From Branchiostoma lanceolatum (taxonomy: Eukaryota > Chordata > Leptocardii > Amphioxiformes > Branchiostomatidae), in assembly GCF_035083965.1 (NCBI RefSeq), contig NC_089732.1, positions 17,215,424-17,279,423 on the forward strand: a DNA stretch of 64,000 nt, in the 5' to 3' direction. The notes beneath the pieces were generated by a model. It searched no databases, had not been told where the DNA came from, and worked only from the letters and a program-made list of their open reading frames with translations. Positions 1 through 64,000 of this stretch are shown here, piece by piece (position 1 is the first letter of the stretch; every line of letters starts with the position of its first letter). The translations under genes and the position numbers were made by a program.

Positions 1-1
1 T

Positions 2-14995
<14,994 letters not shown>

Positions 14996-16275
14996 CGGTA
15001 TCTAAACATAAACTTTGCGGTTTGGATTGTTAAGAAATATCCAGCATCAACGACTCAGTTTGACAGAATAAGTTTTCAATTTATGATATTTTGAGTTATT
15101 TTTTAAAAGTGTCCTAAATGTTATTAGCTCTTTTGTCGCCTTTATCGTTTGAGTACAATCTATCAAAATCAAAATGAAAAATGTATTTAGAATACAACTT
15201 TTGTACTACATTTTTATGGTGAAGATTTAGAAATGTGTTCGAAGTTGTGTGTCAAGTATCGTAGATATTGACCATATTGCAACAGTTATTGGTAAAAGTA
15301 CATAGACAAATGAACAGTTTCGTTTCACGGTACGGCGAATTTGGGGTTCTCGCTTAAAATTTATGTTATCAAAGTAGAAATTTAGTGACTATAGTATTAT
15401 TCATAAGCTAGCTGATTACATGTAGGTCATCTACACGGACTGTTTTATTTCTATAGCGTAGTTGTCATCATACAACCCTGTTAGTATAGATCGTGAAGCT
15501 TGATGTAGAAAAGAAATAGAAATGATCAGCCTGATAACATAGAAAATACAACTTGAAGGTATTTGCTTTAAATTCCATTACGCAATATGATATGGGTATG
15601 CCATGTGTCTATTCTAACTTTAGAATATGCTAAATGCATTTAGATATCATCTCTTTGGATCTCGGGTGGAACTGCTACAGTCATTAATATTTTGAGAAAA
15701 AACAATGTGTCATTGAAGGCATGAAAAGAGGAATTAGGAAGGGTATAATATTGTGTTACTTTTTCGGGAACTGTGTCGCAAGAAATCTATGAAAATGTTA
15801 ACATCATTATAATCAGATAGTTGAATACAAGTTTACATGCCGACTATAAATATAGAAATCTTGTATCAAGAAAATTGACATCTGTACAGCATTTATTTAG
15901 TACTAGTATTGTACACTTAGCACAAAAAGTTCGGCACCTTGAATTCGATCAATCATATTCCGACCATGTACATTGTATCAAAAAGGGAACTTTTGGCACT
16001 TTAGTGACCTACTCACATACGTAACCCATCAATGTATGATTATAACAAATCGGATTTCATTGTGCCCATAAGCTTTTGAGTGTTACATAATGTAATGCAC
16101 TTGATAAAGTATTTATGATATGACCGATCAACCTAAAGTTTCCTCACTTTTGTGCTAAGTTTCGTTACCAAGTATATTCATGGTGAAGCACATATTTATA
16201 GGTATACGCTGTACAATATTGGAAGATAAACAAATTCTATAGCCTACATGGTGGAATAAAGACGAATGTTTGAGG
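14996..16275 (+). other. Probable 3' UTR of the adhesion GPCR
   Basis: AT-rich sequence without coding character follows the stop codon at 14993-14995. A canonical AATAAA lies at about 16255 (GTGGAATAAAGACG). The end is an estimate; no cleavage site can be proven here. Confidence 0.35.
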
Positions 16276-17461
16276 TACCATTTACCGACATTTCTTTCTA
16301 TCACATATTGCCACGTGCTATAGAGTTGAACTATATTTGATATCCTGGCTTGTTCTGCTTTGGCCAGCTTGATATATTTCATAAGTTATACCATTTATCA
16401 GGGACAATTGAAGAAATATCAGAAATATTGACAAAAATCTCTCTATTGACCCACTCGTGCAACAAAATAAAACAAAACAAAACTCACGACACCTCGGGCC
16501 TTCGGTCACCACATATATTTTCACGGCACTATCAAAAACCGGACCAAAGTCGCAATTATATAAACTGTAACAAGCAATTGGACGACAAACCGAATAAAAA
16601 CCTCTAAAACTGAAACAGAAAAGCGTCCTCGTGAAAAGTATCCAAGCTACCAACGAAAGATTTATCCTTCAAACTTAAAGATCAACTGTTTTCAGCCGCA
16701 TTATAATTAACAGTATTGTCTAACTGTGGCTTGAGCTTTAATACAGATTTAGAATTCACATGGATTGAGGACAAACAACCAAAACTCCACAATGACCCTT
16801 TATTATAACCTGAAATTCACGTCTTATACTAATTGATCGTAGCGGTATGTCAGTAATCTAAATCAACCGAACGTGTCAATGGGGACCTCTAGCGGTTCGT
16901 ATTATCTTTGCCGCTGATGTGTACGATTGTCTTGTGCAGTTATATTTTCAGCCGTTAGGCAGAGCTTTTGAGCCGTGTGCAGGATGCATCGTAGTGTCGT
17001 GTTGATGCTGACTGACTTCACTGCATGCATCAGAATCGGCTTTTTATGACGAATGCAGATGAACGATGCCCATAAACAATCAATCAGTGCGACATTTATT
17101 TTAAGACTAAAATCTTGGCCATTGTCATCTATTTGCAGATCAGAAATACATGTACCGCATTTGTGCTGTAGGGATATGTATATGACAGGGATATTATTGG
17201 AATTTTCAAAGCATCTCTGCATATGTATAGAGTACAGGTTACAACACTCACGAAAGACAGTACAATACTAATCACCAATCATCATATTCTGAAATCATAA
17301 CAAAACATTAGCTGACGGACAATTTCTCGCTATATTTTACATATAGAACATTGTGTGCAATTCGCAGATTCTTACGCCAAGAAATGTCAATAGATTAATC
17401 CTGATAATCTGTCAGATTCAAACGAACTGCACCAACTACGTAATTTCTCTCAATCTGGCAC

Positions 17462-17690
17462 GGTGGCACAGTGTTAAGCACCCTCTCATTCAAAACGTAC
17501 AAGTATGATCAAAACGACAACAAAACACACAAAGCTTAAGAAGATTCGTTTTTGTCGATGGAATTCGTTGAGTGCTTTGTAAATTCGATCGGCCGCAGCG
17601 CTACGATTAGGCCATAACAAAGGTGACATTGGTGCAGCATTTACGGCATCCGCAGGGCGGCGTTGCTGCATCGTGTTTGACTCCACGTAA
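17462..17690. mobile_element. MITE fragment, family with GTACAAGTATGAyCAAAA core
   Basis: It shares AAAACGTACAAGTATGATCAAAA, TTTTTGTCGATGGAATTC, GAGTGCTTTGTAAATTCGATC and GGCC with the better-preserved copies at 33672-33926 and 41550-41773. The terminal inverted repeats are not clear here. Confidence 0.6.
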
Positions 17691-19149
17691 CGTTAGACGT
17701 GGGCAGTTCTACCATACGCGGCTGTGGGAGAGCAGGGTCGCTGTTTAAAGATATCGAGATGTTCTTTTCTTTGCATTTGGCTCTCTTCACAACCAGCTTC
17801 CTCATAGATTGCTCGCCTTAATATAGCCATTCGACTTGAAGCCATTTTCGTGTAAGATTTCCAAGGAATATTTTTTTTGGTCACATGAGAGATCTATGGA
17901 GAAGTTGATGATTCTAAGCAAATTGCAATTTATCAATGAACTTACATCTTATGTACGAAATACATGGCGACTGTTAAAAGACGACTATTTTCCTTAAAAT
18001 CGACAGGGCTATCACTTCAAAAATACGATCACGTACATATGTATGCTGTCACATGGTCATGAGCAATAATGATATACCGCAGTTGTACACTTTTGTCGTC
18101 TGCCTATGACGTCACAGCTACATTCCAATATGCCCTGGAGCAGTTTCAGCGTCAGTCGTATAGGGGCGTCACCGTACAAACCGCACTGCTTTATCAGTAT
18201 GATCTATAACCATTCCTCCGCTGACGGGCAGATTATTATCGTGTGTAAATTGGTGTTAATAAACCAAAATTACGACGTGTTTCTTAACCGTCACTGTCAT
18301 TATATCTGACCTCTATCCAGTAATAGATATAACTATTGTCGGATGCCCCCGACGACCTTCGTCATTACCATACCATACATGTCCATGACCTTCGTTCTAT
18401 CTTATTGTGACAAGTCTTACGCCGCCATTTTGTTCTGTAGCGAAGCAGAAAACAAATGACACGAATGTACAGAAGACTGTGAGAATATGTGAAATATAAA
18501 ACGATTTTACGCAGAAGGTCTCTTTATTCTCCTCGTGCCACCTGCGAAACTATGCTTATCATAAGTTATATACATGTATGTGTCCTTCTTTTAATTCGGG
18601 CTTGACGCTTGAACTATGTCTTGAACTACATCTAACTTTGTTATTATTCAAATGTTTGATTATTGTCAATATTTTATCCAATTACTTGAGTAACTATTTT
18701 TGGCGTTTCATTGCTTTGTTTAATACTTTATTTTTTATGCTGTACAATTGGCGTCGAGGTTTAATATAAATCGTATATCTTGAGCCTAGCGCCACTTTGT
18801 CTTGTCCCTTTTTAGGTTTTATGTTTTGTGAATGATAAAGAAAATGAAACGATTCAAAACGTCAACATTTTGACCGCAATTTGGAATTCTAAAGCCTAAT
18901 AGTTCGGCCAACTCCTGACCTTCTGCGTGAAACACTGTGTGAAGAACAATGGCGTGTTGACACCTGTCACGGTAAGATTAACGGCGACCTTACACGGGTC
19001 AGCTGTTAGCTACGTCAGGTGGAGGAAGGACCGGAGGGGGAGATCTTATCGCACACCTGAGACGTAATCAGAGCATCTCTCAACAGGTAAACAGCTACAT
19101 GTGCTGGGAGGAACAATTTTGACGAACAAATAAGTGAGTATCTTACTGG

Positions 19150-19490
19150 AATGAGCCAAATTGCGAAGGACGTTCGAAAGCCTCCCCAATGTGTCGCCTG
19201 AAATTGCGAAGATTCTGAATTGGCTATGTGGTTCAAAACGGTGCAAACGCTGCAAATCTCTTTTGTATGAACTCAAACATTATACATGGGCTTTTAATTT
19301 AGTGGCAACAATGGAATCTCCAATAAAGTTATCCGGTATCTGATTTGTAGCTGAAACTGAGAATGTGACATTCCGGACGCAGCCATTTTGTTTGTAGAGG
19401 TCAAAGATTTGATTTTTCGCATGCGTCTCGCGTCAGTGTGGCCGTAAAGGAAATTCGCGCAGTCTAGTGAGATACCCGCTGAACGTATTG
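19150..19490. mobile_element. MITE, family with GCGCAGTCyAGTGAGATrCCCGCT terminus (degenerate copy)
   Basis: The right end CGCGCAGTCTAGTGAGATACCCGCTG and internal CATTCCGGACGCAGCCATTTTGTTT match the copies at 40395-40766 and 44285-44680. The left end is diverged, so the boundary is approximate. Confidence 0.5.
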
Positions 19491-20219
19491 TCCTTTGTTG
19501 TTGACGAAGGACAAAACTGCAGACTAGGGGAGAAATATCAAAAATACACGAGTTCCCTTTCCTCTAAATACCGGCTTGGAGAGCAATTTATACAGTTACA
19601 TGAAACACAACGATATTTAATTTAGGTGTGTGGATCAGCGATTGTGAGACTGACACATATTAAAAGCTTCAACATTGAAAAGTTCTACTGACTCACATTA
19701 ATTCACGACTAAACGGATGAAAAGATCAGCTAGCCACAAATTAACATGAACGCTGGAAGCTTCACTGTTGAAAACCATCCCTTCTTTGATCTGCTAATTT
19801 ACTTCAAATATTTCCCTTCACGTCTGACCTTACTCCAATACAACTTGAAGTAAGTCGGGCCTATAAAATAGTAGGTTTGTGTAACGAGTTTACTGACACC
19901 TAGTTACGATCTGACAAGGCTTGTTTATCGGAGCTCAGTCGTCAATAAACACCGGATCCGTATTTCATCGCCCCAGTGTTGTCAGTTACACATTCCCCGG
20001 ATGTCTGTAAACAACTCTGGGAACAAGAAAAAAGGCGTTTCGTTCACTAGTTATAGACAACTAGAGTTCCACGACCTCATACCTTCGCCAAATGATTTTA
20101 ACCTTTATGACTGATGTATTAGGAGTGTTTCTCATCAATTATAAATCATACCAGTTGATTGTCTTAAAATATAACATGTCCAAAGTATGAGCTTAACAAA
20201 TTATGAGCTCAACAAAGAA

Positions 20220-21215
20220 GGTTATGCTAATATTTTTTCATTAATTATGCAAATGAGGCCCTTATTAGCATAATGTGATTCAACGATGTTTAGATTCACA
20301 TAACGTCCCGATACCAAAAAAAAGTATTGCATGTATGAAATTGCCGTCATTTGCCAGTGTGGAATTAGAGAAGTTACTCATTGAGTATGCAAATTAGCCC
20401 ACATTAGCATATTTTCTATCTATAAACATTTCTCTCTTCCTCAGTTACAATTTGAATAGTCATATCATGGAACAAGGCGGATTTTTAAAGTTGCCTCATT
20501 AATTATGCAAATTAGAATCTGATTTGCATAATTATTGTCCAATCATACTAAGCATCACACAAGCTATCTACATACCAAAAATAATGACCATCCATCAAGC
20601 CCATCTTGTTATAGTATTTCCTCATTAATTATGCAAATGAGGTCTTCATTTGCATACTTCATATCGATATTTATCTCTTCCTCAGTTACATATGTCACAT
20701 GTTTCAGAGTCCTATCATGGAATTTGGCGGATGTATAAACTTTCCTCATTAATTATGCAAATTAGATACTGATTTGCATAAGAGGTGTCTAATCATGTAC
20801 ATCATCACTCAAGCTATCTACCTACCAAAATCATTACCATCCATCAAGCCCTTCTTGAGTTATTCCCTTTCAAAGTCAGACGCAAAACCTGCTCCTGCAG
20901 TACCAAAAAAGCCGCTAGGGGGCCCAAACCCACACCACTTACTCACTGTCCAAAGATCTATCTACCACTCAAATATAAGTTCCATAGCATGTCCAGAACA
21001 CGAGATATCAAACCAGGAAGTTCCGCTGCAGTACCGTAAGAAGCCGCCAGGGGGCCCAAAATCTAATCATATTTAGGTCTCATCAAAACCTACCAACATG
21101 CCAAATACCAAGACAATCCATCAAGACGTTCTTGAGTTATTCTGAGCCACTACAAACAAACAGACAAACAGACAGACAAACAAACGCTACCCTCTGCATA
21201 ACCTTCTCGGCGAAG
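20220..21215. repeat. Tandem AT-rich repeat with ATGCAAAT/ATTTGCAT palindromes, copy 2
   Basis: At least five occurrences of ATTAATTATGCAAAT or near variants are followed by the inverted ATTTGCATAA (around 20240, 20385, 20500, 20625, 20750). They are interleaved with TCTCTTCCTCAGTTACA and GCTATCTACATACCAAAA. The right end runs into an (ACAA/ACAG)n-like tail at 21150-21185. The repeated unit is about 240 bp. It is related to 8690-9150. Confidence 0.75.
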
Positions 21216-23690
21216 GTAATTACGTTTGTATTTTCTAGTTTAGCCGCTTTTATACCTATTTTGTACCCTGTTTGTTTATGTATGTTATTTGCAATTAGCC
21301 TTCGGGCAGGAATTTGCAATAAACGTATTATTATAAACCATTCTGTGACCTTTCTGTATGATCCTGAAACACTGTACCCTAACTGCTTTTTCTATAAGCC
21401 CTTCCATTACTTTTCTTTATGGTAAGTAGACTGAAAAGATAGATGTACTTCACATTTGTCGTGCAGATTGAACATGTGTTTCTTATAGAACAGATATGCT
21501 GCCAAGTTTAAAGTGTGTTAGTGGATCTCGTATAATGCACTACAGAATCCATATGGTGACAATATGGGAGACTTCCATGTACCTATTCTTGGAGAAATGA
21601 AATTGATGGAGGTATCTATTCTTAGTGTAATGAGTGTACAACAATGCTACCAAATCGGTATCCTTTAAACACAGACAAGATGCAGTCACTGACTCTCAAG
21701 TTTATATCAAAAAACATCTGTTTTATTTCATAAGACCTTCAGTTTAACAGATTTGTAGGATGGACACCATCTTTCTTCTTTTCTAGAACGACAAACACAC
21801 CCCCTCCCCCGAGAAATTTCCGACATTTGAGTCTATGTCAGTACACCTGACGACCATGTTTTTCCACTTAATAGCTTGGCTTGTTGGCGGGGCGCTATAT
21901 ATTCTGCTGAAAATCATTTTCACAGACGGCTTGACGACCGTAAGTTCCTGTGACACGGCGGGGGTTCTCCCGTGTCATGGGCAGGTTCAGGACCAGTGCA
22001 AGACTGTTGCGAGGCAACGTGTGAGGCACTCGACGCTAGGGCACAAACCTAAACCCTCTGTCATTCATTCACGACCTTCCCACGACTTTGTTTCTTGGTT
22101 GGAAGTACCCTGAAGCCCATTCTATTCTAGCTTCAGTTCTCTCGACTGATCACATCCAACCAAAATATGACTTTGACCCAACTTGAATTTTTCAAAATGT
22201 ATAGTCGACTGGAGAAGACGACTTTTAAAGACTAGTAGGCAACCTGGCCGACCTACTTCAAACCACAGATGACCTTGCGTACGACCAACTCCCAACCATG
22301 GTCTAGAGAAGGTCGGGAGGCCATGGTCTCCTAGGTAGGGCAGGGTATCAACGGTCACCTGTGTCTTAACAGTCGTGTAACTGAATCCAACCATATCTCA
22401 GCTAGTTCTAGCTAATCCCAGTCACCGATGATAAAGAATCATGATACTTTTATTCACACGTTCTTTAAACAGCAGTTGTGCCACAGTATTCTTTTTTTGC
22501 CCACATCACTTGGCAAGGTCTCTAAATACCATGTTGGGCATGTTTAAGGCACATTTTCGAAAGAATGGAAACATCTACGAATCATATGATTTGATTTTTC
22601 CATTGTATATAATAGAAGTATTAGTTTAATCCACTAGCCCATCAATTGTCGTCAGTTATGGCAGTTTAAGATCGTAAAAAATTCCCCGCGCGCTTGTTGT
22701 TTGACATACGAGTACACACCCAAATCACATACGAGTACACACCCAAATCACCAATATACCCTCAGTATGTGCTAAGAGTGTTTTGGATTTTGCACACAAC
22801 CGAGAGTGACGGGAAAAAGATGCAAAGACAAACGAATCAATGATACATCTTGTGACCCCCAAGAGACTCGCCAATTTTCAAAACGATGACTCCGTTCCGA
22901 CCCGTTCCCAGCTTTGCTCCAGATTTCCTTTCGCTGAGTCTCTCTTGGCACGCTGACCAATTCCTGTCGACCCCTGACGAATAACTCTGACAACCCCAAC
23001 TCGTCCAGCTTTCACTGAACCAATTAATCAAAGGAGTTAGAAAGCGAGAGGAGCGTACTTAAGGAATCTGAAGACATTTCCGAGAGAGATATCTTGGATC
23101 GAGTGCAGGTGTCACGCTTATTTCACACTCGGTCATTGATTTAAAACTGTGTGTGTAAAAATCATCTTCGTGACGTGAATACTGGAAGGACTATCTCACT
23201 AATTCCTTCAGCACATTTTAAGAGAAAAAATGTTGTATTGAATTGACAATTACCACAAATTACAACTGAAATATGTTACTATTTCTACTTCTTCTTCTAC
23301 GGTAAAATATTGTAATGTTTGAGTACGAAATCTGAGCCATGCACCTATTCATTTATTTATTTATTTATTGGTTTGGCTGTTTTGGACACACAGCCAGGGC
23401 TGCCCAACTAGCCTGAGGCTATTTATGATAAAGGATTGTTAATAATAAACATTTATCATATCAACTTATTTTACGTATTTTCTTTTGTGCCTAGTAGCAC
23501 ATTGTTGGAAAGATGTCGAATATTCCAAACTGAATGTCCAAAGAGCTTAAAATCTGCGTGCTCTTGGCATTTAAGGTTGCCAAAGTGTCATCCATGTCAA
23601 TCAAATCTCAGGACTGAGAAATGTGCAACTCAGCTCGTATATATAGAATCGCTAAATCCTTCTTAACACGATCTCTGTATTGACTTTGAC
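21216..23690. other. Intergenic DNA without a supported gene
   Basis: No convincing exon is seen. A direct repeat of CATACGAGTACACACCCAAAT occurs at about 22706 and 22729, and AATAAA occurs at about 21319. The last 200 bp become richer in CpG toward the next gene. Confidence 0.55.
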
Positions 23691-23925
23691 CGAGGCGAAT
23701 GCCGGGTCACCGCGCCCCGGTTTGGCATTAGGCTGCATAAATTTGCGTACATAATGAGGAATTCCCCGGCGGTGTCTTCTCGCACACACAAAGATGACAG
23801 GCGACCTGGCGCGGCCCAGACATACCGACCGCGCCGCGTGCGTACGTCACAACCAAAACTGTGTCACAGCTGGGAGAGACGCCCGCTCGCCTTTTCAGAC
23901 TACCCAACTAGACATCTAGCTGACA
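23690..23925 (+). promoter_or_regulatory. CpG-rich upstream region of the DUF229 gene
   Basis: Local base composition shifts to CpG-dense sequence (CGCGCCCCGG, GACCGCGCCGCGTGCG) immediately before the start codon at 23926, against an AT-rich surround. This is typical of a CpG-type promoter. No TATA box or transcription start can be fixed. The extent is inferred from composition only. Confidence 0.45.
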
Positions 23926-26900
23926 ATGGGGTTGTTGAAGACGGTTTTTCGGAGGAAAATGTGCAAGGGGACTGTACTTGTGTTGCTGTCACAGCTTTTG
24001 CTTTTGGTCGTACTCGACCGCATGTACTGGGCGGTGGACCATGAACAGGAGCCCCGAAGACTCGGGAGCCTGCGGCACGGTCGCTTCAGACCCCGTCGCC
24101 TACGGGAAGGCGCTGAACACGTCCACGAGAACACTGTCATACCGGCCGAGGGGAAGCCGGCGGCCCGACAGGATATGCTTGTAAACCCGGCAAAATTGTC
24201 GAGACGGGACAATGCTACTATACACGAGTTCCCTGACTTTTCTGAGGACACAGAAAGAAAGGGTGAGTTGCCAATCCGTTCTTTTACGTTACCACAGCCT
24301 GTCGTGCACTAGGACTTGTTCGGTGACTTAATATACAACACACCGCTTATTAACAAAACCTGCCCCAGTGACCGGCGGGCACGGCTTCGCACCTTTGCAG
24401 TTGCAGCACTGTCACTTGCCTTTACACCACACTGTAGACAAACGGAGGGCGTCTGCACGCGTCCAAGGCCGTTGTTTATAGTAAACTTACGACCAGGGCG
24501 GGTAGAATAGCTTCTGTTTGCCGTCTATTTCTCGTGTGTTTATCGTAAGCTTGTACGTGGCAGCTTGTAGACAGCTAGGGTTCCCGTAGGGGTGTGTATG
24601 TCCAAACATCCAGCGAAAGGGTCCGCCCCCTCGAACAGTAGCTTTGTTGTCCGGCGAACAGTTGCAACACTGAGAGCCTGCGTGTTTGTGGCTTGTTGTC
24701 CAAGATTTAGAGAGGAGATAATCTTACAAACGACTTAAGTAACAAAAGGTTGATGACAAAGAAGAGCCATTAGGGTTTTTATGCGGTTACACTTGCTTAG
24801 ATGTTTGTATAAAGTAGCCTGAGTGCGTGAGGAGTTTGTAACTGAGGAGAGTGGAGGACAGACAGAGTGGGGGTCCTGTATTTGAGGGGAGCCACACAAC
24901 GTGCTCGTAAAAGATCCCATCACACTTACTAAAAGAGTAGGGTCTATCTCGGTGTGAGTGGATCAAATAAATCTCTCTGGATATGCAGCGACATGAGGCA
25001 GTTTACACCGGGTATGCAATACAAAAAAATGGAGGCGGGTGGTGCTATGGAGTGTAAAACTGATCTTGACCGATCTGTCAAGTCACGAATTAGCATCACG
25101 GGTCCGGTTTACTAACGCCCCGTCCGGATTTTCAACAGATAAAGTGACTGGGTTTAATGCCTTAAGACATTTTCGGAAAAAGGAAGCGTTTTGTGGCCGT
25201 TGCCGAGACCACTGTTCAGGTACGTATGTATACGTTACAGATCATGTGGTATTGTAGTTTGGGTTGTTGACTCAGAACATGGAAGTATTGAGTTTGAATC
25301 CCCGACAGGTCCCGATGTGCCCTTGGGAAGGGCACTTAACACCAATTTCCTCACTCCACTCAGGTACTACGTATGAATAAGTGCCTAGCTTCGGCTAAGG
25401 GTGTTCTGTGGATAGGATGTTACATGGAGGTGCTTTGTTTCAGGACAGCCACATCTCGAGCATATTAAAGAACCATCCACGCCTAGAGAGTAAGAGCCCA
25501 TCCCGGTATGAGTGGATCAAATAAATCTGTCCGGATATGCAGCTTGTACTCTTCAGTACAAATCTGGTGTGTCAAGCCTCGCGACGGTTTACCGGGTATG
25601 CAATACAAACAAACAAGCAACCAAAATTGCGTGAACTCCAAACATGAATGATGATATTGGGTCAGAAAAGGGGAGATCGTTGGTTTGATCTCTTGGCACA
25701 TCTCAAATAGGATTAACCTTCAGGTTCATTTGGAGGTCAAATGATAGGTGAACCATCTGATTGTCACGTGACCTGTGACGACCTGTGACCTGGTATTTGT
25801 GCCTCCTAAATCATGTCAGTTCGGACACATTTCTGTCTCTCACACGTCATGACAGGAACAGGTCATTATTCTAGCCTCTGTTGCAGGCTTTCTCGACGAC
25901 GGGGTGTTCATTTTCAGAGGGGGGGGGGCTGATTCACGACGTTTTCAACATGTCGGCGCAAGGTCATTTTGCTGGAGAAATCTCGATTTCTACAGCCGGC
26001 AATTACGGTTTCTCCAGCAAAAGAACCTGGCGCCGATATGTTGAAAATCGCGAATCAGCGCTCCCTCGGAAAATAAACGCCGGCACCGGCCAGAAAGCCA
26101 TCAACGGAGGCTACATCATGACTGAGTTTGTGACATCAGGACAGATAACATACCCGGTTTATCATTATCTTCATCGGTAGCGCATGGACGCAGGCTTAGT
26201 CGGCCTTGCCACCAGAAGATCTACTCCGAGATTAAGTTCATCTGACAATCTATAAAAGCCCGGACACTTATAGTTCAGGAACTGATCACTAACAGATATG
26301 CACATACCTCCAGGGTTCACCCACGTGACATGAAACAACCTCGACTGTCTGTCCTTTGAACTTTTATGATTTAGAGCGAACACGTGTACTCGTAAAGTGG
26401 CATGTCACATACCTCCTGGCTAATCCTGTGAACTATCGTATTGTTCGTTCTGACCACGTTGTAGTGCCTAGTGCCACAGGGCAGCAAGTCTCCTTGCCGT
26501 TTCAGTAGTAGGGTATATTGCAGGCTAAAACGAGGGGTTGCTAGCCCTTCTCCGTTAACTTGCTCGAGGCACCCCCTCAAACACAAGACCCCCATTTTAC
26601 GTCTATTCATAAAGACAGGTACAGTCCCAACCGAGATGTCCCTGGATTGAACCGGGGTCTCCCAGTTAGGAACTAAATTGGAACCAGACGCTCAACTGTG
26701 AGGCTGCTACCAGTTGAGCTATATTGACTGTCACACCCCAAAACAGACTGTGTGATCTTCATAGTTTATGACAGAGATATGACTTGTGATATGACAAGTT
26801 ACATATGTCAGTAGCGTCATCGCGCCACCTTTAACAACCTTGGTGATGAAGGTCATTATTTGAGACGCATGATAGATGACATAATGATAGACCTCTGTGG

Positions 26901-29900
26901 CTTATTCTGTCGGGCATTATGATAAATGACATGATAATAGACCTCTGTGGCTTGTTCTGTCTTGCGTTATTAGCGTATGTTTGCAGTGACTGACAAGGGT
27001 CGCCCTGTTACTACTATTTCATATCGCACGAGGAGCGAGCTATTTTGAACATTATTTAAAATGTGTCGAACTTCAAACAGGGGTTGTAAGGTCTTGTGAC
27101 TGTCAAGGGGTTGCCTGCTGACGACGGCTAGCTTGTATGTATCAGTTTGTATCATGTGTCACCACATCTCGTGTATGTATCCGCGATTCTACTTGTTCAG
27201 CTGTCTACACCGAAACCTAATAGTCACCCCCCTATAAGAGAATGTGGCTTTCCAACCTCGAGTCAAATGTTTATTTTAGAATCACAGAAAAAAAAAACTT
27301 GTATCGGCCTGATGTTGACGCATGCACAGTACTATCGTAGAACCAACATGATCCGTTTACACACCGGTCAGGGTCCTGAGCAGAAAGTCTGCTTTAGGAG
27401 GCTATGGATACATACATTTTCACAGATGGCCAGTTTGCTTTGTAAACTCATAGGCTGTTATGTTCGCACTTGTGTCCTAGGGTGGAAATTTGTGTCTGCA
27501 AGGGTACTGAAGGTCAGAAGTAGCCTCTCACAGCAGGCTTTAAGAGCGGCAGCGTCAACAGAAAACTTTTACAAGCCTTTCCGAAGTCTGCTGTGGTAGG
27601 CTTGGACAGGATCGAGCGCTATTGGTTTAAGGGATTGATGGTGTGGGCGGGACCATCTCGTAGGGGGAGGGAAGATCGATAACGATGGGGAGGGGCAGTC
27701 ATTACTGCTGTTACTGTCAGATAAGCTTCACCAAACAAACACTACTAACACACCAACTCGCCTTGCGAAGGGACAGTCTTTTGTGTTGCTCAGATACACA
27801 TTAGATCGAAACCACAATTCTAGTCGCTAAGCCTGCCACGTTAGCTTATATTAATACTTCTATCATCCGCCAAATTTAAAATGCAGATGCTGTTGTGCTT
27901 ATCTGTTTGCTTTGTCAATACATGTAGCAGATTCCCGAGACATTTCCGCAAAATGATAGTTTCAGAAATCATGCAATACAAAACATGCAGCTGCGCTGTC
28001 TAGACCTGTAATCAATTTTTCACCCTCATCATGTAGCTATAAAGCCACATGGCATGAAGAAGACTAATCGTGTGGTAGACATCGTTTATTCAGAACCAGC
28101 GGGGCGCACTCATCCCATTCCGTCCGCTTGGATGGTCCTTAAGTCACAAGGGGGTTTTTAAGACGGCATTTGTACGTTTGTGTGATTTATCATTGGGTAC
28201 TTAATGAGGTGTGAGTGAGGTGTGAGGGCTCTATCAGACAGAGACTTCCTGACCTGGTGAGTGGGTGGGGAGGGGGGTGACTGGATGTCGGGGGAATTGT
28301 GTCGGGGTTTACTAAAGGTCCTGGATGTCAGTTGTCTGAATATTTCAGTTGGAAAACGCGCACACGAAGGACAGACACAGACACACACTTTCATTCTTGA
28401 ATCTCAAAGCACAGTAATGATAAAGAAAGTATTCAGGCTTATTAAGTACCTATTCCCAGGTCAAATGACAATTGAACACAGTCCTCTAGTGATCATGGCC
28501 TGGAGCTTCTGTTGTAGTTAGGTCGTAAAATAAGCTCAACTACATGTCAGCTGTGTTCAAATTTTGTCTGCAGTGATTAAAAATAATTTCTTATTTTGTT
28601 TGACCCTAACTGGAATATGAACTGAATATAATTCAGGCTTATCAGTCCATTCCAATATCACAGCAAATTGAGCACACCGGAATAGTTGTCCAGCCACAAC
28701 ACTGTCGGTCCGTGTGAAGTTAATCACACACATGATAGTCATCTCTTTATACCGTACCCTAGGGCGTCATGCCAACCTCAAAACTAGCAACACAAAGTTG
28801 GAACTGTCTCACAGGGGAGAATCACACACGGCTATAAACGGCCTCTGTTTGTCTTACTACCGTGCTATTCTGGCGAAAGAAGACGAACATAGCACACTGG
28901 ACATTGTTAATATAAAATCACAGCATACTCTAGTGGTGATTATTGTAATGTTTTACATTAATCCTTCTTTAGCTAAACTACCAGTGTAGGAATACAATAC
29001 AGAAAACTATTTCAGTGCACTGTCTTATAGATAGCACGCCCCTGTAGTCTTGCTAGTCTGTAGCTGTTTCTGACGTGTCCGAACATCGCTTGGTCTTTGT
29101 AGAACAGTATCTCTCTCCCTTTTAACAGATCAATATACAAGATAAACATACTACACTATCGATGTCGAATTCTATACTTAAACAGCACAGTTACATCGTA
29201 GCGACAGGACGCACTGTTGCTACATACTTTTCAGTATGTCTAAGGCTATTGGCAGGACGATCCAGTCAGCTGTACAAAAAATTGCACTGCTGACAGGACG
29301 ATCCTGTCAGCAGTACAAAAATTTGCACTGCTGACAGGATCGTCCTGTCAGCAGTACAAAAATTTGCACTGCTGACAGGATCGTCCTGTCAGCAGTACAA
29401 AAAGTTGCACTGCTGACAGGACGATCCTGTCAGCAGTACAAAAATTTCTACTGCTGACAGGACGATCCTATCAGCAGTGCAAAAATTTCTACTGCTGACA
29501 GGATCATCCTTTTTTTCAATGCATTTTTGCAACCAATCAGAAGTTAGCATATGTAATTGCTACGGTAACAGCAGATATTAGGTGTTTCAAGATGTCGGCC
29601 ATCATCACAGCGTATCTAAGGACCTACCAGGTGATAACAGCGCGATCCGATCGGATCCGGCGAACGCATGAGCTGGAAACCGGGCAATTTTAGTTTCATA
29701 ATTTCAGCTAGGCTTAACCTATTCATGGGGCATATTTCGGATCGTGATTATAGTCATATTTTATCTCAAATGTCATCGATGCTAGGTGCCAAATTTCTGA
29801 CATGCTCCAGTACTGAAACTCCCATCCGAGCCCTCTATTAATTGTACAACGTACAAATAACAGCCGTTTCGTTATCACAACTGACTCTTTTTTATGCTGA

Positions 29901-32900
29901 ATTTTTTTAATCCGTCGAATCGACAGCTTGAGAAACGCACTTTTAATAGAAGGAATCCACCCGCCCCTCCCACTGGATCCTAATGCCAATTGTTCAATAA
30001 ATCCCATGACTTCATCAGACAGGTGTGATTGTGCTCTATTATTACGAATCATTTCTAGTTTACTGCTGTACATATATCTGGTACATAGAGGTATGATAGC
30101 AGGCAGACACGCTTTTCTCAAGAAATTAAGAATGTCTAATTGTTAGGAATTTGACCACCAATATTACATGAGGCAATTTTTCATCTTTAGTTATGATGTT
30201 ATATTTCCAAGATTTACCTATCAGAACACAGTATTACCCTTTTTAGAACTTGGTTTTCATAAAAACTTGGTTGGAAATCCGCCCAGTTGGAAAACTTATC
30301 TCCAGCCTTCATGGCTGCCGCCATGTTCCTCGCTGAGTCCTTTTGCGCGGGCAATCTTTTTGCGAGCTCTGATTGGATGAAACTTTTTCCTGTCATAGGC
30401 AAACATTCTTGCACTGCTGACAGGAAAAATCCTGTCAGCAGCGGAAAAATCTGCACTGCTGTCAGGATGATCCTGTCAGCAGCAGAAATTTTTGCACTGC
30501 AGACAGGATGATCCTGTCCGCAGCAGTAGAAATGTTTGCACTGCGGACAGGATGATCCTAACAGCAGTGCAGATTTTTCCGCTGCTGTCAGGATCATCCT
30601 GTCTGCAGTGCAAATATTTCTGCTGCTAACAGGATCATCCTGAGAGTAGCCACAACCTTTCAGTATTTTTCAAAAGCCCCGGTTACACATAGCCGGACAT
30701 GACCTCCGACCTTCCATGGTTGGGTGTGGGGCGGGACCTAACGTTATAGGTCGGCTGTGGTCGGCTGAAGTTCGGCTGCGCCAGCCCAATGTTTTGAAAT
30801 TTTCAAAACACTCGGCTGTGTCCGGGAGGTCTGGAATGGGTTGGCTGGTGGTTGGCTGGTGGTTGGGAGTAAGTCAGTAGTAGTGGTCAGCGTGTCTTCG
30901 GTAGTCAAATCTGACTCGTCATCTAAAACTTATCAGACTGCTCTCTAACGGGAGCCATGTTCGGCTATAAGTAACCGGGGCTTTTGTTATATCCTATAAT
31001 TCAGTGGCTGGTGGATTGAGAGGTCTCACCCTGTAGTTTTCCGCTCCCCTGCCCGTACATAGGCCGGGATTGTTCCGACCTACTCAAGCTCGGACAAGAT
31101 GACTGGATTGATGTCCATGGATTACAGACCCACGCTCAGATGTGTGCCGCTAACTTCTTTATAGAAGAAGAAGAGGCTTTATTGACACAACAAAAAGGAC
31201 AGTGACTTTCGTTTGGTCAAATGCAAACTACAAAACAGATATACAAAAGAAATCTTAAAATTCTACTTACTAAAAAAATATAGGCCGACATACGTGAAAC
31301 TATATAGGCTGATGTGCTTACCTATTTCTATGAGAGCTGTCAGATCAAAGATATGATAGTTGTCAAATCTGCTTGTGGTATCGAGTCTCTTGACATATAT
31401 TGTACATAAACAAAGAAATGTTGAGTTATACGTTTGAAAGAAAGCAGTATATTACGTTTCAGACGCTTACGTTACAGCACTGATATTTCCGAGTCATATA
31501 CTATTTGAACATTTGCGGGAAAGTTCTCTGAGACATTCCAATGGGTCACACCCACATTGACTCAACAGCTGGATTTAGAATGATTAACTCAAAAGCTAGG
31601 ATAATCAGATGTTTTCCAAATCCTCATCATGAGTTTTGACACGCTGAAATATCTAGGAACTTGGGCGATGTTTGAGAGTTTTCCTCTAGCTCTGTTTACC
31701 AGCTGTCGAAAATTATGGAAAAACATAGAAAGTAAAAGTTTGCAAAAATGTGTTTCCTATCGTATACCAAACAATGATTGACCCCTTCCCTTGGTGACCA
31801 TTTATAAGCCCTGCAAAAACTGAATAGATTATGATATTTTGGAAGAAAAAAGTTTTTATTCTCAATATGTATACCAATAGAATTATGTGGTTTTGAGAAA
31901 TATTGGTTTGGATTGAATGATTCTTACTGCGCCTCGCACGCCAACCACTAGATAACAAGTGCCAAGATCGTATTTCTACCCGCCAAGTGCAATCGTATTT
32001 CTCTTACCCATCTGGTTCCCAGTACTTTGAAGACAGACCTGTAGTTGTGACTTCATCAGAACAATTTGAACCCCTAGCAGTGATCTGTACCGATAGTTGC
32101 AGGCGAAATAAAGCTGGGTTAACATGTTAGGTTTCCAGCACGTTTTAGTCTAACCGCAGACGTACGGACATGTGACACACTGTCTACTGCCCATCCTCTC
32201 TTGTGAAATAGACTCTTTTGGACGAATTTCCTTCTGCATACTTTTTACTTACACGAAAAATGGCAAGTGAAACATTGGCATATGATAAATATGGTCCTAA
32301 TTTTTATAATTGGTGCTTAAATGCTATGATTCATCTAAATTTTGCAAAGTTGTGTGAATTTCATACACGTAACAGGTGTTAGTTAAAGGTGTACTTAACA
32401 AAGCATAGATTATGTAACTATTAAATTCATTTGCATAATTAGAGTATTCCATGAAGGTATGAGTCTTTGTTTCAGTTGTGTCGGTTGCCATTCACTATGT
32501 TCTGTTTCCGATAGTAATATTTGTTTTGAAAAGTCTCTGAAAAGTAATAAAGGTCACTTGAAGGTTCAAGTTACGTATTTTCTTCACGTGACTACACTGT
32601 TCATCATAGCTCTGTCACTTTTAATTCGCTCGTTGGTTTATTTCTCCGCCAAAGATTTCTATATAAAGTACAGGAAATGGTCTAACAGGTGCAGATAGCT
32701 TCCACCAGGAGTTGGGTTGTAGACTTCCGCTCTACATCGGGCACGCGGAGCCAGACTTGAACTAGCGCCAAAACTTCACCCCGAAGTACTTTACGAGACA
32801 AAATAACTATCTTGATTTCAAGTAATGCCTGAAAAAGAAATTCAGCGTCCCAATAAGATCTATATTAGAGCATATTTTCCGTTTTAAAAAGTAAAAGTGG

Positions 32901-35900
32901 ATTGCTATCCTCTGTGTCTGGGGCACGGTATTGGAAGGCAGGGCTCATCTTCTCCTTCCACCGCCTTTTCCTCCCCAACCGTAGCCAGGTACTCATTTTT
33001 ACACCTGTGTGGAGAAAAGAAAGGACACTACTTCGGTGGCATGTTAAGGGATCCGAACCCAGGACCTCTGGGTTCTGGAACAAACACACCGACACGACGC
33101 CACTATTTCCATTTAAGAATGAGTACATCATTTGCAGTCTTACGAAAATGTAGCCACTGTAAGTTGCCCGAGTCAGACCCCACAGTAGAAGCCGAATGTG
33201 TTCTCTCTTAGACGGAGCTGGATTTTATTAAGGTGTGAACTTGGCCGTCACCTCTACACTCCCACGAGCCTTATCTTCTCTTAAAGCATCACCTTTGTCG
33301 TACGGAATAAGATCCACGTGTGTCTCAAGTTGGAAAATTGGAGAAGGAAGCACTTAAACCGCAAGACACCTCTCTTCAGCCTTCTCAAGTCCCACGGCGG
33401 CACTTACACAAATTTTTCGTTACTTTTCAAGTATTTACCATCTTTGCTTTCAATTTCAATTTGAAAATTCATGCTATCCTTGTCCGACTCGTTTTATGCA
33501 CGAACAATCAGTGATCAGTTGTAGACCTTCAAATGTTTGAGAAGTTACCAATGTTCTGATCTCAATTTTGTTGAAGGAGGTCTTAGAAAATCGTGACCTC
33601 CCCCCCCCCCCCTACTGGGCGTGACTAAGCGTAACCGCCCACGGCGTTCAGCAGCATTCCGACTGCCGTTAAGCCCCGCTCTCACTGGACCCGCGGCACG
33701 CTGGCGGCGTCGCCGCTTCCTAGACTGGATTTGTGTTACCCTTGATTTTATAATGGAAATATCATTCAAAGCGTACAAGTATGACCAAAAAGACAACAAA
33801 GACAAAAAGCTTAAAACAATTATCTTTTGTCGATGAAATTCCGGCGTTGAGTGCTTTGTCAATTCGATCGGCCAAAGCGACGCCGCCAGCGTGCCGCGGG
33901 TCCAGTGAGAGGGAGGCTTTACCTCTTAGGCCGTCCCAAACTTTTTTTTCAGATTTCGAGTTCGTTTGTTCGTTCATTTGCACATAGGGCAGCAAGTTTC
34001 GAATTCCTTCCTGTTCCTGTAGCAGGGTATATTCCTCAAACCTCCTCGAACACGGGATCCCCATTGTACGTCCCTTCCGAAAGACGGGTGCAGCCCAACC
34101 GAGATGTCCTGAACCAGGATTGAACCGGGGTCACCCTGTTACCAACAAACTGGAACCAGGAGCTTAACTGTTAGGCTGCTACCTTTTGAGCTATAAGGAC
34201 ACCCCGTCAGTTTGAGTAGAATTATCTTAATCCTTTATCTGCCCACTTTGCAATCTTTCTTCATTTTCTTCATGTCAAGAGCGGAATAAACATATTCTGA
34301 ATATGGAGTAACTTTTTATCTTAACAACTTGAGTAGTTCTCAAGTCTAGCGTGCTTAATAAAGAGGTTGCTTACTTCAGAAAAGGTATCACATACTAAGT
34401 AAAGAACTCAGCATTGGCACGACAGTTTCAAGTCAAGTCCAAGTCAAATCATAAACTTCACTCGTAAAGTCCGGCCATGTGATCGTTTTTGGGTTCTTAT
34501 AGAATAGTGCAAGAGAACAAAGTACCGACGTGGAAACTGTAGTGTCAGATGAAGATTTAAACGGTTCTAAGTTCTAACGTATCGTTTACAAGATCAGTTC
34601 AATTTCGTGACAAATAGCAGTAGTAACAGAGTCATGTACACGTGGTGCTGATTATACATAAATGGTAACACTTGTCTGGATTCAAGCAAAATAGCGTTCG
34701 TCAAATACAGCTAATATCTGAAAGAAACATACCTACAACCGTACAGTAGTACTGTACAGCGAGGGCAATGACGTTACGTTTTCCCTGCGTTTATTTTTAG
34801 TCAGTGATAATTTTCTCTTCCATATATCTGCTTGAAAACTAGATCACTTGCGAAGACTGGAGCAAAATGTAACAGTGAGTCATATATAAAGTGGTTTTAG
34901 TCCCTTTGGCTCTATAACTGTTTAAGTCATTACGTATGCAGTCATTTTTTCTGTAACTGATATAGGGAGGGGGTTGCTACATGTGCTTGTATTTTCTACG
35001 ATGTGGTTAGGCAACAGCAGCATCTACGAGCACATCCGGTGCTCAACTCAGACTCGTGTCCGATAAGGCATTTGGGCCCATTTATCAAGAAACCCAAAAC
35101 AGGAACCGAGTCACTGACAAAAAATCTCAGCAACCTAAATCTGAGAAGAAATCTCGGTACGTCGCCTGTTGCGGACGACACCGTCACATACTGTGTCTGG
35201 TACGGTGTCACTAACGTCACAGCGTGTGGTACCTGTAAAATCTCCAAGAGGCCGACACAGCCGAGGGGTTAGGGCGGGGTGCCCTTTCGAGGCGACTTTA
35301 GATACCTTAGATAGCCCATTCCATTTGCTGTGCTTTCCATCATAGGCTACTCGTAAAGTCTATTTTTTTCCCGTTAGAATTAGAGTGATAGATAAAGGCT
35401 GGATGTAAAAGCCATATGTGAGAGAAACCAGTTCATAAGACCGAGATATCAACTTATAAAATTGATAACGGATCTTCCACAATGAGAAACAGACTGTTCG
35501 GAAGGTTGGTAAGAAAAATTTTGGACGAGAGACAAGGTTCTGTCCGCGCCCAGATTTAGTCCATACTTAGAAATCCTGGACTCCAGCCAATAGCCCAGAG
35601 CTATGGGTCCAAAGGTAAGACTTGTTTTGTTTTTAAACTAACATAGAATCGTTTGTGGGCTACAAATTGCTAGACAAATCTATACTAGGGGACTACAGGA
35701 AACTATTTCTGGGTTCTGGAGAACGTTGATATAATATAATAGAGTAAATGCATGAATAAATTTTAGAAACTAGTACCCCGCCACACACACATACATATAC
35801 ACACGCACGCACGCACGCACGCACACACGCACACGCACACACACATATACACACATACACACACACAATCCCTTTCATTGGTCTCTTCTGACAAATATAA

Positions 35901-38900
35901 CTTAGTTCTTTTCTTGCCATCTAGGCCTGCAGTGATCTGAAAGTCAGGACTAAAAGAGGAACTGTTGGATCGGAGAAGCTTTTGTCATGTGTCTATTTAT
36001 CTCCCCCAGCTTCTGTGACAAGGGTCAGAATGTGGCATTTCGGAAGTCTTTAGGACGATAAAACGCGTTCAACTGTACACCCCCTGCCTGCTACAAATTA
36101 CACCCGGGGGATGTTACCTTGGGTCTCGTCATGATTTGACTCTTGAGGCTTAAGTAGACCTTAAGTGCTCTCAAGCTGCTAGACTTATCCTTTATTAAAG
36201 ACGCCAAGCACCCTTCCGTTACAATGTGGCGCACCACAGTTGCTAGCGGCAAGGATCCTGAATAGGAAATGAGCGATGATCTCGGTAATTCATGGGTCGT
36301 CTGGCATTTACATTGACACGTCTGACTGGTTATAAGAAACTGCAAGACTGGAACTCAGGCTTTTTGTTGTCGCGGACATTACTTCAGCAAGCTATATTTT
36401 TCATCAACCAGAAACGTTCCTCAGGAGCCTGCCAGGGAGATTACATTTTAAATATCTGGGTTACCTGATATTGTCATATATGGAGTCTTTTCCACAGATA
36501 TGTCGACCCTGAGAAGCCTGACTGTGAGGTTAAGAAAGTGACCTTTAACGACCATGCTATCTCTTGTATTCTTCTCGGCTACTTTTGTATAGCGGTGAGG
36601 CGAAACACAAAAATTTCCGACAATGGTCTGCGTGTCCTCGGAATTTGCTATTTGACAAGATGGCACCGGCAAATGTTTGCTGCCGCTGAGACAAATTAGA
36701 GTGGAACAAATTTGTCTTCATGATTCCAACGGGCCAGACAAGAGGGGGCGATGTGTCGGGAGAATGTATTTCTTGGCGGTGTGTTCAGTGTGTGTTGGAC
36801 GCTACGGGACATTCCTATCCGGGATTTGATATCCTAGCAAAATGCTGTGGTAAAATCGCGTCAAATCTATGTACTAAAATGGTTAAAATGCAAAGCAAAA
36901 AACAACAAAAGAAATATCTTTATTGACTCGAAACACGAATAAGATTGTGGGAGGGGTCGTTTAACTCAAAGTCCCAACCTTGAAAATACTGATGCGAGTT
37001 TGTGAGAAACAAAATAAAGGCTTGAGCGCTGTGAAGATAGCAAGTACAGCACGAAAACTTTAAATCAGATAATTGATAGCATTGAGGTAACCCAGTTAAC
37101 TCTAACAAGGATATGCAACAAAACCCTTTGCCAAGGCCATTTTTCTTCTGCCTAGTTTCGAGGTCGCACGCCATGACTGAGGTATGAGGAAAGCGTGGGG
37201 TGGGCTGGTTACCGTGAGGATTATAGCAGTGTGCCAACAGGTTTAAGGGGATTTGACTAGTTTACACGTCAATCATATTGGCAAGGTATGCGTTTGGGGT
37301 CTCAAAAATTCAACGGGAAACTATGTGCCTTTTATGGTCCTGTACAACTGAACAGCGTGAATAACGGACATGAAGTCTAGCCAGCCCTTACATGGCCATG
37401 CAGACAACACGAATGCAGAGATTTCGAACTTGCAGATGTGTCGTCAATTTGACCTTAAGCGCCGCCCTCCCCCCACGTATACTCCATTTGACACATGCTG
37501 CTTCTGCTTACGTTTGGGATTTCATTTAATATGTCTACGGCCATACTAATTTGATAATATGTATGCATCCTCGTGGCGATTCAAAAATGACGCGACCGTG
37601 TAGATCTATGTGAAGAAAAAAGTTCCCCCCCCAACAAAAAAACAGTTGCCTTCATTGTGAAATCTAAGCTGTCAGGAAGGTTTTATAAATGACTGAATTT
37701 GCAAAAATATGGCATACCCAGTACGTTTCACAACAGACAAAGAGGTATTGTATTACATTAGTATCCGTTTTCCGATTATTATTTTTTGTGTAATATCACG
37801 ACATTTAATTGTTCATTTTGCAACTTCTATGTACTATTTACCATGTGTTTGCAAACTTTTTTTTGGAACGGACAAAAATTGTTGTGGGAGCGGATGTTAT
37901 CCATATTATAAAGTGACCGTGGTCTAGTGTGTACTGGTAGTTTATACACTAGAGGGGTGGCACTGTGACATCATTTGCTGCCTTGCTTCTCTGAACAAAA
38001 CACACGTTCTTCTGCGTCTTGGAATCCAATTAAAATTGGTCTTGACTGTTTGTATAAATTACGAAAAGGTCAGTGTCATGTGGGTTATCTGTACAAAACA
38101 CCAGTACTTACGTACAAGTTGTATACTCTGGGTGCTAAACATCGACAGAAGGGAACTTGACAAAATGATTTCTTCTTTGGTAAAGAAAATTTTCTGCTAC
38201 AAGTCTGCAACTGTTGTGGCTTTGCGGTTAGGGTTGTTGACTCAGAACCTGGAGGTACTGAGTTCGAATCCCTGACAGGTCCCGATGTTGTGCCCTTAGG
38301 AAAACACTTTACATCAATTTTCTCGGCATTCGGTGTAAATGAGTACCTAGCTTAGGTCAAAGACTTCCCTCGGATAGGATGCTGAATTAAGGTCCCGCTT
38401 TTGACGAGAGCTACATCTCAAGCACGTTAAAGGATCCGCCACACTGCTTGATTGGATTCGGAGTCCTTTCCGGTGTGAGTACATCAAATATACTGCCCAT
38501 ATATGCAGCTTGTATTCTTCAGTACAAACCTGGTGTGTTACACCATGAGGTGGTTTACCGGAGTATGCAATATAACCAAATACAAAGAAAGAAACAATCA
38601 ATTTTTAAATATTCTGGTAATTTTTGTCGTCCGATGTAAGTTTTTCGGATGTGCGTTGATGTGATTCGTAGGACGGTGGTGGATATGTTGTAAAGAATTC
38701 GAGTGTCTTATGATGGAAAAGATTGCCGTAGATTATTGTTTGGGGCACGTTCTGTCATAGAATTTACTGAACACCCTGCATACACAAAAAATCGTGCGTT
38801 AACGAATGTGACTGCGCCAAGCCAGACCAGCACTTTCTATTGCCAACACCAATCTCACCATGTGCCAACTATGACCTTGTAATGTTTTACTGTGTTCTAC

Positions 38901-41900
38901 TGACGGCTTTGTTAGTGATTTCTGGTTCCATTCATGGGCATATGTGTCACTTAAAAGCGGTCCGCTGCATGAAACACCCGTGAGGGATTGCACTCTGTAA
39001 CATCGTTTGACGTAGAGAAGCGACCCCTGGCGACACCTGGCAAACACGTCATGTAGAGCGCATGCGCTGCTAAACTGTCCTGGCAGGTTCACTGAGTGGG
39101 GGCGGCTCAAGAAACGATCACCGCGGTTTCCTGTTGTTTTTGGCAAGCGGTTCCTTCAATTTGGCATTTCTCTGGTTTGCTCTAATCGCTTGCTCTTGCC
39201 CTGAGAGATATACTGCACGTCAAGGAAAAGCCAACCGTGTTATTGATACATGTGTGGGCTGAGAGGGCCCGAGTGCATTTAGCTGGTAATGTGAGGGGAA
39301 GGCGGGTGAAGGTTGCAAATAATGGTGGTTGTATAGCTAGGAATTTCTTCTCAAGAAAGTGGGAATGTTGTTGGGATTAGAAATCAAAGGCATAGTTACT
39401 ATGAATTACGTAGTTCACAAGTCAATAAGAAGAAGTTCCTTGTTATAAGTTTAACTCGTATAACAAGCAAAGAAACCTCGCTGTAAAGTCGGCGAAGTGT
39501 TTTCTTTTCCTAACAGGCGTATTGTCATTTTTCAAAACATTTTAGCTACGACGGCAGAGAAATTTGGGGAACGTTTTAGTAAGGAAAATATATTGACAGT
39601 CAATTACGTAGTACACTGTCGTGAAAAGAATAATGAATTTAACATCTTGCGTTGCCTTCAAATCTGTAGAATTACAATAAAAGATATGAAGTGCCTTAGC
39701 CTTTTTGAAGTCGTAGGGCAGTAGGTTGTTATCTACTGTGTTAAGGGCAAGGCATCGCAATCCCTTCCACCACCGTTTACCTCCCCGACTGAAGTAGCTA
39801 TTTTTCACCTGTGTGGAGTGAGGAAAGTCGTGTAAAGTGCTTCAAAGACACAACGTCTAGCCAGGAATGTCAGAAATCGAGCGGATGATCTGTAGATGTC
39901 GTGTCCTCTGACCTTGCTATTAGGCCATTCAATGCCACAATTACAATAATGACTGCGTATTAACTTTTTTTAATATTTTTGAATCCAGATGTTGCAGAAG
40001 TTCATTCCGCGGATGAAATGTCCGTCCATAGACTGTACGATGGTTTGGCGCAGGGGCTGCGGGGCAGACGCCCGATGAACCACAGAAGTTGGCACAGACA
40101 GCACACATCCAGTCTAGAGGGAACGGTCTCCGAGGACTCCAGTTTCCAGGGAACGACAAGAAGTTGGCAAAAACACGAAGAGACCCGCATCTGGAATAAT
40201 AACACCGACGATATTCTATTTCATCTCAAGTCTGCCGAAGACAGTCTATTTTCAACAGATGTTGGGCCGGAGAGCGACAGCGCATGCGCGATCCCTGACC
40301 TGAAGGCCCCGGATGATCTGTGTTGGCGGAACGTGACGTGGAGATGTAACATGAGCGACACTTTCTCAACCCTGATCAACAGGTGGGCGGGTACAGCGGG
40401 CATCTCACTCAGGTGCATCTAATTGCGCCAAATTGCGAAAGGAAATCGATGCCAATTTGCCAACTGAAATTGTAATTTTTTTCAGATTTTCGAAAAATTC
40501 GCAATTTTCCAAAATCACGCAAAATGGCGGGGCTACTGCAAATATCTGTTTCATGAATCATAATTATTGTACATTGGCTTCTAAAGCAGTGACAACACTG
40601 TGTTTCCAGATAAGTTTTCTTGTATCTGATTGGAGCCAAAACTGAAAATCTGGCATTCCGGTGCGGGCTACTTTGTTTATAGAGGCCACGTGTTCTACGG
40701 GAAAATTTGCACACAAACATCGCAAAGTTGCCGCAATTAGGCGCAGTCCTGTGTGATACCAGCTTAACCGATCGCGGTCATAGCTTTTTTTAAGCAGTTC
40801 TTCAGTACTACTGGTGTACTCAATTTCTTTTTTCTTATAGTCACCCAAGTATTTTGATTTAATTGGATTATTTTATTCATTTGAATAGAAATCACTGAAG
40901 ATTGAAACGGTATTGTTATCTTTATATCCCATTTCTTCACAGGACAATACACGTGAACTGTTCCGGGCTTTTCCGTGTTAACTTTCTGGAGAGACGAGAG
41001 CACGAGGCCCCCCTCCCCAGCGGACAGTACGTGGAGTACCCCCAGTGGAACTACTTCGAAGGACCCACTTCCGTTGCCATGGAGACAAGCTATGCCGATG
41101 TCGTTTGCAAGGACAAAAAGTATGCAGATTACTAGTTGTCTTGTTTCTGACATTGTCATCTTCGAAGAAATAATTTTGTGACTCTTTCTTTCCCTTGAGC
41201 AAGACAGCATATAGCAAAGGGCTCGTAGACGTTTTGATGCCCATAAAATCTGGCACAGACTTTACACGTAACTTCATAACCTATCTTATTTTTTTGATAT
41301 TTCATTTCAGCGGGAATGACCAACACAACTACCACACACAGTTCCTGCCGGATGACGACATAAACGACTCTCAGCGTCAGAAGTTTCTAGAGACCAAAGT
41401 GAATGAGACATCGTGGAAGCCGCTGTCTGTGCTGTCCATCAGTCTGGACTCCGTGTCACGTGCTCACTTCCACCGGCCGTGTGGACTGCCGAGAACATCG
41501 GCCTTCCTCAGGAAACTTTACAATGGCGCATCTGAAGGTCTGATTCTCAAGCCCCCCTCTCACCGGACCCGCGGCACGCTGGCGACATCGCTGCGTCCGA
41601 TCGAATTGACAAAGCACTTGACGAATTTCATCGACAAAAACGGATCTTTTTATGCTTTGTGTGTTTTGTTGCCTTTTTGGTTATACTTGTACGTTTTGAA
41701 TGATAAACACAAATATCCAGTTTACGACGCAGCGACACCGCCAGCGTGCCGCCGGTCCAGTGAGAGGGGGCTGGTTGACCACGTTGGCAGTATTTCTATG
41801 TTACGTGTTGTTTTTGCTTCGTTTCTTCCTATTCCTGTTCTTCCGTTCGAAACAAATAAGGTTAATGTCCAGGATCAGACGGCTGTCACCACGATTACTT

Positions 41901-44900
41901 TAGCTTTAGCAGTCAGTCTGTGGCGATTACATAATTTAGCAAGTGGCAGGACAGAGCTCGAGGGGCTGATCACTATATATTTGAATGTGTTTGAGTAAGA
42001 CAGAACACAGCAGTTGTTTGTTAGTCTAGACCACGTAAATGAAAACATTTTGTATCTGCCTGCAAATGTTGTCTTTCGAGTTTATTGTTCGATTAATTCA
42101 ATGTCAGCTTTGATGTCGTTATCGTAAGGGGATCTCACAACTACTTCTGTGACTGTGATTTAAACCGTGTGTCTGAAAAGGACAGTTTAGGGTTGGATAT
42201 TTTGTATCAGCTCTTTTAACATTGCTTCTGTTCACTGTTCTGTCGATCTTAACATCTACAGGTCAGAATGGCGGATCACTCTCCCATCATGCCTTTCTCT
42301 TTAACCGCCTGAACGCCATTTCCGGTTCTACCGTGATGAACCTGACCCCGCTGTACGCAGGTCAGCTGTACGACGAGGTGGACGAGGAGAAGGCCCGGAA
42401 CAGAGTGTAAGAATCGGTCGCTGAAAGGCGTTATCAGAAATATTCTAAGGCCAGAGCAAGTAGATTTAATTGATGACACCTCCTGCAAACTCCAAATCTA
42501 CTGCGTGAGGGCCAAAAAAAGAAAGAAAACAATATAATTTTTTATTGACTTTCGCCGAGAAAAGACCAGCCTGGTGAGCCCTATGCATGTCTGCAGCCGT
42601 CATGCATCAGATACTGATGCCTGCGAACGATTGATTGAAATGTTTTGGGTTAAGCTAAGTGCCTAAATTTCACAATAGAGAAGCAACATAACATGGTATC
42701 ACATCCAACAAGTATTTTATTCCTGTATTTAAGAAGTGCACATTGTTACGATAGTGTGGTAGTCTAGTATTATTCGGAAACTAAACCTTTAAGTTTATCA
42801 GACAAGTGTCACTTCTATAAGCACAATAAAGGCTACCAGACAGCATATTTTCCCATTTGTAGTATTTTCTGTTGATTTGTTGATTTTGTCGTCCGACTGA
42901 TCTGCCAATCATGTCATTCACCTCAGGTTTGCCAAGAGGGTGAATGAGTGGATTTGGGAGTACGCCGGAAGTCGGGGTTACGTCACCAGTTATGGCATCG
43001 ACAATGGCGGCGGTCTGATGGGAACAAGAACACCATGTATGGTACGTCGCCGGTTGATGTTTTCAACCAGGGTTTCCTATATGCCCTTTATATATAGAAC
43101 ATGTGCAGGTTTCAGTTTTCTCGGATGTAATAAACACGGATAATATGAAGAGATAAATTGTTTACTAAATTTAAAAAAATGGTCTCAGCGGAATTTTTGA
43201 TTTACTTAGTCGTCTCTTACTGTCTCTGACCCTATCACTGTGAACACGTGACGTTCTGTAATTGTGACGTCAACAGTGGGTTAAATGTTGTCGGAAGTCT
43301 CCGTTGATACATGGACCGTCCCAAGAACGTTAAATTCGTTAATAACATGCGCTCTATCTCTTTATAGGACTGTCACTACAGACCTCCTGTTTTGCCACAT
43401 CAGGAGCACGGATGGATCAAACGGGAAAATGAGGAGGTCAGTTTACCCTCAGTTACTTGTAGTACAAATGTATATGTATGAGACTTACTGTCCGATGCAT
43501 TTCAGCATATTTCTACTCGCAATGTCTGTAAACAGATAGATCTGCGTGCAGAAAGTTCCCGATGTATCTGTATCTGCATAGCCTGTATAACCGCCCTTCG
43601 GCGTAGCAGCAGCTGGTTATATTACACGTAACGACCTGTCAAGCCCAACCCTTGCACATCTAACTGCAAGCGTTGTTTAAAGCTGTCTAGAGAGGATGGT
43701 GTGGCAGTACTTGGTGGCAGCGACTTCCATTCTAGTTCTAGGGAAATACGAATATTCGAGGACGTCGATCCTACGTTAATAGCCATGTATAGTATCCATG
43801 ATGCAACTTTGCTAAAACGGACATAGAATGTAGCAGTATTACGCCAATATATTTGCTTGTATTACTTGTCTACTCTGCCATCTCTGTTTTTGATTGTACA
43901 ATGCTTCAAATCAACAAAATCATGTTGTTATATCTTATAGGTGAGTCCAAACGTCCTGTCCGGTTTCTGCGAGGGAAACCACATGCTGCACGAGTACATC
44001 ATGAACTACACACGTGACTTCCTGCGCATGCCCCATCCGGCCAAGTGGGCTGCGTTCGACCTCAACGCTCACCACGGCTACTCCGCCGAGTCTGTCAATC
44101 AGCTGGACGATCGCATGGTGGCGCTTCTACAAGGTGCCCTAAGTGAAGACCCCAACCTCGTAGTGGTAAGTTCTTCGAACGCCAACAACTATTCAAACTG
44201 CTATTTTAGTTTACCTCAATTTACCTCAGTTTACCTTTAACATTAAAACGTGTAGAATATGACATTTTTGTTCAGCTGAACTTGACCTGCTATAAGCGGG
44301 ATTGCGCCTAATTTCGCCAAATTATTGCGGCAACTTTTCGACATTTCGCCGATTTTCTCTTGCGGCCACACTGATGCACAGGTAAAATACATGACCTCTG
44401 CAAACAAATGGCCGCGCCCAGAATGTCACATTCTTAGTTTCTGCTCCAATTCATTAAAGATATTGAAAAACGCAGTGTTGCCACTGACTCAAAAAACAAT
44501 ATACATTTATCAAAATGGAGATCTGCCGCTTTGCCCCATTTTGCTAATTAAAATTTTTTGAAAGAAACAAAAAAAAAATCGCTAATTCTGGCGACAAATT
44601 TAGGCCGCTCGGTGCCGATTAAAGCCGATCTAAACATCATTTCAATTTGGCGCAGTCCAGTGAGATGCCCGCTTTACTTTACTTTAGTGAGATTGCATAT
44701 CCATGCAACTGTCCTGATAGTGACTTCAGCACCAAGGACAGGGTGGACTCGGATGTGTGACGGACGGTACCAAGGTGCGCTTAGACAGGGGTGCTTTCGA
44801 TGCTCTTTTTTCTCTACGGCTGATAAGTAGATTTGTTCGGAAGAATCGATTAGTAGTATTGCCGATCGAGTGGTGGGTTAAAATAGAATTTTACGTTTCA

Positions 44901-47395
44901 GTTCTTGTTTGGTGACCACGGGAAGTCCTACCATCGCTTCGCCTCCCACCTGGGCGGGCACTACGAGACTCTCCTGCCCTTCCTGTCAATCATTCTGCCA
45001 ACATGGCTGCTCAGAGAGAGGCCCGCCATCTTGAAAAATCTCGCCGCCAACCAGCGAAAATATATTGTGAGGGAAAAAAAACATTTCTGTTGTCTGAGTT
45101 TTTTTTTGGACTTGTGTATCTGTCTGTGCTTGGCCATTGCAGTTTACCATTCATCCGCAAGGATAAATATTGGCGCTATATTTTAGATAGTGAAGCTTTT
45201 ACTATCAATGTTTGTTATTTCAGGTTCATCTAGATCTACATAAGACAATGAAGTCTCTACTTCACTACCCACAACTAGACAGTGCAGAGGGACACACAGC
45301 AGATACCGCTATTAACTTATTAACGGAGACTGTGCCAAGGTACGACTCGGCCTTTATTGCTTTTGGGAAACTCCAAAAGTCTAGTCTTTTGAACATTGAA
45401 TTAACCCACATCCTTTTTCTACTTTCATGTCCCGTATTTCTAATCTAAGAAAATCTCAAATGAATTGTTTATACCAATATCAATAATTGCGATTGATTTT
45501 CCCCCGAAGAATTGATGCAAAATAACTAGTTTTGCTCTCACACCAATACTCAGGCGTGAAACTGCACAAGGCAGAACTAACAGAAGAACGTATACAACCG
45601 TAAATAGGTCAATGATTGTAAACATTTCGCTTATCCAATAAAAGGACGTGGTAATTGGATTGACGTTTCTTTAATCTTATCACAGAAACCGGACGTGTGA
45701 GGAAGCAGGGCTGCCCACATGGACCTGCGCATGCGGACTAATGAAGGTACGAGTAGTTTTGTTTCTATGTACAGGTGATTCGTGAGATGGGGATTTTTGT
45801 TCTTTATTATCCGTCATTAAAAATGTTTTCCACAAAAATAGATTTCCGGATCCACTGTTCTCATATTTTTGCGACGCCTCAGGGACGGAGGTTTGACAGA
45901 AAAGCTTGTAAAATTACAAAGTCAGCTTTGTTTTTTAAATTCATGCTCAAAATAGAAGATTAAGAAATGTCTGGATGTTAGAAAGTTTTTCAACATTAAT
46001 GCGTTGGAATATGTCATATAACAGACCATTCCTGTGACTTTGATATGTTTGTTTTAACATTCAACAGCAATTAGAAAAGACCGAATGGTCAGCAAGACAT
46101 ACAGAAATGGCCAAGTTCTCTCTACATTACCTCAACAACATGCACAGACCAGTGAGTATAGGTACAATATCATCAAAACATCTTAATAAGTATTCACATT
46201 TTTATATTGAGCGCCTTTCTAATGCCTTGTTCTGAAGTCTTTGTTTGTTCTGAAGTCTTTGTGTAGGTTATAGATTGATATGCATACCATTGAAATTAAC
46301 AAAATATGTGACGTTTGCATATGTTTGATAAACACTTCGAATGGCAGAGTGGCAAGGCTAGCGGACACGAAATCGAGAGGATAAGGATTCGATCTGTAGC
46401 ATTCATGGGTAGACGCTGTGTCCTTGGAAAAGGCACTCGATGCGACTTTCCTTACTCCATTCAGGTGTAAAAATGGGGACCTGAGACCTGGGGAGGTAAA
46501 AGGCGGTGGAAGGAAAGGGATAACCTCCAACTTCCAATACAATACTTCAGACACAGCGGAAAGCAGCCCACTGCCCCTTCGGCTTCAAAATGCTACGGGA
46601 CTACCTTTACCTTTATCTTTTTAAATGCTTAACATAGTATGTATCGATCTCGGAAAGTCCTCCTTTTATTTTTTTGAGCTTTCAATACATTTTTTACGTT
46701 TTTCACTAGGAAACACTTTCAAGAATACGAAAACTCAACAGACTAGTCACGGCACAGACGTCCTGTATGGACCTGACCTTTGACCGTATCCTCCATGTTT
46801 TTGAGACGAGGAATCCCGGCTCGTCGGCCGCCATGCGGAGATATCAGATCACGTTCACTGCCGTGGAGGGGCCGTCATTATGGGAACTGGTTATAGACGA
46901 CGCTTTCCATATACAACAGGCAAGTTGATACGCTGATACACAGAATAAGTTGCAACACATGCACTTGTTAGAATGCGATGTGTACGACCAGGGAGGTTTA
47001 TCAAAACCTTCTTGGTAAGACCAACTTTTCCTAGTCAACTATGACGTTCACACTTCTAAGTACGCATGTGAACTGAAATGCACTGTTGGTATCATGTCAA
47101 AGGTGAAGGCCCCTGAGACAATAACAAACACGTCAAGAACTAATGACGAGTCAGGGGCCTTCACCTTTGACATGGTTCTACGTGCGTACTAAGAATCGTG
47201 AACCTCCTTAATGTCTGACAAATTATACCTGCAACAATTTAGTCCTTGAAATTTGTATCATGAAAATAGTAAATTTTCTTATTTTGTTTTCAGATCAAGC
47301 AACTTAGTCTGTACCGGAAGTACGAGGAATGCTGGGACAGAAGAGTGGTCTTACAGTATTGTATATGTAAACACTTCGGCCCAGGAGAACCATGA
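23926..47395 (+). CDS. DUF229 family type II membrane protein (alkaline phosphatase/sulfatase-like fold)
   Basis: Fourteen exons chain in frame: 23926-24262, 39989-40382, 40943-41119, 41311-41537, 42262-42406, 42927-43041, 43368-43436, 43941-44165, 44902-45066, 45224-45339, 45686-45746, 46068-46151, 46710-46919, 47294-47395. They sum to 2427 bp, or 808 residues plus stop. Residues 12-32 form one hydrophobic signal-anchor after a basic start, suggesting a type II secretory-pathway protein. A variable stalk with Arg- and Ser-rich sequence follows. The conserved domain spans about 290-800. LSISLDSVSRAHF at 344-356 is the first metal/nucleophile region. GYVTSYGID and WAAFDLNAHHGYS are further family blocks, FGDHG at 566-570 gives Asp/His ligands, and RTCEEAGLP..CACG is the late Cys block. 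The function of DUF229 proteins is not established; the fold predicts a metal-dependent hydrolase or transferase. Exon 1 is joined across 15.7 kb by phase match only, so that join is less certain than the rest. Confidence 0.88.
24930..25025 (+). mobile_element. SINE family B, 3' fragment
   Basis: GTGAGTGGATCAAATAAAT, GGATATGCAGC and ACCGGGTATGCAATACAA match the 3' ends of the full copies at 25243 and 38213. Confidence 0.6.
25243..25615 (+). mobile_element. tRNA-derived SINE, family B
   Basis: The head has GTTGTTGACTCAGAACATGG and GAGTTTGAATCCCCGACAGG (B-box like). The body has GTCCCGATGTGCCCTTGGGAAG and AAGTGCCTAGCTTCGG. The tail has GGATATGCAGCTTGTACTCTT and ACCGGGTATGCAATACAAAC. It is colinear with 38213-38590. 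Confidence 0.75.
25910..26090. repeat. Foldback element
   Basis: The arms GCTGATTCACGACGTTTTCAA, CATGTCGGCGC and TTTTGCTGGAGAAA are matched in reverse by TTTCTCCAGCAAAA, GGCGCCGATATGTTGAAAA and CGCGAATCAGCGC. It is about 170 bp overall with a short loop near 25995. Confidence 0.75.
26443..26731 (-). mobile_element. tRNA-derived SINE, family A, best-preserved head
   Basis: Read on the minus strand it begins TATAGCTCAACTGGTAGCAG (A-box like) and continues to GACCCCGGTTCAATCCAGG (B-box like). This shows the tRNA origin of the family. CATCTCGGTTGGGACTGTAC, CTAGCAACCCCTCG and CGGCAAGGAGACTTGCTGCC follow. Confidence 0.8.
26867..26973. repeat. Two-copy tandem repeat of about 50 bp
   Basis: The motif GATAATAGACCTCTGTGGCTT..TTCTGTC occurs twice in a row with small differences (first copy ATAATGATAGACC). 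Confidence 0.7.
29245..29515. repeat. Tandem array of a 41 bp palindromic unit
   Basis: The start CTGCTGACAGGA recurs at 29287, 29328, 29369, 29410, 29451 and 29492, an exact 41 bp period. Each unit is the palindrome CTGCTGACAGGA..TCCTGTCAGCAG plus an AT-rich linker TACAAAAATTTGCA. The central bases alternate between ACGAT, ATCGT and ATCAT. A degenerate leading unit starts near 29246. Confidence 0.9.
30413..30642. repeat. Second array of the same palindromic unit, more diverged
   Basis: Repeats of CTGCTGtCAGGATgATCCTGTC.GCAG with linkers such as AAATTTTTGCA or GAAATGTTTGCA recur about every 40 bp. It is related to 29245-29515 and begins 900 bp downstream of it. The spacer between the arrays contains no recognisable gene. 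Confidence 0.85.
30670..30988. mobile_element. Foldback MITE with AAAAGCCCCGGTTAC termini
   Basis: The left end AAAAGCCCCGGTTACACATA (about 30672) is matched at the right by TAAGTAACCGGGGCTTTT (to about 30986). Internal arms carry TAGCCGGACATG and CCATGTTCGGCTATA. GGTCGGCTGTGGTCGGCTG repeats fill the centre. Confidence 0.8.
32890..33110 (-). mobile_element. SINE family C
   Basis: CTTCCACCGCCTTTTCCTCCCC, TTTTTACACCTGTGTGGAG and related blocks match the complement of the copy at 46325-46610. A further partial minus-strand copy lies at 39735-39840. Confidence 0.65.
33672..33926. mobile_element. MITE with CTCTCACTGGACCCGCGGCA termini, copy 1
   Basis: The left end CTCTCACTGGACCCGCGG then CACGCTGGCGGCGTCG is matched at the right by CGACGCCGCCAGCGTG then CCGCGGGTCCAGTGAGAG. 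The centre carries GTACAAGTATGACCAAAA and TTTTGTCGATGAAATTCC. It belongs to the same family as 17462-17690 and 41550-41773. Confidence 0.85.
33958..34196 (-). mobile_element. tRNA-derived SINE, family A
   Basis: The minus-strand reading has AGCTCAAAAGGTAGCAGCC, GACCCCGGTTCAATCCTGG and ACATCTCGGTTGGGCTGCA, ending in TTCGTTCGTTCATTTGCA when read on the plus strand at the other end. It lies just downstream of the MITE at 33672-33926. Confidence 0.75.
35783..35868. repeat. (CA)n microsatellite
   Basis: An ACACAC tract with a CGCACGCACGCACG interruption and ATACATATAC ends. Cys/Val frames from it are artefacts. Confidence 0.92.
38213..38590 (+). mobile_element. tRNA-derived SINE, family B
   Basis: The head GTGGCTTTGCGGTTAGGGTTG and GTACTGAGTTCGAATCCCTGA resembles tRNA A and B boxes. 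The body and tail are colinear with 25243-25615 through ATGCAGCTTGTATTCTTCAG and GGTTTACCGGAGTATGCAAT. Confidence 0.8.
40395..40766. mobile_element. MITE with AGCGGGCATCTCACT terminus, copy in DUF229 intron 2
   Basis: The left CAGCGGGCATCTCACTC with AATTGCGCCAAATTGCG is matched at the right by GCGCAGTCCTGTGTGATACC and CAGCTTA. It starts about 12 bp after the exon donor at 40383. Internal CTGGCATTCCGGTGCGGG is shared with the copy at 19150-19490 and occurs inverted in 44285-44680. Confidence 0.7.
41550..41773. mobile_element. MITE with CTCTCACCGGACCCGCGGCA termini, copy in DUF229 intron 4
   Basis: The left AGCCCCCCTCTCACCGGACC and CGCGGCACGCTGGCG are matched by the right GCCAGCGTGCCGC and CGGTCCAGTGAGAGGGGGCT. 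The centre has CGACAAAAACGG and TATACTTGTACGTTTTGA. It begins about 12 bp after the exon 4 donor at 41538. The open frame running past 41537 into this element is intronic read-through. Confidence 0.85.
44285..44680. mobile_element. MITE, GCGCAGTCCAGTGAGATGCCCGCT family, copy in DUF229 intron 8
   Basis: The left end ATAAGCGGGATTGCGCCTAATT is complementary to the right end GGCGCAGTCCAGTGAGATGC with CCGCTTTA. Internal GGCCGCGCCCAGAATGTCAC is the inverted counterpart of a block in the 40395 copy. Confidence 0.75.
46325..46612 (+). mobile_element. SINE family C
   Basis: GAATGGCAGAGTGGCAAGGC and AAGGATTCGATCTGTAGC give a tRNA-like head. GTCCTTGGAAAAGGCACTC, CATTCAGGTGTAAAAATGGGG and AGGTAAAAGGCGGTGGAAGG follow. 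It is in the intron before exon 46710-46919. Confidence 0.7.
46919..47293 (+). other. GC-AG intron, last intron of the DUF229 gene
   Basis: The exon ends CAACAG and the intron begins GCAAGT, with acceptor TTTGTTTTCAG at 47293. Joining here keeps the frame (FHIQQ then IKQLSLYRKY) and reaches the family's C-terminal region. No suitable GT donor is present nearby. CAG|GCAAGT is the consensus for the GC donor class. The intron also holds the palindrome at 47092-47177. Confidence 0.85.
47092..47177. repeat. Short foldback palindrome in the last DUF229 intron
   Basis: CATGTCAAAGGTGAAGGCCCC and TGA at the left pair with TCAGGGGCCTTCACC and TTTGACATG at the right, with a loop of about 35 bp. Confidence 0.85.
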
Positions 47396-48800
47396 AATGC
47401 ACATTGTTACCAACCGTACAACAAGAGCAAATCTGACACAATTTTCAGCCACGGTTGCAGGCTGTGCTCGCACAATGATGTTCCTCTCACAATGACAATG
47501 TCCAGCCGTCCTTTCTGTATATGTCCGGGACTCAGAGATTGCTAGTAGAAAAAGCTCATTAGGCGTAACAGACAGAATGATAGTACACTGGATGATAGAT
47601 GATCGTGATTTTGATAGAAACTTGTCGAACAATTACATACGTCTTGTTTCTCAATATTCAATATTTCTGATATTTTCCCTCGGACTTTTGTTACATCCAA
47701 CCAACATCCTGTTCCCGTTTTCCTTTTCTCATGAAATCAATCAACCGTCACGAAAGAATGGAAAGTAAGGGGGACGACTTGTATGAAAGAAAAGCTGAAA
47801 TCATATGCAATTTATTGAGCTATTTATACATAAGAAAAATACAAATGTTGAGGTATCTCCTTGGTACCTAAACGGTATATTCAATAATCAAAAGAACAAT
47901 GACAGACTGAATACCAACTACAATCATTGTCCTTACCTAAGCATAAAAAGTTTGGAAACTTGATTTCGGTTATTCATATTTCCGGTAATAATTCCATTAT
48001 ATTTATCTTTGGAAAGCTTATTTGTTACCCATTGCAATCATGTCCTGTTCGTTATGATAGTTCATCCATGGGTTGGGCGCCAGGACTACTAATATTTATA
48101 TGAGTATGTCGCGATAAATGTCACTTGGTCATAAGTCTGTTTTGTAATGATTAGCATTATGATTTAAATCATTGAAAAGTTTGTATATTTTCCTTTCAAA
48201 TGATACCTTTTTTTTTCTCATGATCACGCTTTTGTGCAACGAGCCTCATAACTGAATTTGTGAGGGAGTCGCCAAGAAAAGTGCTCAAATTCCCCTGCTG
48301 ACGTCAGACACTGTATTGGCAGGCTAGGAAAGTTTCGTCACTCCTATTTTGTGACTCACTCACATATGTAGTTATTTGGCTTAACTGTTTGAATGTTAGA
48401 TGGTGAAACATTTGGAAATGGGTAATAAATACGCTTCTTATGATACATGTACTTACACATTCTATACAATCGACAACGTAATAATGGAGTAGTAATTGAT
48501 AAGATTTAAGTTTTCAAACTTTTTGTGCTGAGTTTATCATCAAGCCATAACGCTGCGTTTGGTGAAGTGTGCCGTCCAAATGAATGTTGAAATGTATCTC
48601 TGGCTGCTGTAACGTGTTTTGTTGATGTTTTCTTATCCTCATAGTACATGTAGGTCAAACGAAAATGATCATCACAGCTACTGTATTACTAATTGAACTC
48701 AACAGTGTCTTCAACAGTGTCTTCCTACAATATGTAAAAGAGCTGGTCTCTCTCCTTTGCTGATTACATATCAATGTGCCTCAGTAATAAAATGTAATAC
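47396..48800 (+). other. Possible 3' UTR and intergenic DNA after the DUF229 gene
   Basis: AT-rich sequence without exons. AATAAA occurs at about 48424 and again at about 48785. Which one, if either, serves the gene cannot be decided. Confidence 0.3.
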
Positions 48801-48878
48801 AAGAAAAAGTCAGGATGAACCTTTTCTTTGTTTCATTTCACCTCTTGTTGCAATCAGAATGTCCACAATTCAGAAGGA

Positions 48879-49010
48879 AACCTCGATCACGTTAAAGGGA
48901 TAGGGTCAGCAACCCCTCCCTGTAAATATACCCTGCTACTAAAACAGCAAGGAAACTTGATGTCCTATGTGCTGCAAAGAACTAAAAGGGTCTGAACGAA
49001 CGAATGAATA
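48879..49010 (+). mobile_element. tRNA-derived SINE, family A, 5'-truncated
   Basis: Only the 3' half remains: CCTCGATCACGTTAAAGGG, CAACCCCTCCCTGTAAATAT, CAGCAAGGAAACTTGATG and GAACGAACGAATGAATA. Confidence 0.7.
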
Positions 49011-50600
49011 GTTGTATACGTTTACTACATACACTACCCTTCAACTGTGTCGTCCATAACATATTAACCTTCCTTGTCTCAATCAAGATAAGACAAGACG
49101 TCATTTACTGCCCTTTTCCTTCCCTCTCTTCGAGTGTTTGTCTAGATCTGTCCAGACAGGTGTTGCGCCTGTTCGTCAGACGTTATTCATAGTATTCATT
49201 ACTCAGTGGTTGATAGATCTACCGGCCTCCTATTACCCTTACCTTTGAACGTTTTCAATGGAACTCATCCACAAACTTAGCAAGATCTTTATGCACGATT
49301 ATGTGGATTACGTCAGCGTTTCGAGCTCTTATTCCAGACAAGTCAACAAAGAACGTATTATCTTTTCTTTGTAATGAAACTAGCCAGGTTAACTAATTAT
49401 AAAAATGCACATTTCCAATCATGTACTGTAGAATTGGCGAAATGAGGTTAAATAAAATCAGAAACTGACCGAACCCGTTGAGTTCATAAAGACGGGTACT
49501 TTCCCTAGTGGTCCCCACAACAGTTATACACATCCGAAAGATTACTAAGAAAGTGCCTTGGCTCAGTTGATAACTTTATAACCAGTCCAAGGAAATCGTA
49601 AAAAGTCCAACCAAACGTCCTCGAAAAGCCCACGCTATAACCACAGCATCGATTGTTATGCCAACATGTATATATAAGTTAATCATTAACATCTACCACT
49701 GGAAACTGCCTTGTTTGATCAAGTTGCACTATGAGACCTTTTTATTGACCACTTTATTAGTTTATGGCACCAGTTATCAGTGTACATGTTGTAACAAGCT
49801 ACTTCGACTCAGATGAGGTCAGATGCCACAAACATTTTATTGCCAATTATTTGTTAATTAATTAATTCCCCAAAAATATAGACTTCTGAAGATGCTGCTT
49901 TCTTCAGGCAACTGTGTGGAAGATCGAATATGCAGTAAAGAAAACGGCAGTCATTGCAGCGATACCTGTTATTAAAACGTATATTCATGACCCTATGATA
50001 ACCCGAAACCTGCTAGATTGATTGTCTAATTGATTGCTGTCGTACTGAATTGTTATAGCAGAGGTCATTGTGGACTGAATTGACCATAGAAGCTATTTTT
50101 ACAGCAGAAAGAAGCTTCCTTTGAGTGTTGAAGAATGCGAAGGGTAGTTAGAACTGACAATAAAGTCTAAGTACACATTCGTGTCTGGAATTTGAAGTCT
50201 AGAACAAATGTCAATGCACAGCATTTGGTCTAGAAATTTCACAAAGTTAACGTTATCCATATAATTCAAATCGATAAGTCGAACGAAAGTAAAGCGAAAT
50301 CCTGAGCCATTATTACATAACCAACAGGGTGGGGATCTATGTTTCGGATTAATGAGACAAGAATAGATCTACTGAATATTGTAACCGGGTGAAAGTAATC
50401 AATTCTGCAATCCTCTTCTTGTAATTCCTTTGAATTTTTACCATCAAAATCACAGAAAAGTATGACATCATTTCAACAACGAGTGTCATTGCAACGAAAG
50501 CCTTGTTGTAATGTCTCGGATGGGGAGGTTTCACTTCAACATGGACTCCACCACGATTTTTCTATTATTGACGAAATGTTGGTGGCTTTGGGAGTTTTCT
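49011..50600. other. Intergenic DNA upstream of the cytokine gene
   Basis: Nothing with coding character is recognised. It is AT-rich and contains no long repeats that I can identify. Confidence 0.5.
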
Positions 50601-50622
50601 CTAAATTCATCTCTCGGCGTCG

Positions 50623-50632
50623 CTATAAAAAA
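50623..50632 (+). promoter_or_regulatory. TATA box of the cytokine-like gene
   Basis: CTATAAAAAA lies 87 bp before the chosen start codon at 50710. A start of transcription about 30 bp downstream (near 50655) would give a short 5' UTR with no earlier ATG, and an in-frame stop (TAA at 50686) precedes the start codon. It would also skip the out-of-frame ATGs at 50511-50541. Confidence 0.55.
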
Positions 50633-50709
50633 TGACAAGAAGCCACTGTTTCCACAGACCAACGAGGTAACATTCAGAGTCGTACTAAAAAGACGAGGTG
50701 ACCAACAAG

Positions 50710-53700
50710 ATGTGTACATTGATCATCATGACTATGCACGGTAAGTACAAATGCTTGTTTCATTTGGTATTCCCGTTAGACTATTTCGTCAGCTTCTTAC
50801 AAGCTCGTAGTATTGTCGTTTACGCTTCGACGTTTGACTCTTGAAAAAAAATAAGGAGATTTTCCGCATACCTGAGTCTTTAGATGATTGTTCACGCCTA
50901 GAGATACAACGTCACATGTTATCTTCGGTGGACTTTGGCATTTGTCCTGGATAAAAGACACTTAGGCAGTATCGCCGGAAATTTGTCTCCTACTGTTTCC
51001 CACCGGGAAACAATAAACATGTACAGATGGGGTGTTGTAGGAAAGATTATGGCTAATAGAACAATAACACGACCTAAGATTTGGCGAGAATTGTTTTTCC
51101 TTATAGAAATTAAACAAATGACAAATCAGAAGAGATCATTTCAAAACCTCAACTCATTCTATGTTTATGCCCTGCCAACTCATGACATGTCACTCCATTC
51201 CCAAATTTGGAAGAGGTTTCCGGGCAACAGCGTACTTATCTTTTAAAACTGTTCCCTGTCAACAATTGCGTCAGATGGAAACCTTCGGCAAATCCTGCGA
51301 CGATTACCGATCATTACCGAAACACAGACGATCGGATATCCGAGTGCATTACGACTGTCGACCGCCCACGAATACTTGAGTTTCACATGGCTTATACCTC
51401 TGAAATATGATTCTAAATATAGTTGCTAGAGACATTAGCGAGGCATATAAATGTCAGGTCACAGTCCTTTGTGGCATTAGATTCCTTTTTTTTTCTCTGT
51501 GAGAAGTTCATCTCTTCAGTTTTCTATCATCAAAATGGACTTCGTAGTTATGGGTGTATTTCAACGCTTTTTGAAACGCCGCCAACAGAGTTAGTATCTT
51601 CACTTTGCTATATAATTATAGGTATAGATATTTCAATTGATTAACTGTTGAACCTATTCCTGATATGGCATCTTGATGATTTAAGTGATCCTGGTTTGTA
51701 TTAATGATTCGACTTTTTCGACAATTTTTTTTCTAACCAAAAGTGTTTTTTCATTTTTTTACCAGACTGTAGTCTTTTCAAGGTCGTCGCCATTATAGCG
51801 CTGTTTTTCTCGCTGGAAGTAACATCCACCCCAGTTCCGCAGCAGTTCCCCTCTACAACAGCCTCTCCAGCGATGACATCGAGTGACGTCATTTCCCAGG
51901 TTCCCTTGCAGCTACAATCAGTGAAGTCTACTGCGCATGCGGACCCGGGGTTCCAGCAGACCAAGGCTGAAGTTCTGGAAGATGCTGAAGAGGTCAGCTT
52001 ACGGCTGTTCAACAAGGTCAAGGTCACCTTCGAGGACTTCGTGAGTGATTCACATTTCCCTGTGAAATCAACCTGTACATTCCCAAAAAGCTAAGCTTAT
52101 TGACAGGATGTTCCTGTGAATAAGAATTCTTGAACTATTGACAAGCCAGTGTGTTCCTGTCATAAGAATTTTTAGTACTATTGACAGGATGTTCCTGTTA
52201 ACAAGAAGTTTTGTGCACTATTGACAGGATATCTTTTGATCCTGTTAACCCTAACCCTAGCTCCTTAACCCTATCTAACTGGAGGGGGGAGGCTAAAAGT
52301 GCCCTCGCCAACTTTTACATCGTATAACTGCCAAACGACGTTTGCTAGGACCACCAAACTTGATGACTTTTGGTGACTCCAGAGATGCCATTCTACTTAA
52401 CCGGTTTTGCATCTGGATGGAAGCCTTCGTTGAAGACTTCCGGCCCTCAAAACCATCTAATGTAGTTTGACTTCTTGTTCCTCTTGCAGAAGGTCAGCAC
52501 ATTTGGTGATCCGAACTTTGAACAACCTAATGTAACGATTCCCGGTCTCCTGCCGCCTGGACTGGGAGATAGCGACAATTTCTACGACATGGAGGTACGT
52601 TATTTTCATACTAACGGAAATTAACGCCTCTATCACTTTGCGGTTGAAAACGGTAATTTTAGAGTACATACCTGATTTGATTTATCGGTACAAATTTGCA
52701 CAACGCGTGATGCACAGTGAGTCAATAAGGTAGGGTAAGTTGTCTTATAGGGTAAGCGTACCCTGAAGTATTATTTCACTGGACAAAGTAAGAATCCTGG
52801 ACATAGAACCAAACTTTTTTGCATGAAGAATAAAAGACGCCGTCTAAATCTAAGAGCTACAGCCATTCCTTAACCTAGACAGGGGTGCTATAGACTTTCT
52901 GGAACGGCTCACCGAATTGCGTGATATATCTGCATAACGTGACGTCACAGAAGCACTGGATTGTTCATTCCTTGGCAAAGACTGGGGTTGGTCAGTCCAA
53001 AATTTGGGTGAATACAATTTTTTGTTGTTGCAAGTCACAGTTCAACGCTGATCAGTATTTCTGCCATGTTTTTTTTCCAGGACGAGGCTCGCCTGTCTGC
53101 CATATACAGCAGTATGTACGTGATACGGCAGTATCTGTTTGAAATGGAGTGGGACGCTGTCCGGGCTGACGGCATCCACTCGAGCCTCGCTTTCAACCTC
53201 ACCGTCTGTCGACACGAACTGCAAACCTTCATGACAGCTATCAATGTGACGGTCAGTCTGGATTAATTATGTCTTTGAAAGAGCTTTTTTTGTGAAACCT
53301 AGTTTTTTTCGTGTGTAATATTGACTTATCCTAGAGAATGAAGTGTTTGTAAAATAATATGATACTCACTAACCCTGTGCAGCCCCTACCCATGTATTCT
53401 CTGTACGTATTGACACTTCACCATAGTTGTTTTCGGCACAACTGGTGGGAGATTTTTTTGTAAATCAACTTTTGTCCAGGAACATTGTAATCAGTCATAG
53501 GCTGGGATTGCTGAAAGGGTACTTGGGAATTTGGGTAAAATATTTAATGCTTTTTGATGCGTGAGGAACTAGTGGGTAGTTTTGCCGTATACTGTGAAGT
53601 AGTGTGTATTATTCTAACTTCCTAAAATTGCTACCTATTGCAAATCAATACTCCCTTCTGGACTCGAGTGACTTAATGACTTACTTTACTGTTTAACCCC

Positions 53701-53975
53701 AAACAAAATTGTATCTCGTCTTCTATATAACATACAGTCGCATCACACCCTTACTTAGTACATGTTCCGTCTTTACACCATTACAGATACACGTACTTGA
53801 TGTACAACACCCTGGCAGACCATCATACGTCATGGAACCGGATATCCGGGACCCGCCCTCCGAGTACATGCGTCACATCCGGGACTTCCTGGTTCTGCAA
53901 GACTTCGGGGTTGCTGTCAAAAGGAGCTACTTTCATTTACATGCCATGTACACCAAGTATGCACAACAGGATTAG
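50710..53975 (+). CDS. Secreted long-chain class I helical cytokine, IL-6/CNTF/CLCF1-like (candidate)
   Basis: Five coding exons: 50710-50740, 51766-52040, 52490-52594, 53081-53251, 53787-53975. They sum to 771 bp, or 256 residues. The start gives a hydrophobic signal peptide (residues 1 to about 31, FKVVAIIALFFSLEV core). The mature protein has predicted helix A about 74-102, an AB loop with FGDPNFEQP at 107-115, helix B about 138-162, helix C about 170-194 and helix D about 220-252. From memory of the family, F-x-D/E-P-x-F-x-P after helix A, R-L-x-x-x-Y opening helix B, and D-F-x-x-L with R-S and F-x-x-L in helix D are marks of CLCF1/CNTF/CT-1. The intron phases 1,0,0,0, with a tiny first exon and helix D alone in the last exon, equal the IL-6 and G-CSF gene plan. 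There is one Cys in the mature chain (180) and N-glycosylation motifs at N116, N176 and N192. It would act extracellularly through a gp130-like receptor and JAK/STAT (inference). Exon 1 is the least certain part. Confidence 0.75.
52085..52265. repeat. Degenerate TGACAGGATnnTCCTGT array with a telomere-like tail, cytokine intron 2
   Basis: ATTGACAGGATGTTCCTGTgAATAAGAA-type units recur three to four times at about 45 bp spacing, ending in TTAACCCTAACCCTAG at about 52242. The core palindrome is the same as in the arrays at 29245 and 30413. Confidence 0.7.
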
Positions 53976-54320
53976 AAACATACGGTAGCGCCTATGGCGC
54001 CCTCAATGTAAAAATGTGCGAATCCTAGTAGTGATTCACATTGTATCGTGCTCCAAGAGCACGTCTATTTATACGCGTATGCATCAAATGCACCTTTGAA
54101 CTAGATTATCACTTAGTTATATCAGGATTAAACGATAGGCATCAGTTAAATTGCAGTTTGTAGAAATGAAAGATGGCAGTTATAATCAGTCATGTCTATT
54201 ATACATATCATCTATAACTATGTTTCTGATGGTCAACAAAATATGTTTTAGTGTCGTATGGCTTGTAGATGTTCAGAAGCTATGGCCAGTGAATTTTGTG
54301 TGAATAAACCCACCTGTATG
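53976..54320 (+). other. Probable 3' UTR of the cytokine-like gene
   Basis: A polyadenylation signal AATAAA occurs at about 54303 (GTGTGAATAAACCC), roughly 330 bp after the stop. AT-rich stretches such as TTATATCAG and ATTTCGTTAAG are present, but clear clustered ATTTA elements are not. Confidence 0.45.
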
Positions 54321-54696
54321 TTGTACATTATAGCCCTGTTTTCTAGTGGATATTTTCAGAGGATTAGTGTCAGAATTTCGTTAAGAACAAAAAAAAAAGA
54401 TTTCTGATGTTTGAAGGAATTGAAGGAACACAATGGTAGTACATTTGTGTAAGCCGGTAAATCATTGCAGATGTAGTAGTATTGTTCACTGGGCGATTAT
54501 GAAATAAAACAAACTTATAACAGTTTTTTTTTTACTTCTCCGCCTGTCAAGTATCGGGAATTAAGTACGCATATCAGAAACTTTGCCAATACATAGTATA
54601 TAAGGTCCTGTGTGTGGACATTTTGTTCAATAGAAAGTGTTTAATCGATTAAAACACCCACATTTGGGTATTCTTATAGCTCCTTTTTTAAAGTAG

Positions 54697-54950
54697 ATGG
54701 TAACTGGGAAACCCCGGTAGAATCCTGGGCAAGACATCTCGGTTAGAGCTGCAACCGTCGTATGATATACGGAATGGACGTAAACTGGGGGTTCCATGCT
54801 TGAGGAGGTGCCTCGAGCACGATAGATAGGAAAGGCTGGCTAGCAACCCCTCCATGTAGAATATACCCTTCTACTGAAACAGCAAGGAATCTTGCAGCCC
54901 TATGTGCAACTAGGCAAATGCACAGAAGGGTCTGAACGAACGAATGAATT
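54697..54950 (+). mobile_element. tRNA-derived SINE, family A
   Basis: GGGAAACCCCGGTAGAATCC, ACATCTCGGTTAGAGCTGCA, TAGCAACCCCTCCATGTAGA, CAGCAAGGAATCTTGCAGCC and GAACGAACGAATGAATT follow the family order. Confidence 0.72.
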
Positions 54951-57454
54951 AACACCCGCATTGCCACACTGCTATTAAGCCATTCTTGTATCGTGCAGTT
55001 TTGAAAAGGGGGATTATCTGAGATAATGACCCTTTTCTCGAGTGCTTGAGCGCTAATGAGTGAACCAGCGTCTCCCTCATTTGTTATGTTTTAACAAAGC
55101 CTTCAGCTGTGAGAGTCTGTTTCCTGTCCATGGTAGCTGCACCCGCCACTTGATATCAAGAAAAGGGATTCTACACGATCTCTTTCACTGACAGGGTCTG
55201 GAACTAAAGATGGCCGCGTTTGCACCTGTCTAACAGGAAAGGTGACACAAAGGATCATGGAAATCAGTGGCTTATGATGGTTCTTTAGGCAGGAAAACGT
55301 CGTTAAAGATGCATGAACGTGCGATGTCAGAGAAAGTCACGACATTTTGCATGCCACGAAGGACGACTGTAAACTGCAGGATTTCATATACAGAATCTGT
55401 GTACTTTTCTTGTAGTTACTTTAACGTTCAAAAGATTATTTTGTTGTCTTTTTTTTAAACGTCTCTCTGTACATATGTGATCAAGCAAATTTTTGCCATG
55501 TCATGGATGGTGTGACTGTGTGCGTTTAAAAAAGAATCTATTCGAGAGCTCTGTAACGTTCAGAATGAGTAGCTGCTATCTGTGCAGAGAGACGAGTGTG
55601 AAAAGTGTATATTTAGACAGCCATTCTCTCCTTTTCAGCTGTATGAAACAAGAGAATTATATTCAATTAGGTTTATCTTGTCTTATTGATCCGTTGATAA
55701 AAACAAAAGACTGAAGCGCCTTTATCAAACCTTGGCAGATTCTATCCTATGCAGTGAGAAAACTCTACACTGACGCCGACAGCATTTCCTGTCACCTTTG
55801 ACCCATGGCTGCCTGTCACGGTGTCCCCGATGTGCCTGCCAAAGATTGCGGAACTGAGGACACACACCACTACTCACAAATAAACAAACAAACAAACAAA
55901 ATCTCCGTGTTTACGGCGACAACTAACCATCTCCCACCATTACAGAGATGTAGAAAACGAAGCAAAAGATTAGGAAAATTGCGCTAGACCCAACATCTGC
56001 TTGAAGATTAAAGTAGAGGTCCCAGCAGACACGGCAGGTGCACTAGGCATGGATTAAGGACAGTTTCCCTTTATCGTTAGCATGCAAATGATTTGGGATG
56101 GTTCACTTGGAAAAAGGTGGGTTCGTTTGCAAGTAATTCAGAACTTTTATAGATGAAGCTTCAATGATAAACAACAATCTACTTGCGGATTCCCAAAAAG
56201 AACACCGCACCAGGGGTAAATTGCCTTAAGTACATCACATCCAAAAATGGTGGGTTGATGAAGTTAGGAAAACATTACACTCCTCTGACTGAAATAGTGG
56301 TGCATCCCTACATCTTAATTTGTATAAATACAACTATACTTCAACGAAACAACAGTTGTTTTCAGCTGCTCGCTTCACCCTGACAAACCACGGACAAAAC
56401 TAGTACTGTCGGTTTGGTTCAGGGTAAATCAGTAACAGTGAGGTCCTGCCAAAGGTAAGTTGGTGTTTTTGGACTGTATTGTGGTGGATATTAGCTATCC
56501 TCTACGAATGATAAAAATACCGTCTATATTTCTTTTGCTCTTAACACATTTCAAAGCTTAAGAGACGTAACAAAACGATGGCCTATATTTTGTCGATTTC
56601 TTGGTTTTATACTTTTATTTCCTGTAAACTTAATTTTGAGTAGGGTGGGGAGGTACAGCCACCTTGCAATAAGTACTGTGCCTCACAACACAGGGTTATT
56701 CTTATATAATTGTGGCAAAATTTGATCGCAAAATATTTCGTTTACAGGGTTTTTCCGCCATATGCAGGCATGCCACATACAGGTGAGTGAGTTGATCAAG
56801 TATGCTAAAGACTTTAAGGCCCGTTCGCACTTTAAGTATATTCAAGCCTGCATGAGTTTCGTATTCACGTGTTTTTTTTTTTGGTCTCGGGTAAAGTTTA
56901 CGGCCAAAAAAATCGTTCTCTCGGTTCGATAGCCAGCTGCACAACGGTGGTCAAAAACAACTTCTTTCCCACAAACAGTAAGCCAGAAAAATGTCAATGC
57001 GCTTCTCGTACGGACAGTCCAACGCAGTATTGAATGGAATTCAATGGTATATTGTTTATCATGACAGTATACATATACACATCAACATATTTTAGAAGAA
57101 ATATAACACTGTCGAATGAAAGGAAAACACTGTAAATGCCTTTAAGTTCGAGGGTCCATTTTTGGAGAAAATTTTCGTGGTGGTTATAAATCCCCTGTTG
57201 AAACAGTGAGACAAAATACAAAACGAGAAAATTCGTGGTTGTTTAAAATTCGCAATGAAGAGGTTACCGCAGAAACCGCAAACATCAGACCACCGCGAAA
57301 ATCTAATATACTTTACAGTCAAAGTGCATTTTGTTATGAAAGGTATTTTCAATCTGTTCAGAATTATCTCCATAGATCTCTCCTGTGACAAAGATAAGAC
57401 CTACGCGTTGAAAATCTCACTCTAAAATTTCACTTTCCTGATCTTCTTTCGCAG
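54951..57454. other. Upstream region of the Pax gene; first exon not found
   Basis: The paired-box exon begins in mid-codon, so a coding exon ending in phase 1 must lie here or further left. A strong donor AAAG|GTAAGT at 56455 has an in-frame TGA and no ATG in the needed frame. ATGGCTGCCTGTCACG|GTGTCC at 55805 has the right phase but a weak donor. Neither can be accepted. Confidence 0.4.
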
Positions 57455-58775
57455 GACACACGGGAATAAACCAGCTTGGTGGTATCTTCGTGAATGGGCG
57501 CCCTCTACCGGACCACGTCAGAAGTTACATCGTGCAGCTGGCCTTAATGGGCGTGCGGCCGTGCGACATCTCGCGGCGGCTGCTGGTATCGCACGGCTGT
57601 GTCTCCAAGATTCTGTCCCGTTACTTCGAGACGGGGACGGTTAGACCCGGGTCTATTGGAGGAAGCAGGCCGAAGGTAAAGTCGTCAAATTCTGAGGGAC
57701 CCGTTTTAGTTTTGCGTAGATGTTTCATAGGCCCAATCGTCACAACCCCCGTTCGTTTGTGCCCAAGAGCAAAAATAAAGTTGCTACATGTGTAAGTTTA
57801 CAACAAATGATCCAGATGCACCTGGCAAAAACATGTTTAATATCAAAGATCTTTTAACATCCCTCCATTTGTAGTTTGACCAAACTGGTGATATGATATG
57901 TTGCACCTTGCTTCAAATTATGTGGAGGGTACTCGGGGGGGGGGGGGTATCAGAACACTGTTGCTGTCTAATGTAACTGCTGCCTAGTCGAAATACAATG
58001 TCGAGTCACAAATGCAATCATCTTTTGTGATTCAAAAAATATACATGTAATCTGCAACTGTTCAGTCCCCCATTGATAGGCTAAAGCGCGCCTACTCTCG
58101 TTCTCTTGTGCGCCCCTCGTCTGATACTATAGAATATACTTTTTCTGATGTTCTTGTTTTCACCCAGGTAGCGACGCCGCTGGTGGTTCGGAAGATCCTG
58201 GGCTACAAGCTGGAGAAGCCGAGCATGTTCGCCTGGGAGATCCGCGAGCGCCTCCTAGCGGATAGGGTCTGCACTGAAGACAACCTGCCCAGCGTCTCCT
58301 CTATCAACCGCATCCTCAGGACCTTACCTACTTCTACACACGTAAGTTACAGTCATCTTATCAAAACACAAAACGTTGTACTCACAGCATATTCTTGTAA
58401 TATCCAACAATCTATAATAAACTTTTAAGACTAGTTGTTCGAATTAACAATTTCGACAAGATCATAAACTGATTTTGATATTTCCAGGACCACCAGAGAT
58501 TTCCCATCAACTTCAGAACCATCCGTGCCTCAGGCATCCACGCACCCATTCCTCTCCTCCCAGTTCAAGTAGCGACACCTAGCGGTCCATCTGTGAAGAG
58601 CACTACCACATCGGGGAGACAGACATCCCGTTCTGTAACGACCAAACCGAGTCTACCGACCGGAATGACTGAAACCCAGAACCAAACGACTGGCGATGGA
58701 AAAGACAACGACTTAACGAAACATCCCTCGGGATCTGACACTGCAGGCTATTCTTTCCCATTGTATTCTCTGTAA
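57455..58775 (+). CDS. Pax transcription factor with complete paired domain, Pox neuro-like (5' exon missing)
   Basis: Exons 57455-57675, 58168-58341 and 58488-58775 chain in frame (acceptor TTTCGCAG, donors AAG|GTAAAG and CAC|GTAAGT). The first two encode the whole paired domain. The PAI half has [20 protein letters not shown] and [20 protein letters not shown], then the linker [10 protein letters not shown]. The RED half has [30 protein letters not shown] and [39 protein letters not shown] and MFAWEIRE lean toward Pox neuro. VATP..VV.KI..YK is shared with Pax2/5/8 and Pax4/6. The third exon is Ser/Thr-rich without a homeodomain or octapeptide and ends at 58775 unless spliced on. The intron at GGSRPK|VATP is a position also used in vertebrate Pax genes (recalled). 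It is a nuclear sequence-specific DNA-binding regulator. Confidence 0.88.
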
Positions 58776-59002
58776 TTGCAACATTTATATAAAAATGAAT
58801 ATTTCCATTGCCATAACTCACCGACTATTTTGTACCTTTCATTCCTGAATTCTCCGTTTTTCACACAGTTTAAGGTTCATTGGATAGTATCAATATGTTA
58901 ATCACTTCTTTCTGTACTATATTTGCACCAATTTTGCAAGTTGCACGTGTACACGTCATATCCCCAAGACTGCGGTAATTGACGAACGTGCGGTCTTTTC
59001 AG

Positions 59003-59334
59003 CAGGTGAATCAGGTAAGATGGCTGATCACGACGGTTTCAAGTCGGATAAGCAAGGAGAACAACCTGGGAGGCAGGTGGTCGAGAAGAAAACTGAGGAA
59101 AAGAATGACTTGGCTTCTTCAAACATTGACCCTGCTCTCCCACAACCGCGTATGATCGAGCTACCCACGTCTACAGGGAGTCAAACACCATGCAGCAACG
59201 CCGCCTTGCGAATGCCACCAAAGCTGCAACGATGCCACTTTGTCAATGGCCTTGCTGAAGGCCAAACCGTTCCACTTGCCACCTATTATCCTCTTCCCAT
59301 GGGGCAGGTAGATCGGAAGTGGAGGGTGGTTTAA
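59003..59334 (+). CDS. Possible extra C-terminal exon of the Pax gene
   Basis: After acceptor TCTTTTCAG an open frame of about 110 codons reads GESGKMADHDGF and on to VDRKWRVV. It is polar and proline-containing with natural composition. It needs a preceding exon ending in phase 1, and the Pax exon 58488-58775 offers no good donor in that phase. It may therefore be an alternative exon, a separate small gene starting at ATG 59020, or chance. AATAAA at about 59603 would serve as its polyadenylation signal. Confidence 0.35.
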
Positions 59335-59599
59335 AGATTAGATTCATAAATGTGCAATGCTGACGTTGCCGCTTGAAATGTCTGGAAGTTCACCATTTAC
59401 GATTGTTTCGAAACGTTGAAATCAGATCAGTAGTAGAAGTACAGCAATAAGTCACATTGTAACTCTGTAACCACTGTACTAGATTTATAGAAAGCACGTA
59501 GTTCATGCAATTCGTTTGAATCTGAAAGATTATCATGACTCAATCTATTGACATTAACATCAGACTATATGTAAAGTAGACGAGTTCTATGGTGAGTTC

Positions 59600-59609
59600 A
59601 GAATAAAAT
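59600..59609 (+). terminator. Polyadenylation signal downstream of the Pax gene
   Basis: AATAAA lies within TCAGAATAAAATTGG about 830 bp after the stop at 58775 and about 270 bp after the alternative stop at 59334. Confidence 0.35.
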
Positions 59610-60235
59610 TGGTGATAAGAACATCTTGTCAGGGTCTTTCGTTATTGTTCTCCGTGATGTGCAGGTCTGTATTCTCGTTTCAGGGGGGATGTTTTGAAAA
59701 TCGGATATTTGGATACAACATATTAAATGGAATATTTCTAATTCGAAAATTTGTTTCAATATCCGATATTTTTGTCTTGAAAATTGATGTTAAAGAAAAA
59801 AACACGACACTATACGGTACATCCTACACACAACTCAACAGCTCCGTGCACGTGGTTGAAACTTAAGTAACCAGTTAGTTTAAACGTACGGGATAGATCT
59901 TGTTGGTGCCGTGGCATCTCACATCCTTACAGGGGAACCTAGTCCAGAAACAGGTGTTAGCTGTGCTTCGCGCTTCTGCAAGGTCACACGCGCTTACCGA
60001 ACAGTTAATATGGCGGCGGTAATTATTGTTTTGAAGCACTTTTCACTCTCGAAGCTTAAAAATGTTCAGGCATCATTTGATAGATGTGCAGGTGTACACT
60101 AGGAATTTGGTACACTCACAAGAGTTGTGATGATGAACGTGAATGTTAGCATCGACATTTTAGCACATTGTCCCGCTTCTCGTCTCTATGACTCGTCTGA
60201 GCATCAGGGCAGTAACCTGACACACCATGGGCAAT

Positions 60236-61112
60236 AGGGCGTATTCACGTGACGTCATCACCCCTGCCCTCCGTGGGCGGCCATGTTGGTGCTCACCCTG
60301 CAGCGAAGTTTCTCGTTGTCCGACGCTAACTAAATTTCCAAGGAATGCGAAGTCGTCTGATCGCTGTTTTATTATATGCAAAGAGTCTCCAGCCTCACAT
60401 CCTTTTCGCTACAAAAATCCAATTTCACCTGCTGGAAATGACCCATTATCGACGAGCGAGGTTCCCCAGCAGCCTGCAAACATGGCCGCTAAACTGTTTA
60501 CAGAGTACGCATAAAATCAGTTCACAGCATACAAGTGTTCCAAGGCCTGCAGCCACGTAGTACAGTGTCTTGAGTGTCGTGAGAAATTTTGTTGACAGGG
60601 AGTACGTTATGATCGGGAAAGTTCGACGTTGAAAGACCCCCAGTTTATGAATGAACGTGTCTCAATCAACGACTACACGGTGCCGCGACTGTGTTACACA
60701 ACGGGCCTGTAACTTGCTTTTCGACCAGATACAAAAGGTTTCCATACACACACGTTGATTCTCAAACTTCAACTATTTAGATCCGCTGTTCGTATGTCAG
60801 AAATCCACTTTTGTTTCAGTCGTTAGTCCCTTCGCGATCGTATGTTCCCGCACGTACACGTCCTACACGAGAAACTCAAAACCAATCTTACTGTTACCCG
60901 ACCGGTGTGTGCTTTATCAGTCCCAATCCAACATCTGACCACGAGGCAAAACACCATGATAATGAGACAAAACGTTTTGAAGGGAAATTGTGAATGGCGT
61001 AGAAAACATCTGCCATTTATACAGAGAGTTCCATAGGGCTCCACTATTAAGTGAGCACCAAGATGGCCGCCAGTGCTCGTTGCTAGGGGGAGGGTCACGT
61101 GACTGAATACGC
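60236..61112. mobile_element. Non-autonomous DNA transposon with TAGGGCGTATTCA termini
   Basis: The left end TAGGGCGTATTCACGTGAC is the inverse of the right end GTCACGTGACTGAATACGCC plus CTA. Subterminal arms GCGGCCATGTTGGTGCTCAC and GTGAGCACCAAGATGGCCGC also pair. It is about 875 bp long with no credible transposase frame. It is flanked by TA, though the length of the target-site duplication is uncertain. Confidence 0.8.
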
Positions 61113-61916
61113 CCTATAGGCTAAGGAATTCTTGTTGGGAGGGACACCCGCAGCGCGCGGTAGGCCGTCCGACCAACCAGGGAAAGCCTCCGTCGGAACA
61201 ATCTCCCGTCGTCTTCTGCGTAATTGTCAATTCCACTTACTAAAGTAGATTCGATGCCAAGGTATGACGTCGACAAAAGTTGAATGAATTTTGTGTAGGA
61301 TTCCCTGAACATGGGTACTAAGAACTGACTTTAATATAAAAAAATTCAAACAAACAAAAAACAGGAGTCATCCAAATCTATCGGCAAAAAATTAATTGAC
61401 AATCTTACAATAATGGAGCATGGTAATTGCACTTAATCGACTATAAGGGAGAACAGATGAACATCGACTTGTTACAATATCATGCAAACTATTAACATTG
61501 ACCCCATGTCATAACTATATCATCTCTTCATCAACATTTGCATCCTTTATCTCTCATACTGTCTGCTGAATACTCTACTGATCATCTGTGTCAAACAAGC
61601 TACGTATTTGACTTGGTTGACTCTTTCTTTATTACCGTTGCAATTTAGGTATAGCGATGGCTCGATAAAAATACAATCAAAAAACACTTTGCTTTTTTTG
61701 ACGGGGGGTGGCATACACTTTCTGCAACTTATGATCCAATGCTCACCTGACATCACAAAAACAGTGGACTATACTTATTCCTAGGATCCTAGGCAAAAAC
61801 TGGAGTTCATTAGTGGAAATTTGTTGTTGTTGTTGTTGGCAACTTACAGCTCAACGTTGTTTCAGAATGACTTCTACCAACAGAGATGAAATCTGGAGGG
61901 TAAAAAAAAAACATGC
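61113..61916. other. Intergenic DNA between the Pax and epoxide hydrolase genes
   Basis: I see no exon here. It presumably includes the 3' UTR of the minus-strand epoxide hydrolase gene, whose stop codon lies at 61917-61919. Confidence 0.5.
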
Positions 61917-63974
61917 CTATTCGTCTTTAGATTTCAGACTTTCGACCTTCTTGACGAAGGTTCGGATATCTTCGGCCAGTAAGGCAGGCTTCTCGAACGC
62001 AGCGAAGTGTCCTCCATCGGGCATGAGAGTGAAGTGGATGAGGTTGGTGTGGAAGAGTCTACACCAGGCCTCCGGGTTGTGGCCTAGCTCGTGAGGGAAC
62101 GCCGCTATTCCCGTCGGAACGGTTACCTGCATGCTGAAATTGTTTAAAAAAGTGCCATTGCCATTACGTTAAAAAAAAAAAAAGCACATAGAAGCTTTTT
62201 ATAAAATTTCTAAACTAAAAACTAAAATAAACAGGTTGAGTCAGGAGCGAAACGTGATCTTTCTTTTCTTTTTCGGTACTGCTCAGCCCGCCTTTCGGCG
62301 GATTATTAGCAGCTGCGCCAAATGTTAGTAACAGGTGCAAACAGAGGGTAGAAAGGGGGGTAGACAAGGACATGTGCAAAAAACGGGACAAGTGAAACTT
62401 TTAGTGTTGTTAGTAATTATATATTTACATATATACAAGGACGGGGGGCAGCTGATTGGAATAAACCTCCTTCCAATTATGGCGGCCGATTCAAACTTAG
62501 AATCGAAGATAGCATGCACATGCTATAAAACAGGGTTAAAGTAGGCGCATATACGATATAGGGAGCACCAACTGTAGCCTCGTCTTGGTGCCAACCCTGG
62601 CACGTGTACGGCCCCGCGGTAAATTAAAAATGGCCGCCGTAATTGGAAAGAACTTTATCATTTGTTAAGAGGTTTCGAAGAGAATACTTTATTTAAAAAA
62701 TGACGGGGAAAGGCCTCCCCGAAAAATTGCACCCAAAAAAATGTTTAAAAAATTCACAGAAAGCTTATAAACTACCGTTGCAATATCTAAACCACTGCTC
62801 TTCTCCTATCTATCAAGAAAAAAGCACAAAACACCACGTGCTAACCATGGGAATGTACGTTGATAAATTTGTAATCAACCATGAAGTTAACCCACCTGTT
62901 GGTTTCCATTGCCTTTCCAGCAAACGCTTCCTTGTAGAACCTCATGGATGACGTAATGGTACCAGTCAGCCAGTAGATCATCACACTGGTCAGCAGCTCA
63001 TCCTGGGGAGGAGATCACACACTGCATTTTACACTGGGAAGGAGAACATACCTGGCAGACAAAGGTTACTCTGGGAAGGAGAACAGAATACGGCACCACT
63101 ATTGGTTAGGGCATCATGGGAAGAAAACTGCGAGAGGGAGGTTGTCCTGGGAAGGAGAACAGGATATTGATCAGGACATCCTGGGAAGGAGAGCACACAT
63201 ATGAAGGTTGTCCCGGGAAGGAGGACAGGAAGCTGATTGGTCAGTCATTCTGACAAAGGCTACATTATGTCAGACGAAAGTTCGGAGAGTTGTTCTTTCA
63301 CTGTGTTGACCTTGGATCTGTTCCTACATTCCTTTGCCAGGGCAATACCATGCAACTATGAAGAAAGTTTAGATACCTTGGTGTAGTATTTCTCCAGCCC
63401 CCCATCAGACAAGTCCCTGTTTGCTGGGTTTGTCCAAGTGGAGAATTTTTCTAGGATGTAGGCGGCCAGACCAACGGGTGAGTCATTCAGGGCAAAACCT
63501 AACAGACACAGTTTTTTTTTCATTGATTGATTCACTGTTTGTTTGCTTGTACAATAACTTCTACGTACATATATTACTGTTACAGGCAGTGACTAGACAC
63601 AGAGTGAGCTGCTGGCTAAAGAAAACAGAAATAAACACGACCCTATCATGCCCAGGACAAAAGATACAAAAATCGTAAGTTATACTACAGTACTAAGGTT
63701 ACAGACCAGGTGCCCCAAACTTGATCTTGCTTCGTCTTAAATATCATCACAATCCATCTGGCCATTATTAAGATACGCTGGCCACAAATATCCGGGGAAA
63801 AAACACGCCATAAACAATTCCTTCATTTTTCATGGAGGTAAGAAACAAATAAATTTTATCAATCAATCAATCAATGTCCATGTACTTACCAACTGTATCT
63901 GGTTTGGTTGCCTGTATGTGCATGTATCCAGTCTCCTGTAACAGCGTCATCACCATACTACCGTAGGGGTAAAC
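61917..63974 (-). CDS. EPHX1: Microsomal epoxide hydrolase, C-terminal four exons (5' part outside window)
   Basis: In transcript order the exons are 63974-63890, 63499-63378, 63002-62896 and 62133-61917. Lengths are 85, 122, 107 and 217 bp, and the phases agree. The encoded sequence follows the alpha/beta-hydrolase EPHX1 C-terminus: ETGYMHIQATKPDTVG, LNDSPVGLAAYILEKFSTWT, DGGLEKYY, MIYWLTGTITSSMRFYKE, VTVPTGIAAFPHEL and GGHFAAFEKPALLAEDIRTF. The His of GGHFAAFE is the catalytic base of the family, and Tyr in ILEKF/YW context and Glu in the PHEL-PEAW region are intact. The enzyme hydrates epoxides to diols at the endoplasmic reticulum membrane. Juvenile-hormone epoxide hydrolases belong to the same family. 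The chain ends SKDE at 61917. The nucleophile Asp lies in upstream exons that are not in the window. Confidence 0.93.
63003..63222 (-). repeat. Array of acceptor-like CTGGGAAGGAGA motifs in an epoxide hydrolase intron
   Basis: On the plus strand CTGGGGAGGAG or CTGGGAAGGAGAAC recurs at about 63004, 63034, 63071, 63147, 63181 and 63208. On the coding strand each reads TCTCCTTCCCAG, a pyrimidine tract ending in AG. The most 3' one (CTCCTCCCCAG) is the real acceptor of exon 63002-62896. Confidence 0.75.
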
Positions 63975-64000
63975 CTGGAAAAGAAATAATCCCCTCCTCT

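Follow-up and report, generated by a model that had tools for sequence, protein, structure and literature searches.

The IL6, CSF3, GH and PRL genes are built of five exons with intron phases 1,0,0,0, while the CNTF, CLCF1, CTF1 and LIF genes have fewer introns than this plan; CNTF has no signal peptide. The Unpaired ligands of Drosophila are invertebrate helical cytokines acting on the gp130-like receptor Domeless. For the vertebrate proteins, the available text of PMC10022904 reports that helix D of CNTF, CLCF1 and LIF opens with an FXXK motif that anchors LIFR, that a tryptophan (Trp64 of CNTF, Trp94 of CLCF1) packs on CNTFR, and that two CLCF1 residues, Arg197 and Asp201, are critical for CNTFR binding. 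According to the accessible part of a 2026 metazoan genome survey, which set its BLAST thresholds at E 1e-5 and 30% identity, IL-6-family cytokines are confined to vertebrates (PMC13203501). The parts available of other sources mention helical cytokines of the fruit fly (PMC4172062), a gp130-like receptor reported in a sea squirt in 2007 (PMC1963337) and, in a 2022 review, amphioxus type-I helical cytokine genes that are left unnamed and come in addition to the growth-hormone-like gene GHl (PMC9010856). The review also names a GHR-like gene and a receptor gene next to it, LOC118431288.

The gene described here lies in a window of 64,000 nucleotides of the Branchiostoma lanceolatum genome (contig NC_089732.1, positions 17,215,424 to 17,279,423, forward strand), and its five exons probably encode a CNTF/CLCF1-type long-chain class I cytokine that is likely secreted. 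Our confidence in this assignment is good, having been lowered slightly because IL-11 ties with CLCF1 and because the profile test presented below has weak sides.

Splicing of the window sequence fuses five exons, all on the forward (+) strand, into a single frame with GT-AG borders and intron phases 1,0,0,0. Exon 1 (50710..50740, 31 bp coding) holds the start of the likely signal peptide and is followed by the phase 1 intron. Exon 2 (51766..52040, 275 bp) encodes a hydrophobic stretch, a region rich in Ser, Thr and Pro, and the greater part of helix A, which starts at 51963 and runs to 52504 in exon 3 (52490..52594, 105 bp), the exon of the AB loop. Exon 4 (53081..53251, 171 bp) covers helix B (53081-53170) and, from 53183 on, most of helix C; exon 5 (53787..53975, 189 bp including the stop codon) completes helix C and carries the CD loop as well as helix D (53862-53969). 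The exons, phases, sizes and 256-residue product given in an earlier note on this DNA were thus all reproduced, as were its named motifs FGDPNFEQP (residues 107-115; 52502-52528, in the AB loop on exon 3), RLSAIY (141-146), DFLVLQDF (227-234) and KRSYFHLHAM (239-248). The G+C content is 0.51 in the coding parts and 0.39 in the introns.

Residues 47-256 are identical to the NCBI B. lanceolatum protein P0001 (210 residues), annotated solely as an uncharacterized protein. The P0001 model starts at Met47 and omits exon 1, which is the weakest-supported part of our gene model: we infer it from splice signals and from the need for a start codon ahead of the hydrophobic stretch, as no ATG precedes Met47 in frame within exon 2. 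The ATG at 50710 has a stop in the same frame 24 bases to its 5' side, at 50686. The hydrophobic stretch VVAIIALFFSL (residues 17-27, after Lys16) is encoded by exon 2. The product is likely secreted, with a putative signal peptide whose start would be encoded by exon 1, an exon missing from the NCBI model. Disagreement of the NCBI models at the 5' end could be taken to mean that the exons belong to no single gene, or that the gene is a pseudogene. This is very improbable given that all exons have open frames and consensus splice sites, that exons 2 to 5 are joined identically in P0001 and matched by the B. belcheri protein P0002, and that the protein is conserved across three Branchiostoma species.

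A pattern scan of the flanks found a TATAAA box at 50624..50629 (+), 86 bases 5' of the ATG, as a candidate core promoter, and a candidate polyadenylation signal, AATAAA, at 54303..54308 (+), 328 bases 3' of the stop codon. The same type of scan yielded a candidate GAS-like (STAT-type) palindrome, TTCCTTTGAA, 5' of the gene (50425-50434), and a single ATTTA in the 3' UTR (54067-54071).

The earlier note had proposed a search for orthologues in other lancelets, and relatives were indeed found in B. belcheri and B. floridae. Together with the identical NCBI B. lanceolatum protein, these establish the gene as more than a chance arrangement. Protein searches returned two B. belcheri models with 67% and 55% identity, one of which carries an insertion not found in the other. 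B. belcheri P0003 comes from a different contig and shares 92% identity with P0002, but the segment where helix A ends is replaced and extended; it could be a recent duplicate, an allele or the result of a wrongly annotated exon. The B. floridae relative, LOC118432530 (P0004), is a partial model of 121 residues with 78% identity. It starts at approximately the beginning of the fourth exon and so contains neither helix A nor the AB loop, which is probably due to incomplete annotation. Protein searches started from the lancelet sequence returned lancelet proteins only, with no Unpaired-type protein among the matches; among 4,067 candidates, a family profile picked up four proteins at E up to 10, all from Branchiostoma. 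Alignment A1 comprises our product, P0001, P0002 and P0003; none of its four sequences matched a Pfam family at E up to 10, PF01110 and PF06875 included, and a PDB sequence search gave unrelated matches only (E 1.6 and 1.1). Within the window, tblastn recovered the gene itself and three weak P0004 matches (E 0.41 to 0.75), which were judged to be chance.

As GHl, cloned from amphioxus, has itself been classed among the type-I helical cytokines (available text of PMC9010856), we considered whether our gene is this already known sequence (KJ735508, 208 residues). The ghl primers printed in the accessible part of PMC5376476, which stem from work on B. japonicum, do not match the window anywhere, even when up to 3 mismatches are allowed, and their translations have no 4-residue word in common with the lancelet proteins. 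Furthermore, GHl has 208 residues against the 256 of our product, and no growth-hormone name appears among the protein search matches. Primers, length and match names thus indirectly disfavour this identity, to which we attach very little weight.

The AlphaFold model of the product is a four-helix up-up-down-down bundle with helices of 26 to 36 residues. It aligns with CNTF over 173 residues (2.3 Å) and with CLCF1 over 171 (2.3 Å), and the model of the B. belcheri protein gives the same result with the same top structural matches. IL-11, IL-27 p28, LIF, IL-6, G-CSF, prolactin and growth hormone all score a Z below that of CNTF, with the IL-11 and prolactin structures trailing CNTF by 1.3 to 2.8 Z units across the two lancelet orthologues. 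The prior reading of the product as a long-chain class I cytokine is therefore borne out at the level of predicted structure, in two orthologues. The proposed exon-to-helix layout likewise agrees with the models, as the predicted helices fit the exon borders (signal region and most of helix A in exon 2, AB loop in exon 3, helix B and most of helix C in exon 4, CD loop and helix D in exon 5). In the predicted structure, introns 2 and 4 lie close to where helices A and C end, respectively, and intron 3 immediately precedes helix B.

The earlier note had also assigned the gene an IL-6/G-CSF plan. Exon count and phases do agree with it, but GH and PRL have the same plan, so it is not specific to IL-6 and supports long-chain cytokine ancestry generally rather than membership of the IL-6 group. 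The CLCF1 gene has fewer coding exons than the five of the lancelet gene. The coding intron of CNTF may be placed at the position of lancelet intron 2, an idea that was kept out of the evidence. The available text of PMC3193032, PMC7762041, PMC3995696, PMC6345746 and PMC8204807 holds no printed support for the position of the vertebrate CNTF intron.

Profile comparison with HHalign provides a second line of evidence. The query was a lancelet profile, of which 3 of 4 sequences were kept by the filter, and the vertebrate profile consisted of 41 sequences (10 CLCF1, 15 CT-1 and 16 CNTF) picked from 120 listed. The two align with a score of 35.8 over 137 columns at a probability of 58.8%, pairing lancelet residues 64-205 with CLCF1 67-208, a span that runs from the AB loop to helix D and leaves out helix A. 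This score was not matched in any of 100 shuffles of the lancelet columns (maximum 20.0), in any of 200 shuffles of seven-column blocks (maximum 24.1) or in any of 1,000 shuffles of ten-column blocks (maximum 34.7), the last of which preserve fragments of the true match. Reversing the query gave 14.2, and global mode 19.2 with a probability of 8%. When the branches were taken separately, CLCF1 alone scored 32.4; identity to CLCF1 in the aligned part is 21%. CT-1 alone gave 19.4 over 32 columns, a score higher than that of any of the 100 shuffles; this match is confined to the AB loop, where CT-1 has a GDPF-type motif and the lancelet GDPNF. CNTF by itself gave no signal (score 11.1, reached by 86 of 100 shuffles).

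The other cytokines used as controls were single sequences, and thus weaker templates than the 41-sequence profile, so that the fair comparison is with a single CLCF1 sequence. CLCF1 ranked top of the 11 single-sequence templates (23.3) and was the sole one to exceed 100 aligned columns (136). Single sequences of IL-11, LIF, IL-6, G-CSF, PRL and GH (IL-27 excluded) aligned over at most 94 columns with scores below that of CLCF1. PRL came second, with 21.6 over 18 columns that pair lancelet residues 91-108 (helix B) with PRL 160-177. The EPO score of 19.0 was reached by none of 100 shuffles and the PRL score by 1 of 100; shuffles alone therefore cannot separate families, which are instead distinguished by the length and collinearity of the match. 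As calibration, other cytokines were scored against the 41-sequence profile: LIF and IL-11 both reached 39.8, G-CSF 24.6, PRL 17.4, EPO 15.2, GH 14.6, IL-6 13.0 and leptin 11.4. IL-6 thus goes undetected with this profile, even though it belongs to the gp130 family. Single lancelet sequences gave 25.5 and 22.2. Hence, single lancelet sequences score like G-CSF, and the lancelet profile comes near LIF and IL-11. At the profile level, then, the lancelet sequences resemble the CLCF1/CTF1/CNTF set from the AB loop to helix D, a similarity that is led by CLCF1.

These data bear on two further explanations. The product could be a long-chain class I cytokine of the stem, with no special tie to the CNTF/CLCF1 branch and relations of equal closeness to prolactin/GH, IL-6, IL-11 and G-CSF, its CLCF1-like traits being ancestral or due to chance. 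We regard this as plausible, albeit clearly on the less probable side: the lancelet profile aligns with single CLCF1 over its long span and ranks it first among the vertebrate cytokines, whereas the PRL match is short and is equalled by the reversed query (21.7). Alternatively, a secreted helical protein unrelated to cytokines might have been modelled by AlphaFold with a fold borrowed from few sequences; the alignment is shallow, the models are uneven, and the lancelet sequences are without Pfam matches. This is improbable, since the profile match is independent of the model and falls in the same register, both orthologues lead to identical top structural matches, and the helices are divided among the exons in the manner of known cytokine genes. 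We therefore retain the CNTF/CLCF1-type cytokine as the preferred reading.

Receptor-contact residues, placed by the profile alignment, are partly kept. At the site 3 motif FXXK, F and K are present in all 41 vertebrate sequences; the lancelets have instead Y (two sequences) or F (two), with H in all four. The corresponding YMRH of B. lanceolatum (YXXH; FXXH in B. belcheri) is encoded at 53865..53876 (+). The tryptophan at the end of the AB loop is likewise replaced, with Phe in the three lancelet sequences that cover this position and 26 Trp and 15 His among the 41 vertebrate sequences; the Phe aligned with CLCF1 Trp94 lies on exon 3 at 52580-52582 (+). CLCF1 Arg197 is matched by Arg in one of four lancelet sequences (B. 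lanceolatum) and by Asn in the other three, and Asp201 is replaced by His in all four. An Arg-Leu pair at the start of helix B is found in 41 of 41 vertebrate CLCF1/CTF1/CNTF and 4 of 4 lancelet sequences. Aromatic anchors are thus retained in kind and charged anchors mostly lost. As the strict CLCF1 and CNTF signatures failed, the gene was not filed as an orthologue of either.

The residue pattern would fit the same three-site geometry, coevolved with lancelet receptors. The product would bring class I cytokine receptor chains together and so lead to JAK and STAT activation. Site 1, comprising the Phe at the AB-loop end and the middle of helix D, may bind an alpha-type receptor, site 2 (helices A and C) a gp130-like chain, and site 3, where helix D begins with [Y/F]XXH for FXXK, the Ig domain of another, second signalling chain.

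A position near the root of the IL-6/CNTF group, as put forward in the earlier note, is the best placement of the gene; it is unproved, given the closeness of IL-11 and prolactin in Z and the partial retention of receptor contacts, and at 10-20% identity a sequence tree would be expected to lack resolution. The gene would combine the five-exon plan of IL6, CSF3, GH and PRL with a CLCF1-like sequence. We tentatively suggest, at somewhat short of an even chance, that it is the lancelet pro-orthologue of vertebrate CLCF1/CTF1/CNTF, was present in the last common chordate ancestor, keeps the five-exon plan that CNTF and CLCF1 lost, and acts with a gp130-like receptor set via the [Y/F]XXH site 3. 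If so, it would be the first non-vertebrate ligand tied by sequence to the gp130/LIFR branch, and the kind of ligand once used by the gp130-like receptor of the sea squirt. The predicted fold would mean that the CNTF/CLCF1 branch of the interleukin-6 family probably predates vertebrates. A lancelet gene with both a predicted fold of this type and a sequence link would move the ligand side back before vertebrates, and offers a concrete protein for finding its receptor.

As unnamed amphioxus type-I cytokines have already been mentioned, a divergent lancelet cytokine as such is not new; its CNTF/CLCF1-like identity appears to be. No earlier description of the gene was found among titles and abstract openings of the open-access papers retrieved on amphioxus cytokines, and the available text of PMC13203501, PMC9010856, PMC5376476, PMC12409108, PMC9857879, PMC5509957 and PMC4172062 does not describe it. 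The absence of the first exon from the B. lanceolatum model, and of the first three from that of B. floridae, may help explain this oversight.

Several other open stretches were observed in the window. A leucine-rich-repeat coding stretch of 504 residues runs from the window edge (2-1513, +; LRR_8, E 1.1e-20). The open stretch 41174-41995 (+) has a weak DUF229 match (E 2.6e-4) with a score under the Pfam cut-off. For 43941-44237, Pfam gave no DUF229 match and a weak His_Phos_1 match only (E 0.048); from its resemblance, we assume that it may share a gene with 41174-41995. The stretch 61920-62168 (-), without a Pfam match at E up to 0.1, has what we take to be a resemblance to the C-terminal end of microsomal epoxide hydrolase. 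Directly 3' of the cytokine gene lies a PAX (paired-box) gene (57442-58425, +), which we take to resemble the Pox-neuro class, of which we know of no vertebrate member; two of its open stretches match PF00292 with E 1.1e-38 and 2.3e-18, covering profile positions 1-83 and 74-125.
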